A stretch of 64,000 nt of DNA from assembly GCA_025998675.1 (NCBI GenBank), contig AP024673.1:1515221-1579220 (forward strand). The letters run 5' to 3'. The notes under the pieces are model-generated. The model ran no database searches, was not told the origin of the DNA, and saw only the letters and a program-made list of their open reading frames with translations. A program made the position numbers and the translations under genes. Positions 1 through 64,000 of this stretch are shown in pieces. The DNA comes from Fimbriimonadales bacterium (GTDB lineage Bacteria > Armatimonadota > Fimbriimonadia > Fimbriimonadales > GBS-DC). Positions within the stretch are counted from its first letter, which is position 1. Each line of letters begins with the position of its first letter.

Positions 1-959
1 ACCTCGCCGAACTGGATCAAGCCATCACGCGCGTCACGGCGCGCCTGCGCGACACCCGCAACCGCCTCGCCCATGCGCGTAAAGAACAGGCGGAACTCGC
101 CAAACGGCTCGAAATGCTCACCCAGCGCCTGCGCCGACGGGAGAACCTGCTCGCCCAGCGCCTGCGCGCCGCCTACAAGTACCGCAGCGTGTCGTACCTG
201 AGCCTGCTGATGGGCGCACGCAACATCAGCGAACTGAACAGCCGCAGCTTCGTGCTGCGCCAGATTGTCAAGACCGACCGCGAACTGCTGGAGCAGGTGC
301 GCGCCGACCAGCAGGAAGTCGCGCAGGCGAAAGCGCAGATGGACGCGCTGGTGCGCCGAATTACGGGGCTGGAAGCCGACCTGCGCAGCCAGCAGACGGA
401 GCTCACCGACGCGCAGGACGAGAAACAGTCGCTGCTGAAAGACATCGCCCGCCAGCGCGCGCTCTATGAGCGGCAACTGGCGGAGCTGGAAGCCGAGTCG
501 CAGGCGATTGCTCGCCGCCTGCGCGCCCTGATGGAGACGCCCCGTGGACGCGCCCGCGCCGATAAGCCCTGGTCGGGACGCTTCATCCGCCCTGTGGAGG
601 GACGGCTCACTTCGGGCTTCGGCATGCGCGTGCATCCCATCTTCAAGGTGCGCCGAATGCACACAGGCGTCGACATCGCCGCGCCGAGCGGGACGCCCAT
701 CCGCGCCGCCGATTCGGGCGTGGTCGTCGAAGCAGGCTACATCCGCGGCTACGGCTATACAGTCATCATCGATCACGGCGGCGGCGTGGCGACCCTGTAC
801 GCGCACTGCTCCGCGCTGCTGGTGCGCGAAGGGCAGGAGGTGCAGCGCGGGCAAATCATCGCGCGCGTCGGCAGCACGGGCTACTCGACAGGACCGCACC
901 TGCACTTCGAGGTGCGCATCAACGGCGAGCCTGTGAATCCGCTACAGTACGGCTTATAA
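1..959 (+). CDS. EnvC-like M23 (LytM) murein hydrolase, 5' end missing
   Basis: The reading frame is open from base 3 and runs off the left edge, so the start codon lies outside the window. About the first 180 visible residues are charged, Ala/Leu/Gln/Arg-rich coiled coil. The C-terminal ~125 residues form a LytM/M23 domain with the zinc-site motifs MHTGVD and HLHFEVR and the LYAH motif, so an active metallopeptidase is possible, unlike degenerate EnvC activators. This architecture matches periplasmic EnvC/NlpD-type proteins that act on peptidoglycan at division, often encoded after ftsX; that neighbour is not visible here. The stop TAA is at 957-959, 40 bases before the next gene. Confidence 0.9.
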   Translation, partial: LAELDQAITRVTARLRDTRNRLAHARKEQAELAKRLEMLTQRLRRRENLLAQRLRAAYKYRSVSYLSLLMGARNISELNSRSFVLRQIVKTDRELLEQVRADQQEVAQAKAQMDALVRRITGLEADLRSQQTELTDAQDEKQSLLKDIARQRALYERQLAELEAESQAIARRLRALMETPRGRARADKPWSGRFIRPVEGRLTSGFGMRVHPIFKVRRMHTGVDIAAPSGTPIRAADSGVVVEAGYIRGYGYTVIIDHGGGVATLYAHCSALLVREGQEVQRGQIIARVGSTGYSTGPHLHFEVRINGEPVNPLQYGL

Positions 960-999
960 GCGACAGGAAAATTCGCGCGGAGAGTCTATAGAGCGTCCT

Positions 1000-1884
1000 A
1001 TGGAAGCGAACATTTTCACGAATGTTGTGCTGCCTCTTGCGCTGGCGGTGATTATGCTGGGCTTGGGGCTGACCCTGACGCGCGACGACTTCCTGCGCGT
1101 GGTGATTTTCCCGAAGGCGTTCGTGATTGGACTGACCTGCCAGATGGCGCTGCTGCCGCTGGCGGGGTTTGTGATTGCCAAGTTATTCCCGATGGAGCCG
1201 CAGCTGGCGGTCGGGGTGATGATTCTCGCGCTCTGCCCCGCGGGCGCGACGGCGAACCTGATTACCTACCTCGCGCGGGGCGATGTCGCGCTGGGGATTA
1301 CGCTCACGGCGTTCAACAGCCTGATTATTATCATCACGACACCCATCCTGATTAACCTGTCGCTGGGACACTTTCTGGGCGAAAGTCAGGAGATTCGGCT
1401 ACCCGTGCTGCGCACGATTATTCAGGTGGGCGCGATTATCCTGATTCCGGTCTCAATTGGCATGTTCATCCGGGCGCGCAAGCCCCAGTTCGCGGCGGCG
1501 GCGGAGCGTCCCGTGCGTATCCTCTCAACGCTGTTCATCGCGATTGCGGTGCTGGGCGCGGTGCTGCAGGATGTGGAGAACCTGCCCTCGCACTTTCGAC
1601 AGGCGGGCGTCTCGATGCTCGCGTTGAATGTGCTGACGCTCTGGATGGGCTACAATGTGGCGCGCCTGTTCCGATTGCCGCTCAAGCAGGCGATTGCGAT
1701 TTCGATTGAGGGCGGCATCCAGAACGGCACGCTCGCGATTCTGATTGCCAGCACGATTCTGAAGCAGCCCGCGATGTCCATCCCTGCGGCGGTCTACAGC
1801 CTGATTATGTTCGCGACGGGCGCGTTTATGATTTACTACTTCGGGCGTCGCGCGCGTGAGGCTGCCCCAGAGATGGCGTCTTAG
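1000..1884 (+). CDS. Bile acid:sodium symporter (BASS) family transporter
   Basis: The 294-residue protein is almost entirely hydrophobic with about nine or ten predicted membrane helices. It has the BASS-family glycine/proline-rich segment around residues 60-90 (LALCPAGATANLITYLARGD), where the family binds sodium and the substrate crosses. Members move organic anions with sodium into the cytoplasm; the substrate here is unknown. Its TAG stop (1882-1884) lies inside the left end of a dispersed repeat that starts at 1880, so the repeat probably supplied the present 3' end. No functional partner is adjacent. Confidence 0.88.
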   Translation: MEANIFTNVVLPLALAVIMLGLGLTLTRDDFLRVVIFPKAFVIGLTCQMALLPLAGFVIAKLFPMEPQLAVGVMILALCPAGATANLITYLARGDVALGITLTAFNSLIIIITTPILINLSLGHFLGESQEIRLPVLRTIIQVGAIILIPVSIGMFIRARKPQFAAAAERPVRILSTLFIAIAVLGAVLQDVENLPSHFRQAGVSMLALNVLTLWMGYNVARLFRLPLKQAIAISIEGGIQNGTLAILIASTILKQPAMSIPAAVYSLIMFATGAFMIYYFGRRAREAAPEMAS

Positions 1885-2043
1885 GTGTCGTTGCAGAAAG
1901 TGTTCAGCAATCGCTCTATCTGCGCATGCGCGTAATTTGGAGTGCTGAAGCGGGAGCTTCAGCATGCGCGGAAGCTCCGCTTCCGCACTCCATACAAACG
2001 GCGATTCGTGCGCAGAATGCAAATATAGCGCAAAGACACTTAG
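1880..2043. repeat. Double-hairpin dispersed repeat, copy 1
   Basis: This MITE/REP-like element is about 164 bp. The core at 1938-1992 has an outer stem TGGAGTGC/GCACTCCA enclosing two perfect hairpins, GCTGAAGC-GGGA-GCTTCAGC and GCGGAAGC-TCC-GCTTCCGC. The ends are imperfect inverted repeats (TTAGGTGTCGTTGC and, reversed, CTAAGTGTCTTTGC), and CTTAG occurs as a direct repeat at 1880-1884 and 2039-2043. The left end gives the stop of the BASS gene and the right end the stop of the converging VOC gene. Confidence 0.88.
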
Positions 2044-2420
2044 CCGCCCCAGCGCGGGTCGTCGAACCGCTGAATCTCGATCAGGTAGCCGTTCGGGTCG
2101 CGGGCGAACAGGTGGTAAATCTGGTACCGCTCGTTGGCAGTGGGCGGCTTCGTGATTTCGACGCCGTGCGCCTGCAGGCGCGCGTGCCATGCGTCGACGG
2201 CGTCCGTGACCAGCGTCAGAATCACGCGCTCGGCGGGCTGGGGCGCCTCCGCGCGACGGCAGAACCCCAGATAGCCTGTCCCTGCGACCTGATAGATGCA
2301 GCAATCGACCTGCTCCAGCACACAGGGCAGTCCCAGCGTCTGCTCGTAGAACTGGCGCGTCGCGTCCCAGTGGGACGCAGGCAAAAACGCGATAAACTCG
2401 GAAATCGGCGGGCGTGTCAT
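2040..2420 (-). CDS. VOC (glyoxalase/dioxygenase-fold) family protein
   Basis: This 126-residue single-domain protein has the vicinal-oxygen-chelate pattern: an N-terminal FYEQTLGLP segment, then a C-terminal strand FARDPNGYLIEIQRF ending in the usual metal-ligand Glu. Such proteins are metal-dependent lyases, dioxygenases or antibiotic-binding proteins; the substrate cannot be told from sequence. I chose ATG at 2420 because a TATAAT box on the minus strand (2433-2428) ends 7 bases before it, so the upstream in-frame codons would not be transcribed. The stop codon TAA falls inside repeat copy 1. Confidence 0.85.
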   Translation of the reverse strand: MTRPPISEFIAFLPASHWDATRQFYEQTLGLPCVLEQVDCCIYQVAGTGYLGFCRRAEAPQPAERVILTLVTDAVDAWHARLQAHGVEITKPPTANERYQIYHLFARDPNGYLIEIQRFDDPRWGG

Positions 2421-2427
2421 AGGGTTA

Positions 2428-2433
2428 ATTATA
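2428..2433 (-). promoter_or_regulatory. -10 box of the VOC gene, leaderless spacing
   Basis: TATAAT on the minus strand with 7 bases to the ATG. The transcript would start at or next to the initiation codon. Confidence 0.6.
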
Positions 2434-2538
2434 GTCCCTATTCCCCGCTGCGATTTCGCACGGCGCATTTCATTATAAATTAGCCATTTTACATAACGCC
2501 ATCAGCACTTGAATTTTTGGCTCCAAATGGGGTAAACT

Positions 2539-3225
2539 ATGGACACTATGAAACCCATCGAGGCATTAAAGCAGTATCGGGAGCACGAGGGTTTCACCAT
2601 CGAAGAGCTTGTGGCTGTTGCGAACAGCCTTCTGGAGCAGTGGGCGCCGATTCAACCGCGCTATAAGGTGGTGCCCTTCCCAGATGTACGCACGGTTCGC
2701 TTCTACACCGCGCATCGGCTGATTGACCCGCCAGCGCGCCGTCGGGGCAACCGCGTCATCTACGACTATCACCACCTGCTGCAGCTGGTGACGCTGAAGA
2801 CGCTCCAGGCGCAATATATTCCATTGCGCGCCGTGCGTCGGATGATGGAAGGCAAGACCGACGCACAACTGGAGCAGCTGATCGACTCGGTTCTCGATCA
2901 GCGATCCGAAGCGAGTCTGGCGAAGCAGATGGGCGAAGCCGCACAGGCGCTGGTGGCGGAAAAAGCCGCCGCCTATGTGTCCATACCGCCGACGCAATCC
3001 ATGCAATCGCCCTACCCCACGCCAACAGAGGTGCATCAATTCACGCTGGCGAACTGGGCGGTGCTGATTGTCAACCCGGAAGCGGCGCGGCAAGCCAACA
3101 TCACGGAGATAAACCGAGTCTCCGATATGGTGCGCCTCAGTCTCCAGAAAGCCTACCACGAGCATAACGATGGTGAAACAAAGCCCGCAGCGTCTAAAGA
3201 GAAGACGCGGGCGCGTAGTCGCTGA
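2539..3225 (+). CDS. MerR-family transcriptional regulator
   Basis: Residues ~49-90 carry the MerR winged-helix signature (VRFYTAHRLIDPP, then GNRVIYDYHHLLQLVTLKTL), followed by a segment (IPLRAVRRMM) matching the family's second DNA-binding helix pair. About 45 residues precede the usual MerR start, and the C-terminal ~110 residues have no cysteine cluster, so a metal sensor of the CueR/ZntR type is unlikely; the ligand is unknown. A TAAACT box at 2533-2538 abuts the first ATG, so the true start may be the ATG at 2548 (M4). It is followed after 6 bases by the phosphorylase gene, suggesting one transcript. Confidence 0.82.
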   Translation: MDTMKPIEALKQYREHEGFTIEELVAVANSLLEQWAPIQPRYKVVPFPDVRTVRFYTAHRLIDPPARRRGNRVIYDYHHLLQLVTLKTLQAQYIPLRAVRRMMEGKTDAQLEQLIDSVLDQRSEASLAKQMGEAAQALVAEKAAAYVSIPPTQSMQSPYPTPTEVHQFTLANWAVLIVNPEAARQANITEINRVSDMVRLSLQKAYHEHNDGETKPAASKEKTRARSR

Positions 3226-3231
3226 ATTTGC

Positions 3232-3957
3232 ATGAAGACAGCGATTATCGGTGGGACAGGAGTGCAGAGCCTGCCTGGTTGGACGCTTCAGGCGGAGCAT
3301 GCCTTTGACGACGGCGTGTATCTGTACGAAGGGAGCCTGCAGGGAGAGCCTGCGCTCCTGCTCCCACGCCATTCCAAGGGGCATAAAGTACCGCCCCATC
3401 GAATCCCTCACGCCCGTCATGTACGCTTGCTGAAAGAGCAGGGGGTGCAAGCCGTGCTGGCGACCGCAGCGGTCGGCTCGCTGCGCACCGACTGGACGCC
3501 TGGCGCGCTAGTCCTCTTGAGCGATTTTCTGGATTTTATGCGCGAAGTGAACACGCTGTACCATGACAGCGTGGTGCATACCGATTTCACCGAACCGTTC
3601 TCGCCCCTATTACGCGACGCGCTGTTGCGGGCGGCGGAACGCATCCGCGTGCCCGTGCAGCCCGAAGGGGTCTATGTGTGCGCGCCGGGACCGCGCTACG
3701 AAACGCCCGCCGAAATCCGCATGTTCCGCATGCTGGGGGGCGATGTGATTGGGATGACCGTCGCGCCCGAAGCGATTCTGTGCCGCGAGGCGGGCATTCA
3801 CTACGCCGCCGTCGCGATTGTGACCAATCTCGGCGCGGGGCTGAGCGGGCAGCCGCTCACGCACGAGGAAGTCACCGAGGTCATGCACGGCGCGACGGAG
3901 ACGATTGCACAACTATTCGCCGAAACCCTGCGCCTGCTGAAAGCCACGCCGTTGTAG
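3232..3957 (+). CDS. mtnP: S-methyl-5'-thioadenosine/thioinosine phosphorylase (PNP family II)
   Basis: This 241-residue enzyme of the trimeric purine nucleoside phosphorylase/MTA phosphorylase family cleaves a (methylthio)ribonucleoside with phosphate, salvaging purine and methionine sulfur in the cytosol. Visible motifs are the phosphate loop IIGGTGV, RHSKGHKVPPH, GPRYETPAEIRMFR and DVIGMTVAPEAILCREAG. The purine-recognition strand reads VTNLGAG: Asn rather than the Asp found in classical MTA phosphorylases, which by analogy with human PNP favours 6-oxopurines such as methylthioinosine. It follows the MerR gene by 6 bases, and a new promoter begins at its stop codon. Confidence 0.88.
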   Translation: MKTAIIGGTGVQSLPGWTLQAEHAFDDGVYLYEGSLQGEPALLLPRHSKGHKVPPHRIPHARHVRLLKEQGVQAVLATAAVGSLRTDWTPGALVLLSDFLDFMREVNTLYHDSVVHTDFTEPFSPLLRDALLRAAERIRVPVQPEGVYVCAPGPRYETPAEIRMFRMLGGDVIGMTVAPEAILCREAGIHYAAVAIVTNLGAGLSGQPLTHEEVTEVMHGATETIAQLFAETLRLLKATPL

Positions 3958-3963
3958 TATAAT
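3958..3963 (+). promoter_or_regulatory. -10 box before the HsdS-like gene
   Basis: TATAAT in GTAGTATAATCTG starts exactly at the stop codon region of the phosphorylase gene. The ATG lies 16 bases downstream with a GGAGG ribosome-binding site between them. The same GTAGTATAATCTG string precedes the DinG gene at 7578-7589. Confidence 0.6.
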
Positions 3964-3979
3964 CTGATGGAGGCGGCGG

Positions 3980-5161
3980 ATGCAGAAGAGGTTCATCGAA
4001 ATCAACGGAGTCCAGTATCCGTGGCTGGGCGAAGTCTTTTTCCCAGAGACCCGCGCCGACATCGTGCTGGATGACGGTAGACGCGTGGTCTTTGTAGAGA
4101 ACGAAACGCTCTTCGTCGATCGGCTGGATCCCAGCTTCTGGGGGGAGCAGTGGGGCGACATCTATCAGAAGCTGGACGCATGCCCGTTTGAGGTGCGCCT
4201 GCTGGGTGAGTTTATCCCCGAAAAAGTGGAGCGCTTCGGGCGCAAGTTCCCCGGAATCACCTACGGTCAGGTGGGCAGGCGCGAGTACCCGCCCAAAGGC
4301 ACGCGCGTCTCGATTCGCAACGGCGTCGTGAACCTGCGCCTGCCCGACGGCGCACGCGCCAGAGGCGTCGCCTACCTGCAGGTACGCAACCTCCGACGCA
4401 CGGGGATAGATATCTACCAGTCGCCCCCAGAGAAGCGGTACATCGCCGAGGGAACACACAACGACCTGTTGCGCAGTCGGTTATTGCCCGGCGATTTGAT
4501 ACTCGTTAATAGCGGCATCGGTTCACTGGGACGATGCGCCGTCGTGCCTGAAGGTATTGGGACGGTGAATATCAGTCAGCACATCGACCGAATCGTACTG
4601 AACGGTATCTGCCCTGAGTGGACTGCTATGTTCCTGCAGAGCGGTTTCGGAGCATGTCAAATGTCGCGATGGTTTTCTGGGGTGTCGGGGCAGATTAAGA
4701 TAGACTTCAAAGAAGTTCGCGTCCTGCGCATTCCCGTACCTGACGAAGCAATCCAGCAGGCAGTGGCGCGTGAATACTGGCGGATGGCGGCGTACCATGC
4801 GCAGGCGATGCAGGCGCGCGCGCTGGGCGACGACCCCCGCGCCGAAGGCATCCTGCAGATTGCTACAGGCATGCTGGAGACCCTGCTGGCGCAGGTGGAG
4901 TCGCTCATTACAGGCGAGCATCGCGCCATCACGCCCTTGATCCCCGATAATCCGCCGCCCAAGCTGAAGCGGTTCTTGGAGGATGAGTATCGCCGCATCG
5001 GGCAAATCTATGAAGAGATAGAAGAATACACGCAGCGGGGACGCGACGAAGCCGATTTGTTGGGGATTCCCCTGAGGCGCGACGCGGAGATTGTGGATCT
5101 GGCGGCGCGCGTGTTGCAACTGGTGGAGAGCCTCACGGACGATGGCAGTCCGACGCAGTAA
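3980..5161 (+). CDS. hsdS: Type I restriction-modification specificity (HsdS)-like protein
   Basis: This 393-residue protein has features of a single target-recognition domain (~residues 120-270): VAYLQVRNLRRTGID, LLPGDLILVNSGIGSLGRCAVVPEG, NISQHIDRI and a C-terminal VRVLRIPVPDEAIQQAV that leads into a long helix, as in HsdS conserved regions. A further helical C-terminal part (~270-393) could dimerise or contact the methylases. Half-sized S subunits with one TRD normally act as dimers. The N-terminal ~115 residues do not match a domain I know. It overlaps the next gene by 20 bases, so the two are translationally coupled. Confidence 0.75.
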   Translation: MQKRFIEINGVQYPWLGEVFFPETRADIVLDDGRRVVFVENETLFVDRLDPSFWGEQWGDIYQKLDACPFEVRLLGEFIPEKVERFGRKFPGITYGQVGRREYPPKGTRVSIRNGVVNLRLPDGARARGVAYLQVRNLRRTGIDIYQSPPEKRYIAEGTHNDLLRSRLLPGDLILVNSGIGSLGRCAVVPEGIGTVNISQHIDRIVLNGICPEWTAMFLQSGFGACQMSRWFSGVSGQIKIDFKEVRVLRIPVPDEAIQQAVAREYWRMAAYHAQAMQARALGDDPRAEGILQIATGMLETLLAQVESLITGEHRAITPLIPDNPPPKLKRFLEDEYRRIGQIYEEIEEYTQRGRDEADLLGIPLRRDAEIVDLAARVLQLVESLTDDGSPTQ

Positions 5162-6545
5162 GCCCGAATCGCGTGTGATGCCCCGCGTGCGGCGCACACT
5201 CACAGAACTGGGCTATGTGGAGGGCGTGGACTTCCTCTACGAGGTGGAAATCCGCTATGGGACTGGTCGCCTCTATGCGGACGCCGTTCTGTACGATGGG
5301 GATGTTCCGCTGGCAGTCATCGAGGCGGAGGGACACGCCAGCGCCCTGCGAACCGGCTTCGAAGAGGCGCGTCTCAAAGCGGTCGCGTTCCATCCTGAAG
5401 ACCCTGTGCCGTTGCTGTGGGTCGCCGCAGGCAAACAGAACCAGTGCTACCTTGCACAGTCGCCTGAGCATCAATTAGGGGTACGCTATGCGCCTGTCGA
5501 GGTGCCGCCCGAGCGACTGTTCCATCCCGATGCGCTCCTGGCGTCTATTCAGGCGTACCTGCAGCGACAAGGCGCGGCGTCCGGAGCGGAACTGCGGTAC
5601 CGCGAGCAGCTCTACCAAGCCTTCCACCAGCTGGCAGGCGACGCCCATCAGCGGTGCCAGCAGGTGGTGAATGCGCTGACTCCTGCGCCGGGCGCGAAAC
5701 CGCCTCGACGCCAGCCAAAGCCTCTGAAAGCGATTACGCAACTGCTTACGAGTGCAACGCGCAGCGGCTCGAACTTCGAACTGGCGTATGCCCTGCGCTG
5801 GCTGATGCGTCCCTACTTCCGACCTGCAACCAAAGGCAAGCAAAACCCTGTGCGCCAACTGGGACGCTACCTGACCCCAATGGAGGTCATTCGCCTGGTG
5901 GTGGACGCCGTAGACCCCCAACCCAACGAGACCGTCTTGGATCTCGCCTGCGGTACGGGCGGGTTCTTGTTGCAGACCGCGCGACGCCTCATCGAGCGAC
6001 ACTCCACCAGCCCGCAAGCGATTGCGGCGAATCTTTACGGCTACGACTATGACTCTACCTGCGTCCGCTTGGCGCAGGCGTCGCTCGCGCTGGGACTGGG
6101 AATCGAATTTTCCAATCTACCCCATATGCGCCAGTGGAACAGCCTTCAGCCGCCGTCGGCAGACGCCTTCGATATTGTAATCAGCAATCCTCCAGCAGGC
6201 GAGATTCCACAGGAGATGTTGCCTGAGAACTGGGAACTGCCTATTGCGGTTCCGAATTTGTACGAAGCGGTTTTTCTGGTGCGGGCGGTGCAGCTCGCGC
6301 GGGCGGGTGGTCGGATTGGGCTGATATTGCCTGAGGGATTGCTGGCGGGCGCGCGCTTTCGCCGATTGCGCCAGTGGCTGGTAGAGCAGGCGCATGTGCG
6401 CAAGGTTATCTCTTTACCGCGCCGCCTGTTCCCATTCACGCCCAGCAAGATGTCGGCAATCCTGATGGAGAAACGCTCCGACTCCTCGCGTGGGCGGGGC
6501 GCACTCTTCGCCGCGCTGGAGGGTACAATCTCAGCGGTTGGGTGA
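5142..6545 (+). CDS. N-6 adenine DNA methylase with N-terminal HSDR_N-like domain
   Basis: The N-terminal ~100 residues resemble the nuclease-fold domain of HsdR (LGYVEGVDF, then RLYADAVLYDG...PLAVIEAEGH). The Asp and first Glu of the PD-(D/E)xK core are present, but the lysine position is Glu, so cleavage activity is doubtful. The C-terminal half is an HsdM-like methylase with motif I DLACGTGGFL and motif IV ISNPPAGE (NPPA in place of NPPF/Y), plus GGRIGLILPEGLL. Length 467 aa. ATG at 5142 was chosen because the frame upstream is inside hsdS. Five bases separate it from the second methylase. Confidence 0.82.
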   Translation: MAVRRSKPESRVMPRVRRTLTELGYVEGVDFLYEVEIRYGTGRLYADAVLYDGDVPLAVIEAEGHASALRTGFEEARLKAVAFHPEDPVPLLWVAAGKQNQCYLAQSPEHQLGVRYAPVEVPPERLFHPDALLASIQAYLQRQGAASGAELRYREQLYQAFHQLAGDAHQRCQQVVNALTPAPGAKPPRRQPKPLKAITQLLTSATRSGSNFELAYALRWLMRPYFRPATKGKQNPVRQLGRYLTPMEVIRLVVDAVDPQPNETVLDLACGTGGFLLQTARRLIERHSTSPQAIAANLYGYDYDSTCVRLAQASLALGLGIEFSNLPHMRQWNSLQPPSADAFDIVISNPPAGEIPQEMLPENWELPIAVPNLYEAVFLVRAVQLARAGGRIGLILPEGLLAGARFRRLRQWLVEQAHVRKVISLPRRLFPFTPSKMSAILMEKRSDSSRGRGALFAALEGTISAVG

Positions 6546-6550
6546 AACGC

Positions 6551-7402
6551 ATGGCAAAATCCTCCCGTTCGAAGGCGCTGGCGCAGTTCTGGACGCCGCC
6601 CGCTGTGGCGGAGTTCATGCTGGAGATTGTGCAGTTCGACCCGCTCTGGAAGGTGATTGACCCCGCATGCGGCGAGGGCGTCTTTTTGCAGAAGGCGGCG
6701 GAGCGAGGCGCAGGCGCGCTGGCAGGCGTGGATATCGACCCCAACGCCCTCGAACGCGCCAAGCAGGCGCTCCACCCTTACGGCGAGCGCGTGCGACTCT
6801 ACTGTCAGGATGGACTGCAGCCCATCGACGACCCCAACCCCTTCTGGCGCGGCGAATACGACCTCGTGATAGGCAATCCTCCCTTCGCCGCCACAGGCTA
6901 CCGCATCCACGACCCACGAATCCTGCAACGGTTCGAACTGTCCAGTGAACCTATCGATGAGCCGACCGACGAGCCAGACGAGCAGGGGCAACTGTTCGAG
7001 TATCGCGAGCCGCGCCGGCGCCGCAAGTCCGCCGTCGCCATCGAGATTCTCTACCTGGAGCGGTTCTCGCAGCTGTGTCGGCATGGGGGGCGCATCTGCA
7101 TTATCCTGCCCGATGGCGTGCTGGCAAACCGAAACACCCGCTATGTGCGCCAGTGGATTTTGCAGCATCACCATGTGTACGCCGTGATTAGCCTGCCCCG
7201 CAACACCTTCAAAGGCGTCGAGACGAGCGCGAAGACCTCGATTCTGGTGCTGCAGAAGGGGCGTTTCTACGAGAAGCGCGGCGCGCACATGATGATTCTC
7301 GAACAGGTGAACCCCGACGCGCCGTTTGATCGGGAGAGCAACCCCGAGCTGGTGAGCGCGGCATCGGCGTTGCGCAAATGGTTGCAGTTCGCGCCCTGTT
7401 AA
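6551..7402 (+). CDS. N-6 adenine DNA methylase (second subunit/paralog)
   Basis: This 283-residue class I SAM-dependent methyltransferase has motif I (IDPACGEGVFLQKA), an acidic SAM contact VDIDPNAL, the adenine-specific motif IV IGNPPF, and the HsdM-type segment GGRICIILPDGVLANR. It is short for HsdM (~500 aa) and lacks the helical N-terminal domain, which the preceding gene may supply. It begins 5 bases after that gene, so the three genes form one operon. The TAA stop (7400-7402) lies in the left end of repeat copy 2, suggesting the gene's tail was set by that insertion. It resembles an orphan or split methylation system more than a full restriction system. Confidence 0.83.
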   Translation: MAKSSRSKALAQFWTPPAVAEFMLEIVQFDPLWKVIDPACGEGVFLQKAAERGAGALAGVDIDPNALERAKQALHPYGERVRLYCQDGLQPIDDPNPFWRGEYDLVIGNPPFAATGYRIHDPRILQRFELSSEPIDEPTDEPDEQGQLFEYREPRRRRKSAVAIEILYLERFSQLCRHGGRICIILPDGVLANRNTRYVRQWILQHHHVYAVISLPRNTFKGVETSAKTSILVLQKGRFYEKRGAHMMILEQVNPDAPFDRESNPELVSAASALRKWLQFAPC

Positions 7403-7560
7403 GCACCGTCGTAATGGGGGTTCTGCGACTCCTCTGTTCGCGCGTGCGCTCAATTTGGAGTGCTGAAGCAGGAGCTTCAGCGTTCGCGGAAGCTCCGCTT
7501 CCGCACTCCATACAGATGGCGCTCTGCGCATATGTCGCAACTCGAACGCAAGCGCACTGG
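7399..7560. repeat. Double-hairpin dispersed repeat, copy 2
   Basis: Core 7456-7510 has the same outer TGGAGTGC/GCACTCCA stem and two hairpins as copy 1 (loop AGGA in the first). The left end TTAAGCACC supplies the methylase stop codon; the right end, AACGCAAGCGCACT, matches the family end in inverted form. It separates the methylation operon from the DinG gene, whose -10 box starts 21 bases further on. Confidence 0.85.
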
Positions 7561-7580
7561 GCGTGCGCTCATCGGTGTAG

Positions 7581-7586
7581 TATAAT
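7581..7586 (+). promoter_or_regulatory. -10 box of the DinG-like helicase gene
   Basis: TATAAT with 11 bases to the ATG at 7598 and no clear Shine-Dalgarno sequence between them. Confidence 0.5.
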
Positions 7587-7597
7587 CTGTCAGTGGA

Positions 7598-9700
7598 ATG
7601 AGTAGCCTCTGGGATGCCGTGGACGCCGCGTTCCAGCGTCTGGAGGCGCAGGCGGGGTTCGAGCCGCGCCCCGTCCAGCGTCAGATGGCGCAGTTTGTGT
7701 GCGAACAGCTGGAAAGCGGGCACTCGGGGATGGTGGAAGCGCCGACGGGGGTCGGCAAAAGCCTCGCCGCGCTGCTGCCCGCGATTGCCTACAGCCTGCA
7801 ATACGAGAAGCGCGTGGTCATCAGCACCTACACCGCCATGCTGGCAGAGCAATACTGGCGCAAAGACCTGCCGCTGGCGCTGAGCCTCTTTCCTAATGCG
7901 CCCCCAGTCGCGCTGGCGATGGGACGCACACGCTACGCCTGCCTGCACGCGATTCGCGACAACAAACGCCCGCGCGTCCCCGTCGAGCTGATACGATTCT
8001 TGCAGGAGTGGGCAGGCGTCGCGCAGGAGGGCGTGGAGTCGGAGCTGTACGAGTTCCTGCGGCGCAAGGCAATCCCCGAACGGCTGATACATGGCGTCTG
8101 GCAGGCGGTCGCCGTTCCCAGCGCGTGCCGCGCGCGCCGGTGCCCCTACTTCAACACCTGCTTCTACTATCAGGCGCGGGAGCAGGCGCGCACCGCGGGC
8201 ATCGTGATTACCAATCACGCCTTCGTGCTGATGGACGCGCTCGTGCGACGGGCGACAGAAGACAACGCCTCCCTGCTGGACGACTACGATTTCCTGATTC
8301 TGGACGAGGCGCACGATTTTCTGGACGCCGCCGCCAACGCGCTGGAGTTCGACCTCGACAGCAAGTTTATCGACTCGCTGATTGGGCACGCCGTCACGCT
8401 GAGCAATCAGACTCAGGACATTTTTCCGCCCGACAGTGCGCCGACAGGGTTTCTGATGTCTGTTCAGAAGCTGGTGGAGGGGTACGCGGGGCGCGTGCGC
8501 GACGCTTACGAGCAGCTGGCGTTTCCACCCGATACGCCGCGAGAAGGCGTGGCGACGCGCGTCGCGCCCGAATCGCTGACGCAGATGCGCGCGATGTACG
8601 GCGCATACCGTCCCGACCTGCACGCGCCCGTCGTTCACGCCGCCAGCGCCCTGCGCAAGGAGATTGGCGACCTCTACCGCGAGCTGGGACAGACCCTCGA
8701 ATCGTACAAAGGGCAACTCACCGAGGCGCAGCACGAGGAAGTGAAAGAGCTATGGGCGCAGTTCAGTCGCGAATTTGCGCTGGCGCATGGAAATCTGGGG
8801 CGGCTGATGGAACCGCAAGAGGGCGTGAGCTGGATTGAAGCCGATGAAGAACGCTGGAAGGCGTGCTATGAGCCGCTGGTGATTGCCGACTGGCTGCGCG
8901 AGAATCTGTGGCGCACGCGCCCTGCCCTCCTGATGAGCGCGACGCTCACTATCGACGGACGGTTCGACTTTTTCAGGGAGCAGTTTGGCTTCGAGGCGCA
9001 GGCAACCCTCCAGCTGCCCTATGTGTTCGATTACCGTCGGCAGTGCGCGCTCTATTTACCGTTGCCGGGCGCCATCCCGCCGCCGCCGCCCAGCGCCCGT
9101 GCGCCCGGCGCCGAGGAATACTATCAGCGCCTCGCAGACCAGATTAGCGCACTGATTCAACTCACGCAGGGACGCGCGCTGGTCTTGTTCGCCTCCAACA
9201 ACGAGATGCGCGCCATCCGCCAGCGGATACAGCTGGAGGGCGTTCGCATCCTCATGCAGGGCGAAGGCGCCGTCGCCGACCTGGCGAAACAGTTCCGCGA
9301 GGATGTGCATTCGGTGCTGTTCGGGGTGCGCTCGTTCTGGACGGGCTTCGACGCGCCCGGCGAGACGCTCGTGAATCTGATACTCACGCGCATCCCGTTC
9401 GAAGTGCCCACCACGCCCCTGCAGCGGGCGCGCCAGGCATGGTTCGAGGCGCAGGGACTGGACGCCTTCCGCGCCTGGTCGCTGCCGATGGTGAAACTGC
9501 AGATGCGTCAGGGGTTCGGCAGGCTCATCCGCCGCGCCGACGACTGGGGCATCGTCGCTCTCCTCGACCCGCGCATACGCACCAAAAGCTACGGCAGTGA
9601 AATCCTGCACAACCTGCCTGCAGGAATCGAGGTGTTCGACACGCTCCCCGCATTGACCGACTGGGTGCGTCAAAAAACGGGTTCCTCCCAGGTCAAGTAG
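7598..9700 (+). CDS. dinG: DinG/XPD-like superfamily 2 ATP-dependent DNA helicase
   Basis: This 700-residue protein has Walker A EAPTGVGKS near residue 48, motif II LDEAHDF (~232), the C-terminal helicase motifs SFWTGFDAPGE and RQGFGRLIRR, and an internal cysteine cluster (RYACLH, CRARRCPYFNTC) that fits the iron-sulfur domain of DinG/XPD helicases. These unwind DNA 5'-3', including R-loops and G-quadruplexes. DinG-type helicases also occur in defence loci, but here a repeat and a separate promoter divide it from the methylase operon, so I read it as a housekeeping repair gene. Confidence 0.88.
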   Translation: MSSLWDAVDAAFQRLEAQAGFEPRPVQRQMAQFVCEQLESGHSGMVEAPTGVGKSLAALLPAIAYSLQYEKRVVISTYTAMLAEQYWRKDLPLALSLFPNAPPVALAMGRTRYACLHAIRDNKRPRVPVELIRFLQEWAGVAQEGVESELYEFLRRKAIPERLIHGVWQAVAVPSACRARRCPYFNTCFYYQAREQARTAGIVITNHAFVLMDALVRRATEDNASLLDDYDFLILDEAHDFLDAAANALEFDLDSKFIDSLIGHAVTLSNQTQDIFPPDSAPTGFLMSVQKLVEGYAGRVRDAYEQLAFPPDTPREGVATRVAPESLTQMRAMYGAYRPDLHAPVVHAASALRKEIGDLYRELGQTLESYKGQLTEAQHEEVKELWAQFSREFALAHGNLGRLMEPQEGVSWIEADEERWKACYEPLVIADWLRENLWRTRPALLMSATLTIDGRFDFFREQFGFEAQATLQLPYVFDYRRQCALYLPLPGAIPPPPPSARAPGAEEYYQRLADQISALIQLTQGRALVLFASNNEMRAIRQRIQLEGVRILMQGEGAVADLAKQFREDVHSVLFGVRSFWTGFDAPGETLVNLILTRIPFEVPTTPLQRARQAWFEAQGLDAFRAWSLPMVKLQMRQGFGRLIRRADDWGIVALLDPRIRTKSYGSEILHNLPAGIEVFDTLPALTDWVRQKTGSSQVK

Positions 9701-9722
9701 GGAAAAACGCCCGCACATGGGG

Positions 9723-9728
9723 TATACT
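9723..9728 (+). promoter_or_regulatory. -10 box of the transposase-fold/sigma-4 gene
   Basis: TATACT in GGGTATACT. It lies downstream of the earliest in-frame start at 9717, so the used start is the ATG at 9759, which has GGAGGG about 8 bases before it. Confidence 0.6.
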
Positions 9729-9758
9729 TCTTTTACCGCCGCGAAACGGAGGGCGTGC

Positions 9759-10487
9759 ATGGCGAAGAAACCATCCGAGGGGTCGCAGCAGCGCAAGGCG
9801 AGGTCGCCCTTTGAGAAACTGCGCACGACGGGGTCCAGCGCTTACCGTCTCTACGCGCTGATTGCGTTCTACGCACGCGCGAAAAAGCCCCTCTTCGACG
9901 AGGAGGTGACCGCGCTCTTCGCCCAATCGCTGCCCGAAGTGTGCCAGAGCTACGAATACGAACTCATCGCCTATCGCGTGATGGCGAATCAGGTGCATTT
10001 GCTGCTGGGCGTCAAGCCAACCGACGCGATTGCCGATGTGGTCAGCAACATCAAACGCAGCACGGCGCATCGGCTGTTTGAGGGCATCGCGCGCCTGGAG
10101 CAGGAAATCGGCAAGCGCAACTTCTGGGCGGAAGGCTACTTCGCCGAAACGCTCGGACACGCCCAGATCGAACACACCCTCAAGGTCTGGCAACACCGCT
10201 CCAGAGATGAAGAGACCATGCTGATGCAGATTGTGTACGACCTTGCACAGCCCCTGCATCCAAAACAGATTGAGCGCGCGATGGATGCGCTGATGCCTGC
10301 CGAGCGCGTGGTCATGCGCCTGCTGTACGGATTGCAGGGCGAGCAGGTTCACACGCTGGAGCAGGCGGCGGACAAACTGGGGCTGAAACCCGACGAAGTG
10401 CAGCAGATGGCGCAGGAGTCGATTGCGAAAATCCGCGCCCTGTTGCGCGAGCGACGCATGGAACGCGCCGCAGGGAGGTCCGCATGA
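9759..10487 (+). CDS. Degenerate IS200/REP-type (Y1) transposase fold fused to sigma-70 region 4
   Basis: Residues ~25-150 follow the TnpA_REP/IS200 pattern: YELIAYRVMANQVHLLL (family ...VMPNHVHLLL), VVSNIKRSTAHRLF, then NFWAEGYFAETLG. The HUH motif is reduced to Q78-V-H80, and the helix expected to carry the catalytic tyrosine reads IEHTLKVWQ with no Tyr, so DNA cleavage is unlikely. Residues ~174-232 match sigma-70 region 4 (LMPAERVVMRLLYGLQGE, TLEQAADKLGLKPDEVQQMAQ, IAKIRALL), the helix-turn-helix that reads -35 boxes; regions 2 and 3 are absent. The 242-aa protein is thus probably a domesticated DNA-binding regulator. It overlaps the HIT gene by 4 bases. Confidence 0.72.
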   Translation: MAKKPSEGSQQRKARSPFEKLRTTGSSAYRLYALIAFYARAKKPLFDEEVTALFAQSLPEVCQSYEYELIAYRVMANQVHLLLGVKPTDAIADVVSNIKRSTAHRLFEGIARLEQEIGKRNFWAEGYFAETLGHAQIEHTLKVWQHRSRDEETMLMQIVYDLAQPLHPKQIERAMDALMPAERVVMRLLYGLQGEQVHTLEQAADKLGLKPDEVQQMAQESIAKIRALLRERRMERAAGRSA

Positions 10488-10828
10488 GCGCATGCCTGTT
10501 TTGTAAGTTCGTCAGCCGCGAAATCCCAACGCAGGTAGTCTACGAGGACGAACACGCCCTCGCGTTCCGCGACATCAACCCGCAGGCGCCGACGCATATT
10601 CTGGTCATCCCGCGCGTGCATATCGAGAACCTTGCGGCGATGGAAACGGCTCACGAGGGGCTGATGGGACATCTGCTGTGGGTGTGCGCGGAGATTGCCC
10701 GACAGGAGGGCATCGAGGACGAGGGCTACCGCGTGGTGCTGAACACCAACCGCGCGGCGGGACAATCGGTGTACCACCTGCACTTCCACCTGCTGGGCGG
10801 GCGTTCGATGGGCTGGCCGCCAGGCTAA
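10484..10828 (+). CDS. HIT-family (HINT-like) nucleotide hydrolase
   Basis: This 114-residue histidine-triad protein has the active-site motif HLHFHLLGGR near the C terminus and the N-terminal CLFCKFVSREIP segment with the CxxC seen in many bacterial HINT proteins. The family hydrolyses nucleoside phosphoramidates and adenylated compounds in the cytosol. It starts within an ATGA overlap with the preceding fusion gene, so the two are co-translated; whether they are functionally linked is unknown. Confidence 0.92.
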   Translation: MSACLFCKFVSREIPTQVVYEDEHALAFRDINPQAPTHILVIPRVHIENLAAMETAHEGLMGHLLWVCAEIARQEGIEDEGYRVVLNTNRAAGQSVYHLHFHLLGGRSMGWPPG

Positions 10829-10852
10829 GTGCAGCGGCTGTTCCCAATCTGC

Positions 10853-10858
10853 CATAAT
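10853..10858 (+). promoter_or_regulatory. -10 box of the SLH-like gene, leaderless spacing
   Basis: CATAAT with 7 bases to the ATG at 10866. No room for a ribosome-binding site. Confidence 0.5.
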
Positions 10859-10865
10859 TAAGGGC

Positions 10866-11519
10866 ATGAACCGTTTATCGATGGCGCGTGCGGTGGGGCT
10901 CAACCTGCTGCTGGTCGGGCTGCTCTGGTCGCAGGGCGCGCAGCGACAGCCGAATTTCCATACGCCTCCGCCCAAACCCACCTCCGCCTACGACGCACCC
11001 CTCACAGGCTACGAGGTCGCCGTGCTGACCGCTGAGTTTGTTGTGAATCTGGAGCGCGGGCTGACCGAGGCGTTCCAGAAGCCCATCAGCCTTGCCCCTG
11101 CGGGCGAGGTGCAACTTCAGGGCAAGCACCCTGCGTGGGCGCAGTCGGCGCTGAAAGAGCTTAAGGCGCGCGGCGCCATCCCGCCTCGCTTCAGCGCAAG
11201 CAAGCCGATGCCGCGCTATCAGGTCGCGCAGATGCTCGCCCAGTACGCGCAGCGACTGGACGCCCGCATGCGCGAGCAGATTGGCGCGCCGCGCGGAATC
11301 ACGCGATTCCGCACGCAGCCGACCATCCAGCTACCGCGCACCCATCCCGCCTATCGCGCGCTGCAGTACCTCGCACAGGGCGGCTGGGTCGGCGCCGAAC
11401 TGCCTCTCTATCAGAAGCCCACTGAGCCTATCAGGGGCAAAGAGCTGCCCGATATGCTCCGCGATGTCGCCAAACGCGTCCTCGAGCGCTACCGCGACGA
11501 ACCGCACCTGCAGAACTGA
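10866..11519 (+). CDS. Exported SLH-like domain protein
   Basis: This 217-residue protein begins with a hydrophobic signal segment (residues ~9-24) and then a proline-rich linker. Two repeats resemble S-layer homology motifs: HPAWAQSALKELKARGAIPP (~80) and HPAYRALQYLAQGGWVGAEL (~160), each followed by a segment like RYQVAQMLAQYA. SLH domains bind secondary cell-wall polymers. Only two degenerate copies are seen, where three are usual, so the function is a structural guess. The next gene, a ferredoxin, has its own ribosome-binding site and is probably unrelated. Confidence 0.6.
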   Translation: MNRLSMARAVGLNLLLVGLLWSQGAQRQPNFHTPPPKPTSAYDAPLTGYEVAVLTAEFVVNLERGLTEAFQKPISLAPAGEVQLQGKHPAWAQSALKELKARGAIPPRFSASKPMPRYQVAQMLAQYAQRLDARMREQIGAPRGITRFRTQPTIQLPRTHPAYRALQYLAQGGWVGAELPLYQKPTEPIRGKELPDMLRDVAKRVLERYRDEPHLQN

Positions 11520-11553
11520 ATCGGGTATCCTATAGCGCAAGGAGGCTATCCTT

Positions 11554-11796
11554 ATGCCGTATGTTATCACGGAACCCTGTATCGGTGTGAAGGACAAATC
11601 GTGCGTGGCGGTCTGCCCCGTGGACTGCATCTATGAGGGCGACGACCAGCTTTACATCCATCCCGATGAGTGCATCGACTGCGGGCTGTGCGAGCCTGAG
11701 TGCCCCGTGAACGCCATCTACGCCGACACCGAAGTGCCCCCCGAATGGCGACACTATATTGAGAAGAACGCGCTCTTCTTCAAACAGAAGAAGTGA
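11554..11796 (+). CDS. fdxA: Ferredoxin, 7Fe/8Fe bacterial type
   Basis: This 80-residue ferredoxin has two cysteine clusters: an N-terminal one with the spaced cysteines of [18 protein letters not shown], which suggests a 3Fe-4S or 7Fe arrangement, and a classical [12 protein letters not shown] 4Fe-4S site. It is a soluble electron carrier; the partner is not evident nearby. GGAGG lies 7 bases before the ATG. Its last 38 bases overlap the proposed TTG start of the following membrane-protein gene. Confidence 0.93.
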
Positions 11797-13066
11797 CGGC
11801 TGGCTTTGGGCGGCGCTGGCGCTGATTGTAGGGCTTCACCTGCTGGCGCTGCCCCAGGCGTTTCAAAACACCCCTCTCCGCGCCGACAGCGACACGGCAG
11901 TCATGCTGGACGCCGTGCAGCGCCATGGCGCCCTGCGCTGGTTGTGGGGCGACTGGCTGCTGGAAAACGGCTTCTATCGCCCCATCAGCAGCCTCTCCAT
12001 CGCGCTCGATTACACACTCTACGGCGAGGCGAGCTGGGGCTTCCGTTTGACGAACTGGCTGCTGATGGCGCTCACTGCGCTGGGCGCATGGGCGCTGGCG
12101 CGCGCCTATGCGCGGCTGGTGGGCAGTCCGCACGCCGACTGGCTCGCGCTGGGGGTGGGCGTTGCGTTGAGCCTGCAGCAGACGGGGCTGACGGGCATCG
12201 TCGCAAAATGGTCGGCATGGTGGTTTGTGGCGGCGGCGGTGGGGGTGTGCATCAGCATCACCGGGTGGGCAAGGCATAGTCGCGTCAGTGGCTTTCAACT
12301 CCTCCTTATGCTGGGCGCGCTGTTCTGGGGTTTTGACCGCCTGCTGGGGACGGAATACACGCGCCTGATTACATGGGTTCCCTCGCGCACCGCGCTTCTG
12401 GGCGCGCTGTTCAGCGTGTGGGCGATGTACGCGCTGGTACAGGGCGCGACGCAGCGTCGCGGGTGGCAGCTGGCGCTGGGCGGCGGGCTGTACCTGCTTG
12501 CGCTGGGCAGCTACGAACAGCCTATCGCGCTGGTTCCGCTGGTGGGCGCGCTGGCGTTCTGGCGACGACGCGACTGGGGCGGCTGGGGCGCGCGGGCGTT
12601 TGCGACCGTCGCGCTGGGCGCGGCGCTCATCCTCGCGCTGCGATTCGCGCTCCTGCCCGCCGAACCAACCACCTACCAGCGCCAGCAACTGCGCAGTAGC
12701 CTCTCTGGTCCCATCTTCAGCTACCTGACAGAACTCCTGCCCCCCACCGGGCAGTGGCAATACTGGCGCTCGGTCGGGACCAATCTCGAGGTGCTGCTTG
12801 TGGACAGGGCGGGCTGGGATCATCTGGCGGGCACGCTGCTCTATCTGGGCGTGCTAACGGCGGCATGGCGCTGGCGGGGGCTGCTGGGGGGCGCATGGCT
12901 GTGGCACGCGCTCGCCTTTCTGCCGATGGCGTTCCTGCACCCCTTCGAACACTACATGTACCTGCCCCAGCTGGGCAAGACGCTCTTCGATGTGGGGCTG
13001 ATTGCGTGGGGGCTGGAGCGGTTAGGGACACACCTGCGTACCGCTGGATCCCTGACGGGCAGCTAA
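11759..13066 (+). CDS. Polytopic membrane protein, GT-C glycosyltransferase-like
   Basis: About 435 residues with ten or more membrane helices. The first loop has an acidic [12 protein letters not shown] segment and a [16 protein letters not shown] motif, like the periplasmic loops of GT-C enzymes (PMT/ArnT/TMTC-like) that use lipid-linked sugars; the assignment is weak. No ATG or GTG exists near the start. The only candidate is TTG at 11759, inside the ferredoxin gene, so translation may depend on coupling. The 3' end overlaps the convergent queG gene by 45 bases. Confidence 0.6.
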
Positions 13067-14071
13067 GCGCGCCAGCGCCCACTGCGCCGTCTCGCGCAGT
13101 ATCGGGTCTTCATGGTGGCAGTAGCGTTCAATCAGCGGGCGCAGGGCGGGGTCGCCCCGATTGCCTGCCACGATGAGCGCGTTGCGCACCAGCCCCCGCC
13201 AGCGGGCGCGTGTAATCGCGCTGCCGCGAAACCGCGCGGTGAACGCTCCCTCGTCCATCGTCAGAATCTCGTGTAAGCGCGGCAGCGGACGCGCCTGAAA
13301 ACGCGGCTCACGGGCAGGCTGCGCGCGCAACGGCTGGTGAACGCGCGGGCGATTGAACGGGCAGACCTCCTGACAGATGTCGCAGCCGAACAGCCACTCG
13401 CCCATCGACGCGCGGTACGCCTCAGGAATCGAATCGCGTCGCTCGATGGTCAGGTAGCTGACGCATCGGCGGGCGTCCAGCGTGTACGGCTCGATCAGCG
13501 CGCCCGTCGGGCAGGCGTCCAGACACAACCGACAGGTTCCACAGCCGCCCTCTGCAGGCGAGTCGTACTCCAGTTCCAGCGTCAGCAGCAGCACCCCGAT
13601 AAAAAAGTACGAGCCGCGATGGGTGTTAATCAGGCAGGTGTTTTTGCCGTACCAGCCCAGCCCCGCCAGCCACGCGAGGTCGCGCTCCAGCACCGGCGCG
13701 GAGTCGACGCACACGCGCCCCTGCGTATCGGGCGCAAGAGCTTGAATCGCACCGAGCAGCGTCTCCAGCTTCTCTCGTAAGACCCGATGATAGTCCTCGC
13801 CCAGTGCGTAGCGCGCGATGCGGTAGTCGGTTTCAGGCAGTTCGGCAGGCGCGTAATTCAGCCCGACCACCACCGCACTGCGGGCGTCGGGCAATAGTTC
13901 GGCAGGATTGACGCGCAGGCGCGCCGTGCGCTGCAGGTACTCCATCGTGCCTGCGTAGCCCTGCGCCAGCCACTGCAGAAACGACTCCGCATGCGGCGGG
14001 GGCTGCGCAGGCGCGACCCCCACCAGCTCAAACCCCAGCGCACGCGCGTATTGCTTAATCCACTCAGACAC
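13022..14071 (-). CDS. queG: Epoxyqueuosine reductase QueG
   Basis: This 349-residue protein carries two 4Fe-4S motifs, CGTCRLCLDACPTGA and CDICQEVCPFN, the DSAPVLERDLAW and GWYGKNTCLI segments typical of QueG, and a C-terminal HEAT-like tail. It uses cobalamin to reduce epoxyqueuosine to queuosine at position 34 of tRNAs. The start is GTG at 14071 with TACCCT ending 7 bases upstream, suggesting a leaderless mRNA. FolE2 at 28.7 kb could supply the same pathway. Confidence 0.95.
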   Translation of the reverse strand: MSEWIKQYARALGFELVGVAPAQPPPHAESFLQWLAQGYAGTMEYLQRTARLRVNPAELLPDARSAVVVGLNYAPAELPETDYRIARYALGEDYHRVLREKLETLLGAIQALAPDTQGRVCVDSAPVLERDLAWLAGLGWYGKNTCLINTHRGSYFFIGVLLLTLELEYDSPAEGGCGTCRLCLDACPTGALIEPYTLDARRCVSYLTIERRDSIPEAYRASMGEWLFGCDICQEVCPFNRPRVHQPLRAQPAREPRFQARPLPRLHEILTMDEGAFTARFRGSAITRARWRGLVRNALIVAGNRGDPALRPLIERYCHHEDPILRETAQWALARLAARQGSSGTQVCP

Positions 14072-14078
14072 CAGCAGG

Positions 14079-14084
14079 AGGGTA
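14079..14084 (-). promoter_or_regulatory. -10 box of queG, leaderless spacing
   Basis: TACCCT within AGGTACCCTCC on the minus strand, 7 bases from the GTG start. Confidence 0.45.
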
Positions 14085-14197
14085 CCTGATTTCTGAAACA
14101 GCCGAAGTGTTTTCAGGTGTCCAGAAGTTCGTGATTGGGCTATTCCTTCTGGAGAATCTACACTGCTTTCTCAAGAAAACTTCAAAATTGGCTTGTT

Positions 14198-14213
14198 TGG
14201 CACGAAAGTTGCT
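14198..14213 (+). promoter_or_regulatory. Sigma-54 (RpoN) -24/-12 promoter
   Basis: TGGCACGAAAGTTGCT matches the consensus TGGCAC-N5-TTGCT exactly, with GG and GC separated by 10 bases. It lies 53 bases before the start of the response-regulator/PilZ gene and reads toward it and flagellin. Confidence 0.75.
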
Positions 14214-14266
14214 GTGAGTTCATCTGGTAGCTTGCTGGGGAGATTTGGTTTCAAGGAGGAGAGACT

Positions 14267-15295
14267 TTGCCTGAGATTGGCGTGTTGCTGGTGGAAGATG
14301 AAAGGCTGCTGGATCGCGTGGTATCGGACGCCTTGCGCACCATTGGCGTCCCGTGCGAAACAGTAGGCTGCGAAGAGCAAGCGGCGCAAAAGCTGGCGCA
14401 ACGGCGATACGACCTGCTCCTGCTGGACTTGCGCATTCTGCATAGTTCGGGCGTTGCGGTGCTGCGGCAGGCGCGTGAACGCTATCCCGACATACCCGTA
14501 ATCGTGATTACGGCATACGCAACGACGGAAGATGTCGAACACGCGCTCGCGCTGGGCGTGGACGCGTTGCTGTATAAGCCTTTCGATATTGACACGCTCT
14601 TGAATACGGTGCGCACTTTGCTTTATCGGCGCACGCCTGAGGCAGCGGTTCACGCAGGGACGCAGACGCGCGCAGACGCGTGTATCGGGCTGCGCTGGCT
14701 GGAGATCGGCGCGCTCACGATGCTGCGCTCCGAGGCGTACACAGTGCTGGGGCGCGTCATGCATGGGGACGAACTCTTCCTGAGCGTGCGCACCGATTGG
14801 CTGGAGCCGCCCCACCCTGCGCGCTGGACAGTCGAGTGGACGGGCGACGATGCACTCTATCAGTTCGAAGCCCGTGTCGTGGACGCAACTCCCGAGGCGG
14901 ATGGGATCTTGTGGATCCTGCGACTGCCGCGCCTGATACGGCGCGTCCAGCGGCGGCGACACCCGCGTGTGCCTGTTTCGGGCAAGGCGTTTGTTTCTAT
15001 GGCGGGACGGCTGCAGCGCGCGACACACGCCGAGCTTGTCGACCTCAGCGAAGGCGGCGTATGCCTCGTGCTGACCGAGCCGCCCTTGCGCGGCGCGACG
15101 CTCCACCTTGAGATCCACGCCCACGCCGCGCAGGGCGCGCTGGACTTTCAGGCAGAGGGTACTGTGCGCTCCATCGTCGCGTTCACCCGGCAGGGCGAAC
15201 CGCGCTACCGAGCAGGTGTGCAGCTCGAGCGACTCCCCACAGCAATCGTTCAACAGATTCGCCAGTTGCACCGGGAGCGACTGACACACCCGTAA
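14267..15295 (+). CDS. Response regulator with C-terminal PilZ domain
   Basis: Residues 1-120 are a receiver domain: acidic VEDE, phosphorylation site D54 in LLLLDLRIL, T82 in ITA and K104 in YKPF. The C-terminal ~110 residues are a PilZ domain with the c-di-GMP motifs RRHPR and DLSEGG. A YcgR-like middle region lies between. Such proteins couple two-component signals and cyclic di-GMP to flagellar or pilus output. The start is TTG at 14267, placed 6 bases after AAGGAGGA; a sigma-54 promoter is upstream and flagellin follows after 163 bases. Confidence 0.88.
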   Translation: MPEIGVLLVEDERLLDRVVSDALRTIGVPCETVGCEEQAAQKLAQRRYDLLLLDLRILHSSGVAVLRQARERYPDIPVIVITAYATTEDVEHALALGVDALLYKPFDIDTLLNTVRTLLYRRTPEAAVHAGTQTRADACIGLRWLEIGALTMLRSEAYTVLGRVMHGDELFLSVRTDWLEPPHPARWTVEWTGDDALYQFEARVVDATPEADGILWILRLPRLIRRVQRRRHPRVPVSGKAFVSMAGRLQRATHAELVDLSEGGVCLVLTEPPLRGATLHLEIHAHAAQGALDFQAEGTVRSIVAFTRQGEPRYRAGVQLERLPTAIVQQIRQLHRERLTHP

Positions 15296-15458
15296 TTTGC
15301 ACAGGCACCTCGCATTTGTACGATATTTCAACAAACCTCGCAATTTTACAGAGAGCGACGGTTTAACTTCCGCCGACAATCCCTCACGACGCGCCCATGG
15401 GGCGTCGACGGAACGACCCCCGCGCGTCAGAAATCTCAACATCAGGGAGGATTATGCG

Positions 15459-16946
15459 ATGAGTCTACGCATCAACACCAATATGTCAGCGCTGAACGCG
15501 CTGCGCAATGTCGAACGCGCCGCCGACGGCTTCGGGCGCTCCATCGAGAAACTCGCTTCGGGGCTTCGCATCAACCGCAGCGCCGACGACCCAGCCGGCT
15601 TGATTCGCTCGGAAGACCTGCGCGCCCAGATTGCAGGACTGGAACAGGCGATTGCAAACTCGCAGGACGCGACGAACCTCGTGAAGACCGCCGAAGGCGC
15701 GCTCGAGGAAGTGCATAACCTGCTGCGCAGCATGCGCCAGCTCGCCGTTGCCTCAGGAAACACGGGTACCAACGACCTGACCGCGCTTCAAGCAAACCAG
15801 AACCAGATTGCCTCGGCAATTGACAGTATCAACCGTATCGCCGCGCAGACCCAGTTCGGCACGAAGAAGCTGCTTGATGGAACCGCTGGCGTCAGTGCTG
15901 TCGTGACGGACTTCACCCGGTCGGGCGGTCTCTTCTTCGGCGGCTCCGTGTACGGTAGCGTGGGCGGCGCAGCGTCGCAGGACTATGCTATCGGCACGGG
16001 AACGATTACCATCGATGTGACCACGGCTGCTACCCGCGCAGAGATTACAGGCAACCGCGCGTATACCGCCGCTACCGATGTAATCGCGACCTCTGCGACT
16101 GTCGTGATTAACGGCGTGAGCTTCTCCACACAGGCAGGCACCACCACTCTGCAGAGCTTCGTCGACCAGATAAACTCGCAGAGCAGCGTCACCGGAGTCG
16201 CTGCTGAAATCTACGATAATGGTACGAACCTGAATGTGCGTCTGCGGGCGTTAGAGTACGGCGCGAACTTCTCCGTCAATGTGAACGACCAGCAGGCGAT
16301 TATCTTCAACACTGCTACCACCAGCTCGGCGACTGGCACGAACGCCGCGGCGACCGTTACTGTGCGCAACATCGACGGCGGCGATGTGACCGTTCTGTTC
16401 ACAGGCGGCGTCGCTGCGGGCGACTCGGGGCTGCGCCTGCGCGATGCGAAGGGAAATGTCATCCTGCTCACTGAGGCGGGCAACAACACGACCTCCGGCG
16501 ACGGCGCCATCGGGCGCACGGCTGCAGGACAACTTCAGTTCCAGATTGGCGCAAACGCCGGGCAGGTTGCACGCTTCTCCATCAATAATATGCGCGCCGA
16601 TAAGCTCGGCACAGGCGTCGTCGCAGGCAAAGACCTTTCCGACATCGATGTCACCAAGACCGGCGGCGCAGAGGAAGCGCTCAAAATCATTGACGCGGCA
16701 ATTGCGCAGGTCTCCAAACTGCGCGGCGACATGGGCGCGTTCCAGAAGAACGTCCTCGAGAGCAATATGCGCTCGCTGTCCGTCGCCAAGGAGAACTTGA
16801 CCGCGACCGAGTCCGCCATCCGCGACACGAACTTCGCCGAGGAGATCAGCCGCTTCACCAAGTTCCAGATTCTCCAGCAGGCGGGTATGTCCGTGTTAGG
16901 TCAGGCGAACTTCGCGCCGCAGGGCGTGCTGCAGCTCATCCGGTAA
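15459..16946 (+). CDS. fliC: Flagellin
   Basis: This 495-residue protein has the conserved D0/D1 ends: LRINTNMSALNALRN at the N terminus with LASGLRINRSADDPAGL, and TNFAEEISRFTKFQILQQAG near the C terminus. The middle (~150-400) is Thr/Ala/Gly-rich and includes a flagellin hook-IN-like segment around TVVINGVSFST. I chose ATG at 15459 because AGGGAGG lies 8 bases upstream and the N terminus then fits the family exactly. The 163-base leader after the response-regulator gene may hold an independent promoter, not clearly recognised. A terminator follows. Confidence 0.96.
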   Translation: MSLRINTNMSALNALRNVERAADGFGRSIEKLASGLRINRSADDPAGLIRSEDLRAQIAGLEQAIANSQDATNLVKTAEGALEEVHNLLRSMRQLAVASGNTGTNDLTALQANQNQIASAIDSINRIAAQTQFGTKKLLDGTAGVSAVVTDFTRSGGLFFGGSVYGSVGGAASQDYAIGTGTITIDVTTAATRAEITGNRAYTAATDVIATSATVVINGVSFSTQAGTTTLQSFVDQINSQSSVTGVAAEIYDNGTNLNVRLRALEYGANFSVNVNDQQAIIFNTATTSSATGTNAAATVTVRNIDGGDVTVLFTGGVAAGDSGLRLRDAKGNVILLTEAGNNTTSGDGAIGRTAAGQLQFQIGANAGQVARFSINNMRADKLGTGVVAGKDLSDIDVTKTGGAEEALKIIDAAIAQVSKLRGDMGAFQKNVLESNMRSLSVAKENLTATESAIRDTNFAEEISRFTKFQILQQAGMSVLGQANFAPQGVLQLIR

Positions 16947-16984
16947 ACACGCCTCCTACGGGCGAATCGGGTACACTAACGGCG

Positions 16985-17012
16985 GGGGGTCTACGCGACC
17001 CCCTGCTGTTTT
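16985..17012 (+). terminator. Terminator after flagellin
   Basis: Stem GGGGGTC-TACGC-GACCCCC at 16985-17003 followed by TGCTGTTTTC. Confidence 0.7.
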
Positions 17013-17032
17013 CTAACGAAGGAGGTAAGTGA

Positions 17033-18223
17033 ATGACTTACAAGTATGCGATTCTGGGAGCTGGCATGCAGGGTCCCGCCGTCGCCTACGACCTGGCGCG
17101 GTTCGGGGACGCCGAAACAATTTATTTAGCAGATATCGACGAAACACGAGCAACCCAAAAAGCGGAGTGGGTGAACCAGCTGCTCCAGCGCGAGGTGGTC
17201 TTCCCCAAGCGCGTGGACGCCACCGACGAACGGCAGGTGCGCGCCTACTTCGAGCAGGCGGATGTGGTCATCAGCGCGGTGCCGTGGCAGATGAACATGC
17301 GCCTGATCCAGCACGCGCTGGAGGTGCAGCGCAGTTTCATCGATATGGGCAACGATCCCGAATGGTTCTGGCATGAGTTCCGCAAGCGCGACGAGGAAGC
17401 CAAGAAGGCGCACATCGCGCTCGTGCCCGACTGCGGACTCGCGCCCGGCATGGTGAACCATCTGGGGCTGTATTGCATGGAGCAGATGGACGAGTGCCAC
17501 GAGATACGCCTGCGCTGCGGCGGGCTGCCCCAGCGCCCCATCCCGCCAATTGGCTACAAGCTGGTGTTCAACATGATTGGCGTCATCTCCGAATACATGG
17601 GCGAGGCGCTCACCCTGCACGAGGGCAAACTGCACTATGTGCCCACGATGGACGATGTGGAGACGCTGACCATCGAGCCGCTGGGCGTACTGGAAGCCGC
17701 GCCGACCTCTGGGGGTACTTCCACCGCGCCCTACACGCTGCAGGGCAAAGTGCGCGAGTACGACTACAAGACGCTGCGCTACCCCGGACACTGGGCGGCG
17801 ATGCGCGCCCTGCGCGACCTGGGCTTTTTCGACGAGACGCCGATGGAGCTGCACGGAATCCACATCACCCCGCGCGAGCTCGCCGCGAAAATCATCCCGC
17901 CGCATATCGACTTCCCCGAAGAGAAAGACCTCGTGGTGGTGTACGCCTACGGGTCAGGCGTCAAAAACGGCGCGCCCTACAGCATCCGTCTGCAGTTTGT
18001 GGAGTACCACGACGATGCGACGGGCTTCACCGCCATGGAGCGCTGCACGGGCTTCGCGGCGTCGATTATCGCGATTGGCGCGGCGAAGGGCGTCGTGCCG
18101 CGCGGGATTGTGCCCTACGAGCAATCGATGAGCGGGCGTCAGTTCGTCGCCGAGTGGCTGCGGCGCGGCTTCACCCTGCGCGAGACTATCAGCCACCAGC
18201 TCGGCGACGCACAGGTTCCGTGA
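17033..18223 (+). CDS. Saccharopine dehydrogenase-like NAD(P)-dependent oxidoreductase
   Basis: This 396-residue protein starts with a Rossmann dinucleotide-binding motif (AILGAGMQGPAVAYDL) and has the family segments DVVISAVPW and DCGLAPGMVNHLG. The family includes saccharopine reductase and lysine epsilon-dehydrogenase, oxidising or reducing amino-acid adducts; this short form resembles the lysine dehydrogenase type more than the two-domain saccharopine enzyme. A strong AAGGAGG lies 9 bases before ATG. The aldehyde dehydrogenase at 50.4 kb could act in the same lysine route, which is speculation. Confidence 0.83.
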   Translation: MTYKYAILGAGMQGPAVAYDLARFGDAETIYLADIDETRATQKAEWVNQLLQREVVFPKRVDATDERQVRAYFEQADVVISAVPWQMNMRLIQHALEVQRSFIDMGNDPEWFWHEFRKRDEEAKKAHIALVPDCGLAPGMVNHLGLYCMEQMDECHEIRLRCGGLPQRPIPPIGYKLVFNMIGVISEYMGEALTLHEGKLHYVPTMDDVETLTIEPLGVLEAAPTSGGTSTAPYTLQGKVREYDYKTLRYPGHWAAMRALRDLGFFDETPMELHGIHITPRELAAKIIPPHIDFPEEKDLVVVYAYGSGVKNGAPYSIRLQFVEYHDDATGFTAMERCTGFAASIIAIGAAKGVVPRGIVPYEQSMSGRQFVAEWLRRGFTLRETISHQLGDAQVP

Positions 18224-18237
18224 GCGCGCCCGCCTGC

Positions 18238-18285
18238 GCGTCTCCCCTCTCCCGCCTGCGGGAGAGGGGCTGGGGGTGAGGGCTG
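18238..18285. repeat. GC-rich CCCTCACCCC/CCCCTCTCCC hairpin repeat
   Basis: CCCCTCTCCCGC-CTGC-GGGAGAGGGG forms a perfect hairpin followed by the family tail CTGGGGGTGAGGGC. It begins 15 bases after the preceding gene and probably serves as its terminator. Relatives occur at 19.6, 33.4, 46.6-46.9 and 63.5 kb. Confidence 0.75.
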
Positions 18286-18384
18286 AGCGAACGCTTGCTG
18301 TGCGGACTCAGCAACCCTGTACCGAGCCAGCCCCCCACCCTCCCCGTAAACGGGGGGTAGCCGAAAATATAATGCAAGGGCACT

Positions 18385-18562
18385 TATACCAATCCGTGAG
18401 TCAGGGTTCGCTAAGTGCCTCACACGCGCCTGCAGAGGCGTGCTGTTGCCTGCGCCCCGCTCCTATGGAGTGCTGAAGCACAGCTTCAGCATGCGCGGAA
18501 GCTCCGCTTCCGCACTCCATAAACCGACGTTTAACGAACCATTACCTGCGGATTGGTATTAG
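18385..18562. repeat. Double-hairpin dispersed repeat, copy 3 (long form)
   Basis: The inverted ends are ATACCAATCCG and CGGATTGGTAT, and the element ends in TATTAG. The double-hairpin core is at 18466-18519, with ACA/CAGC variation in the first loop. The left arm (TGCCTCACACG...CTGCAGAGGCG) is shared with copy 5. Confidence 0.85.
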
Positions 18563-18740
18563 TATCAACTGCAGGACGCGGGCAACAAGCACCCCTCTGG
18601 TGTGTACAGGGCAATTGACGAATCCCACCGCGCGGATTGGTACAAACCAGCAACCTGGGAGTAGCGCCGCCTGCCGAATCGCCCTCGATTCCTCTGGAAA
18701 ACTGGCAATTTTACCAGCCCCAGAATCCTTCCTGCTGGTG

Positions 18741-18746
18741 TATAAT
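18741..18746 (+). promoter_or_regulatory. Possible -10 box of the PEP-CTERM gene
   Basis: TATAAT in GGTGTATAATTG, 142 bases upstream of the ATG. If used, the transcript has a long leader containing a repeat end. Confidence 0.4.
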
Positions 18747-18888
18747 TGAGGCGAGGGTTAATCCGACCCGCTCTGTTCTTATGATGGAGTGCCTTGCTAT
18801 ACCAATCCGCAAGCGCTGAATACCAGCGGTGGTACAGAAAGGACGGGCATTGCTTTGAACCCTCGCTACTCTCATCGGAAGGAGGATT

Positions 18889-19581
18889 ATGCAGATGAAA
18901 CGAGCAACTTTGTGGCTGAGCAGTATCGCCATCGCCGCGCTGATGGCGAGCGCAGGCGCGCAGACTTGGGACGAGACCACAGACGGTGGTGGAGACGCTG
19001 GGGACCTGCCAGCGAGCGCCCAGACGACTATAGGAACTGGCGCTCTGAACACCATCACTGGTACGTATGACGCTAGCGACGCAGATCTCTTCCTGATTAA
19101 GATAGTCGATCCGCAGTCGTTCTCTGCCATCTACAACGCTTCGACTAATTTCGACACCCAGATCTGGCTCTTTGACGCATCCGGCAACGGTATTGCCCAT
19201 AATGACGATCGTTCAGGCTTAGGCTTGCGGTCTGGGCTGGCTGGAACTGATGTCTTCACAACGGGCGTGAACGCGGGGCAGACAATAGCCTCTCAGCTTG
19301 TAGCGGGTGGACTCTACCTGTTGGGTGTGACCCGGTACAATCGTGATGCACGCGACGGAGCCAACGCCGCAATTTTTGCGAACTCTCCGTTCAGTGGCAT
19401 CCACAGTCCTCAAGCAGGAGCAGGACCACTCGCCAGCTGGGTCAATTCCACTGTTGGCAATGGTGTCTATCAAATTGACCTGACGGGCGCTGAATATGCG
19501 GCTGTTCCCGAGCCGGCGAGCATGGTCGCGCTGGGTGCGGGTCTGGCGGGTCTGCTGGGTCTGCGCCGCCGCAAGAAGTGA
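18889..19581 (+). CDS. Exported PEP-CTERM sorting-domain protein
   Basis: This 230-residue protein has a signal peptide (MKRATLWLSSIAIAALMAS...A). The C-terminal PEP-CTERM signal is VPEPASMVALGAGLAGLLG followed by LRRRKK, processed by exosortase in other bacteria. The body resembles choice-of-anchor/DVUA-type beta-sandwich domains (GTYDASDADLFLIKI, FDTQIWLFD). Its role is unknown. AAGGAGGA lies 7-9 bases upstream of the first ATG (18889) and the second ATG at 18895 is equally possible. Confidence 0.8.
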   Translation: MQMKRATLWLSSIAIAALMASAGAQTWDETTDGGGDAGDLPASAQTTIGTGALNTITGTYDASDADLFLIKIVDPQSFSAIYNASTNFDTQIWLFDASGNGIAHNDDRSGLGLRSGLAGTDVFTTGVNAGQTIASQLVAGGLYLLGVTRYNRDARDGANAAIFANSPFSGIHSPQAGAGPLASWVNSTVGNGVYQIDLTGAEYAAVPEPASMVALGAGLAGLLGLRRRKK

Positions 19582-19605
19582 GGCGGTTTCGCCCTCACCC
19601 CCTTG

Positions 19606-19640
19606 CCCCCTCTCCCAACCCGTTGGGAGAGGGGGCTTCT
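19606..19640 (+). terminator. Terminator of the PEP-CTERM gene, derived from the GC-rich repeat
   Basis: CCCCCTCTCCCAAC-CC-GTTGGGAGAGGGGG forms a 14-bp perfect stem followed by CTTCTATTATT. It is preceded by CCCTCACCCCC, the same family as the repeats at 18.2 and 63.5 kb. Confidence 0.75.
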
Positions 19641-19729
19641 ATTATTGAGGGGTCGGTTTTTCGTGCCATGCTTGCAGGGTGAAAAAAACTACCTACCCTT
19701 TTGAGTGGAGCATAATCCCTTCCCGCAGC

Positions 19730-22534
19730 TCATTCCTCCAGCGCCGCATCCAGCGTTGCGAGGTCGGGCAGGGCGTCTTCCAGAATCTCGCTGGCGCGGG
19801 TGATCGGATTGCGCCGCACGCGCAGACAGCGATCCGCCGCTTCGTTAATCTCCTCGAAGTGCGAGATGACCAGAATCTGGTCGAACCATGTGCGCAGGTT
19901 GTTCAGCAGTTCCATCACGCTGTGGCGTCGTTCGGCGTCCAGCGAGGCGAACACCTCGTCCAGAATCAAAAGCGACATCGGCTGTCCCGCGCGTTCGGTG
20001 ATCAGGCGCGCGAGCGCGAGGCGCAGGCTCAGGTTCACGATGTCCTCCTCGCCGCCGGAGATGACCGCCTTGCGCAGCCCCTCGTCGAGCAGGGTGAAGC
20101 GGTACTCCTCGTCGATCTCCAGCTCGGTATAGCGTCCGTTGGTGAGCGCGCTGAGGAACTCGGTCGCGAGGGCGGCGAGCGTGGGGCGCAGGCGGGTGTT
20201 CAGGTCGATGCGGAACTCCTGCATCGCCTTGCGCAGAAGGCTATGCATGCGCAGCTGGTGTTCCTGTTCGCGCAGGGCGCGCTGCAGTTCGCGCAGTCGC
20301 TCCAGCTGGGCGCGGAGCTGCTCGCGCAGGGCGGTTTGGCTTGCGTGTTCGGCGCGCAGGGCGGCGAGGGCGCGCTCGTGGGCGTTCACATGCGCCTCCG
20401 CCTGCTGGTAGGCGTCCGCCGCGTGTTGATACGCCTGCTCCGAGTAGCCCAGCTGTTCGAGCTGCGCCTCCAGCTGCGCCAGGCGTTCGGCGATGGTCTG
20501 CTGGGCGGCTTTCGCCTCCTCGATCTGAGCGCGCAGGGCGTCCCGCTGGCGGATAATGGGCGCGAGTTGCAGGCTCTCCTCGTAAAGCGGGCGCAGCTGC
20601 TCCGCCTCCTCGCGCAGGGCGGTGTGCAGGTCGGGGTCGTAGCCTTCGGGCAGGTCGGCGAGTTCGGTCTCGATGCGCCGCAGTTCGTGTTCAATCTGCT
20701 GCAGTTCGCGCTCGACGGCAGGCAGGCGGCGCAGCTCGACCTCCAGCGCGTGCGCCTGGCGCAGGGCGTCCTGCAGGGCGTCCAGTTCGGCTTGCACACG
20801 CGCCTCTTCCTGCGGGTCGTAGGCGGGGATTTGCGCCAGGTCGCGTTCGAGGGCGCGCTGCTGGCGTTGCAGGGCGCTTGCCTGATGCAGTTCGTTCTCC
20901 AACTGGCGCAGCTGGGCGTTCCGATGGGCGAGTTCCTGCTGGGCGTTCTCGCGCGCCTGTTGCTGCTGGGCGAGTTGTTCACGCATGGCGTGCGCCTCGC
21001 GCGGCTCCGACTCAAGCGCGCGGAGTTGCTTTTGCAATTCGCGCAGCTGGCGTTCGGTCGCCTGCGCCTCCTGCTGCGCCTCAGTCAGCACGCGCTGGTA
21101 GGCGTCGCCGAGCGGTTGCCCGCAGGTGGGGCACACGCTCGACTCGCCGAGCGATTCGAGCTGCTGGATGCGCGCGCGCTGTTGCTCGAGGGTCGCCTTC
21201 AGAGCGCGCCAGTTCGCCTCCGTCTGGGCGCGTTGCTGGCTCCATGCCTGCAGCGTGCGCTGCAGTTCGGCTTCGGTCGCGGCGCAGACGCGCTGGCGTT
21301 CGCGCAGGTCCGCTTCGGCTTCCTGAAGCGCGCGTGCGAGCGCGTCGCGTTCGGTCGCCTTTGCCTGCAGGCTCTCCAGCTGCTCGCGGAGCGACTGCAG
21401 CTGCGCTTCGATTCGGGCGCGCTGGGCAGCCTGACGCGCCGCCGCGCGCAGTCGGTTCAGCTCCTGCTGGAGCGCGTCGGCGCGTTCGCGCTGGGGCGCG
21501 AGCGCGTGCAGGCGCGCCTGCTTCTCGTGGAGTTCCGCCTGTTCCGCCAACAGTTGCTTGCGCCGCTGATGCAGGGCGTCCTGCCGCGCCTGAAGCTGGG
21601 CGCGCTGCTCGGCGTACTGCGCGAGTTGCTCCATCGCCGCCAGTTGCTGGGCGAGCTGGCGGTAGCGGTCGGCGTCGGGCTTGATAACCTTGTAGCGTTC
21701 GCAGGCGGCTTTGAGTTGCTCCCACTGGGCGCGCAGCTCCTCGATACGCCGTTCGGCGTGCTGGCGGTCGTTGTGCAGCAGGCTCTGTTGCTGGCGCAGG
21801 CGCTGGTGCTGCTCGCGCAGGGCGGTTTGCGCCTCGTAGTGGGCGCGTGCGGCGTCGCGCGCGGCGGTCGCCTGCTCCAGCGCGGCTTGCTCGGCGTGCA
21901 GGGCGGTCTCGGTCTGCTGGAGCGCGCTCTCGACGCTCTGCAGCTGTTCCTGCAGGGCGCGCGGGTCGCCCAAGCCCTGTCGCAGCCCTTCGACCGACGC
22001 TTTCAGCTCGCGCTCTGCCCTGCCGATGGCTTCCACCGCCTCGCCGACGCGCTCGTAGCCGAGCATGCGGCTAATTTCCTCGCGCCGCTTCTGGGGCGTG
22101 TAGCCGAGAAACTCCAGCTCTTTCTGCCGCGCGCAGAAGCTGGTCTGGAACTGCAAGTGGTTCATGCCGAGCAGTTGCTCCACCTGTCGGTTGACAGCGC
22201 TGGTGCCGCGCGCGAGGGGCAGCCAGCCGCCGTCCGTGTTCAGTTGCGCGAGTTCGGCGTCGGTGGGGGTACGGCGCACACGGTAGCTGCGGTTGCCGAG
22301 TTCGAACTCCAGCTGCACGCGCACCTTCGCGCCGCCCTGCGACCAGAGGAATCGGAGCGTCTCAGCGCCCTCGCGTGCGGCGCGCGCGCCGTACAGCGCC
22401 CACAGAATCGCCTCCAGCAGGGTGGTCTTGCCTGCGCCGTTCGCGCCGACAATCGCCGTGACGCCCGACTCAAACGCAATCTGCGCGTGGGCGTACTGGC
22501 GAAAGTTTTCCAGCTCCAGCGCAAGCAGGCGCAT
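19730..22534 (-). CDS. sbcC: SbcC/Rad50-type SMC-like ATPase
   Basis: This 934-residue protein has an N-terminal ATPase half with FRQYAHAQIAF and Walker A VGANGAGKTTLLEAI, long Gln/Glu/Arg-rich coiled coils, a central zinc hook CPTC (near residue 455), and a C-terminal half with signature SGGEEDIVNLSLRLALA and Walker B LLILDEVFASLD. SbcC with SbcD nuclease processes hairpins, palindromes and DNA ends. No sbcD is adjacent; the gene behind is an exported protein ending 2 bases before this start. The antisense strand is also widely open, a side effect of its codon composition. Confidence 0.93.
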   Translation of the reverse strand: MRLLALELENFRQYAHAQIAFESGVTAIVGANGAGKTTLLEAILWALYGARAAREGAETLRFLWSQGGAKVRVQLEFELGNRSYRVRRTPTDAELAQLNTDGGWLPLARGTSAVNRQVEQLLGMNHLQFQTSFCARQKELEFLGYTPQKRREEISRMLGYERVGEAVEAIGRAERELKASVEGLRQGLGDPRALQEQLQSVESALQQTETALHAEQAALEQATAARDAARAHYEAQTALREQHQRLRQQQSLLHNDRQHAERRIEELRAQWEQLKAACERYKVIKPDADRYRQLAQQLAAMEQLAQYAEQRAQLQARQDALHQRRKQLLAEQAELHEKQARLHALAPQRERADALQQELNRLRAAARQAAQRARIEAQLQSLREQLESLQAKATERDALARALQEAEADLRERQRVCAATEAELQRTLQAWSQQRAQTEANWRALKATLEQQRARIQQLESLGESSVCPTCGQPLGDAYQRVLTEAQQEAQATERQLRELQKQLRALESEPREAHAMREQLAQQQQARENAQQELAHRNAQLRQLENELHQASALQRQQRALERDLAQIPAYDPQEEARVQAELDALQDALRQAHALEVELRRLPAVERELQQIEHELRRIETELADLPEGYDPDLHTALREEAEQLRPLYEESLQLAPIIRQRDALRAQIEEAKAAQQTIAERLAQLEAQLEQLGYSEQAYQHAADAYQQAEAHVNAHERALAALRAEHASQTALREQLRAQLERLRELQRALREQEHQLRMHSLLRKAMQEFRIDLNTRLRPTLAALATEFLSALTNGRYTELEIDEEYRFTLLDEGLRKAVISGGEEDIVNLSLRLALARLITERAGQPMSLLILDEVFASLDAERRHSVMELLNNLRTWFDQILVISHFEEINEAADRCLRVRRNPITRASEILEDALPDLATLDAALEE

Positions 22535-22536
22535 GC

Positions 22537-23106
22537 TCAGCGGTCGTCTTTGGGCGTTCGGGGCTGGATGTCGTCCTCCGTTTGCCAGCGCGGCTCAGGC
22601 ACGAGCAGCGTGAAGGCGGAGACAGGGGTCAGTTCGCGCCGTGCGCCGTCCACAAATGCGGTTCCCGCGCCCTGCATGGTGAACGCGGCGACGCCCTTGA
22701 AATCGATGCGCACCTCCCGCAGCACGGCGCGTACCGAGTCGTACTTGCCCTCGATGCGTACCGTGCCCTGTCCCATGTAGACTTTGAGCCGCTCGCTCAG
22801 TGGGGGCTTGATGCGCACGCCGCGCGGCAACTCCTTCACTTCCTGAAACCCGTTGATCTGCACCTTGCCGCGCACGGTGTTGAGAATCAGATAGCCGCGC
22901 CCACGAACGACCAGCGTACCCTCGCCCCGCGAGAAGAAGTTAATCTGCCTGCCCTCGGCGGTGAACACGCCCGGCTTGGGCGGTTCGGGCTTCTGTTGCG
23001 CCTGCTGTTGCGACGACTGCTGCTCCTGTTGAGGCGCGCTGGACTGCTGTGCAATTCCGCCCATCAGCACGGCAAACGCCGTTATCAGTGCGACCAGTTT
23101 TCTCAT
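22537..23106 (-). CDS. Exported protein of unknown function
   Basis: This 189-residue protein has a signal peptide (LVALITAFAVLMGGIAQ), then a low-complexity Gln/Ser/Pro stretch (~20-45) and a probable all-beta domain (~50-170) of alternating hydrophobic strands such as GEGTLVVRGRGYLIL and GQGTVRIEGKY. I do not recognise a family. TGA is followed after two bases by the sbcC ATG, so they are co-transcribed although one product is exported and the other cytosolic. A GGGTATAAT promoter lies at 23130-23138 on the minus strand. Confidence 0.7.
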   Translation of the reverse strand: MRKLVALITAFAVLMGGIAQQSSAPQQEQQSSQQQAQQKPEPPKPGVFTAEGRQINFFSRGEGTLVVRGRGYLILNTVRGKVQINGFQEVKELPRGVRIKPPLSERLKVYMGQGTVRIEGKYDSVRAVLREVRIDFKGVAAFTMQGAGTAFVDGARRELTPVSAFTLLVPEPRWQTEDDIQPRTPKDDR

Positions 23107-23129
23107 AGCGGATCACTTCCCTGCGCGCT

Positions 23130-23135
23130 ATTATA
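23130..23135 (-). promoter_or_regulatory. -10 box of the exported protein-sbcC operon
   Basis: TATAAT within GGGTATAATAGCG on the minus strand, 23 bases from the ATG. It faces a divergent TATAAT at 23170. Confidence 0.55.
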
Positions 23136-23169
23136 CCCGTCAGGGGCAGACGCCTCCTGCGAAACGGTG

Positions 23170-23175
23170 TATAAT
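23170..23175 (+). promoter_or_regulatory. -10 box with leaderless spacing before the propeller/dockerin gene
   Basis: TATAAT, then exactly 6 bases (AGCGCT), then ATG at 23182. Confidence 0.65.
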
Positions 23176-23181
23176 AGCGCT

Positions 23182-25767
23182 ATGCGCTGCCTGTGGTTTG
23201 CAGGGCTGCTGGCGATGCTCATCGTCGGCGCAGCCCAGGAGGTCAACACGAGTGCGTCGCCCAGCGACGCACGTAAGTCAGAGACGGAGACGCCGCTCCT
23301 CGTAGACCCGCCTTACTATTCCCTCAAACAACTGCGTGAGTGGCTCGAACACGAGAAACAGCAGGCGAAAGCGCGCCTGCAGGCGCTGGAGCAATCGGGC
23401 GTGCGGTTAGACCCTGCGAAGCGCCATAAACTGGAAGAGGGTCCCGAATACCTTGAGGCGCTGTGGGATTACCTGTATGTGCGCGCCTACCCGAACGACT
23501 TTGTGGACTGGACGGCATACATCCGCGCGGCGGAGCAGCGCGACCTGATGGCGGGCGCGTTTTTCCCCGCCTCTGGTCCGCGCTGGGAGTTCGTCGGTCC
23601 GCGCAACACGACCCCGCCCTACCGCACCTATTTTGGCACGGCGGCGGTGTCGGGGCGCGTGAACGCCGTCGCCTACGACCCCGTGAACGAGAATGTCTAC
23701 TACATGGGCGCGCCGCAGGGCGGCGTGTGGAAGACCACCGACGGCGGACTCACATGGCAGCCGCTCACGGATTACTGGCAGTTTCTGCAAGTCGCCTGTA
23801 TCGCCATCCACCCGACGAACCCGAACATCCTGTATGTGGGTACGGGCGACTTTCAGGGCTGGATGCGCCCCTTCTCGCAGGGGATTATGAAGTCCACCGA
23901 CGGCGGGCAGACATGGCAGCAGCTCGGCGCGACGGCGTTTGGCAACCGCTGCGTGTCGGACATCCTGATTGACCCCGAAGATCCGAACATCATTACCGCC
24001 TGCACGGGCTGGGGACCCTATCAGCGCGTTGCTGGCGACCTCTGGCGCAGCACCGACGGCGGGAACACTTGGACGCGCGTGAGCAGCGTAAGCGCAATCT
24101 GGAGCGACCTCGCAATGAGCGCGCGCAACCCCGCCACGGGCGTGCGCTACTACTACGCCGTCGGGCACGGGAACCCCGGACGCCTGCTGCGCTCCAGCGA
24201 TCGCGGGCAAACCTGGACGACGCTCACCCCGCCGTTCAGCGGCAATCAGTCGTCGCTGCGCGTGGCGACCTCGCCGAACAATCCCGACCGCGTGTACCTC
24301 ATGTCGGGCAACGCCGCGCAGGTGTGGGTGAGCAACGACGCGGGCAACACATGGACCGCGATGAACCCCAGCGTCGACGGCGGCTTCTATCAGGCGTGGT
24401 ACGACGCCACGCTGCACATCGCGCTCGACAGTGCGGGCAACGATGTGCTGTATCTGGGGCTGGTGGACCTCGTACAGTGGACCCCCGCCTACGGCTGGCG
24501 CTCCATCGGGTTGGGCTTCACCAATCAGGCGAACATCCATGTGGACATCCACAGCATGGCAATCAACCCGCGCAACCCGAACGAGCTGCTGACGGGCACA
24601 GACGGCGGCGTCTATCGGCTGACCTACACGCCCAGCACGGGCGCAGTGACCATCGTCGGCTTGAACGCCACGCTGGGGATTACGCAGTTCTATGCGGCGG
24701 CGTTCCATCCGACTGACCCAACCCGCATGATGGGCGGCGCACAGGACAACGCCACCCCCCGCGCGAACGGCAATCTGAACGCATGGCGGTGCATCGTCGG
24801 CGGCGACGGCGCTTACTGCGCCTACAACCCCAGCAACCCGAACATCCAGTACGCCAGCTCGCAGTACCTGAACATCTCCCGCACGACCAACAACTGGACA
24901 AACGCGTCGAACATCACGCCGAACTACGGGAGCGATCGCGTGGCGTTTATCGCGCCGCTTACCGTTCACCCAGCGCAGCCGAACTGGATGCTGGCGGGCA
25001 CGAACTACCTGTGGCGCTGGAACGAAAACACGGGCACATGGGACGCGCGGCTGGGCGGTCAGCTGCTCACCAATGGCACGCTGCGCGCCATCGCGGGCGC
25101 GCCCAGCAACGCGAATGTAATCTACACAGGCGGCGACGACGGGCAACTCTGGATGACCACCAACGGCGGGAGCAGCTGGCGGCAAATCAACGCGAACCTG
25201 CCGAACCGCTCCATCAGCGACATCGCTGTGCATCCGACGAACCCCTACAAGGTCTATGTCGCGCAGGGCGGCACAGGCGCGCCCCATGTGTACCGCTGCG
25301 ACAACACGCAGGCAAGCACGGTGCAGTGGGTGAACATCAGCGGCTCGGGCTCGACGGGCTTGCCCGATGTGCATGCGAACTCAATCGCGCTGGACCCCGC
25401 CGCGCCCGACACGATTATTTATGTGGGCAACGATGTGGGCTTTTTCTACACGCTGGACGGCGGCGCGACATGGCGCAACGGCACGCAGCCGCTGGGACTG
25501 CCGAACGTGCAGGTCAACACCGTGCGCGTCGTGCCCGCGACGGGCTACCTGATGGCGGCAACCTATGGGCGCGGCATGTGGCGCATCGCACTGCCCCTCA
25601 CACCCACAGGCGATGTGAACGGCGACGGCTGCGTGGACGACAGCGATCTGCTGCTGGCGCTGTTCGCCTTCGGCTCGAACAACGCGCAAGCCGACCTGAA
25701 CCGCGACGGGATTGTGGACGACAGCGACCTGCTGATCGTGCTGTTCAACTTCGGCAGCGGATGCTGA
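23182..25767 (+). CDS. Secreted beta-propeller (BNR/sortilin-like) protein with C-terminal dockerin
   Basis: This 861-residue protein has a signal peptide (FAGLLAMLIVGAA) and a helical, charged segment (~40-100). A long region of BNR/Asp-box repeats follows (for example STDGGQTWQQL, STDGGNTWTRV, SDRGQTWTTL, TNGGSSWRQI), as in sialidase and VPS10 propellers. The tail is a dockerin-type pair of calcium loops, DVNGDGCVDDSDLL and DLNRDGIVDDSDLL. No sialidase catalytic set was identified, so a binding or peptidase-like role is equally likely. Its mRNA appears leaderless. Confidence 0.82.
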   Translation: MRCLWFAGLLAMLIVGAAQEVNTSASPSDARKSETETPLLVDPPYYSLKQLREWLEHEKQQAKARLQALEQSGVRLDPAKRHKLEEGPEYLEALWDYLYVRAYPNDFVDWTAYIRAAEQRDLMAGAFFPASGPRWEFVGPRNTTPPYRTYFGTAAVSGRVNAVAYDPVNENVYYMGAPQGGVWKTTDGGLTWQPLTDYWQFLQVACIAIHPTNPNILYVGTGDFQGWMRPFSQGIMKSTDGGQTWQQLGATAFGNRCVSDILIDPEDPNIITACTGWGPYQRVAGDLWRSTDGGNTWTRVSSVSAIWSDLAMSARNPATGVRYYYAVGHGNPGRLLRSSDRGQTWTTLTPPFSGNQSSLRVATSPNNPDRVYLMSGNAAQVWVSNDAGNTWTAMNPSVDGGFYQAWYDATLHIALDSAGNDVLYLGLVDLVQWTPAYGWRSIGLGFTNQANIHVDIHSMAINPRNPNELLTGTDGGVYRLTYTPSTGAVTIVGLNATLGITQFYAAAFHPTDPTRMMGGAQDNATPRANGNLNAWRCIVGGDGAYCAYNPSNPNIQYASSQYLNISRTTNNWTNASNITPNYGSDRVAFIAPLTVHPAQPNWMLAGTNYLWRWNENTGTWDARLGGQLLTNGTLRAIAGAPSNANVIYTGGDDGQLWMTTNGGSSWRQINANLPNRSISDIAVHPTNPYKVYVAQGGTGAPHVYRCDNTQASTVQWVNISGSGSTGLPDVHANSIALDPAAPDTIIYVGNDVGFFYTLDGGATWRNGTQPLGLPNVQVNTVRVVPATGYLMAATYGRGMWRIALPLTPTGDVNGDGCVDDSDLLLALFAFGSNNAQADLNRDGIVDDSDLLIVLFNFGSGC

Positions 25768-25775
25768 GGGACAAG

Positions 25776-25798
25776 GGTGGGGGCGCACTGCCCCCACC
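25776..25798. terminator. Bidirectional hairpin between convergent genes
   Basis: GGTGGGGGC-GCACT-GCCCCCACC, a perfect 9-bp stem placed between the two stop codons. No T-run. Confidence 0.6.
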
Positions 25799-25800
25799 GC

Positions 25801-27789
25801 TCAGTTGTTCCAGCCCAGATGCCCGTTAATCGAAATCGTGTAGACCGCCTGACCCGTAATCAGATGGTACACCGCCAGCGGCAGGTCAATCGCGAACTCG
25901 CCCAGAATCACGCCAATCGCCACCGCGCGCAGCTTCTCGTAGCCCGTTAGACCAAAATAGCGGTTCACAAACAGCTTGATCAGCAACACAATCCCCAGCC
26001 CGAACCATACATAGTCGATGCCGAAGTTCATCGAGAGCGCGTAGCCCGCCGGGTGGATGGGGAAGCCCGGAATCCGGTAGCGAATAAAGTCCAGCAGCAG
26101 CACGAAGCTGAACGCGCCCGTGAAGAAGGCAATCGCCGTGACATTTGGGGGGTAGCGGTTGTCGGCGAGCTGGGTAATCACGCCCGCCATCCCGCCGCCC
26201 ACATCCGCCGCGCCGTCGCGATAGTAGCGGTTGATACTGAACAGCTCGCCTAAAAAGATGCCCAGCAGAATCGCCGCCGCCATCACGAAAAAGAGCGCGC
26301 GCTGATTGAGCCGCGCAATCTCGCCCATCTTCATCGCCTCCAGCTGATAGGGCATCGGGTGCGTGCGGTGCAGGCGATTCATGAAATGAAAAGTGGTCAT
26401 CAGCTTCGCGATGGTCGATTCGGTCAGGTTCTGCGTGCCCGTGAAGGCAATCATCAGCTGGTGGGGTCCCATGAACGCCATCTCGTGGATGGGCGCGCCC
26501 AGCTGCGCGCGCAGGCGCGTCACGACCACACTGAACGCCATAAACAGCGCGACATAAATCGTCACCAGCCACCACGGCAGCCCGACCGCGACGCCCAGCC
26601 CGATGAGTCCTGCCAGACTCAGAATTAGCCCGATAAACGCCGCGCGCGCCGAGAGCGCATAGCCCGCTTCGGGGTTCTCGCCCGTTTTAATCTCACGCCA
26701 GATTTCCTTGAGGTAGCCGCGCGAGGCGTAAATCACGCTCACAAACAGCCCCAGAAACGCGCCCCACGACTGCTCGCTAAAATACGGCGGCTGTGGCACG
26801 AGGTAGCCCCCGCCAAACACGCCCTGCTCGTAGCCCATCGCCGCCGTAATCACCTGCATCCCCTTGCGCACGAAGTAAAACAGCACGCTCGAAAAGAGCA
26901 GGTCGTTCGGCACGAAGACGCCAATCGCCGCCATGTAGGGGAACAGCCCCACGGGAATCCAGCCCACCTGGTTCCACGGGGGCGTGGTGAAGTAGTCGTT
27001 CAGCGCGGCGAGGAAGCGCACATTGATACGCGGGATCCATGGAAAAAACACATGGAGCCCGTTCACCACGCCAATCAGGAAGGTCACCGCGAACGCGCCC
27101 CACAGATAGCGACTGCGCCACAGGGGGGATTGCGGCTGGCACAACAACATCGGCACCTGAATAATAGGAAACGCCAGCCGCTCCTGCTGCGTCCACAGAC
27201 GGCGCATGAGCGCGTTGATGCAGAGCATCGCGAGCGTCGCGAAGCCGAACAGCCCCATCCAGCCCAGAAAAATCGGCAGCCACACGCCGAGTTTGGTCAG
27301 TGCATAGGGGAACTTGTAGCCGCCGATGCCGTACTCGCGGATCGGCTCCGCCTCCGTGTGGAACAGCCAGCTCGTCAGGTGCGGAATCACGCGATTGCGG
27401 TAGGTCTCGCTGTTCTCGGCGTACAGCCCGAACGAGTGCCACAGCGGGACGCACACATTCATCCACTCCGCCGCCATGGCCGTGCCCACGAACAGGATGG
27501 TGAAAATCACCACCAGGTCGGGCGTCTCCAGCAGCCAGCGTCGGAAAATCAGCCGCCCGATGGCGTTCAGCAGCGCGACCACCATCAGCGTCGCGACGGG
27601 CGGAATCATGAGCGAGAAAATCACGCTCAGCACGATTTCTACCGCCCAGTAGGTGGTGAAGGGCAATAGGGCGAACCCAATCAGGAGTCCGCGCAGGCGG
27701 AGACCGCGCGCCCGCTCAATCGTCGGAGTGTTGAGCAGCCCGTCGGTCTGCGCCTGCGCAGGCTCCTGCAAGACAGGCTTGATGGACAT
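25801..27789 (-). CDS. Large OPT-like integral membrane protein (DUF6784/6785 type)
   Basis: About 662 residues with some 14 or more membrane helices. Long aromatic loops (FLGWMGLFGFATLAML, DYFTTPPWNQVGWIP, NRYYRDGAADVGGG) are reminiscent of the uncharacterised oligopeptide-transporter-like families common in Planctomycetes and Armatimonadota. ATG at 27789 (MSIKPVLQ) is preferred to the one 18 bases upstream because the N terminus then is a normal short cytosolic tail. The sugar isomerase-like gene ends 69 bases upstream on the same strand, so a shared transcript and a carbohydrate-linked role are possible. Confidence 0.7.
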   Translation of the reverse strand: MSIKPVLQEPAQAQTDGLLNTPTIERARGLRLRGLLIGFALLPFTTYWAVEIVLSVIFSLMIPPVATLMVVALLNAIGRLIFRRWLLETPDLVVIFTILFVGTAMAAEWMNVCVPLWHSFGLYAENSETYRNRVIPHLTSWLFHTEAEPIREYGIGGYKFPYALTKLGVWLPIFLGWMGLFGFATLAMLCINALMRRLWTQQERLAFPIIQVPMLLCQPQSPLWRSRYLWGAFAVTFLIGVVNGLHVFFPWIPRINVRFLAALNDYFTTPPWNQVGWIPVGLFPYMAAIGVFVPNDLLFSSVLFYFVRKGMQVITAAMGYEQGVFGGGYLVPQPPYFSEQSWGAFLGLFVSVIYASRGYLKEIWREIKTGENPEAGYALSARAAFIGLILSLAGLIGLGVAVGLPWWLVTIYVALFMAFSVVVTRLRAQLGAPIHEMAFMGPHQLMIAFTGTQNLTESTIAKLMTTFHFMNRLHRTHPMPYQLEAMKMGEIARLNQRALFFVMAAAILLGIFLGELFSINRYYRDGAADVGGGMAGVITQLADNRYPPNVTAIAFFTGAFSFVLLLDFIRYRIPGFPIHPAGYALSMNFGIDYVWFGLGIVLLIKLFVNRYFGLTGYEKLRAVAIGVILGEFAIDLPLAVYHLITGQAVYTISINGHLGWNN

Positions 27790-27858
27790 ACAGCATACGA
27801 TTTCCACGCGCGGGGCGCGTTTCCTGCCAGCGCTCGCCTGGGCGCTGGAGGCGGGACG

Positions 27859-28611
27859 CTACACCTTCCGCAGGGCGCTCTGAATCGCCTGCAGGCACGC
27901 GCGCAGGTCGGGCAGCGGGTCGTCGGGCTTCTCTTCGTACTCCAGCGCGAGGCTGCCTGTGAACCGGGCGCGCCGCAGCGTGCGCAAGAAGCCCACCAGA
28001 TCCAGATCGCCCTCGCCCAGCAGCGTGTAGCGCGTGCGGTCTTTCACATCCTTGAGGTGCACCGCATGCACGCGCCTGCCGAACCGACGCGCCGCCTCGA
28101 CAGGGTCCTCGCCCGAACGCAGAAAGTGCGCCGTGTCGATGCACGCGCCAATCCAGTCGGGCTGCCCGCGCATGGCATCCTCCACCGTACGGATGGTGTC
28201 GTAGCGCGTATTCGGTCCGTGGTTGTGGATGGCGACGCGGATGCGGTACTCCTGACACAGGCGCGCGAGGTAGCCGAAGCTTTCGGGCGCGGGGTCGGCG
28301 GTAATCACGGGGATTCCCATCGCCTTCGCGAACTCGAAAATCGTGCGGGCGGTCTTCTCGTCCGCGCCGAAGCTCACCACGCCATACGCCAGCACCTGCA
28401 CGCCCGATTTGGCGACGGTCTGCTTGAGGGCGTCCCAGCCCTCGCGCGGGCTGAAATAGGGCAGGTGCGCCATGAACGCCTCGATGCAGTCCAGCCCCAG
28501 CGAGCGGGTCGCCTCCAGCATCGCTTCCAGCCCCATCTTGCGCATCGAGTAGCTCTGCACGCCCATCCGAAATGGCGCGTAGGGGTTCTGTGGTCTCCGC
28601 TGTCCGAACAT
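27859..28611 (-). CDS. Sugar phosphate isomerase/epimerase-like TIM-barrel protein
   Basis: This 250-residue protein is of the AP endonuclease 2/xylose isomerase-like superfamily: GVQSYSMRKM, IEAFMAHLPYF, VAIHNHGPNT, GACIDTAHFLRSGEDP and VHLKDVKDR give the metal ligands expected of the family (Glu, His, Asp, His). Such enzymes isomerise or epimerise sugars or inositol derivatives. The substrate is not evident. The gene lies upstream of the large membrane protein on the same strand. Confidence 0.85.
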   Translation of the reverse strand: MFGQRRPQNPYAPFRMGVQSYSMRKMGLEAMLEATRSLGLDCIEAFMAHLPYFSPREGWDALKQTVAKSGVQVLAYGVVSFGADEKTARTIFEFAKAMGIPVITADPAPESFGYLARLCQEYRIRVAIHNHGPNTRYDTIRTVEDAMRGQPDWIGACIDTAHFLRSGEDPVEAARRFGRRVHAVHLKDVKDRTRYTLLGEGDLDLVGFLRTLRRARFTGSLALEYEEKPDDPLPDLRACLQAIQSALRKV

Positions 28612-28680
28612 GAGACGCTAATTCAACGCTAATCGCGCCCCTCCTGCTCGAACGATTTTTAGAAGGAAGCAAGGATGGGG

Positions 28681-28686
28681 TATGAT
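28681..28686 (+). promoter_or_regulatory. -10 box of folE2
   Basis: TATGAT in GGGGTATGAT, 9 bases before ATG at 28696; it excludes the earlier in-frame codon at 28675 as start. Confidence 0.5.
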
Positions 28687-28695
28687 TCTGCGGAT

Positions 28696-29499
28696 ATGAA
28701 AACGCGAGTATCGCTACCGGATGTTGCGGCAGAGACGGATCCGCGCGGGGTCGCGCTCCACGCGGTGGGCATTCGCGGGCTGCGCCTGCCTATCCCGCTG
28801 CGCACGCCCTCCGACACGGTGCAGCAGGTGATTGCGCTTGCCGACCTGAGCGTGGATATTGAAGCCGACCAGCGCGGCGCGCACATGAGCCGTCTCGTCG
28901 AGGCGCTGTACGAGTGGGCGTCCGAGCCGCGCACGCCCGCCGATGTGAAAACGCTGCTGGCAAACACGCGCGACCGCCTCAACAGCCGCTCGGCGCAACT
29001 GCAGATGCGTTTCCCCTACTTCCTGCAACTGCCCGCGCCCGTAACGCAGACGCCGGGCTGGCTCGATGTGGAAGTCGAGTGGGAGTGTCGGCTCAACAAC
29101 GGCGCGTCGTATGCCCTGAGCGCGTTCGTCTTTCCCGCGATGACGCTCTGCCCGTGCAGCAAGGCGATTTCGGAATATGGGGCGCACAATCAGCGCGCGC
29201 TCGCACGCATCTGGCTGCAGACGAAGGACAAGCTCCCGCGTCTGCCCGACGAGTACCTGCCGCTGGTGCAGGAATCCGCCAGCTCGCTGGTCTACCCCGT
29301 GCTGAAGCGCCCCGATGAGAAGTTCGTGACGGAATACAGCTACGAGAACCCGCGTTTCGTGGAAGATGTCGCCCGTGAGTTAGCCCTGCGCATGGGCGCG
29401 CGCGAGGAACTCAGCTGGTTCCGCGTGGAATGCGAATCGATAGAATCCATTCACAACCACAACGCCTTCGCGATGTACGAGTCGCCGAAGCGCAAGTGA
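28696..29499 (+). CDS. folE2: GTP cyclohydrolase FolE2 (type IB)
   Basis: This 267-residue protein of the COG1469 family has the conserved cysteine in MTLCPCSKAISEYGAHNQR, the SVDIEADQRGAHMSR segment and the C-terminal ESIHNHNAF. It converts GTP to dihydroneopterin triphosphate, the first step to folate and queuosine, using metals other than zinc. In many bacteria folE2 replaces zinc-dependent folE and is induced by zinc shortage. Here a ZnuC-like ATPase gene follows after 7 bases, which fits a zinc-limitation operon. QueG at 13 kb could use its product. Confidence 0.95.
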   Translation: MKTRVSLPDVAAETDPRGVALHAVGIRGLRLPIPLRTPSDTVQQVIALADLSVDIEADQRGAHMSRLVEALYEWASEPRTPADVKTLLANTRDRLNSRSAQLQMRFPYFLQLPAPVTQTPGWLDVEVEWECRLNNGASYALSAFVFPAMTLCPCSKAISEYGAHNQRALARIWLQTKDKLPRLPDEYLPLVQESASSLVYPVLKRPDEKFVTEYSYENPRFVEDVARELALRMGAREELSWFRVECESIESIHNHNAFAMYESPKRK

Positions 29500-29506
29500 G
29501 GCGTGT

Positions 29507-30238
29507 ATGGCGCTGATCGACGCCGCCGATGTGTCGGTCGTACTGGGCGGGCAGACGGTGCTGGAGGGCGTCTCGCTGGAGGCGCATGCGGGCGAGACCA
29601 TCGCGCTGATCGGTCCCAACGGCGCGGGCAAGACCACCTTGTTGCGCGTGCTGCTGGGGCTGCTGCCGTATCGCGGGCGCGTGTATGTGCTGGGCAAGCC
29701 GCCCGAACAGCTCACCCGCGCCGACCGCCAGCAGATTGGCTATGTGCCGCAGGCGCTACAGTTCGACCGCACGATGCCCCTGCTCACGCGCGAGCTGCTC
29801 TGGGCGATGTTGGGCGAGCGGTTCCACAAACGCGCCGCGCTACAGGGCGTGCTGGACGCGGTGGACGCCGCGCACCTGCTGGACAAGCCCATCCGCACGC
29901 TTTCGGGCGGCGAACTGCAGCGCGTCGTGATTGCCGCCGCCCTCGCCCAGCAGCCGAAACTGCTCCTGCTCGACGAACCCGCCACAGGGATCGATGTCGG
30001 CGTGCGCGTGCAGTTTTACGAACTCATCGAGCGGCTGCGCGCCGAGCAGGGCATGGGCGTGCTGATTGTCTCGCACGATTTGAGCGTGGTGAGCCGCTAC
30101 GCGACGCGCGTGGTGTGCATTCACCATCGCCTGATTTGCACGGGCGCGCCCGACGAGGTGCTGCAGATGCCCCTGCTGGAGACCCTATACGGGCATCCCG
30201 TGGGCGTGTTCACCCACCGCCACGACGAGGCGCGTTAG
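29507..30238 (+). CDS. znuC: Metal ABC transporter ATP-binding protein (ZnuC/MntB-like)
   Basis: This 243-residue ATPase has Walker A GPNGAGKTT, Q-loop YVPQ, signature LSGGELQRV, Walker B LLLLDEPATGID and switch VSHD. The sequence style (FDRTMPLLTRELLWAM, SVVSRYATRVVCIHH, GHPVGVFTHRHDE) fits the zinc/manganese uptake group. The permease and solute-binding genes are not adjacent: the next gene is convergent mrp, overlapping by 4 bases. Pairing with folE2 supports zinc rather than manganese. Confidence 0.85.
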   Translation: MALIDAADVSVVLGGQTVLEGVSLEAHAGETIALIGPNGAGKTTLLRVLLGLLPYRGRVYVLGKPPEQLTRADRQQIGYVPQALQFDRTMPLLTRELLWAMLGERFHKRAALQGVLDAVDAAHLLDKPIRTLSGGELQRVVIAAALAQQPKLLLLDEPATGIDVGVRVQFYELIERLRAEQGMGVLIVSHDLSVVSRYATRVVCIHHRLICTGAPDEVLQMPLLETLYGHPVGVFTHRHDEAR

Positions 30239-31287
30239 CCGGCGAGGCTGGCGACGCTGATCTGCGCGGCGAGCTTGCCCGCAATCTCGCGGAACGCCTG
30301 CGCCTGCGCCGAATCGGGCGCGGCAATCACGGCGGGTTGCCCCGCGTCGCTGGCGACGCTCACCGCAGGGTCCAGCGGCACCGACCCCAGAAACGGCGCG
30401 CCCAGCCGCTCCGCAAACACCCGCGCGCCCGGTCCGGGGAAAATCGCTGTGCGCTCGCCGCAGTGCGGGCACACAAACTCCGCCATGTTCTCGATCACGC
30501 CCAGAATCGGCGAATTCAGCCGGCGGAACAGCGCGACCGACTTGCCCGCGATGGAGGCGGCGACCGCCTGCGGGGTCATCACAATCACCACGCCCGTGAG
30601 GGGCACCAGCTGCGCGGTGGTCATCGGCGCGTCGCCCGTGCCCGGCGGCAAATCAACCAGCAGGTAGTCCAGCGCGCCCCAGCGCACATCGGCGAACAAC
30701 TGGCGCACCGTGCCCGCCACAATCGGACCGCGCCACATCGCCGCCTGATCCTCCTCCAGCAGAAAACCGATGGACATCACCGACACCCCATAGCGACGGA
30801 TGGGGATAATCTGCCCCGATTCGACCAGCGGATGCTCACCCTGACAGCCCATCATTTTGGGGATACTGGGACCATAAATGTCGGCGTCGAGCAGCCCGAC
30901 CCGCGCGCCCGACTGCGCCAGCGCAACCGCAAGGTTCACCGACACAGTGGATTTGCCCACCCCCCCCTTGCCGCTGGCAATTGCAATCACATGCTTCACT
31001 TCGGGCAGGAGGTCTTCGGCATCCATGCTGCGCCCGCGTACCTGCGCCGTCATCTCCACATTCACCGCCACAACGCCCGGCAACTGCGCAATCAGCCGCT
31101 CCGCCTCCGCTTTCATCTGGTCTTTCACGGGGCATGCGGGCGTGGTGAGTTCAATCACGGTCTTCACCGCGCCGTCGCAGATTGCGACCTCTTTCACGAA
31201 CCCCAGCGACACAATATCGCGGTGCAAATCGGGGTCGACGATGTTCCTCAAAGCGTCCAGCACTTGCTCGCGTGTGATGGTTGGCAT
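30235..31287 (-). CDS. mrp: Mrp/ApbC-type Fe-S cluster carrier ATPase
   Basis: This 350-residue protein has an N-terminal MIP18/DUF59 domain (LRNIVDPDLHRDIVSLGFV), a deviant Walker A IASGKGGVGKSTVSVNLA, LLDADIYGPSIPKMMG, LVDLPPGTGDAPMT, and the C-terminal FVCPHCGER cysteine pair that binds the cluster at the dimer interface. It delivers Fe-S clusters to apo-proteins such as QueG or ferredoxin. ATG at 31287 has AGGAG upstream. Its promoter (TACACT, 31329-31324) lies back to back with the next gene's promoter. Confidence 0.93.
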   Translation of the reverse strand: MPTITREQVLDALRNIVDPDLHRDIVSLGFVKEVAICDGAVKTVIELTTPACPVKDQMKAEAERLIAQLPGVVAVNVEMTAQVRGRSMDAEDLLPEVKHVIAIASGKGGVGKSTVSVNLAVALAQSGARVGLLDADIYGPSIPKMMGCQGEHPLVESGQIIPIRRYGVSVMSIGFLLEEDQAAMWRGPIVAGTVRQLFADVRWGALDYLLVDLPPGTGDAPMTTAQLVPLTGVVIVMTPQAVAASIAGKSVALFRRLNSPILGVIENMAEFVCPHCGERTAIFPGPGARVFAERLGAPFLGSVPLDPAVSVASDAGQPAVIAAPDSAQAQAFREIAGKLAAQISVASLAG

Positions 31288-31340
31288 GGTCGGTCTCCTG
31301 CGCAGATACTTAGCGTGGCTAAGAGTGTACCCCATCGAGG

Positions 31341-31346
31341 TATACT
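31341..31346 (+). promoter_or_regulatory. -10 box with leaderless spacing before the TIGR03790 gene
   Basis: GGTATACT, 6 bases, ATG. The -10 box of divergent mrp is only 11 bases away on the other strand, so the two promoters cannot be occupied together. Confidence 0.6.
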
Positions 31347-31352
31347 TCGAGC

Positions 31353-32339
31353 ATGCAACGGGCGAGTAATGTGGTGGTGATTGCCACACGGCGCAGTCCC
31401 GATTCGGTCTCCATCGCGCAGTATTACGCAGAAAAGCGCAGATTGCCCAGCACGCACATCTTCACCATCGACTGCGTGCCGCAGGAGGAAGCGCCTCTGG
31501 TCGAGTATCGGGACACGATTGAGAAGCCCGTGATGGAGCTGCTGCGGCGGCGTGGACTGGAGCTGAGCGTGGACTACTTGGTGCTGACGCGCGGGGTGCC
31601 GCTGCGCATTCGCGAGGGCGGCTTCTCGGTGGACTGTGCGCTGATGTGCGCCCCGCTCAAACGCCCTTTCAGCAATCAGCCGACGGAGGCGAATCTCAAC
31701 CCCTACTTTGGCAAAAACGAGCGGTTCACGCGGCGCAAGTACGGCTTTTATCTGGCGACGCGGCTGGACGGCTACACGATGCAGCACATTCGTGATTTGA
31801 TTGACAATGCGCTGAAGGCGAAGCGGGCGAACGGCGTGTTTCTGATTGACATCGACCCCAAACGCAACGGGGGCGGCTACCGCGCGATTAACGAGAGCAT
31901 GCGCGCCGCCGCCCGACTGCTCAAACAGCGCGGCTTCGAGGTGATTCAGGACGAGGAGGAGGCGTTCGTCGGCGCGGTGCGCGACATCATGGGCTACTAT
32001 TCGTGGGGGAGCAACGACCACAAGTTCAACGCGCTAAGCTACCGCAGTTTGCGCTTCCGCCCTGGATCGATCGCCGAGACCGCCGTCTCAACCAGCGCGC
32101 GCACCTTCCGCTTCACCGACAAGGGGCAGTCGCTGATCGCCGACCTGATTGCGCAGGGCGCGACGGGCGTCAAGGGCTATGTCTCCGAGCCGTACACGGC
32201 GGCGCTGTGCCGCGCGGAGGTGATGTTCGACCGATACACGCGCGGGCGCACCATCGCCGAGAGCCTCTGGGCAGCCAGCCCGTTCATCCTGTGGAAAGAC
32301 CTCGTGGTGGGCGACCCGCTCTGCGCGCCGTTCGCCTGA
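31353..32339 (+). CDS. TIGR03790-family protein
   Basis: This 328-residue protein has the family pattern: NVVVIATRRSPDSVSIAQYY at the N terminus, THIFTIDCV, YLVLTRGVPLRI, and a C-terminal GYVSEPYTAALCRAEVMFDRY. TIGR03790 proteins occur in Planctomycetes, Acidobacteria and Armatimonadota, often secreted; here there is no signal peptide. Function is unknown; some resemblance to caspase-like/gingipain folds has been suggested for related sequences, which I cannot confirm. The mRNA seems leaderless. Confidence 0.75.
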   Translation: MQRASNVVVIATRRSPDSVSIAQYYAEKRRLPSTHIFTIDCVPQEEAPLVEYRDTIEKPVMELLRRRGLELSVDYLVLTRGVPLRIREGGFSVDCALMCAPLKRPFSNQPTEANLNPYFGKNERFTRRKYGFYLATRLDGYTMQHIRDLIDNALKAKRANGVFLIDIDPKRNGGGYRAINESMRAAARLLKQRGFEVIQDEEEAFVGAVRDIMGYYSWGSNDHKFNALSYRSLRFRPGSIAETAVSTSARTFRFTDKGQSLIADLIAQGATGVKGYVSEPYTAALCRAEVMFDRYTRGRTIAESLWAASPFILWKDLVVGDPLCAPFA

Positions 32340-32344
32340 GCGGT

Positions 32345-33022
32345 TCACCGCCGCGGGTCATAACGGTCGATGCTGCCGTCGGGTGTCCATGTCTGCTCGA
32401 AGCGATGCCATTTCGCGTGCCCGTCTACATAGGTGTAGTTCGCGCCGCCGCTGTGCCATGTCATGGCCAGCTCCTGAGTCGGCTCGGCATAGTAGACGCT
32501 GCTGCACTCGTTGGGGAAGCGCCACGCGCCCGGATGGTAGTGATCCGTAGTGGTGTTTTCCTTGACCTCCGTGATGTAGATGGTACTGGCGGGCGAGACG
32601 ATCGAGGCGAGGCTGTTGTAGCCCAGGCAGTCCTGCTCGCCCCAGAGGTTGGGCAGCATCCAGAAGTTGGTGCCGTAGGAGACCCGTCGCGGCGTGCGCT
32701 GTCCCTGTCGCGGGCGCTCCCAGTTCGTGCTGGGGTCGCTGGGGCAGCGGTACAGCAGGCGCGTTTTCGTGTACGGCTCCAGCGTGAACAGCCATGTCCA
32801 GTACGCGCCCGCCCCCGTGTGGCTGTCCAGCGGGAACCGCTCGTCGTAATCCTGCAGGTACATCTGCACCGCCAGCCCCATCTGCCGCATGTTCGACAGG
32901 CACTGGGTCTGACGCGCTTTCTCGCGCGCCTGCGCAAACACAGGAAACAGAATCGCCGCCAGTATCGCGATAATCGCAATCACGACCAGCAGTTCAATCA
33001 GCGTAAAGCCGTTGCGTCGCAT
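32345..33022 (-). CDS. Type II pseudopilin-like protein (prepilin N-terminal + DUF1559-type body)
   Basis: This 225-residue protein has a prepilin leader MRRNG cleaved before [20 protein letters not shown] and the phylum-typical [21 protein letters not shown]. The C-terminal H-x-G-x-n-DGH motif ([17 protein letters not shown]) is shared by large families of such proteins in Armatimonadota and Planctomycetes. It would be a component of a type II secretion or pilus-like fibre at the envelope. It stands alone; a repeat cluster lies upstream. Confidence 0.88.
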
Positions 33023-33064
33023 GGGTTCACCTCGTATGATAAGTGTGGTTGCGTGGGGTTTTCA

Positions 33065-33187
33065 AGAATCTGGTTGTCCGCGCGTGCATTCGGGCGCGTT
33101 TTTTTACGGAGTGCGGAAGCTCCCGCTTCAGCACTCCATACACACGGCGCTTCGCACCCGTGCGGCGAGTGTCGTACAAAGGCGCTT
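33065..33187. repeat. Double-hairpin repeat, copy 4, internally deleted
   Basis: At 33106-33138 the two hairpins have collapsed into one (GGAGTGCGGAAGCTCC joined to CGCTTCAGCACTCC), a likely deletion between the GAAGCTCC halves. The right end ACAAAGGCGCTT fits the family; the left boundary is uncertain. Confidence 0.6.
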
Positions 33188-33188
33188 C

Positions 33189-33368
33189 TACCAATCGGCT
33201 GTTCAGACCTCATATTTGCCTCACGCACACCTGCAGAGGCGCACTGTTGCCCGCGCCGTGCTACTTTGGAGTGCTGAAGCGGGAGCTTCAGCATGCGCGG
33301 AAGCTCCGCTTCCGCACGCACTCCATAAATTGCCGTCCTGCGAACTCTGACCTGCGGATGGGTATTAG
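33189..33368. repeat. Double-hairpin repeat, copy 5 (long form)
   Basis: Left end TACCAATCGG, right end CGGATGGGTATTAG, core 33267-33325 with a 4-base duplication (GCACGCACTCC). It starts one base after copy 4 ends. Confidence 0.82.
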
Positions 33369-33448
33369 CCCCCCTCCCCCCTCTTGTGGGAAAGGGGCTG
33401 GGAGTACAGGCAGTTGACAAGCGAGTCGCCTCATCCCAGCCCTCCGCG

Positions 33449-33850
33449 CTACAGTGAGATGACCTGGTCGGGCGGGTTGCCCGCCAGCGCGGCGTACAGG
33501 TCGGGGAAGCAGCCTACCTGCACGCCTGCGACCGTGTTGTAGGGTACGCAGTCGCCTGGCGTTGTGCGTCCTGTGCCGTCGGGGTTGCACCAGCGCAGCT
33601 CGCCCTTCGCCAGATTGCGCTCCAGCGCGCAGGCGTCGCACATCATCAGCAGGATGTTTTTCTCCTGCGCGATTTTCGCCAGTCGCTCGCCGATGGGGTC
33701 GCCCTGACGCAGCACGAAGGCGTTGTCGTCGAAGAAGAACATCCCAACCACCTCCACGCCATGCACGCCCGCCTCCAGCTGGGGCAGGATCATCTGCGCC
33801 AGTTTGTAGGTCGCGGCGCGCGGCGTAATAAACACATAGGCGACCTTCAC
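33449..33850 (-). CDS. DsrE-family small protein with conserved cysteines
   Basis: This 133-residue protein has the DsrE/TusD-like alpha/beta fold pattern: VAYVFITPRAATYKLAQMI, VEVVGMFFFDDNAF and LMMCDACALERNL. Cysteines also occur in RWCNPD, DCVPYNT and GCFPD. DsrE relatives carry persulfides or bind thiol ligands; the extra cysteines could bind a metal. The start is GTG at 33850, overlapping the stop of the His-rich PEP-CTERM gene as GTGA, so the two are translationally coupled. Confidence 0.72.
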   Translation of the reverse strand: MKVAYVFITPRAATYKLAQMILPQLEAGVHGVEVVGMFFFDDNAFVLRQGDPIGERLAKIAQEKNILLMMCDACALERNLAKGELRWCNPDGTGRTTPGDCVPYNTVAGVQVGCFPDLYAALAGNPPDQVISL

Positions 33851-34479
33851 TGCTTGCCTCCCCGTCGACGCAGCCCCAAAAGACCTGCCAGCCCTGCGCC
33901 CAGCGCGAGCAGACTCGCAGGCTCTGGCACGAACTCCAGCGTGTAGACCCCCGAACTGTTCAGCGGGTTGCCCTCCCAGTCAAGCGCGTCCACCAGCTGG
34001 AACCGGAAAATCAGTGGGTTCGCCTCCGTGGGCAGCGTGTCCGTCGCAAAGATGATGTGCTGATGCACCGCTTCGGGGTCGTTCGGGTCGTAAATCAGCG
34101 TCCACAGCCCGGGCGCGCCCTCGCCGAAGATAGGGTCGGTTTCGCCTTCAATCACGCCCACCAGCGACGATGAGATAAACACCTGCTGAATCGTCACACG
34201 CTGCAGTTGGGGGTGATGGTCGTGGTCATGGTCGTCTCCCTCGTGGTGGAAGTCCCAGCCGACATCCACGCCGAACAGTCCGGGCAGCAGCTCTTCCAGC
34301 GTGTAGCGGATGCGATAGGGGGGCATGGCAAGCGCTTCAGGCTCGATTACCGCCGCGGCGCCGTCCATCGCGCCCAGATAGATGTCGCCTTCGTGGTCAT
34401 GGTCATCATGTTGTGCAAACGATACGCTCAATAGCGCGCTCAGCGCGATTGTAGTGCCAAGAATCATCCAGCGTTTCAT
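33847..34479 (-). CDS. His/Asp-rich exported PEP-CTERM protein
   Basis: This 210-residue protein has a signal peptide (MILGTTIALSALLSVSFA), then HDDHDHEGD, a second cluster HHEGDDHDHDHHPQ near residue 75, and a C-terminal FVPEPASLLALGAGLAGLLG with LRRRGGKQ. The histidine clusters suggest zinc or other metal binding at the envelope. The domain between resembles the dockerin-tailed neighbour upstream. It may belong with the Zur-repressed all3515-type PEP-CTERM proteins of cyanobacteria; this is from memory of the family description and not certain. ATG at 34479 has AAAGGAGGA upstream. Confidence 0.75.
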   Translation of the reverse strand: MKRWMILGTTIALSALLSVSFAQHDDHDHEGDIYLGAMDGAAAVIEPEALAMPPYRIRYTLEELLPGLFGVDVGWDFHHEGDDHDHDHHPQLQRVTIQQVFISSSLVGVIEGETDPIFGEGAPGLWTLIYDPNDPEAVHQHIIFATDTLPTEANPLIFRFQLVDALDWEGNPLNSSGVYTLEFVPEPASLLALGAGLAGLLGLRRRGGKQ

Positions 34480-34504
34480 AGTAGTGTCCTCCTTTCGGGG
34501 GCAT

Positions 34505-35434
34505 TTATTGGGCGCCCTCCCCGACAGCGCCGAAGTTGAACAGGATGATGAGCAGGTCCGCGTCATCGACGACGCCGTCGCCGTTCACATCGGCTTCGGG
34601 GTCGCCCGAACCAAAGGCGAACAGCACCATCAGCAGGTCGGCGTCGTCAATCGCATCGTCGTTGTTCAGGTCGCCCAGTATAGCAAAGTCCCAGTTGCGG
34701 GCGTGGCTGCCGCTCAGCGTCAGGTTGTCCACGCGCCGCGACAGGTGCTTGCTCAGTTTGGCGACGACGGTGTAGCTGCCCGCGGGCTGGTTGAAGCCCA
34801 CCATGTAGGGATAAATAGCGGTCGGGTTCGGCGGCAGGTTCGCTTCGGCGACGGTCGCGCCGCCCTGTCGGAGTTGCACAGTCAGCGTCAGCCCGTACAG
34901 GTCGCCCTGATAGCCCTCCGCAGGCGCGACGCTCCCATACAACCGCAGCGGATTGCCCGCCACCATATACACGCGATAGGCGTCGGGCATATCCTGCAGG
35001 GCGGCTCCATCCCGCGCGACGGCGTTCACGCCGCGCACATCCCACACATAGACGCCCGGCGCGCTCGCCGCGAAGATGAAATGGTGATGCGGCGTGCCGT
35101 TCGTCGGCAGGTTGAAAAAGTTGGCGCACCCCGACGCACAGAACAGGTTCCCTAAGCCGGACTTCGAGCCGACCAGCCCCGGCGTCATCCACGCCTGTTG
35201 CACGCGGCAGAACTGCAGGTGCGGTTGACCCATGTCGTAGTCGAAGTAGAAATCCAGCCCGACATCGAGGATGTAGCGCCCCAGCACGCTCGACATCTGG
35301 CGGACAGGGTGCGGCTGTGGCTGAATCACCGTCACCCGATTGCCCTCCCTGCCGAACAGCAGGTCATCTTCGTGAAGCGCCCATCCCAGCGTTAGAGTCG
35401 TTATAATCAGTGTTGCAACGATTGCGTGTTTCAT
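34505..35434 (-). CDS. Exported protein with C-terminal dockerin, paralog of the His-rich PEP-CTERM protein
   Basis: This 309-residue protein has a signal peptide (AIVATLIITTLTLGWAL). Its body shares landmarks with the next gene product: DVGLDFYFDYDMGQPHLQ versus DVGWDFHHEGDDHDHDHHPQLQ, and HHHFIFAAS versus HQHIIFATD. The tail is a dockerin pair, DLNNDDAIDDADLL and DVNGDGVVDDADLL. The two paralogs thus differ in how they are anchored. Upstream GGAG lies 9 bases before ATG. Function unknown; surface metal handling is a guess from the cluster. Confidence 0.75.
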   Translation of the reverse strand: MKHAIVATLIITTLTLGWALHEDDLLFGREGNRVTVIQPQPHPVRQMSSVLGRYILDVGLDFYFDYDMGQPHLQFCRVQQAWMTPGLVGSKSGLGNLFCASGCANFFNLPTNGTPHHHFIFAASAPGVYVWDVRGVNAVARDGAALQDMPDAYRVYMVAGNPLRLYGSVAPAEGYQGDLYGLTLTVQLRQGGATVAEANLPPNPTAIYPYMVGFNQPAGSYTVVAKLSKHLSRRVDNLTLSGSHARNWDFAILGDLNNDDAIDDADLLMVLFAFGSGDPEADVNGDGVVDDADLLIILFNFGAVGEGAQ

Positions 35435-35531
35435 CGTCTGAATCTCCTGGAACGCCTATGCAGGCGTCAAGTAAGCGATGCGCACAAACGCGCACAAACG
35501 CGCGTTCAGAGAAGAGTTTCAGCAGGCAGAC

Positions 35532-35822
35532 TTACGCAGGGGGCGCCCGGGGAATTTGGGGACGAAATTCACGCGATGCATGCGACGCGAGGGGTAAGGG
35601 CGGCAGTGTGAGGCGGTCGCCGACTGATGGAGCGGCGCGCCACGCGGTGATCGAAGCGTTCGGCGCGTCCGAGGCGGTCTTGTGCAGCACGCACACCAGA
35701 CAGTCGCCGCCGTCGTGCAGCAGTGGGCTGTGCGTGAGCGGATGCAGCAAATTCGCCGTGAGGAACAGAGTCGCCCACAGCACACTCAGCAGCTGCGCCA
35801 CGCGAATCGCCCAGCGTCGCAT
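35532..35822 (-). CDS. Small DUF2946-like exported/membrane protein
   Basis: This 96-residue protein has an N-terminal hydrophobic segment (VAQLLSVLWATLFLTANLLHP) followed by HSPLLHDGGDCLVCVLH, a His/Cys cluster with the CxxC...H pattern of DUF2946 proteins, which accompany metal-uptake genes in other bacteria. The start at 35822 is set by TATACT (35837-35832) 9 bases upstream. It is first in a run of four minus-strand genes ending with the DsrE protein. Confidence is moderate because the gene is small and the family match is from motif only. Confidence 0.6.
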   Translation of the reverse strand: MRRWAIRVAQLLSVLWATLFLTANLLHPLTHSPLLHDGGDCLVCVLHKTASDAPNASITAWRAAPSVGDRLTLPPLPLASHASREFRPQIPRAPPA

Positions 35823-35831
35823 CGCGTATGC

Positions 35832-35837
35832 AGTATA
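35832..35837 (-). promoter_or_regulatory. -10 box of the metal-related cluster
   Basis: GGGGTATACT on the minus strand, 9 bases from ATG. I found no convincing Zur- or Fur-like palindrome around it. Confidence 0.55.
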
Positions 35838-35865
35838 CCCCAGTGCGTACAGGGAAATGCAAGCG

Positions 35866-36651
35866 CTATAACTGCCCGCCCGCGACTCGGTACGCCTCGC
35901 CCGTGATGTAGCTCGCCTCGTCCGACGCCAGAAACACCACCAGATTCGCCACATCCTCGTAGGCGCAGCCGCGCCCCAGCGGAACCTGCGCCTCGTAGTA
36001 GCGGCGAATCGCGTCTTCGGGCAAGCCCCACTTGCGGGCGTACTGCTCGAACAGCGTCTCCTGCCACATCGGCGAGTCGAGCAGGTTGCCCGGACAGACG
36101 GCGTTCACGCGGATGCCGTAGGGCGCGAGGTCCATCGCGATGCTCTGCGTCAAGCCAATTCCCCCAAACTTGCTGGCGGCGTAGGCGCAGTTTTTGTAGC
36201 TCCCCTTCAAGCCCGACTTGGAGTTAATCTGGAGAATAACGCCCCTGCCCTGCGGTTTCATCAACTTCGCCGCCTCGCGCGCACATAGAAAGTAGCCCGT
36301 GAGGTTCACATCGAGTTGCCACTGCCACTGCTCAAGGCTCATCTCGGTTAGCTCGGCGGAATGGATGACCCCCGCGTTGGCGACGAGGAGGTCGAGCCTG
36401 CCGAACTGCTGGGCAATCTGCTGGGCAGTGTGAACAACCTCCGCCTCACGCCGAAGATCGCAGGGGAGCGCAATTGCCGTGCAGTGCGGGTGTTGTGCAT
36501 GAATTGCCTGCGCGACTTCGGTCAGCCGCTCCGCCTGAATATCGCTGAGCGCGAGTCCCGTGCAGCCCTCCCGCGCGAGGCGGTGCGCCAGCGCCTCGCC
36601 CAGTCCCTGCGCCGCGCCCGTAATCCATGCGACCTGCCCCTGAAGGCGCAT
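35866..36651 (-). CDS. SDR-family dehydrogenase, sorbitol-6-phosphate dehydrogenase-like
   Basis: This 261-residue short-chain dehydrogenase has TGAAQGLG, the NAG motif VANAGV, catalytic Ser in QINSKSG and YxxxK as YAASK. The segments INSKSGLKGS, FGGIGLTQSIAMDLA, GNLLDSPMW and VPLGRGCAYEDV closely follow SrlD (sorbitol-6-phosphate 2-dehydrogenase), so an NAD-dependent sugar-phosphate alcohol substrate is likely. It is the last gene of a five-gene run; its ATG overlaps the YbjQ stop by one base. Confidence 0.85.
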   Translation of the reverse strand: MRLQGQVAWITGAAQGLGEALAHRLAREGCTGLALSDIQAERLTEVAQAIHAQHPHCTAIALPCDLRREAEVVHTAQQIAQQFGRLDLLVANAGVIHSAELTEMSLEQWQWQLDVNLTGYFLCAREAAKLMKPQGRGVILQINSKSGLKGSYKNCAYAASKFGGIGLTQSIAMDLAPYGIRVNAVCPGNLLDSPMWQETLFEQYARKWGLPEDAIRRYYEAQVPLGRGCAYEDVANLVVFLASDEASYITGEAYRVAGGQL

Positions 36652-36986
36652 CAGCCACCCCCGTGCGCCACAGGCTCCACGACGACCGCCGTTCCGTAGA
36701 CCAGAATCTCAGCGGCGTTGGCGGTGATGTTGCCCGACACGAAGCGCACATTCACAATCGCGTTCGCGCCCAGCCGCGTCGCCTCCTCCAGCATGCGCCG
36801 CTCCGACTCGGCGCGGGCGTTCGAAAGCATCTCTGTATACTCTTTCATCTCGCCGCCGACAATCTGGCGCAGGCTCGCCAGAAAATCTTTCCCAAGATGT
36901 GTTGCGCGTACCGTGTTCCCTTTCACTACGCCCAGCACTTTCACGATGCGATAGCCGGGCACTTCAGCGAGTGTGGTCACCAGCAT
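36651..36986 (-). CDS. YbjQ/UPF0145-family protein
   Basis: This 111-residue protein of the YbjQ (DUF74) family has ALEVPGY-like TLAEVPGYRIVKVLGVVKGN at the N terminus, the helix ARAESERRMLEEATRLGANA and the strand VNVRFVSGNI. The family forms pentameric beta rings; function is unsettled, sometimes called heavy-metal binding. It overlaps the SDR gene by one base and follows rdgB by 18 bases with GGAGG before ATG. Confidence 0.88.
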   Translation of the reverse strand: MLVTTLAEVPGYRIVKVLGVVKGNTVRATHLGKDFLASLRQIVGGEMKEYTEMLSNARAESERRMLEEATRLGANAIVNVRFVSGNITANAAEILVYGTAVVVEPVAHGGG

Positions 36987-37004
36987 GTTCTCCCTCCTTG
37001 GGAG

Positions 37005-37646
37005 CTATTTCGCCTCGCGGTCGCCGTCTCCTGCCTGTAGCAGGGCGCGCAGGCGCGGGATGGCTTGCCGCATCACCTTCGCGCGGTGGCTAATGCGGTT
37101 TTTGAATTCGGCGGGCAGCTCGGCGAGCGTGCAGCCCAGCGACGGCACATAGAAGATGGGGTCGTAGCCGAATCCCGCCTGTCCGCGCGGCGCATCGGCG
37201 ATGCGCCCTTCCAGCGTGTCTTCAAAGGTGTGAACCGCGCCGTCGGGCGTGGCAATCGCTACCGCACATCGGAAACGCGCTGTGCGCCGTTCGGGAGGCG
37301 TGTCCCTGAGCATCTCCAGCAGCAGGCTCATCTTCACGGGGAAGGGGGTCTGCTCGCCTGCGAATCGGCGCGAATGCATGCCGGGCTTGCCGCCCAGCGC
37401 GTCGATCTCCAGCCCGGCGTCGTCGGCGAAGCTTATCGCCTGCGTGAACGCCGCGCACGCGCGCGCCTTAATCATCGCGTTGCCCACATAGCTGTCGGCG
37501 TTCTCGTCGGGCGCGGGCGGCGCATCAGGATAGTCCGCCAGCAGCCGTATCGCCACCGGCAAATCGGCAAGCCCTGCGCGCAACAACTGCTCAATCTCGC
37601 GCGACTTGGAACGGTTGTGGCTCGCAATCACCACCAGTTTAGCCAT
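37005..37646 (-). CDS. rdgB: RdgB/HAM1 non-canonical purine NTP pyrophosphatase
   Basis: This 213-residue enzyme has ASHNRSKSREIEQLL, the DE-rich ENADSYVGNAMIKA, FADDAGLEIDALGGKPG, and GQAGFGYDPIFYVP near the C terminus. It hydrolyses ITP, dITP and XTP to monophosphates and pyrophosphate, cleaning the nucleotide pool. Its start overlaps the arsC-like gene by 8 bases. Family motifs are intact. Confidence 0.95.
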   Translation of the reverse strand: MAKLVVIASHNRSKSREIEQLLRAGLADLPVAIRLLADYPDAPPAPDENADSYVGNAMIKARACAAFTQAISFADDAGLEIDALGGKPGMHSRRFAGEQTPFPVKMSLLLEMLRDTPPERRTARFRCAVAIATPDGAVHTFEDTLEGRIADAPRGQAGFGYDPIFYVPSLGCTLAELPAEFKNRISHRAKVMRQAIPRLRALLQAGDGDREAK

Positions 37647-38058
37647 CGCTGCTCAGCCGCTCCACCAGCGCGCGCACGCGCTCCTCAATCATCCCGCGCA
37701 CGCGCCGAAACTCCTCCATCGGCAGCCCAATCGGGTCGGGAATGTTCCAGTGCTCTTGAATGCCCATGTAGGTCGCGGGGCACAGTTCGTCCGTGCGGGC
37801 GTCGCACAGGCTCACCACCGCGTCGAACTGCGCCACATCGAACTCCCACACGCCCTTGGAGGTCTGGCGCGTGATGTCGATGCCTACCTCGCGCATGGCG
37901 TCGATCGCGAGCGGATGCACTTTGCCCGACGGCGCCGTGCCCGCACTGAAGGCGACGACCCTGCCCTGACCGTAGTGATTGCCAAACCCCTCCGCCATCT
38001 GGCTGCGGCACGAGTTGCCCACGCACACAAACAGCACCAGTTTGGGTTTCGTCTCCAT
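37639..38058 (-). CDS. arsC: Arsenate reductase/low-molecular-weight protein phosphatase (ArsC, LMW-PTP fold)
   Basis: This 139-residue protein has the P-loop CVGNSCRSQMAEG, FSAGTAPSG, and the segment SLCDARTDELCP that carries the extra cysteines typical of thioredoxin-coupled ArsC, followed by the general-acid DPIG. It probably reduces arsenate to arsenite. No arsB or arsR is nearby, and the gene sits between SIS and rdgB, so a phosphatase role is also possible. TGA and the preceding gene's stop leave one base between them. Confidence 0.88.
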   Translation of the reverse strand: METKPKLVLFVCVGNSCRSQMAEGFGNHYGQGRVVAFSAGTAPSGKVHPLAIDAMREVGIDITRQTSKGVWEFDVAQFDAVVSLCDARTDELCPATYMGIQEHWNIPDPIGLPMEEFRRVRGMIEERVRALVERLSSDG

Positions 38059-38059
38059 C

Positions 38060-38806
38060 TCAGTAGCCCCTCTGCTTGTAGTGTTCGATGGTCTGGCGGT
38101 AGCGTTCCATGCCGTCGGGTTTGTTGATGCTGGCGAGGATAGTCGGCGGTTTGTCCGCGGCGGTCATGCGCTCGACGATGCCCGCGACCATCGCCCACAG
38201 CGCCGCCGCCGCGCCCAGTCCTGACGCAGGGCAGAAGGCGGTCTCCACACCCTCTAAGGTAAGCATCGCGTCGCCGTAGGGCGCGGCGTTGTCAATCACC
38301 AGATCGACCACCTCGTACAGCCGCTTGCCCGACTCGTGTTCGGATTGAAGTTGCGAGGAGTAGTCAAGGGCAGTCAGCCCGATGGTGAACACGCCGCGCT
38401 CGCGCGCCTGAATAGCCAGCTCAACGGGAAACGGCGTCTTGCCCGACACGCTGCCGATAATCAGCACATCGTCGGGGGTGATACGGCTGCGATCCAGCGC
38501 GGCGCGCACGATACAGCGCACAGTTTCAGGCGTTGTCTGCGCGCCGACGCCCTGCGCCTCGCGGTAGGCGTTCGTGTTGGTCACCTGCAGGTCGAAGCTG
38601 AAGGGCGCGAACGCCGCCAGCCCACCCGCGCGGTTAATCAACTCCCGCGAGACGAGATGCCCCGTGTCGTACACATGAATCACGCCGCCCTGCATCAGGC
38701 GCTGGGCGCACTGCTCCGCCGCCTGTGCAATCGCCGCATGGGAGCGCTGTTCCAGCAGGCGCAACTGCGCGTGCAGCCGCTCGAAGTAGGTCTGTATCAG
38801 GTTCAT
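38060..38806 (-). CDS. SIS-domain protein (UPF0309 type)
   Basis: This 248-residue SIS phosphosugar-binding protein has IHVYDTGHLVSRELINRAGG, DVLIIGSVSGKTPFPVELA and a C-terminal ETAFCPASGLGAAAALWAM. UPF0309 proteins resemble sugar isomerases such as MurQ/AgaS; substrate unknown. A TAGAAT box (38821-38816) lies 9 bases before ATG and makes it the first gene of the SIS-ArsC-RdgB-YbjQ-SDR operon. With the sorbitol-6-phosphate-like SDR at the other end, a sugar-phosphate link is plausible. Confidence 0.85.
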   Translation of the reverse strand: MNLIQTYFERLHAQLRLLEQRSHAAIAQAAEQCAQRLMQGGVIHVYDTGHLVSRELINRAGGLAAFAPFSFDLQVTNTNAYREAQGVGAQTTPETVRCIVRAALDRSRITPDDVLIIGSVSGKTPFPVELAIQARERGVFTIGLTALDYSSQLQSEHESGKRLYEVVDLVIDNAAPYGDAMLTLEGVETAFCPASGLGAAAALWAMVAGIVERMTAADKPPTILASINKPDGMERYRQTIEHYKQRGY

Positions 38807-38836
38807 ACGACGCCAATTCTACTCGATAGCACGCCT

Positions 38837-40660
38837 CTACTCGGCGGCGAGCCGTTCCAACAGGGGCATCAGCGCAGGCTTGCGCCTGTTCTCGGTCATC
38901 AGTTGTTGAATGAGCGCGTTCCATGCCTCGAGGTCGCCCTGAACCTGATAGGACTTTTTGACGACTGCGAGCCACTCGGCGGCGAGGGGATAGAGATTGG
39001 ATTGCTTAGCGCGGATAATCGCCTGCGCTTCGTGCAGGCACGCCTGGCGCGTCGCTTCGGGCGCATGTTCGACCAGTCGCATGGCGTAGGGGGGCGTGAG
39101 CGCGTGCTGCTGGTCGAGGATTTCCAGCGCCGTCTCGTACAGACCCTCGTAGATGTAGATTTCGGCGACTTCGCTTGCTTTGCCGCGCAGGGGAATCTGC
39201 TGGAGGATTTTGCGTCGCATCTGCGCCCACTGGTCGCCCGCAAGTCGCTGCAACATCTGATAGCCTCTCAGGGTGGGGTTCTCGCGGACAGCAATCTGAA
39301 TTGCCTCCAGCGCGACTGTGTAATTGCCCAGCGACTCAGCGCGCCCCGCGAGCCACTCCGCCAGCGCCGCGCGCGACATGCGCTCCAACTCGTGGGCGTC
39401 GCTCCTGCGTCGCGATGTGAGCTTGCGCAGCGCGGGATGCGTCAGCTCCACGGCGGTCGCCGTGTGTCCCAGCGCGTCCAGCGCCCGCGCGAAGCTGAAC
39501 CATGACCATGTGTCCTTGAACTGTTTTTGGGCGACCCCCGCGGCGCGCTCGACCTCGCCCTGAAGCGCACACATAATCGCGTAGCAATGATGCATCTGGC
39601 TCGCCCGCGCCAGCTCCAGATAATCGTCAACGCGCCCCTGACGCTCCAGCAGGCGCAGCCTGACCTCGACCAGATTATGGGCGATATCAAAACCCAGCGA
39701 GAACTCCGCCCCCGCCTCGTCCATCGCCTCAATCAAGTCCTCAAGGTCGTCCTCATCGTCGTCTGCTATCGTGAGGTCATGCTCCAGCGTTGGAAGGTCC
39801 ATCCCCAGATCCAGCAAGGTGTCCTCGTCCAGCAGCTGGGCGCGCGGGCTGAGCGCGAGGGCGCACACCCGAAAGGCGTCGCTCGACTCACCGAGCGGAG
39901 ATCGCCACTGATTGAGCGCGTCCACGATGGCGTCTATCAGCGGTTCGTCCGAGTCGGTCAGCGACAGTATCACCTCTGCAAGCAGGTATCCCAGCGCGTT
40001 GACGGAGTCGTAATCGGCGTCGTGATCCACATCGTAGAACCAATTGTCATGCCTCAGGAGTATCAGCCGTTCCATTTCGCGCCTGATCATCTGGAACGCC
40101 TGCTCGTACTGTTGTTGCTCAATCAGCGTCTGTATCGCGCGTCCCACTGTGCCCAGAATGATGATGCTCAGGTTGATAACATCGGGCACGAAATCCGTGA
40201 CGAAGCGCGGCGCGTCGCGGGCAGGGGCGGGCGTCGCGCGCGGCGCACACGCCAGAACCTCAATCCGCTGGGCAATCTCGCCGCCCTGTTGCGCCAGCTC
40301 GAGCAGAATCTGGCGCAGCGTCTCGGCGTCCAGCGCATGCAGCAGCGTCTCAATCGGTTCAAGCGTCTCGACCCGCTCGGGATTGCGGATACAGGTCAGC
40401 AGCACAGCGCCGATGTGCTTGCACCACTCGCCAAACTCGTAGACGCAGGTGCATGTCGCGGACTGCACGCCTTCCTCGCCCAGAGCAATGTTCACGGTGT
40501 AGAACGGCTGATGAAAGCCCCTGACCTGAGCGGTAATTTGTCGCCCGCGCTGCACGACCTGCTCGACGGCATGCTCATGGTAGAGCTGCAACGCGCGCGA
40601 GTACGCCTCGGGCGACAGGCGGGGCGCGATTTGCTCTTCACGAACAGAGAATCGCGCCAT
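38837..40660 (-). CDS. SWIM zinc-finger protein with helical repeats
   Basis: This 607-residue protein has an N-terminal SWIM motif, CTCVYEFGEWCKHIGAVLL (CxC-x8-CxH), near residue 69, a domain found with bacterial SWI/SNF helicases and predicted to bind DNA or protein. The remainder is helical with TPR/HEAT-like repeats (for example the AAGVAQKQF, TAVELTHPALRKL and GNYTVALEAIQIA regions) and an acidic stretch DDDEDDLEDLIEAMDE. No helicase is adjacent. It starts 9 bases after the ferritin gene, so it may share its promoter. Confidence 0.83.
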   Translation of the reverse strand: MARFSVREEQIAPRLSPEAYSRALQLYHEHAVEQVVQRGRQITAQVRGFHQPFYTVNIALGEEGVQSATCTCVYEFGEWCKHIGAVLLTCIRNPERVETLEPIETLLHALDAETLRQILLELAQQGGEIAQRIEVLACAPRATPAPARDAPRFVTDFVPDVINLSIIILGTVGRAIQTLIEQQQYEQAFQMIRREMERLILLRHDNWFYDVDHDADYDSVNALGYLLAEVILSLTDSDEPLIDAIVDALNQWRSPLGESSDAFRVCALALSPRAQLLDEDTLLDLGMDLPTLEHDLTIADDDEDDLEDLIEAMDEAGAEFSLGFDIAHNLVEVRLRLLERQGRVDDYLELARASQMHHCYAIMCALQGEVERAAGVAQKQFKDTWSWFSFARALDALGHTATAVELTHPALRKLTSRRRSDAHELERMSRAALAEWLAGRAESLGNYTVALEAIQIAVRENPTLRGYQMLQRLAGDQWAQMRRKILQQIPLRGKASEVAEIYIYEGLYETALEILDQQHALTPPYAMRLVEHAPEATRQACLHEAQAIIRAKQSNLYPLAAEWLAVVKKSYQVQGDLEAWNALIQQLMTENRRKPALMPLLERLAAE

Positions 40661-40669
40661 ACCAGCCTC

Positions 40670-41095
40670 CTACAGCCCCCGCAGAATCATCTCAATCGCC
40701 TCTTTGTGCTTGGTCTCGTCCGAGATGATGTCTTCCAGGTCGTTCACCAGTCCGAAGTCGCCGAGCTGCTCCGCCTGCTGGCGTCGTTCGAGGTAGCGCG
40801 CGATGGTCTCCTCCTCTGCGCGATGCACATTCATCAGCATCTGCTTCAGGTCGGCGGCGGGGGGCACGGCGACGGGGGTGGTGGTGGGCGTTCCGCCCAG
40901 CGCGGCAATCTTGTTCGCCAGATATTCGGCATGGCGCAGCTCATCGGGCACTTCGCGCATGAAAAACTCCTTCATCTCCTCGCGGTAGATGCCCGTCACC
41001 GTCGCGCCGTAGGTGATGTAGGTGATAATCGCCTGATACTCGTTCGCCAGATCGGTGTTCAGACCCGCAATCAGCTGTTCCTTAATCGTCGACAT
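40670..41095 (-). CDS. Ferritin-like/bacterioferritin-family protein
   Basis: This 141-residue four-helix protein has NTDLANEYQAIITYI, REVPDELRHAEYLANKIAALGG, VHRAEEETIARYLER and ISDETKHKEAIEMI, giving the Glu and ExxH di-iron ligands. It probably stores or oxidises iron, or protects DNA as in Dps-like forms. ATG at 41095 with GGAGG upstream and a GGGTACACT promoter (41118-41113). It precedes the SWIM gene by 9 bases. Confidence 0.88.
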   Translation of the reverse strand: MSTIKEQLIAGLNTDLANEYQAIITYITYGATVTGIYREEMKEFFMREVPDELRHAEYLANKIAALGGTPTTTPVAVPPAADLKQMLMNVHRAEEETIARYLERRQQAEQLGDFGLVNDLEDIISDETKHKEAIEMILRGL

Positions 41096-41136
41096 AGCCA
41101 ACCTCCGTAGGTAGTGTACCCTACTGGCGCGCGCCT

Positions 41137-41682
41137 CTATTCGGCGATTCCCAGGCGCACAGCACAATACCGTAGCGACTGACTCCGCTGGAGAGCCAGC
41201 TTCCAATCGTAGTGTCCGAGAATCTGCTGCAGCAGCTCACGGCGTTCTGTGCGGCTCTCAGCTTGCTCGCCGAATATCTTTATAAACGCTTGCTTGTCTA
41301 TGCCCTCTGTTGTATGTGGAATGCGCGCCTTGAACGGGTTTTCGTCGGGTACGCCTGCCGTGTACCACGCTTCAATCATCCGACGCGCCGCCAGCACCTG
41401 ACTTTCGGGCAGGTGTGGCGTGTAGCGTTCGGCGTATTCGGCGCGAATTGCGGAAAAACATAGCCCTGCGTCGTAGTCCACCACGAAAAAGTAGTCGCTG
41501 CCCATGCGCTTCAGGGAGGAAAAATGGCGTTTTAGATCGTTATCAGGCGTGTTGGCGTGCGTGTGAATCTGAACATAATCGTACCTTGTCTGCAAGCGTG
41601 GCTTCAAAATGCGCTCGGCGAATATCCTGTCCTCTTCGCCTTCCACAAACAGCGTGATAAGCTTCCATCCAGAGAGGCTCAT
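41137..41682 (-). CDS. TOPRIM-like effector of an AAA ATPase pair
   Basis: This 181-residue protein starts with LITLFVEGEEDRIFAERIL and has DYFFVVDYDAG at residues 63-73, matching the Glu and DxD metal sites (E14, D69, D71) of the TOPRIM fold as in OLD-type, DUF4276 and DUF4435 proteins. These are nucleases or tRNA/DNA-cleaving toxins in defence systems. Its GTG/ATG start overlaps the stop of the AAA gene (ATGA-like, 4 bases), so the proteins are made together. The rest of the sequence is not recognised. Confidence 0.65.
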   Translation of the reverse strand: MSLSGWKLITLFVEGEEDRIFAERILKPRLQTRYDYVQIHTHANTPDNDLKRHFSSLKRMGSDYFFVVDYDAGLCFSAIRAEYAERYTPHLPESQVLAARRMIEAWYTAGVPDENPFKARIPHTTEGIDKQAFIKIFGEQAESRTERRELLQQILGHYDWKLALQRSQSLRYCAVRLGIAE

Positions 41683-42872
41683 ACGCCAAGGAGCTGGTGT
41701 GTGTGCAGGTAGTCCAATCCCAGTTCCTCTTCCAGAAAGATTTTCACGCCTTCCATGTCGGCGGGTCGCTTGATTATGGAGTTGCCTTCCCTGTCCCGCT
41801 CGACCAGTATCAGTTCGTCGAGGCGCGCATGGCGGATGAGTTCAGGGTTGTGGGTGGTAATGAGAACCTGATCCTTCTCTGTCGCATCGCGGAGGAGTTC
41901 AACCAGTGTGGGCATGAGCGCGGGATGAAGATTGCGATCAGGTTCCTCGATGATATGCAATCGCGAACGCGAAAAAAAGAGTGCGACAAGAAGCGCAACA
42001 ATCTCCACCGTCCCATCAGAAAGCAGCATAGCAGGGAGGGCGCGCCTGTCAAAATAGGCTTCCTGAACCTGCAATTGAACATGTTGCCCCCCCAGCGTCG
42101 TGGTCTGCAACTGTCGGATGTGCGGGAGCACACTTTGCACCAGACGCAGGAGTCGTTCCCGCTGATGGGGGTTGCGCATCAGTTGCTGAATCACCAGAGG
42201 CAGGTTTGCGCCATCTTCGCTGAGGACATGCGGCGATGTAAGCGGTATCGCTTGCTTTGCCTGCTTAGGTGAGAAGTCATAAATCGCTATGTTCGCCTCA
42301 TATAAAAATGGCGGCAGCCCCAGCACTAACGGAGTTAGCTCAAATAGAGAAGTGCTGGCGTCTAACTCGAATCGGGTACCGCCCGTAAATAGCGCGTGAA
42401 TCAAGCTCGGGTCAGGCGACTGCAAGCGCACGATTTTCCCGCGGCGCGTTATTCTCAGGGTTTTCGAAGCGTCTTCTCGGAGCGCGGTGTACCGCGCTTC
42501 AAGCACTTCGCTGACAACCTGTGCAGAGTTTTTGGAACGAATTGTTCGGATAGTCAACTCATGCTGGATTGACTCCACCTTCAGTACCGCCCCACTGGAG
42601 CCTTTCGGGCGCACCAGCGCATGGGGTTCCGTCGTAATCGTTATGGCGACCTCTCGTTCGCGTGAGTGGAGATTGGTGAGGTATTCCGCGCCGCCCTGCA
42701 TCCCAACGGCATCTTCCAAGCCATGGCGCGCTAAGTCGCGCAGGAACCGAAACGCCTGCACGAGGTTCGTTTTTCCTGAGGCGTTCGCCCCCACAAGGAT
42801 ATTCAACGGGCGCAATTCAACAGAGGCGTCCCGAAAGCTGCGAAAATTCCTCAAGCGCAGTCGCTGAACCAT
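41679..42872 (-). CDS. AAA15/AAA21-family (OLD/RecF-like) ATPase
   Basis: This 397-residue protein has the RecF/SMC-like N terminus LRLRNFRSFRDASVEL, Walker A VGANASGKTNLVQAFRFL, an insertion of ~150 residues, then signature-like LLSDGTVEIVALLVALFF, Walker B LHIIEEPDRNLHPALMP and ITTHNPELI. Together with the overlapping TOPRIM-like gene it resembles split OLD or PARIS (AriA-AriB) anti-phage pairs, where the ATPase senses a phage product and releases the nuclease. ATG at 42872 is preferred because TATACT (42892-42887) is 14 bases upstream. Confidence 0.8.
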   Translation of the reverse strand: MVQRLRLRNFRSFRDASVELRPLNILVGANASGKTNLVQAFRFLRDLARHGLEDAVGMQGGAEYLTNLHSREREVAITITTEPHALVRPKGSSGAVLKVESIQHELTIRTIRSKNSAQVVSEVLEARYTALREDASKTLRITRRGKIVRLQSPDPSLIHALFTGGTRFELDASTSLFELTPLVLGLPPFLYEANIAIYDFSPKQAKQAIPLTSPHVLSEDGANLPLVIQQLMRNPHQRERLLRLVQSVLPHIRQLQTTTLGGQHVQLQVQEAYFDRRALPAMLLSDGTVEIVALLVALFFSRSRLHIIEEPDRNLHPALMPTLVELLRDATEKDQVLITTHNPELIRHARLDELILVERDREGNSIIKRPADMEGVKIFLEEELGLDYLHTHQLLGV

Positions 42873-42943
42873 TTTCGTCTGCCTCAAGTATACCTGAAAT
42901 CAGTCTCCGTACTCCTTAACCTCTCTTTCACATTCCTGTCGTG

Positions 42944-42949
42944 TATCCT
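42944..42949 (+). promoter_or_regulatory. -10 box with leaderless spacing before the phosphoesterase gene
   Basis: TATCCT, 6 bases, ATG at 42956. It is divergent from the AAA ATPase promoter. Confidence 0.5.
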
Positions 42950-42955
42950 ATAGGT

Positions 42956-44521
42956 ATGCGTATTCTTCAGCAGCGTTTGGGTTGGATAGGGCTGTTGCTA
43001 ACGCTTGTAATCAGCGCGTGGGCGCAGCAAGTCGCAACAGGCGTGGTGTTTCACGACCGCAATCGCAACGGCATCCGCGATTCGGGCGAGCCGGGCGTGC
43101 CGAATGTGCTGGTCTCCAATCAGCGCGAGGTGGTCAAAACCGATTCGCAGGGGCGTTATCGGCTGCCTGTGGACGACGACACGATACTGTTTGTGATTAA
43201 GCCGCGCGGGTGGATGTTGCCCGTATCGGAGGACAGAGTACCCCGCTTCTACTATGTGCATAAGCCGAACGGCTCGATCCCTGTGCGCTACGGCGGCGTG
43301 CCGCCGACAGGCGCGCTGCCTGCGTCGGTGGACTTCCCGCTGTACCCGCAACGCGAGTCGGATCGATTCCGCGTGCTGATGTTCGGCGACACGCAGCCGC
43401 GCGATATGACCGAAATCTTCTACATCGGGCGCGATGTGGTGCGCGAACTGATTGGTACACGCGAAGCGGCGTTTGGCGTGGTGCTGGGCGATGTGCTGTT
43501 CGACGACCTGAGCCTGTTCCCCGCCCTCACGCGCATGATGGGACAGATTGGCGTACCCATCTACTATGTGCTGGGCAATCACGACATCAACTTCGACTCG
43601 CCTGACGACCAGAATAGCGACGAGACATGGCATCGCTATTTCGGACCGAACTACTATGCGTTCCAGTACGGGCGGGCGCACTTTCTGGTGCTGGACGATG
43701 TGGTGTGGTCAGGCGCGCGAGACGGGCAGCGCGGGCGCTATGTGGGCGGCTTGGGCGAGCGGCAGATCGAATTCATCCGCAACTACCTGCGCCATGTCAA
43801 CCGCAACGACCTGGTGGTGCTGTTGATGCATATCCCGATGTGGGAGTGGCCCGATGCGGAGCGTCGGCAGGTGTTTGAGGCGCTTGCCCCGTTTGCGAAC
43901 ACGCTCTCGTTCTCGGCGCACACGCACATTCAATTGCACCGCTTCTTCGGGGCGGATGCAGGGTGGCAGGGGCGCACGCCGCATCATCACCATATCAACG
44001 CCGTGACGGTGTGCGGCAGCTGGTGGACGGGCGCGCCGGACCCGATTGGCATCCCGCACACGACCATGCGCGACGGCGCGCCGAACGGCTACCTGTGGCT
44101 GGAGGTGAACCGCAACCGCTACCATGTGCGCTATCAGGCGGCGCGCCGACCCGCCGACTACCAGATGCACATCTACACGCCCGACGAGGTGGAGCGCGCC
44201 AAACTCGCCGAGACGCCCGTGCTGGTGAACTACTTCTTCGGCTCGGAGTTCTGCACGGTGGAGATGCGCGTGGGCGACGGCGCGTGGGTGCGCATGCAAC
44301 AGGTCACGGACACCCCCGACCCCGCCTACGCCGCGCTCAAACAGCAGGAGCAGGAGTTCAAGCTGCCCGGCAGACCGCTGCCCGGGATCAACCCCGCCGT
44401 TCACCTGTGGCGGGCGAATCTGCCCCCTGACCTGCCGCGCGGGTTCCATATTATCGAGGTGCGCGTACGCAACCTGTTCGGCGACGAGTATCGCGACAGG
44501 CGCATCATCCGGGTGCGCTGA
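42956..44521 (+). CDS. Secreted calcineurin-like metallophosphoesterase
   Basis: This 521-residue protein has a signal peptide (GWIGLLLTLVISAWA), then a beta-sandwich domain of SdrD-B type (VVFHDRNRNGIRDSGEPGVP, ~30-130). The phosphoesterase core follows with GDTQ, GDVLFD, LGNHD, HIPMW and FSAHTHIQLH, giving the metal ligands. A conserved C-terminal domain (~390-520) follows. Related proteins are extracytoplasmic phosphatases of unknown substrate. The transcript appears leaderless, and a strong terminator follows the stop. Confidence 0.88.
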   Translation: MRILQQRLGWIGLLLTLVISAWAQQVATGVVFHDRNRNGIRDSGEPGVPNVLVSNQREVVKTDSQGRYRLPVDDDTILFVIKPRGWMLPVSEDRVPRFYYVHKPNGSIPVRYGGVPPTGALPASVDFPLYPQRESDRFRVLMFGDTQPRDMTEIFYIGRDVVRELIGTREAAFGVVLGDVLFDDLSLFPALTRMMGQIGVPIYYVLGNHDINFDSPDDQNSDETWHRYFGPNYYAFQYGRAHFLVLDDVVWSGARDGQRGRYVGGLGERQIEFIRNYLRHVNRNDLVVLLMHIPMWEWPDAERRQVFEALAPFANTLSFSAHTHIQLHRFFGADAGWQGRTPHHHHINAVTVCGSWWTGAPDPIGIPHTTMRDGAPNGYLWLEVNRNRYHVRYQAARRPADYQMHIYTPDEVERAKLAETPVLVNYFFGSEFCTVEMRVGDGAWVRMQQVTDTPDPAYAALKQQEQEFKLPGRPLPGINPAVHLWRANLPPDLPRGFHIIEVRVRNLFGDEYRDRRIIRVR

Positions 44522-44536
44522 CGCTGTGTGTGCATG

Positions 44537-44574
44537 GGGGTTCGGATAGCCGTCTCCGAACCCCTTGACTTTTT
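44537..44574 (+). terminator. Terminator of the phosphoesterase gene
   Basis: GGGGTTCGGA-TAGCCGTC-TCCGAACCCC, a 10-bp perfect stem followed by TTGACTTTTT, which overlaps the -35 box of rpsU. Confidence 0.75.
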
Positions 44575-44594
44575 AAGGTAGAATCCGATAGAAT
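44565..44594 (+). promoter_or_regulatory. Sigma-70 promoter of the rpsU operon
   Basis: TTGACT at 44565-44570, an 18-base spacer, TAGAAT at 44589-44594. A leader of about 75 bases follows, with AAGGAGG before rpsU. It is one of few promoters here with a recognisable -35 box. Confidence 0.65.
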
Positions 44595-44675
44595 TATGCA
44601 GCCCCTGGCAGGAGCCTCGCGACAGGACGCGAATCTTCGGGTCTCTCTTGTCAGGGTGAAGGAGGCGACAAACCA

Positions 44676-44843
44676 TTGGCACAGATACAGGTTCGTCAGA
44701 ACGAGTCGATTGATAGCGCGCTCAAGCGCTTCAAGAAAGCGTTGGAGCAGAGTGGCATTTTGCAGGAGTATAAGCGCCATACGCACTACGAGAAGCCGAG
44801 CGAGCGGCGTCGGCGTCAGAAGATGCGGCGGCGCAAGAAGTAG
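44676..44843 (+). CDS. rpsU: 30S ribosomal protein S21
   Basis: This 55-residue protein is read from TTG at 44676: [20 protein letters not shown] at the N terminus and a basic tail [12 protein letters not shown]. This is a complete bS21, which binds the 30S platform near the Shine-Dalgarno helix. AAGGAGG lies 10 bases before the TTG, and no ATG or GTG is available in frame. It leads the operon with the HD-domain protein, ybeY, dgkA and CNNM genes, an order widespread in bacteria. Confidence 0.93.
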
Positions 44844-44855
44844 TTTGCTACGCCG

Positions 44856-46376
44856 ATGCGCGTTCTCAGGCGGAGTACGCGGCGAGGGGCGCGCGCGCAG
44901 GAGGTCTCAGGGGCTGCGCGGATTTCCACAATCCATGCCTGGCGTGCGCCCGTAGCAGTAGGGCTGCTGGCGGCGATTGGGCTTGCCTTACTGAACGGCG
45001 ACCTGCGCGTTTCGCCCGCCGAGTGGACGGCGCGGGCGCTGATTGCACTCGCACAGGTCGGCTTGCTTGTCGCGTTCTTCTACCGCACGGGGCTGCTGCG
45101 CCCGACCGGGCTGGCGTTGCGCTCGCCGATTGCGCACAGCACGCGCGAAGTGGGGCTGGCGCTCGTGTTCCTGACGGGGCTGATGAGCCTGATCGGCGTG
45201 CGCGCCGCGTCGCTGGTCGGGCATGGCGCGACTTTGACCCATGAGCTGGGCTTTCTGGGGTTCGCGCCGCTGATTGCCGGCGGCATGCTCCTCAGTGTGC
45301 TGATTCACCCGCTCCTTGCGCTCTATGTGTTCGCGGTGTTGCTCACGGGCGCGGCGGTGGCGCGGGGCATGCCTGCGCTCACGCTCGGCGTGGTGGGGCT
45401 GGCGGGCTGGAGCGCGATTCTGGCGATTGCGTCGATGCGCCGCCGCACGGATATGTTCTGGGCGGGCGCCCTGCTGAGTGCGCTGCTGCTCGCAGGCGCC
45501 TTCGGGGCGTCGCTGGGCGCGGACGCGCCCTGGATGGACGCCCTCAGCAGCGGCTTGTGGGGCGTCGCCACAGGCGTGGGCGCCGTTGCGCTCTTCTGGC
45601 TCGGACTGACCCTGCTCGAGCGCCCGTTCCGACTGGCGACCCCGATGACGCTCATGGAACTCGCCTCGCTGGAGCAACCGCTGTTGCGCGAGTTGCGCGA
45701 CAAAGCGCCCGGCACCTACTTCCATAGCCAGCAGGTGGGGCAGCTTGCCGAAGAAGCCGCGCTCGCCATCGGCGCAGACGCCCTGCTCGCGCGCGTGGCA
45801 GGCTACTACCACGACATCGGCAAACTGAGCAAGCCCGACTTTTTCATCGAGAATCAGAACGGCGTCGAATCGCTGCACGCGGGCATCAACCCGACCCTCT
45901 CCGCGCGTATCATCGCCGCCCATGTGCGCGAAGGCGTTGAACTGGCGCGCCAGCACCGCCTGCCGACCGCCGTGTGCGACATCATCGCCCAGCATCACGG
46001 CACCTCGCTGATTACCTATTTCTATCATCAGGCGGTTGGGGGTGGGCATGACCCCGTGCTGGAGCAGCATTTCCGCTATGAGGGTCCCAAGCCCCAGACG
46101 CGCGAGGCGGCGATTGTGATGCTGGCGGACTCGGTGGAAGCGGCGTCGCGCGTGCTGGGCGATGTGACTCCTGCACGGCTGGCGAACTTCGTGCATGAGA
46201 TGATCGAAATGCGCCGCCAGGACGGACAGCTCGATGCGTGCAACCTCACCTTCCGCGACCTGCGCCTGATTGAAGAGGCGTTCGTGCGGGTGCTGGTCGC
46301 CTCGCGCCATCGGCGCATCGAGTACCCCAGCGGCGCAAAACAGGATGATGAGCCCGTCTATGCCGTACACCCATAG
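44856..46376 (+). CDS. pgpH: 7TM-HD (PgpH-like) cyclic-di-AMP phosphodiesterase, short form
   Basis: This 506-residue protein has seven or eight membrane helices (~25-255), then a cytosolic HD domain: TYFHSQQVGQLAEEAA, YYHDIGKLSKPDFF, AAHVREGVELA, IIAQHHGTSL and MLADSVEAASR. PgpH hydrolyses c-di-AMP. Known PgpH proteins carry a large extracellular 7TMR-HDED domain; here only ~25 residues precede the first helix, so that sensor is missing. It starts 12 bases after rpsU and overlaps ybeY by 17 bases. Confidence 0.88.
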   Translation: MRVLRRSTRRGARAQEVSGAARISTIHAWRAPVAVGLLAAIGLALLNGDLRVSPAEWTARALIALAQVGLLVAFFYRTGLLRPTGLALRSPIAHSTREVGLALVFLTGLMSLIGVRAASLVGHGATLTHELGFLGFAPLIAGGMLLSVLIHPLLALYVFAVLLTGAAVARGMPALTLGVVGLAGWSAILAIASMRRRTDMFWAGALLSALLLAGAFGASLGADAPWMDALSSGLWGVATGVGAVALFWLGLTLLERPFRLATPMTLMELASLEQPLLRELRDKAPGTYFHSQQVGQLAEEAALAIGADALLARVAGYYHDIGKLSKPDFFIENQNGVESLHAGINPTLSARIIAAHVREGVELARQHRLPTAVCDIIAQHHGTSLITYFYHQAVGGGHDPVLEQHFRYEGPKPQTREAAIVMLADSVEAASRVLGDVTPARLANFVHEMIEMRRQDGQLDACNLTFRDLRLIEEAFVRVLVASRHRRIEYPSGAKQDDEPVYAVHP

Positions 46377-47124
46377 CCTCTCGGTTGCCCTGCAGGTCGC
46401 GCCCGAGGTCGCGCCCGCGCTGCAGACCGAGCTGGGGTTTGGTGAAGAGGAGTGGCAGGCGCGTCTGAACAGCGCAGTTCAGGCGGCGGTGGACGCGCTG
46501 ACGGCTACCGAGCCGCCTCCATGCGCTTGCGAGGTCTCCCTCTACCTGACCACCGACGCCGAGATTCGCGCCCTCAACCATCAGTACCGCGGCGTCGACG
46601 CGCCGACCGATGTATTGAGTTTTGTATATGAAGATGTTGCCCTCACCCCCAGCCCCTCTCCCACTGTGTGGGAGAGGGGGGACGAATTTCCCCTCTCCCG
46701 CCCTGCGGGAGAGGGGTTAGGGGTGAGGGCAACAGCGGATTTCGCGCCCGCTGCCAACTTAGACACGCCTAACCACGCCGCGGGAGAGGGGTTAGGGGTG
46801 AGGGCAACAGCGGATTTCGCGCCCGCTGCTAACTTAGACACGCCTAACCACGCCGCGGGAGAGGGATTGTTGCCCTGCGACCTCCCCCCGCTTGGCGATA
46901 TTGTGATTTCGGTGGAGACGGCGCGTCGGCAGGCGCCGCTGAACGGGCACGACCTGCTGACCGAACTGCTGATGTTGTCCCTGCATGGTACACTACATCT
47001 GATGGGCTACGACGACTCGACCGATGCGGAACGCGCCGCGATGAACGGACGCGCCGTATCGATTGTGCGCGGGCTGGGCTATCCCGCCCGCGAGGACTGG
47101 CATTCACGCTATGAGAAAGTCTGA
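46360..47124 (+). CDS. ybeY: Endoribonuclease YbeY with an in-frame repeat insertion
   Basis: This 254-residue protein is longer than the usual ~150-170. The N-terminal part ends in the family segment DAPTDVLSFVYED; the catalytic part resumes at PLGDIVISVETARRQA and carries HGTLHLMGYDDSTDAERAAM. The third zinc-binding His of HGxLHLxGYDH is Asp here. Between them, about 80 residues (46640-46868) are translated GC-rich repeat DNA, including a 75-base unit in two full tandem copies. It lies in a loop, so folding may survive. YbeY matures 16S rRNA 3' ends. Start ATG at 46360 overlaps pgpH; the end overlaps dgkA. Confidence 0.88.
   Translation: MPYTHSLSVALQVAPEVAPALQTELGFGEEEWQARLNSAVQAAVDALTATEPPPCACEVSLYLTTDAEIRALNHQYRGVDAPTDVLSFVYEDVALTPSPSPTVWERGDEFPLSRPAGEGLGVRATADFAPAANLDTPNHAAGEGLGVRATADFAPAANLDTPNHAAGEGLLPCDLPPLGDIVISVETARRQAPLNGHDLLTELLMLSLHGTLHLMGYDDSTDAERAAMNGRAVSIVRGLGYPAREDWHSRYEKV
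46640..46868 (+). repeat. GC-rich dispersed repeat with 75-base tandem units inside ybeY
   Basis: CCCTCACCCCCAGCCCCTCT begins two hairpin units (CCCCTCTCCC/GGGAGAGGGG). Two perfect-length 75-base tandem units start at 46705 and 46780, with a partial third at 46855, and differ by only one or two bases. Seventy-five is divisible by three, so the frame is kept. Confidence 0.88.
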
Positions 47125-47923
47125 CTCGGAGCCGCCCGAACGGGCGCGTGAGCCGCTGTCGTATCCGACCCCACGCAACGGCGAATCGGAGCCGCCCGAC
47201 GCCGACCCCCCCGCCCCGCGCCGCCACCCGCTGGAAGGCTTCCGCTACGCGCTGGAGGGCATCGTCGCCGTCGTGCGCACCCAGCGCCATATGCGATTCC
47301 ACTTCTTCAGCGTCGTGCTGGTGCTGCTGATGGGACTGCTCTTCCGCCTCGACAAGCGCGAGATGCTCGTGCTGCTGTTCACCATCTCCATCGTGCTGAT
47401 TGCCGAGATGTTCAACTCCGCCATCGAAGCGACAGTGGACCTGGTGACGGAGGAGTATCATCCGAAGGCGAAGTTCGCCAAAGACATCGCGGCGGGCGCG
47501 GTGCTGGTGGCGACGCTGAACGCGGTGGTGGTGGCATGGGTGCTGTTTATGGGCGACCTGCGCATGGAGCAGATTCGGCTGCGGATGGAACGCGCCGAAC
47601 CCACCTTAGCCGTCGCCGTGACCATCGGGGTCATCATGATATTCGTCATCGTCTCGCTGGTGAAGGTGCTGTCGACTCAGGGCAGGGTACGCCTGTTTCG
47701 CGGGGGCGCGATGAGCGGGCATGCCGCGCTGGGCTTCTTCTTCGCGATGGCGATTATCGTCGTGTCGGGCGATTTGCTGGCGTCGGTGCTCGCGCTGCTG
47801 CTGGCGGCGCTGATTGCCCAGAGCCGCGTGGACGCCGACATCCACAGCTGGCGCGAGGTCGTGCTGGGCAGTCTGCTCGGCGTCGGACTGGGCGCGCTCA
47901 TCTTCTGGCTCACGCCCCGATGA
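47111..47923 (+). CDS. dgkA: Diacylglycerol/undecaprenol kinase fused to a PAP2-like domain
   Basis: This 270-residue protein starts with a Pro/Glu-rich tail of ~40 residues, followed by DgkA with EGFRYALEGIVAVVRTQRHM, IVLIAEMFNSAIEATVDLV and AKDIAAGAVLVA (~45-150). The C-terminal half has further helices and PAP2-like motifs: RGGAMSGHAALGF (PSGH-like) and SRVDADIHSWREV (SRx5H). It may phosphorylate undecaprenol or diacylglycerol and also dephosphorylate a lipid phosphate. The first PAP2 motif is weak, so the second activity is uncertain. Its ATG overlaps ybeY by 14 bases. Confidence 0.83.
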   Translation: MRKSDSEPPERAREPLSYPTPRNGESEPPDADPPAPRRHPLEGFRYALEGIVAVVRTQRHMRFHFFSVVLVLLMGLLFRLDKREMLVLLFTISIVLIAEMFNSAIEATVDLVTEEYHPKAKFAKDIAAGAVLVATLNAVVVAWVLFMGDLRMEQIRLRMERAEPTLAVAVTIGVIMIFVIVSLVKVLSTQGRVRLFRGGAMSGHAALGFFFAMAIIVVSGDLLASVLALLLAALIAQSRVDADIHSWREVVLGSLLGVGLGALIFWLTPR

Positions 47924-47940
47924 GGAGGAATAGAGGGATT

Positions 47941-49416
47941 ATGACAGATAACCCGAACAGTCGCCGTCAACGGAAGGTTGGTCGCCTTGGAGCGCTGATT
48001 GGCGCGGCTGCGCTCGGCTTATGGTGGGCGACCTATGGGCAAGCGGAAAACGCGCCCGCGCCGCCCGCGCAAGGATTGACCCCCACAACCAGTATCCTGC
48101 TCATTCTGGTACTATTGCTCGGAAACGCCTTCTTCGCACTCGCGGAGACCGCGCTCATCTCGGTTCGCCACAGCTGGGTACGGATGCTTGTGGATCAGAA
48201 GCATCGTCTGGCGGCGCCGCTGCATGCGTTCAAAAACGAGCCGACGCGCTTCCTCTCCACCGTCCAGGTCGGCGTCACCCTGCTCGGATTCCTCGCCTCG
48301 GCGGTAGCGGCGACCAACCTCGCAGAACCCGTTTACCTCGCCCTCCAACCGCTCGCCGATTATGTGGAGCCGCGCGTGCTTTACAGTATCAGCGTGATTT
48401 TGGTGACCCTGATAACAGGGTTCGCCAGCATTATTCTGGGCGAAATTGTGCCAAAAAGTATCGCCGTGACGCACCCTGAACGAGTCGCGCTGGCGATTGC
48501 GATACCCATGGCGTTCGTCAACCGATTGCTCGCGCTCCCCGTGTGGATGGTGGACACGGCGACTCGGCTGTTGTTGCGCCCTTTTGGCATTCAGCCCCAG
48601 CGACTTGCGCCGATTGTGAGTGAGGAAGAGCTGCGCGTGCTGGTGGAGGCAGGCGAGGAGCAGGGGGTCATCGAAGAGCAAGAAAAAGAGATGATACAAT
48701 CCATCTTTGAGTTCGCGGACACCATCGCCCGCGAGGTGATGACCCCGCGCGTGGACATCAAAGCCGCGCCTGCGACCGCCAACGCACAGGAGATTATTAA
48801 GATTATCCGCGAGACGGGACACACGCGCATCCCCGTCTACGAAGGCAGTCTGGACAACATCATCGGGATAGTGCATGCGAAAGACCTGCTGCGCTATTGC
48901 GACAGCACAGCGCGGTTCAACCTGCGCGAGGTGATGCGCCCCGCCTTTTTCGTGCCCGAAAGCAAGCGCGTCGTCGAGTTGCTGCAGGAGATGCGCCGCC
49001 AGCGCACACACATGGCGATTCTGCAGGACGAGTACGGCGGCACTTCGGGGCTGGTGACCCTCGAAGACCTCGTGGAGGAGATAGTCGGCGAGATTCAGGA
49101 CGAGTACGATGTGGAGCCAGAATCGCAGGTGGAAACGCTTGACGACGGCTCGCTGCTCATCGACGCGCGGATGCACTTAGACGACGCGAGCGAGCTGCTG
49201 GGGATTGCGCTGGAGTCGGACGAGTTCGACACGCTGGGCGGCTATGTGTTCGGGCAGCTGGGGCATCAACCGTCGGAGGGCGAGGCGGTGCGCGTGGATG
49301 GCTGGGAGCTGCGCGTGCATGCGATTGAGGGGCATCGGATACGCACGGTGCATGCGGCGCGCCTGCCCGAACCCGCCGAGGACAGCAACAACGCGACGGA
49401 AGGCGTGCTGCGATAG
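47941..49416 (+). CDS. CNNM/CBS-pair (HlyC/CorC family) membrane protein
   Basis: This 491-residue protein has a first hydrophobic segment ([18 protein letters not shown]) and a DUF21/CNNM core with [15 protein letters not shown] and [21 protein letters not shown] pair follows ([50 protein letters not shown]), then a C-terminal CorC/HlyC domain ([13 protein letters not shown]). The family controls magnesium efflux or other cation balance. It is the last gene of the rpsU-pgpH-ybeY-dgkA operon, 17 bases after dgkA with GGAGG before ATG. Confidence 0.93.
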
Positions 49417-49435
49417 GGGCGCGCCCCTCATCAGG

Positions 49436-49441
49436 TACAAT
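49436..49441 (+). promoter_or_regulatory. -10 box of sucD
   Basis: TACAAT in CATCAGGTACAATC; a near-identical CATCAGGTAGAATC precedes the aldehyde dehydrogenase at 50349-50362, so adjacent genes carry matching promoters. AAGGAG follows before ATG. Confidence 0.55.
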
Positions 49442-49467
49442 CTTCCCCGCGCAAGGAGCAACACGCT

Positions 49468-50343
49468 ATGGCTATTCTGGTCAACGCCGATTCGAAGGTT
49501 CTGGTTCAGGGCATTACGGGGCGCGAAGGAGAGTTTCACACGCGCCAGATGCTGGAGTACGGCACGAAGGTGGTCGCTGGGGTCACCCCTGGCAGAGGCG
49601 GGCAGGAGGTCGCGGGCGTGCCCGTGTTCGACACGGTCAAGCAGGCGGTGCGCGAGACGGGCGCGAATGTGAGCTGTATCTTCGTGCCCGCGCCGTTCGC
49701 CCCCGACGCGATTCTGGAAGCCGCCGACGCGGGCGTCGAACTCATCGTGTGCATCACGGAGGGCATCCCCGTGCAGGATATGGTGCGCGTGATGAGTTAT
49801 GTCAAGCGCTGCACACGCAGCCGCGTGATTGGACCTAACTGTCCGGGACTGACGACCGCCGGGGAATGCAAAGTCGGCATCATGCCGGGCATGCTGTTTA
49901 CGAAGGGAAATATCGGGCTGGTGTCGCGCAGCGGCACGCTGACCTACGAGATTGTGTACGCGCTCACGCAGGCGGGGCTGGGACAGTCGACCTGTGTGGG
50001 CATCGGCGGCGACCCGATTATCGGCGCGACTTTTATCGATGTGCTGCCGCTATTCGAGGCGGACCCGCAGACGGAAGCCGTCGTGATGGTGGGCGAAATC
50101 GGCGGCTCGGACGAGGAAATCGCGGCGGAATACATCAAACATCACATGACCAAGCCTGTGGTGGGCTTCATTTCGGGGCGCACCGCGCCGCCGGGCAAGC
50201 GCATGGGACACGCGGGCGCGATTATCTCGGGCGGTAAGGGCAGCCCGCAATCGAAAGTCGCCGCGCTGACCGACGCCGGCGTGCCCATCGCCGACACGCC
50301 CAGCGAAATCCCCGACCTCGTGAAGCAGGCGCTGAAGCGGTAG
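49468..50343 (+). CDS. sucD: Succinyl-CoA ligase (ADP/GDP-forming) subunit alpha
   Basis: This 291-residue protein has the CoA-binding [59 protein letters not shown] and the phosphohistidine loop [17 protein letters not shown]. It forms succinate + CoA + NTP with SucC in the citric acid cycle. SucC is not adjacent in this window. It stands as a single transcription unit with its own promoter. Confidence 0.96.
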
Positions 50344-50356
50344 TCGCCCATCAGGT

Positions 50357-50362
50357 AGAATC
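50357..50362 (+). promoter_or_regulatory. -10 box of the aldehyde dehydrogenase gene
   Basis: TAGAAT in CATCAGGTAGAATCC, with AGGAGGG upstream of ATG at 50407. Confidence 0.5.
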
Positions 50363-50406
50363 CTGTCGGCTCGACGCCGAGTCGAACCAAACAGGAGGGA
50401 TTACCG

Positions 50407-51906
50407 ATGAAACAAGTACAGGCGATGAACCTGATTCGCGGGCGCTGGCACGAGTCGGCGTCTGGCAACCGTTTTGAAAGCCGCAACCCCGCCGACACGC
50501 GCGAGGTGATTGGAACCGCCCCATGCTCCAACGCCAGCGATGTCGATCAGGCGGTGCGCGCGGCGCGAGAGGCGTATCCCATGTGGCGCGCGATGTCGCG
50601 CGTCAAACGCGGCGAACTCATCGATAACCTCGCCCAGCTCATCAAGCGCGACCTGAACGCGCTCTCAGAGCTGGTGACGCGTGAGTGCGGCAAGCCCATC
50701 AACGAAGGGCGCGCCGATGTGGTCGAAGCGCTGCACATGACGCAGTATGTGGCGGGCATGGCGCGCATGCCGCACGGCGAAATCATCGATAGCGAAATCG
50801 CCGAAAAGGACGCCTACATCCTGCGCAAGCCGAAAGGCGTGGTGGCGTGCATCACCCCGTGGAACTTCCCCGTCGCCATCCCGCTCTGGACGGTGCTGCC
50901 CAGCCTGCTGGAGGGCAACACGGTCGTGTTCAAGCCCTCGGAAGACACCCCCATCTGCGGGCACGCGCTGGCGGAGCTGTTCGTGGAGGCGGGCTTCCCG
51001 CCCGGCGTGTTCAATGTCGTGCAGGGCTACGGCGAGGACGCGGGCGACCCGCTGGTGCATCACCCCGAAGTCGATGTCGTCGTGTTCACAGGCTCCTACG
51101 CCGTGGGACGCTACATCATCGAGGAGTGCGCCAAGCAGCACAAGTTCGCCGCGGTGGAGATGGGCGGTAAAAACGCCGTGATTGTGCTGGACGACGCGAA
51201 CATGGAGATTGCGCTCAACGCCGCAATCCTCTCCGCCTTCAAGACCAGCGGGCAGCGATGCGTCTCGTCCAACCGCATTATCGTCCATGAAAAGCTCGAG
51301 CCTGAGTTCACCCCGCGCTTCGTGGAGCTGGCGCGCCGAATCAACATCGGCAACGGGCTGCGCGAGGACACCTTCATGGGTCCGCTGATTAACGAGCAGG
51401 GCGTGGAGAAGTACCTGTACCACAATCAGAAAGCGATTGAGGAGGGCGCGGAGGTGCTGCTGCCCGGCGGCGTCCTCAAAGAGGGCGAGTATCAGTACGG
51501 GCACTTCGTTGCGCCGTTCGTGTACCGCATGCGCCACCATCCCGACAGCTTCGCGCTCAAAGAGGAGGCGTTCAGCCCCCATGTGGCGATTATCCCCGTG
51601 AGCGACCTCGACGAAGCCATCCATGTCTACAACGACACCAAATACGGGCTGGCGATGGCGGTGATTACCGAAGACTACCGCAAGTGGCGCTATGTGCGCG
51701 ACAATTGCGAGTTCGGCGTCGGGTATGTGAACCTGCCGAGCATCGGCGCGGAGGTGCATCTGCCCTTCGGCGGCGTCAAGGGCAGCGGGAACGGACACCC
51801 CAGCGCGTCCGCCCTGTTCGACGCCGTCACACACAAGGTCGCCTTCACGGTCAACCATGCGACCGAAATCAAGATGGCGCAGGGACTGAGCGCGAAGATT
51901 GGGTAG
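50407..51906 (+). CDS. NAD(P)-dependent aldehyde dehydrogenase
   Basis: This 499-residue ALDH superfamily enzyme has [28 protein letters not shown], catalytic Glu in [15 protein letters not shown], catalytic Cys in [13 protein letters not shown] and [13 protein letters not shown]. The sequence style is near alpha-aminoadipic semialdehyde and succinate/glyceraldehyde dehydrogenases, but the substrate cannot be fixed. AGGAGGG lies upstream of ATG, and a 12-bp-stem hairpin follows the stop, then a repeat element. Confidence 0.93.
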
Positions 51907-51918
51907 GTTGCTTGCAAC

Positions 51919-51949
51919 GGCGCGGCGGCGGAACCGTCGCCGCCGCGCC
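51919..51949 (+). terminator. Hairpin after the aldehyde dehydrogenase gene
   Basis: GGCGCGGCGGCG-GAACCGT-CGCCGCCGCGCC, a perfect 12-bp stem without a T-run. Confidence 0.55.
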
Positions 51950-52106
51950 TAAGTGCCTTTGCGTGAGAATTGCGACATGCGTGCTGCGCCGTCTTTATGG
52001 AGTGCGGAAGCGGAGCTTCCGCGCAGGCTGAAGCTCCCGCTTCAGCACTCCAAATTACGCACATGCGCAGACAGGGAGCCGCTGAAAATTTACTGCAAAG
52101 GCACTC
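51949..52106. repeat. Double-hairpin dispersed repeat, copy 6 (reverse orientation)
   Basis: The ends CTAAGTGCCTTTGC and TACTGCAAAGGCACTC are inverted. The core at 51998-52052 is reversed relative to copies 1-3. The right end lies 11 bases before the ATG of the next gene, so the element may contribute to or displace its promoter. Confidence 0.85.
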
Positions 52107-52116
52107 AGATAGTCTT

Positions 52117-53124
52117 ATGAAAACCACGCTCGCGGAGCGATTAGAGGCAATCCGTGCCGAGTCGGGGGTGCCTGCCATCGCCGCGCTGATCGGCGATTCG
52201 AAGGGCATACGCGACTTCGCGGCGGTGGGCGTCCGTCGCGCAGGAACCCGCGAAGCCGTCCGTCCCGAAGACCCGTTCCACATCGGCTCATGTACCAAAG
52301 CGATGACCGCGACGGCAGCGGCGCGCCTCGTGGAACAGGGCAAGCTCCGCTGGGAGACGACCCTCGCCGACGCGCTGCCCCAGCTCAAACCCCAGATTCA
52401 TCGCGACTACCATGCCGTGACTCTGCGCCAGCTCCTGTACCATCGGGCGGGCTTACCCGAAGATCGAACAGCCGACCCGATTCTATTCCTGCGCTTGCGT
52501 GGTCTCACGGGCGACATCAGACAGCAGCGGCTGGAGGCTGTAAAGCTGGTTCTGGAAAAGAAGCCTGCCCACGCCCCCGACGCGCAGTTTGCCTATTCCA
52601 ACTTCGGCTACATGGTCGCAGGCGCAATGCTGGAGCAGGCGACTCAGAGCAGCTGGGAGCAACTGATGCAGGCGTATCTTTTCAAGCCGTTGCGCATGCG
52701 TGCGGCTGGGTTCGGACCGCCAGAGTCGATTGCAGGGCATCGTGGCAAACCGCCGCGCCCCCAGATGTTCGACAACCCGCCTGTGCTGGGACCTGCGGGC
52801 ACGGTTCACTGCCCACTGCGGGAGTGGGCGGCGTTCGCGCGTCTGCACCTGCAGGGCGCGCGCGGCGAAAAAAACGCGCTCCTGCGCGCCGAGTCGTTTC
52901 AGACCCTGCACGCGGATTCCTATCAACAGGACTACGCCATGGGATGGGTTCTCCGCCGTGTGGGGACGGAACGCCGCCTGCTGCATGCAGGGAGCAACAC
53001 GCTGTGGTTCGCGATGGCGCACATCGCGCCTGAACGCAACCGCTTCTACCTGTGCGCGGCGAACTGGGGGCATCCCGACGCACAGAACGCTGTCGTGAAA
53101 GTCATTGAGAGCCTGTCCGAGTAG
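52117..53124 (+). CDS. Serine hydrolase of the beta-lactamase/class C family (EstB-like), 1
   Basis: This 335-residue protein has SxxK as HIGSCTKAMTA (near residue 55-60), YSN in FAYSNFGYMVAGAML and a C-terminal HAGSNTLW in the KTG-like position. Such enzymes are esterases, D-aminopeptidases or DD-peptidases more often than lactamases. No signal peptide is visible, suggesting a cytosolic esterase. Only ~11 bases separate ATG from repeat copy 6, and no clear ribosome-binding site is present. Confidence 0.85.
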   Translation: MKTTLAERLEAIRAESGVPAIAALIGDSKGIRDFAAVGVRRAGTREAVRPEDPFHIGSCTKAMTATAAARLVEQGKLRWETTLADALPQLKPQIHRDYHAVTLRQLLYHRAGLPEDRTADPILFLRLRGLTGDIRQQRLEAVKLVLEKKPAHAPDAQFAYSNFGYMVAGAMLEQATQSSWEQLMQAYLFKPLRMRAAGFGPPESIAGHRGKPPRPQMFDNPPVLGPAGTVHCPLREWAAFARLHLQGARGEKNALLRAESFQTLHADSYQQDYAMGWVLRRVGTERRLLHAGSNTLWFAMAHIAPERNRFYLCAANWGHPDAQNAVVKVIESLSE

Positions 53125-53171
53125 GGAAGCGCCGGTGTCCAATCAAGGGCGGGATACCCTCAAGCTGAATC

Positions 53172-53186
53172 ACGGACTGGTATTAG
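53172..53186. repeat. Solo right end of the long-form dispersed repeat
   Basis: ACGGACTGGTATTAG matches the right end seen at 18549-18562, 33355-33368 and 63695-63709. No core or left end is nearby. Confidence 0.5.
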
Positions 53187-53219
53187 ATACTATTTTATTG
53201 CGAAATGTCCTACTCACGC

Positions 53220-54746
53220 TTACGGGCGCGCGGTCTGTTGCACGGGCTGCTGCGCATAGGGCTTGACCCACTCCATCGCGGCGCGCTCCATCGTCTGGGT
53301 GAGGCTAACAGGACGCACGCCAATCCAGAAAATCAGCGCAATCAGCGGCAGTAGCAGTGCGAGTTCGGCAGGGCGCAAATCGGGCAGCTCGCGCCAGCGC
53401 GTCGGCGTCGGTCCGTAAAACACCCGCTGGAACATCCATAGCATATAGACCGCCGCCAGCACCGTGCCCGTAATCCCCAGCACGACCCAGCCCAGCGGAT
53501 AGACGCCCGCATGCGCCGACTGATACGCCCCCAGCAGGCACAGAAACTCACCCACGAAGCCGTTCGTGCCGGGCAGCGCGACCGCCGCCAGCATCACAAT
53601 CAGAAACAGCGCCGCGAACACGGGCATCTGCTGCTTCAAACCGCCCAGCTCGGCAATCTGGAGCGTGCGCGTGCGCGCCTCCAGCATGCCCAGCAGCAGG
53701 AACATCGCGCCCATCGTGACGCCGTGATTGACCTGCTGCAGCGCGCCGCCCACAAAGCCCTGCGCAGTGAGCGAGAACAGCCCCATCACGATGAATCCTG
53801 CATGGCTGACCACCGCGTAGAGCGCGAGCCGCTTGATGTCGCTCTGCATCGCCGCCACTATCGCGCCATACACGATGGAGAGCGCCCCCAGCGCAACGAA
53901 AAACCCTGCGAACGCCTGCGCCGCGTCAGGAAACATCGGAATCGCGAACCGCAGGAACCCATATGCGCCCGTCTTCAAAAAGACCACCAGCAGCGGCATC
54001 GGCGCCGCGCCCATCGCCTGCGGCCACCAGGTGTGCAACGGAACCAGCGGCAACTTAATCGCAAACGCCAGCGCAAAGCCCAGAAACAGCAGCGTCTCCA
54101 AATGCCCCGGCAGCCCCTGCTCCCACACGAACGCCTGCAGGCGCGGCAGCTCAAAAGTCAGCACGTTGAACGCCTTCTGATGCTCGAACGCCAGCACAAT
54201 CGCCGCCAGCAGCATCCAGAGCGAGCCGAAAAAGGTATACAGGAAAAACTTGAGCGCCGCCGCCGCCCGATCACGACCGCCCCACAGGCTAATCAGAAAG
54301 TACGAAGGTACCAGCGTCAACTCGAAAAACACATAAAACAGAATCACATCCAGCGCCATGAACACGCCCAGCAGCGCGCTCTCCAGCGCCAGCATCCAGA
54401 TGAGAAACTCCCGCACGCGCTCCTGCACATTGAACGAGAGCGCGACGGCGAACACGCTCAGCAGCGCGGTCAGCCCCACCAGCCACAGGCTCACGCCGTC
54501 GATGCCCAGAAAGTAGCTCACGCCATAGTCGGGCAGCCACGCGAACCGCTCCACGAACTGGTAGCCTGCCACATTCGGGTTGAAGCCCAGAAACAGCACG
54601 CCCGCCATCCCCAGCGTAATCAGCGTGATGGTGAGCGCGACCGCGCGGGCAATCAGCTCCTGCCCTCTGGGAACCAGTATCAGCAACAACGCCCCGATTA
54701 AAGGCGTCCAGAGCGTCCAGCTCAACGCGAGCGATGTCCAGTCCAT
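53220..54746 (-). CDS. nuoM: NADH-quinone oxidoreductase subunit M
   Basis: This 508-residue, 14-helix antiporter-like subunit has FFELTLVPSYFLI (the conserved Glu), AIKLPLVPLHTWWPQA, DIKRLALYAVVSHAGFI, QQVNHGVTMGAMFLL and GTNGFVGEF. It pumps protons in complex I. Other nuo genes are not adjacent, which is unusual since nuoM normally sits between nuoL and nuoN. TACAAT (54761-54756) lies 9 bases before ATG, giving it its own promoter. Confidence 0.95.
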   Translation of the reverse strand: MDWTSLALSWTLWTPLIGALLLILVPRGQELIARAVALTITLITLGMAGVLFLGFNPNVAGYQFVERFAWLPDYGVSYFLGIDGVSLWLVGLTALLSVFAVALSFNVQERVREFLIWMLALESALLGVFMALDVILFYVFFELTLVPSYFLISLWGGRDRAAAALKFFLYTFFGSLWMLLAAIVLAFEHQKAFNVLTFELPRLQAFVWEQGLPGHLETLLFLGFALAFAIKLPLVPLHTWWPQAMGAAPMPLLVVFLKTGAYGFLRFAIPMFPDAAQAFAGFFVALGALSIVYGAIVAAMQSDIKRLALYAVVSHAGFIVMGLFSLTAQGFVGGALQQVNHGVTMGAMFLLLGMLEARTRTLQIAELGGLKQQMPVFAALFLIVMLAAVALPGTNGFVGEFLCLLGAYQSAHAGVYPLGWVVLGITGTVLAAVYMLWMFQRVFYGPTPTRWRELPDLRPAELALLLPLIALIFWIGVRPVSLTQTMERAAMEWVKPYAQQPVQQTARP

Positions 54747-54755
54747 GGCGGGCGA

Positions 54756-54761
54756 ATTGTA
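54756..54761 (-). promoter_or_regulatory. -10 box of nuoM
   Basis: TACAAT in CAGGTACAATTC on the minus strand, 9 bases before ATG. Confidence 0.5.
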
Positions 54762-54770
54762 CCTGACGCG

Positions 54771-55820
54771 CTACACCTCGCCCACCTGCGCCGCGAGGCT
54801 GTTCAGGATGCGCCGCCGATAGTCCAGATAGGCGTCCTTCTCGCGCGAGTAATACACATGGTTCGTCAGCAGGATGACCGCCATCTCCACCTGCGGGTCG
54901 AACAGCAGCACCGTGCCTGTGAAGCCCGAATGCCCCACACAGCGCGGGGGGAACAGGTCGCCGCGCGGCAGCAGCGGGTTCGGATGCGCAAACAGCGCGA
55001 GCGTGTGCATGCTGGGCGGCTGGTTGCCTATCTGCGCCTGCGGCGTCAGGAACAGCTGCACCGCGTAGTACGAGAGCAGCGGTCGCCCGCCGCTGAGGAT
55101 CATCCGCGCGAAGCGTATCAGGTCCTCCAGCGAGCCGAACAGCCCCGCGTGCCCAGCGACGCCGCCGAGCGCGTGCGCGTTCTCGTCATGCACCACGCCG
55201 CGCAGAATGGCGTCCGGACGGCTCTCGGAGCGCGCGGTCGGCGCGATTCGTTCCCCCCAGTCAGCGGGCGGGCAATAGGTCATCGACGCCAATCCCAGCG
55301 GCTCGGCAATCTTCGCGCGGAACAGCTCCGCCTGCGACTGCTCGTACACCTGCTCCAGAATCGCGCCCATCAGGATATAGCCGAGGTCGCTATAGGTGTA
55401 GCCCTGCGCGGGCGGGCGCGTGCGCGGGATGTTCAGGACCGCCTGCAGCACGGCGTCGCGCGAATCGGCGCTTTTGTAGAGCGCGCGCCACGCAGGCAGC
55501 CCCGAAGTGTGCGTCAGCAGGTGCTTCACCAGCACGCCCTGCAGGTGCTTCGCGTCGGGGAAAAAGCGCACGACGGGCGTCTCCAGCGTCAGTTTGCCCT
55601 CCTCCAGCGCGAGCAGCGCCAGGGTCGCCGTGCTGAGCGGCTTGGTCAGCGACGCGAGGTCATACACGGTGCTGGGGCTGGCGGGCATGTCGGTTTCGGG
55701 GTCGGGCTTGCCGAACGCGCCCTGATACTTCACGCGCCCGCCCAGCAACACGGCGCACACCGCGCTGGGGAAAATCTTGTGCTCGATGGCTTCCTCGATT
55801 ACGCCGTCCACGGTTGGCAT
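54771..55820 (-). CDS. Serine hydrolase of the beta-lactamase/class C family, 2
   Basis: This 349-residue protein has SxxK as YDLASLTKPLST (~57), YSD in YTYSDLGYILMGAILEQVY and HSGFTGT in the KTG position. The substrate is unknown; peptidoglycan peptide or ester cleavage is typical. No signal peptide is seen from ATG at 55820, which starts 17 bases after the GHL10-like gene, so the two form an operon that may act on cell-wall fragments. Confidence 0.87.
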   Translation of the reverse strand: MPTVDGVIEEAIEHKIFPSAVCAVLLGGRVKYQGAFGKPDPETDMPASPSTVYDLASLTKPLSTATLALLALEEGKLTLETPVVRFFPDAKHLQGVLVKHLLTHTSGLPAWRALYKSADSRDAVLQAVLNIPRTRPPAQGYTYSDLGYILMGAILEQVYEQSQAELFRAKIAEPLGLASMTYCPPADWGERIAPTARSESRPDAILRGVVHDENAHALGGVAGHAGLFGSLEDLIRFARMILSGGRPLLSYYAVQLFLTPQAQIGNQPPSMHTLALFAHPNPLLPRGDLFPPRCVGHSGFTGTVLLFDPQVEMAVILLTNHVYYSREKDAYLDYRRRILNSLAAQVGEV

Positions 55821-55837
55821 GGTCGTTCTCACTCCGT

Positions 55838-56965
55838 TTATCCGAAAGGGTCGCGATTCACCGCCTTCGCAACCTGTTGCAGGTAGGTCTCGCTGCCGCC
55901 GTTCTGGGTGATGGCGTCGTAGGAGAAGAGGCTGAACCCGCGCGCGCCCTGCCGACGGATGGCGCGGATTTTGTTGATTGCGCTGTCGGGACGGATTTGC
56001 CATGCGCCGACGCCCACAATCACGGGACGCCCCTGCGCGGCTTCCACCACCCGCGCCGCATGCGCCTGCACAACGGCGGTGTCTTTGTCATACGCCATCG
56101 GCAGCACGGTGTCCAGCCAGTCGCTTCGCAGCCAGTGCAGCCAGTCCTGCAGTTTGTTGCGGGCAGCGAGCTGGGGGGCGGGCCAGACCGCCGCTGACAG
56201 AATCAGGTTCGGGTTAATCCGCCGCGACTGGCGGCTGAACGCTCGCACGAACGCGCTCACCTGCTCCCGTCGCCAGTCGCTCCACTCGGCGGGGAACGCC
56301 TGCGTCCACGCCAGCGGATTGCGTCCCGTCGCCTGCCTGTCCAGCTGGGCGCGGCGCGTGTCGGGGACGCGTTCCAGCATCGCCTGCCGAAAGCGCGCCC
56401 GACAGCCCGCGCAGTAGCAGTAGCCCTCGTAGGGATAGCGCACATAGTCCAGATGCAGCCCATCCAGCGCAGGGTAGCGTTCGGCGACCTCTGCAAACAC
56501 TTTCAGCAGGTGCGTGCGCACATTCGGGTTGCTGGGACACAGGTAGACGCCCTCCACCTTGCCCGCAGTCGTCATCTGGTAGCGGTTCTGGGCGTCGCGG
56601 GCAATCCACTGCGGGCGGCGACTAATCACATGCTGGCGACTGCGCGGCGGTTGCGGCTGGCTCCACACATAGAACACATTCAGCCACGCATGCACCTGCA
56701 GCCCTGCGTCGGCGGCGCAGCGCAACAGGTAGCCCAGCGGGTCGAAATCGGCGGGCTGGCTCGTCAGCGGCTCCGCGCGCGGCTCGTAGCTGGAGCGATA
56801 ATAGGCGTCGCCGCGCCCGCGCACCTGCGCGAACAGCGCGTTGAAGCCGTAGCGCGCCGCCAGCGCAACCGCGCGCTCAATCGACGAGGGCGAAACCATC
56901 GAAGTGCGCACCACCCACAGGGCGCGCACTTCGTCAGGCAAACGGTGTCGGGCAGAAGCGTGCAT
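55838..56965 (-). CDS. GHL10/DUF187-family glycoside hydrolase-like protein
   Basis: This 375-residue TIM-barrel protein has ALWVVRTSMVSPSSIERAV, GFNALFAQVRGRGDAYY, GLQVHAWLNVFYVW, LDGLHLDYVRYPYEGYCYC and DWLDTVLPMAYD. These are hallmarks of the YngK/GHL10 family, predicted to hydrolyse peptidoglycan-related glycans. No signal peptide is obvious. It precedes the serine hydrolase by 17 bases on the same strand. The cysteines in YCYCAGC are unusual and could bind a metal. Confidence 0.85.
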   Translation of the reverse strand: MHASARHRLPDEVRALWVVRTSMVSPSSIERAVALAARYGFNALFAQVRGRGDAYYRSSYEPRAEPLTSQPADFDPLGYLLRCAADAGLQVHAWLNVFYVWSQPQPPRSRQHVISRRPQWIARDAQNRYQMTTAGKVEGVYLCPSNPNVRTHLLKVFAEVAERYPALDGLHLDYVRYPYEGYCYCAGCRARFRQAMLERVPDTRRAQLDRQATGRNPLAWTQAFPAEWSDWRREQVSAFVRAFSRQSRRINPNLILSAAVWPAPQLAARNKLQDWLHWLRSDWLDTVLPMAYDKDTAVVQAHAARVVEAAQGRPVIVGVGAWQIRPDSAINKIRAIRRQGARGFSLFSYDAITQNGGSETYLQQVAKAVNRDPFG

Positions 56966-57003
56966 CTTGCATGCAATTCGTTGCCCTGCTCAAGGTTCCT
57001 GCC

Positions 57004-57163
57004 GATATCAATCTGCTGGTCATAGTTCGCAAAGCGGCGATTAATGGAGTGCGGAAGCGGAGCTTCCGCGACGCTGAAGCTCCCGCTTCAGCACTCCAAA
57101 GAACCTGCCTGTGCGCGTGCACGGGTAGAGGGACTGCTGAAAAATTACTGCAACGACACTTAA
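57004..57163. repeat. Double-hairpin dispersed repeat, copy 7 (hybrid ends)
   Basis: The left end TCAATCTGCTGGTCATAGTT is of the long-form type (as at 63485), while the right end, TTACTGCAACGACACTTAA, is of the short-form type (as copy 1). Core at 57045-57098, reverse orientation. The right end supplies the stop of the PLP enzyme gene. Confidence 0.82.
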
Positions 57164-58314
57164 GGCGTCAGGGCAGGCAGGGCGTCTTGCAGATCGCGAA
57201 TCAGGTCGCTGGGGTTCTCCAGCCCGATGTAGATGCGGAACAGCCACGGCGCTGGCTCCGACTCGCCCTGCGCCCAGCCCAACAGCAGGCTCTCGTAGCC
57301 GCCCCAGCTGCAGCCGAATCGGAACAGGCGCAGGCGGTCCGCAAAGGCGTAGGCGTTTTCGGCGGTGATGGGGCGCGTCTCGAAGCTGAACAGGCTGCCG
57401 TAGCCGCGCATCTGCTGGCGCGCCAGCGCATGCTGCGGATGGGAGGGCAGTCCAGGGTGGTTCACCCGCGCAATCGGGGGCTGCGCCGCCAGCCATTCGG
57501 CGACCTGCAGCCCGCTGGCGTGCGCGCGCTCCATCCGCACGGGCAGTGTGCGCAGCCCGCGCACCAGCAGCCATCCCCCGAACGGCTCCAGCACCCCGCC
57601 CAGCAGCGAACGGGTCTCGCGTACCTGCTCGATATGCTCGCGTCGCCCCGCAACTACGCCCGCCAGCAGGTCGCTGTGCCCGCCCAGATACTTGCTCGCG
57701 CTGTGCAACACGAGGTCTACCCCCAGCGCGTACGGATTCTGGAAAATTGGCGTCGCCCAGCTGTTGTCGCACAGAGTGAGAATCCCGCGGGCGCGCGCCA
57801 GTTCACTCACCGCGCGTAGATCCTGCAGATGGAACACCATACTGGAGGGGCTTTCGAGGTAAATCATGCGCGTATTCGGCTGCAAGGCGCGTTCAAATTC
57901 TTCAGTGCATTTGCCCTCGATGAAGCTTACCTGCACGCCGTAGCGCGCCAGCCACGATTCCAGCAACATGCGCGTTGGGGGATATGCGCTCTCGACGCAA
58001 ATCACATGGTCGCCCGTGCGGGTGAAGGCGAGGATGGCGGACGCAATCGCCGCCATGCCCGACGCGAAACACAGCGCGTCTTCCGTGCCCTCCAGCGCCG
58101 CGAGTTTCTGCTCGGCGAGGCGCACGGTAGGGTTCGATTCGCGGGTGTAGACATAGCCTGCGTCGTTCAGTCCCTTCTGCTCGGTGCGCAGGCGCAGTGA
58201 GGGCGCGGTAAACAGCGTCGTTTGCACAATCGGCGGCGTCACCGCCCCATAGGGAAACGGCGTCTCCTCTCCGAGATGTTGCAACAGCGTCTCCAGACTC
58301 AGCTCATGCTCCAT
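57160..58314 (-). CDS. Cys/Met-metabolism PLP-dependent enzyme (cystathionine gamma-synthase/beta-lyase-like)
   Basis: This 384-residue fold-type I enzyme has YTRESNPTVRLAEQKLAALE, SGMAAIASAILAF, the PLP-stacking ESAYPPTR, LCDNSWATPIF and the Schiff-base lysine in HSASKYLGGHSDLLAG. The family covers MetB, MetC and related lyases; the N-terminal VTPPIVQTTLF fits beta-lyase MetC-like members. Its TAA stop lies in repeat copy 7. GGGTATACT (58333-58328) is 13 bases before ATG. Which reaction it performs is not determined. Confidence 0.88.
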   Translation of the reverse strand: MEHELSLETLLQHLGEETPFPYGAVTPPIVQTTLFTAPSLRLRTEQKGLNDAGYVYTRESNPTVRLAEQKLAALEGTEDALCFASGMAAIASAILAFTRTGDHVICVESAYPPTRMLLESWLARYGVQVSFIEGKCTEEFERALQPNTRMIYLESPSSMVFHLQDLRAVSELARARGILTLCDNSWATPIFQNPYALGVDLVLHSASKYLGGHSDLLAGVVAGRREHIEQVRETRSLLGGVLEPFGGWLLVRGLRTLPVRMERAHASGLQVAEWLAAQPPIARVNHPGLPSHPQHALARQQMRGYGSLFSFETRPITAENAYAFADRLRLFRFGCSWGGYESLLLGWAQGESEPAPWLFRIYIGLENPSDLIRDLQDALPALTP

Positions 58315-58327
58315 CGCACTTGAGACC

Positions 58328-58333
58328 AGTATA
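58328..58333 (-). promoter_or_regulatory. -10 box of the PLP enzyme gene
   Basis: TATACT in GGGTATACTGG on the minus strand, 13 bases before ATG; it overlaps the end of the GH130 gene upstream. Confidence 0.55.
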
Positions 58334-58336
58334 CCC

Positions 58337-59410
58337 TTAGCGCGCCAGCGCCAGCTCGCCCTTAGCGACCGCGAGCAGTTCCTCCATCGTCGTCTCGGCG
58401 ACGGCGACCGATCGGTCTGCGACGCCGTAGTAGACCATCCAGCGCCCGTCGTCCATCGGGGTCAAGCCCGTAGGGAACACCACGCGCTCGAAAAAGCCGC
58501 TCACCTCGTAATCTTCGGTGGGGGCAATCAGCGGCTCGTGTGAGCGGCAAATCACGCGGTGCGGCTCGTCCAGATCCAGCAGCGCGACGCCTGCGCAGTA
58601 GCCGTCTTTGGCGTTCACCCCGTGATAGACAATCAGCCAGCCTTCGGGAGTCTCCACCGGCGGCGCGCCCGCCCCGATTCGGCGCGAGTCCCAGTGATGG
58701 ATGCGCGGCGCCATCAGGAACTGGTGGTCGCCCCAGTGCAGCAGGTCGGGCGAATAAGTAATCCACATATTCGGTCCGTTGAACGCCGACGCCGCCGTGC
58801 GGTGCATCGCCACATACCGCCCCTGCACCCGACGCGGGAACAGCGTCACATTTTTGTTCTCATGGTGCAGGATCAGTCCCAATCGCTGGAAGTTCTTGAA
58901 ATCGTCCGTGCATGCAAGCCCGACGCAGATCCCGTAGCGCGAGACCGCCGTGTACGAGATGTAATACACGCCGTCAATCTGTGTGATGCGACAGTCCTCG
59001 ATGCCGTACTCTTCGTATTTCGTTTCGGGGAACAGCGTCGGCTCGGGGTCGACGGTGAAGTGAACGCCGTCCTTGCTGCGCGCCAGACGCAGGTGGGAGA
59101 TGGAGCTGAGATACACGCGCCCCTCGTAGGTCACGGCGCGTGGGTCGCTGAGATCGGTCAGCGGCGAATGGCGCGGGAAGGTCAAAATCTCCAGTCGCCC
59201 CGAATCGGCATGGTTCAGGTTCAGCACAGGCACGCCCACGAGGTCCGGGTCGTCCATAATCGGTCGCTCCGCCACGCGCAGCAGCAGGATAACCTCGTCG
59301 CCGAATCGGATGGCGCCCGGATTGAACGCGCCAATGACTTCCAGATTCGGCTCGGATGGCTTGACCATTTCCGGTGTGATGATTGGGTTCTCCGCCACAC
59401 GCTTCGCCAC
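58337..59410 (-). CDS. GH130-family glycoside phosphorylase/hydrolase
   Basis: This 357-residue five-bladed propeller enzyme has NPGAIRFGDEVILLLRVAE, DPRAVTYEGRVYLSSISHLRL, YGIEDCRITQIDGVYYISY, NVTLFPRRVQGRYVAMHRTA and GAPPVETPEGWLIVYHGV. GH130 members phosphorolyse beta-1,4- or beta-1,2-mannosides; a conserved Asp in IEDCRI is the expected general acid. I set the start at GTG 59410 because AAGGAGG lies 9 bases upstream (minus strand), whereas no start upstream has one. It follows holA by 5 bases. Confidence 0.9.
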   Translation of the reverse strand: MAKRVAENPIITPEMVKPSEPNLEVIGAFNPGAIRFGDEVILLLRVAERPIMDDPDLVGVPVLNLNHADSGRLEILTFPRHSPLTDLSDPRAVTYEGRVYLSSISHLRLARSKDGVHFTVDPEPTLFPETKYEEYGIEDCRITQIDGVYYISYTAVSRYGICVGLACTDDFKNFQRLGLILHHENKNVTLFPRRVQGRYVAMHRTAASAFNGPNMWITYSPDLLHWGDHQFLMAPRIHHWDSRRIGAGAPPVETPEGWLIVYHGVNAKDGYCAGVALLDLDEPHRVICRSHEPLIAPTEDYEVSGFFERVVFPTGLTPMDDGRWMVYYGVADRSVAVAETTMEELLAVAKGELALAR

Positions 59411-59415
59411 AGATA

Positions 59416-60537
59416 TTAACCTCCTTGTCTCTCGTGCGCTCGTGCAGGCTCGCCGTCCACTGTGAGCCTGACGATGAGTCTTTCCATAATTTCGGCGGCG
59501 TTCACACTGGGGCGCAGTCCTTTGAGCGCGCGGTCTGCCTCGTCGATCGCCTGAAACGCCGCGCACAGCTGCGCCCAGCTGAGCCGCTCCGCCTGACGCT
59601 GGAGTTTGTCCTGCAGAAACGCCTGCCGCGCGAGTACCTGCAGCACATCGGGGTCTTTTGGCAGCCGTTGGGCGACCTCTGGACTGACGCGGTTCGGCTG
59701 CTTGATGGGCTGCCCGTGTTGCAGCAAGGTGCGCACACCCCAGAGCAGGCGATACTGGCGGGCAATCAGCGCGAGCGTCTTCATCGCGGTCTCTTCGGCG
59801 CGCGCGCCCGCCTGAAACATCAGGCGCAACTGGCGCATCGCGGCGGGCGCGTCTCGCGCCACAATCATATCCACCAGCTTGAACACCTGCGCCTGCTGCG
59901 ACGCGCTCACAACAGTTTCAATATCATGACGGCTGATTTCCGTGCGCGGTTCCACGAACAAGAGCGCCTTCTCCAGCTCGGCAAGCGCGCGCTCGGCGAC
60001 GCCGTCGACCAGCGTTTGCAGGTACTCGGCGTCGTCGGGGCGCAACTGTTTGCCTGCCGCCTCCGCCATCGCGACCAGACGGCGCGTGAGCGTCGCGCCC
60101 GTCAGCGCGGTGAGCTTAATCACCAGCCCATGTTTCTCGACCGCTTTGACCAGCGCGTTCCATGCCGCTTTCGCGCTTTCGCTCTCTTCCGCCGGGGCGG
60201 GCAGCAGCACCAGACAGGCAAACGGGGGAACCTGTTCCACCAGGCGCGTCAGATTCTGCAGCTCGTTGGCGCTGTAGCGGTTCACATGGGAAAGGACAAT
60301 CAGCCGCCGCTCGGATTCCATCGGGATGGTTTGCAATACCGCGCCCAGTGCGCTGGTGGGCGTCTCGCGGGCGTCCAGAATCGCCTCGTCGATACTGCCC
60401 GCCTCGATGGGCAACGCGCGCCGCAGCTGCGTCAGAAACTCGCGCTGCAGCACAGGCTCCTCTCCTTCCAGCAGGTAGACCGTCGCTGGCGTGCGCCAGT
60501 CGCTCGCTTTCAGCTCGCTATATTTTTTGACCGCCAT
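59416..60537 (-). CDS. holA: DNA polymerase III subunit delta
   Basis: This 373-residue protein has an N-terminal VYLLEGEEPVLQREFLTQL (Walker-like region without a P-loop), RRLIVLSHVNRYSANELQNL, LEKALLFVEPRTEISRHDIE and a C-terminal helical domain (RQYRLLWGVRTLL). HolA opens the sliding clamp in the clamp loader. ATG at 60537 lies inside the end of the transglutaminase gene (20-base overlap), so it is translated from the same mRNA. Confidence 0.92.
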   Translation of the reverse strand: MAVKKYSELKASDWRTPATVYLLEGEEPVLQREFLTQLRRALPIEAGSIDEAILDARETPTSALGAVLQTIPMESERRLIVLSHVNRYSANELQNLTRLVEQVPPFACLVLLPAPAEESESAKAAWNALVKAVEKHGLVIKLTALTGATLTRRLVAMAEAAGKQLRPDDAEYLQTLVDGVAERALAELEKALLFVEPRTEISRHDIETVVSASQQAQVFKLVDMIVARDAPAAMRQLRLMFQAGARAEETAMKTLALIARQYRLLWGVRTLLQHGQPIKQPNRVSPEVAQRLPKDPDVLQVLARQAFLQDKLQRQAERLSWAQLCAAFQAIDEADRALKGLRPSVNAAEIMERLIVRLTVDGEPARAHERQGG

Positions 60538-62617
60538 AAAGCCGCTGCCATCCCAGTGTGAGCATGCGTTTAGTAAGCCGTCGGACGCCAAGTTCCTGCA
60601 GAATCTGGCGTCGCAGGCGGGCAATCTGGCGCGTGAGTTCGGGTTCCTGCGCCGCGCTCTGGTCGGGCGGGGCGTAGAGGTAGGCAATCAGCGCGGGCGT
60701 CAGCGTGCGGAGCGCGTCAGCGGCGCGGCTGCCCTGCTGGCGCAGGCGCATTGCCGCCGCTTCCAGATAGGCGCGCGGCGTCTGCCCCGCCGCAGGCGGC
60801 TCCACGCCCAGCAGGCGCAGCGCGAACAGCAACTGCCCGTAGAGCCGCTGAGCGCGGGGCGTCGCCCCGCCCGTTGTCCATCCCACACGCGGCGCAATCA
60901 GCAGGTACAGGATCGCCAGCGCGACCGCGCCAATCAGCACATCCAGCGCGCGCTGCAGCCACTGCCGCCGCGCCTGACGCGCCTCCTCGCTCATCAGTGC
61001 GTCGCTGGCGCCGCCTTCAATCACGGGCGCGTTCCGAGTCGCATCGAACGCAACCCAACCGACGCCCTCGAAAAAGACCTCCGTCCACAGGTGGCGATGC
61101 GCCTCGCGCACGATATACTCGCCTGTCTCAGGGTCGCGCTCCTGCAGCAGGAACCCCGACACGACCCGCGCAGGAATGTCCGCATACAGGCACAGCACCG
61201 CCAGCGCCGTTGCAAACTCCACGCAGTAGCCCTGCTTCGCCTCGAGCAGGAAGTATTCCGCCACATCCACATCGGTCGGATACGCCTCCACATTCAGGTT
61301 GTAGGCGGTGTTCTGCTCGATGTAGCGCACCAGCGCCATCACCTTGTCGTACTGAGTGGGCTGGTTGCGGGTCAGGCGTTCGGCTAACTCCTGTAGCGGA
61401 CCGCTTCGCCCGCTGGATTGCCCGCGCGATTCGGGGCGCGCGGGCAACTGGAAGGGGAACCGAAGCGTCGCGGGGGGCAGCTGGCGCAGGATGCGCGGGT
61501 CTTCGGGCGGCCAGTAGGCGGTAATTGTGTATTGCTCGCCTGCGCCCAGAGGACGGTAGCTGCTCACGGCGCCCGACCAGCGCACATATTGCAACTGGCG
61601 CACGGGCGCTTCCACCTCCAGCGGGTAGCCCGGCGCGTAGAGAATCCGATGCCAGCCGCTGCTCAGCGTCACCGTCGCCGTCGCCCGATGGAGTTCAGGC
61701 GCATCGGGAAGACGCTGCGGCGCGAATTTGCCCTGCCCCAGCGGAATCATCTCCTCGTAAAACACGCGCCCACGGTTCCACCCGCGCCCGGTGTAGATGT
61801 TGTACGACTCCATGCGCAGGTAGTTCGGCTGCGCGTTGCCCTCGATGCGCACGCGCATGACTTCCATCTCGCTCAGCGCCACTGCGCCTGCGCCCGCCTG
61901 CAGCTCAGGCGGCGTCTCGGACGGAGTCGCCCGTATCGCCCCGCGGAAGGGCATTCCCACCACCACGGTTGAGATGGCGCGTCCGATGGTGAGCGCGAGG
62001 ATGGGCGTCGCCAGAAACGCGACCAGCCCTGCCAGCGCCCCCGAAGCGCACACCGTGCGCAGCGCGTAGCCCGTTTCCAGAGACCCCCGCGCCAGCCCCC
62101 ACTCCAGCCGATGGCTCGCCAGCATCAGAAACAGTACGCCCAGCAGCATCAGCGCGAACAGCCACAGAATCTGCGTCGCCAGCATGTAGGTCGCCACCAG
62201 ACCAAACAGCGCCAGCGCGGGCACGCTCTGGAACACCAGCGCGTTCATCGTGACCATCAATGCGCTACGCAGACACAGATACCAGAGGAACGACAGGCTG
62301 AGATAGTTTTCGATGGAGGAGTCCAGCCCGACGCCGACGAGGCTGTTGAGAAAGCCCTGCCCCGTCAGGCACAGAAACGCCAGCGCGCCGTCCAGGAAAC
62401 CGTACACCATCCGCGCGCCTTCCGAGAGGGGGAACCGACTCGCCCACGCGCTTGCGCCCACCCCCAGCGTCGCCAGCATGAGAAACGGAACCACCGAGAA
62501 CTCCGTGACGCGCGCCAGTTGCACCACCAGCACACACGCCACTGTGAGCAACCATGCCGCGCCATACGCTGTGAGAGGAGGCGACGCACTCTTTGAAACC
62601 GTTCGTTCCAGCGCCAT
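60518..62617 (-). CDS. TgpA-like transglutaminase-domain membrane protein
   Basis: This 699-residue protein has about six N-terminal helices (DUF3488-like, ~20-210), then an external region with the transglutaminase core (~400-530). Catalytic Cys is in KQGYCVEFATALAVLC, His in AHRHLWTEVFFEGVGW and Asp in AFDATRN. A further helix (~560-580) and a DUF4129-like tail follow. TgpA proteins occur with a MoxR ATPase and a DUF58 protein; neither is adjacent. TAGAAT (62636-62631) is 13 bases before ATG. Confidence 0.9.
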   Translation of the reverse strand: MALERTVSKSASPPLTAYGAAWLLTVACVLVVQLARVTEFSVVPFLMLATLGVGASAWASRFPLSEGARMVYGFLDGALAFLCLTGQGFLNSLVGVGLDSSIENYLSLSFLWYLCLRSALMVTMNALVFQSVPALALFGLVATYMLATQILWLFALMLLGVLFLMLASHRLEWGLARGSLETGYALRTVCASGALAGLVAFLATPILALTIGRAISTVVVGMPFRGAIRATPSETPPELQAGAGAVALSEMEVMRVRIEGNAQPNYLRMESYNIYTGRGWNRGRVFYEEMIPLGQGKFAPQRLPDAPELHRATATVTLSSGWHRILYAPGYPLEVEAPVRQLQYVRWSGAVSSYRPLGAGEQYTITAYWPPEDPRILRQLPPATLRFPFQLPARPESRGQSSGRSGPLQELAERLTRNQPTQYDKVMALVRYIEQNTAYNLNVEAYPTDVDVAEYFLLEAKQGYCVEFATALAVLCLYADIPARVVSGFLLQERDPETGEYIVREAHRHLWTEVFFEGVGWVAFDATRNAPVIEGGASDALMSEEARQARRQWLQRALDVLIGAVALAILYLLIAPRVGWTTGGATPRAQRLYGQLLFALRLLGVEPPAAGQTPRAYLEAAAMRLRQQGSRAADALRTLTPALIAYLYAPPDQSAAQEPELTRQIARLRRQILQELGVRRLTKRMLTLGWQRLYGGQKI

Positions 62618-62689
62618 CAGTAGTTATACGATTCTACCCCAGACAAAGTTCGCAACACGCCCCAGCGGTCGAACCGTCGAAAAGTGTGG

Positions 62690-62695
62690 TATACT
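62690..62695 (+). promoter_or_regulatory. -10 box of the Spy-like gene
   Basis: TATACT in GTGGTATACTTTG, 44 bases before ATG, with GGAGGAG in between. Confidence 0.55.
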
Positions 62696-62739
62696 TTGAA
62701 AAGGGGGAACGGCAACCCCGCCTACTGGAGGAGACCGCT

Positions 62740-63423
62740 ATGAGACAAATAGGTTTACTCATTGCAACGCTGACTTTAGCTACGCTTGCGCCGCTGTGGG
62801 CGCAGGAGGGTAAAGACGAGAAAGCCGCGCCGGGCGCCGTTGTGCAGGCGCAGCCCCAGCCCCAACCCGCGCGCGGCGATGTGCTGGCGCCCGCCAACCT
62901 CGCCACACGGCTCAACCTCACGGAAGAGCAGCGCGCCCGTATCGATGGACTCTGGAAGCAATACAACGACCGCAGCGAGCAAATCCGACGCGACACCTCG
63001 CTCACCGCAGAGCAGCGCATCGTGCGCCTGCGCCAGGCGCGCGAGGAGTATGTGCGCCTGATCCGAACCGTCCTCAACGAGGAGCAGCTCAAGAAGTTTG
63101 AAGCGCTGCTGGAGGAGCAATCGCCCGCGCTTGGGAGCCTCGCGGATATGCGCCTCAGCCCTGAGCAGATGGAGAAAATCCGCGAAATCGTGCAGCGCTA
63201 CAACAAAATCCGCCAGCAGATTACCCAGGACGCCTCACTCACGCCCGACCAGCGCGCCCGCCGCCTGCAGGAGGTCAACGAGCAGATGATGCAGGAAATC
63301 CGCAACGCGCTGCCCAAGAATCTGCAGGAGCGCTGGGACAAGGCGCGCCAGCGCGACCAGCAGCAACAGCAGCAGGGCGAGAAAAAAGAGGAAAAGAAGG
63401 AGAACCCTCCACAGAATCCGTGA
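62740..63423 (+). CDS. Exported Spy/CpxP-like (LTxxQ) helical protein
   Basis: This 227-residue protein has a signal peptide (IGLLIATLTLATLAPLWA) and helices containing LTxxQ-like motifs: LNLTEEQRARIDGLWKQY, TSLTAEQRIVRLRQ, VLNEEQLKKFE, RLSPEQMEKIREIVQRY and ASLTPDQRARRLQE. The C terminus is Gln/Lys/Glu-rich. Spy-family proteins are periplasmic chaperones or metal/stress sensors. GGAGGAG upstream of ATG supports the start. A hairpin terminator follows. Confidence 0.78.
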   Translation: MRQIGLLIATLTLATLAPLWAQEGKDEKAAPGAVVQAQPQPQPARGDVLAPANLATRLNLTEEQRARIDGLWKQYNDRSEQIRRDTSLTAEQRIVRLRQAREEYVRLIRTVLNEEQLKKFEALLEEQSPALGSLADMRLSPEQMEKIREIVQRYNKIRQQITQDASLTPDQRARRLQEVNEQMMQEIRNALPKNLQERWDKARQRDQQQQQQGEKKEEKKENPPQNP

Positions 63424-63434
63424 ACACGCTCTGC

Positions 63435-63472
63435 CCTCCCAGCCGCGCCCACCCGCAGGGACGGCTGGGAGG
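63435..63472 (+). terminator. Terminator of the Spy-like gene
   Basis: CCTCCCAGCCG...CGGCTGGGAGG, an 11-bp perfect stem with a 16-base loop, followed by CGTTAGTT. Confidence 0.6.
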
Positions 63473-63480
63473 CGTTAGTT

Positions 63481-63709
63481 ATACCAATCTGCTGGTCATA
63501 GTTCGCAAAACGGCGACGCTTGTAGCCCTCACCCCCTTTGTCCCCCTCTCCCAACGGGTTGGGAGAGGGGGATAGCGCATCGCGCGCCGCTCGCACGGCT
63601 CCCCTCTCCCGCCGCGCGGGAGAGGGGCTGGGGGTGAGGGCAACAGGGCGCGTGGCTCTGGCTGGAGACGCACGGTAATTACGAAATCTGACGCGCGGAT
63701 TGGTATTAG
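63481..63709. repeat. Long-form dispersed repeat ends enclosing the GC-rich hairpin repeat (copy 8)
   Basis: Left end ATACCAATCTGC, right end GCGGATTGGTATTAG. Instead of the double-hairpin core it holds two CCCTCACCCC/CCCCTCTCCC hairpin units (63527-63575 and 63600-63641). Confidence 0.75.
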
Positions 63710-64000
63710 CTACCTCCTGCAGGCGTTCACAAAACTCTCGAACAGGGCGCGTGTGGCGGGCGCATCGGGATCGCGCTCCGGATGCCACTGTACCCCAATC
63801 AGAAACGGGTGATCGGGGTCTTCAATCGCCTCCACGACTCCGTCGGGCGAATAGGCGGTAATGACCAGCCCTCTACCCACTGCGCGAATCGCCTGATGAT
63901 GCGCGCTCACGCTCTCGAAGCGCGTCTGCCCCACTAACTGCGCCAGCTTCGAATCGGGCGCGACTTCCACAAAGTGGCGCGGGAACGGCTCCTCTTTGGA
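63710..64000 (-). CDS. Gamma-glutamyl-GABA hydrolase-like class I glutamine amidotransferase (PuuD/C26), partial
   Basis: The frame runs to the window edge on the minus strand, so the N-terminal part with the nucleophile Cys is outside. The visible 96 residues are the C-terminal half: VSAHHQAI, SPDGVVEAIEDPDHPF and GVQWHPERD, giving the catalytic His-Glu pair of the GATase1 triad. It probably hydrolyses a gamma-glutamyl amide. The frame is open upstream of 63970 with SKEEPFPRHFVEV, so the GTG at 63970 is not the start. The TAG stop overlaps the right end of repeat copy 8. Confidence 0.85.
   Translation of the reverse strand, partial: SKEEPFPRHFVEVAPDSKLAQLVGQTRFESVSAHHQAIRAVGRGLVITAYSPDGVVEAIEDPDHPFLIGVQWHPERDPDAPATRALFESFVNACRR

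Follow-up and report, generated by a model that had tools for sequence, protein, structure and literature searches.

The intergenic repeats in the 64,000-nucleotide stretch analysed here (the window; C1:1515221-1579220 of genome G000) probably belong to two stacked mobile systems, a RAYT-REPIN system on the inside and, around it, MITEs with terminal inverted repeats (TIRs) that captured a REPIN. An earlier note on this DNA had described one MITE/REP-like family, in which the two systems were merged into one. Its REP/BIME and RAYT reading stands for the 55-bp core, given a REP-flanked RAYT gene and the shared presence of gene and core, but does not extend to the whole 164-bp interval (1880-2043), which exceeds the REPIN: conservation continues past the core, which sits in a TIR element that we call A. 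Its MITE reading, in turn, fits the separate outer shells, with their TIRs, target duplications and empty site, but not the core. All the further copies it listed (at least six) exist and contain the core, mostly as the double hairpin it described, although only one 32-bp palindrome is present at 33107-33138 and the copy at 33267-33325 has four extra bases (Table 1).

Table 1. Composite elements, shells and REPIN cores in the window (positions of the window).
Feature	Position	Strand	Details
A-type composite (TIR shell with REPIN inside)	1882-2042	+	TIRs; empty site in G008, G004, G010
CTTAG direct repeat of the 1882-2042 element	1880-1884 and 2039-2043		
REPIN core	1938-1992	+	REP-T (TGGAGT+GCTGAAGC/GCTTCAGC) and inverted REP-G
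A-type composite	7400-7560	+	Left TIR degenerate; core 7456-7510
B-type composite	18385-18560	+	TIR TACCAATC; TTA at both ends; core 18466-18519
A-type shell	33040-33188	-	Degenerate TIRs; single 32-bp REP palindrome 33107-33138
B-type composite	33189-33367	+	Core 33267-33325; right outer arm has 4 additional bases
A-type composite	51950-52107	-	Core 51998-52052
Mixed element	57004-57162	-	One B arm and one A arm; core 57045-57098
B-type shell without REPIN	63482-63705	-	Other palindromic payload GCCCTCACCCCC...GGGGGTGAGGGC; TTA at both ends

The core repeat

Searching the whole genome with the half-site pattern TGGAGTGCKGAAGC (at most one mismatch) gave 147 forward and 142 reverse matches, 289 in all, against 1 + 2 = 3 for the reversed pattern used as a control; the 2.99-Mb single-contig genome holds ~145 copies of the core, lying in both orientations as the earlier note had it. 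The core is laid out as TGGAGTGC-hairpin-hairpin-GCACTCCA and consists of two inverted REPs with their heads outward, each half being TGGAGT followed by an 8-bp stem that begins with GC (GCTGAAGC/GCTTCAGC in REP-T, GCGGAAGC/GCTTCCGC in REP-G). REPs are palindromes of 20-50 nt with a conserved tetranucleotide at the 5' foot and a high intergenic copy number, a description that fits the GGAG-headed 8-bp stems found here; the canonical tetranucleotide GT[AG]G, however, is replaced by GGAG in every REP examined.

Among 124 paired cores taken from the window and ~100 further regions, which make up part of the loci listed by the pattern, 107 are doublets of 43-56 bp and 17 are short single-palindrome forms. 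Stems are near-invariant within G000 and loops vary (GGGA, GTCA, GCA, GGTA and others); one stem pair is compensated between the two core halves (T-A versus G-C). Neither of the outcomes named beforehand as counter-evidence, a scarcity of copies elsewhere and uncompensated stem mutations, was found. The predicted minimum-free-energy fold is a single long hairpin (-39.4 as RNA, -24.8 as DNA), which is 9-11 kcal/mol more stable than the three-way form (-28.2 and -15.5), and the three-way junction was rejected as the working fold since it is not the minimum-energy structure in RNA or DNA. Because outward-headed inverted REPs and a long-hairpin fold match the definition of the REPIN set for Pseudomonas, an inverted REP doublet able to form a long hairpin (PMC3116915), we regard the core as a REPIN.

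The repeats had been said to occur only between genes, which is true of ~95% of them; a rough gene call predicts ORFs that overlap 6 of the 124 cores, even though ~90% of the DNA is coding. No Rfam family matched the window. REPs lie within long predicted ORFs, possibly in-frame, at L063:701-745, L078:701-807 and L090:701-753, again by rough gene calls. At L016:734-2239, and also at L046, L068, L081 and L200, REPIN cores are interrupted by an IS701/IS4-like element whose ends read TGATGTTTGTCATTTC; REPs are already known as IS targets (PMC1525189).

A REP-flanked RAYT gene

A Y1-type transposase gene lies at C1:1509173-1509907, ~5.3 kb upstream of the window. Its product matches NCBIfam NF047646 (REP_Tyr_transpos) with 99.9 bits (cut-off 80), Pfam Y1_Tnp and PDB 4er8 (TnpA-REP), and carries the motifs HYH, a version of HuH, and YVNNNP. 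REP cores stand on both sides of the gene. G008 has an orthologue with 63% identity and the same neighbour genes, with a tandem array of four REP-T lying 5' of it and another of four REP-G lying 3'; since the REPs flank the RAYT as REP-T 5' and REP-G 3', the REPIN equals the two flanks minus the gene. RAYT and core both occur in G000 and G008 and neither occurs in 11 congeners, a correlation comprising two positive genomes and draft assemblies (the genomes with G numbers are mostly drafts). G016 is the exception, with no RAYT detected and yet a few cores, in shells. A REP-associated Y1 gene with inverted cognate REPs at both flanks, whose presence correlates with REP abundance, is characteristic of RAYT systems, and the REP-flanked gene together with the shared presence supports, at the level of sequence, a RAYT-REPIN reading of the core. 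We infer the action of the RAYT on these REPs and its cleavage chemistry; among the loci compared, no bare REPIN was matched by an exact empty site.

The GGAG head in other genera

In the family or order, the RAYTs of G015, G026, G041, G050 and G057 are flanked by inverted hairpins with the head GGAGT (once GGAGC), found by scanning for stems alone, with the head not used as a criterion. The stems of these REPs are unlike those of G000. Across 18 REPs from 8 genomes the GGAG head is invariant and the stems covary between species, 107 of 108 variable-stem cells being paired, compared with 61 on average when partners were shuffled; the search for 8-bp stems partly builds in the pairing but not the shared head. 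As a MAFFT alignment misplaces loop gaps, pairing was scored by counting positions inward from the two ends. A general GGAG-REP pattern, markedly enriched in several genomes with a RAYT, matched 132 times in G000, 100 in G008, 84 in G037, 36 in G041 and 23 in G052, and 0-15 times in most genomes lacking a close RAYT and also in several with one; in G016, where no RAYT was found, there were 22 matches against 9 in the control, and counts were barely above the control in G026, G050, G057, G058, G060 and G015. No close RAYT was found in G043, though it has palindromic GGAGT REPs like those of G026, possibly relics left after loss of the RAYT.

Published RAYT guides are GT[AG]G (PMC6006769, PMC2817692) and, in class 3, CnGA, and no GGAG guide was found in the RAYT literature examined. 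Judged by its sequence, GGAG is a variant of the published GT[AG]G guide.

Outer shells and their target sites

Conservation beyond the 55 bp extends for ~50-80 bp on each side of the core in two kinds of arm, A and B, that carry TIRs; most copies have A or B arms, the composite units measure 160-178 bp, and mixed A/B elements exist (for example window 57004-57162). A shells end in AGTGYCKTTGC beside TA in the context Y-TA-R, and B shells in TACCAATC beside a duplicated TTA, TAA or TCA (TNA). Like TIR MITEs, the shells combine TIRs with a target duplication (for A, CTTAG around 1885-2038) and are seen as occupied and empty sites. At 1880-2043 the flanking genes are joined without the element in G008, G004 and G010: the joined flanks align gaplessly to those of G008 and G004, in which a single CTTAG (in G004, CTTAA) corresponds to the two of G000, and in G010 the left gene is matched up to the same point. 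Furthermore, the B unit L060 is absent in G008, as are other A units from the matching intergenic regions of that genome. A RAYT/IS200-type enzyme is not known to produce TIRs, duplicated target sites or an exact empty site, and we treat the MITE layer as separate from the REPIN. The 1880-2043 element fits exactly into the gap between two convergent genes, both of which have their stop codon in the duplicated CTTAG.

A bare REPIN (L052:5092) is common to G000 and the orthologous place in G008, with different loops and without shells. The REPINs of G008 form tandem arrays, often between the arms of another palindrome, and none lies in an A or B shell in the fetched loci. TIR patterns rise above background only in G000, G008 and G016. 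Since the last of these, a genome of another genus in which no RAYT was found, holds an A composite with a REPIN that is 96% identical to G000 copies, the shells appear to carry REPINs, and this resemblance points to a recent transfer of the composite.

An IS630 transposase was ruled out as parent of the A and B shells by the absence of IS630-type transposases (PF13358) from G000, G008 and G016. The DDE search, which covered this type, yielded no autonomous parent of either shell, and no TIR pair 1-2 kb apart was found except shells interrupted by another IS. We also dropped the difference in identity between core (0.95) and arms (0.67-0.79) as a sign of independent core renewal, because core-based retrieval inflates it.

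The shells enclose other payloads as well. B termini surround a two-hairpin payload, GCCCTCACCCCC, in the window (63482-63705) and at many loci, and a GGTTCCCCCTGC payload; among the payloads between A termini are GTAG-type palindromes (L191), and one of the A shells, L197, is payload-free. The shells are vehicles and not parts of the REPIN. The GCCCTCACCCCC...GGGGGTGAGGGC palindrome is an abundant second two-hairpin repeat of B shells (window 63482-63705, L052, L040, L042, L203, L205 and L206), occurs four in tandem at L204, and has similar palindromes in G008 that enclose REPINs. The GTAG-headed palindromes within A-type TIRs at L191 (about 275-440; TGTAGGGGCAACC...) are another REP-like family. 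L054 holds two copies, ~2.1 kb apart (2440-2950 and 4530-5040), of a segment that combines a short REP and CCCTCACCCC repeats with a B end.

Mechanism and competing explanations

In the two-system reading, a single-copy, syntenic HUH (Y1) RAYT most likely recognises the GGAGT head and hairpin of the REP in single-stranded DNA, and would rarely copy REP doublets (REPINs) into new places. Two short TIR families, A (TA within Y-TA-R) and B (TNA duplications), would have captured a REPIN, and their shells would spread it by cut-and-paste in units of 160-178 bp, presumably through a DDE transposase acting in trans; the identity of that enzyme and its present-day absence are likewise presumed. Both layers are of known kinds, and it is the recognition tag and the nesting that are unusual.

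It is unlikely that the RAYT moves everything and that the shells are pre-existing palindromes into whose centres REPINs were repeatedly inserted. Such a scheme would account for the fact that REPINs sit centrally in A, in B and, in G008, in the CCCTCACCCC palindrome, which are inverted repeats of three kinds, has a parallel in the REP dimers inside palindromes of Anabaena variabilis and others (PMC3733652), and accommodates the one core-less A shell. However, all A copies have one junction in common and all B copies another, which fits a single capture followed by spread; shell and core are absent together at 1880-2043 in three species; and composites are present in the RAYT-less G016.

Very unlikely, too, is that the repeats, their mobility being ancient, are kept by a host role such as bidirectional transcription stop, mRNA end protection or a nucleoid protein site, functions reported for REPs in enterics: they are found in only 2 of the 13 species of the genus, at polymorphic positions, and the genes beside 109 placed copies show no marked preference of orientation (58 co-directional, 27 convergent, 24 divergent), even if the hairpins are strong and mostly intergenic. 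That the whole 160-178-bp element is one MITE with the two-hairpin core as its interior and an incidental RAYT link is highly improbable, for although A or B arms are present on most copies and empty sites are seen for whole units, one core is common to two shells with unrelated TIRs, bare cores are shared with G008, where shell-free tandem arrays also occur, and in two species the core flanks the RAYT gene on either side, with related RAYTs having GGAGT REPs of their own.

The reading with two stacked systems bears on the growth of REPIN populations and on their passage from one lineage to another. RAYTs are thought to be domesticated, rare copiers of REPINs; here their carriage seems to fall to a second transposition system, and composites with clear empty sites make it testable. 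We found no description in the literature of REPINs hitch-hiking in MITE shells. Tentatively, and with somewhat less than even confidence, we suggest that Armatimonadota hold a distinct GGAG-guide RAYT lineage whose REPINs spread mainly by capture in DDE-type MITE shells, also into RAYT-less genomes. A GGAG-guide lineage would be a natural test of the guide-to-cleavage-site model, established for GTAG (PMC8266576).

Relation to known systems

The closest features are those of the REPIN/RAYT system of Pseudomonas fluorescens (PMC3116915, PMC2817692), which shares the inverted REP doublets, high copy number, mostly intergenic location and long-hairpin fold, as well as a single-copy, syntenic RAYT flanked by inverted cognate REPs; the head here is GGAGT rather than GT[AG]G, the host belongs to Armatimonadota, and most copies lie in TIR shells. 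GTAG-15 REP dimers of Anabaena variabilis (PMC3733652, section 7) similarly lie in the middle of a longer, conserved inverted repeat whose ends are of TA type, but REP-free palindromes were not found there, whereas the shells described here have other payloads or, in one case, none, and show target duplication together with an empty site. Bacterial TIR MITEs such as RUP and Correia/NEMIS resemble the shells in being 70-300 bp long and non-coding, with TIRs and a short target duplication, and differ in that the interior here is a RAYT-type REPIN and the parent transposase was not found. By motif alone (the HYH version of HuH and Y---NP), the RAYT falls into TnpA-REP subclass 2.8 (PMC6006769), which is described with GT[AG]G REPs, in contrast to GGAG here.

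A second Y1-like gene, at 9717-10487 in the window, was ruled out as the mobiliser: its HuH reads QVH, its C-terminus is sigma-70-like, each of the six family genomes searched has its Y1_Tnp match too, and no REPs flank it. With its changed HuH and a C-terminus like sigma-70 region 4, the protein may be a domesticated regulator.
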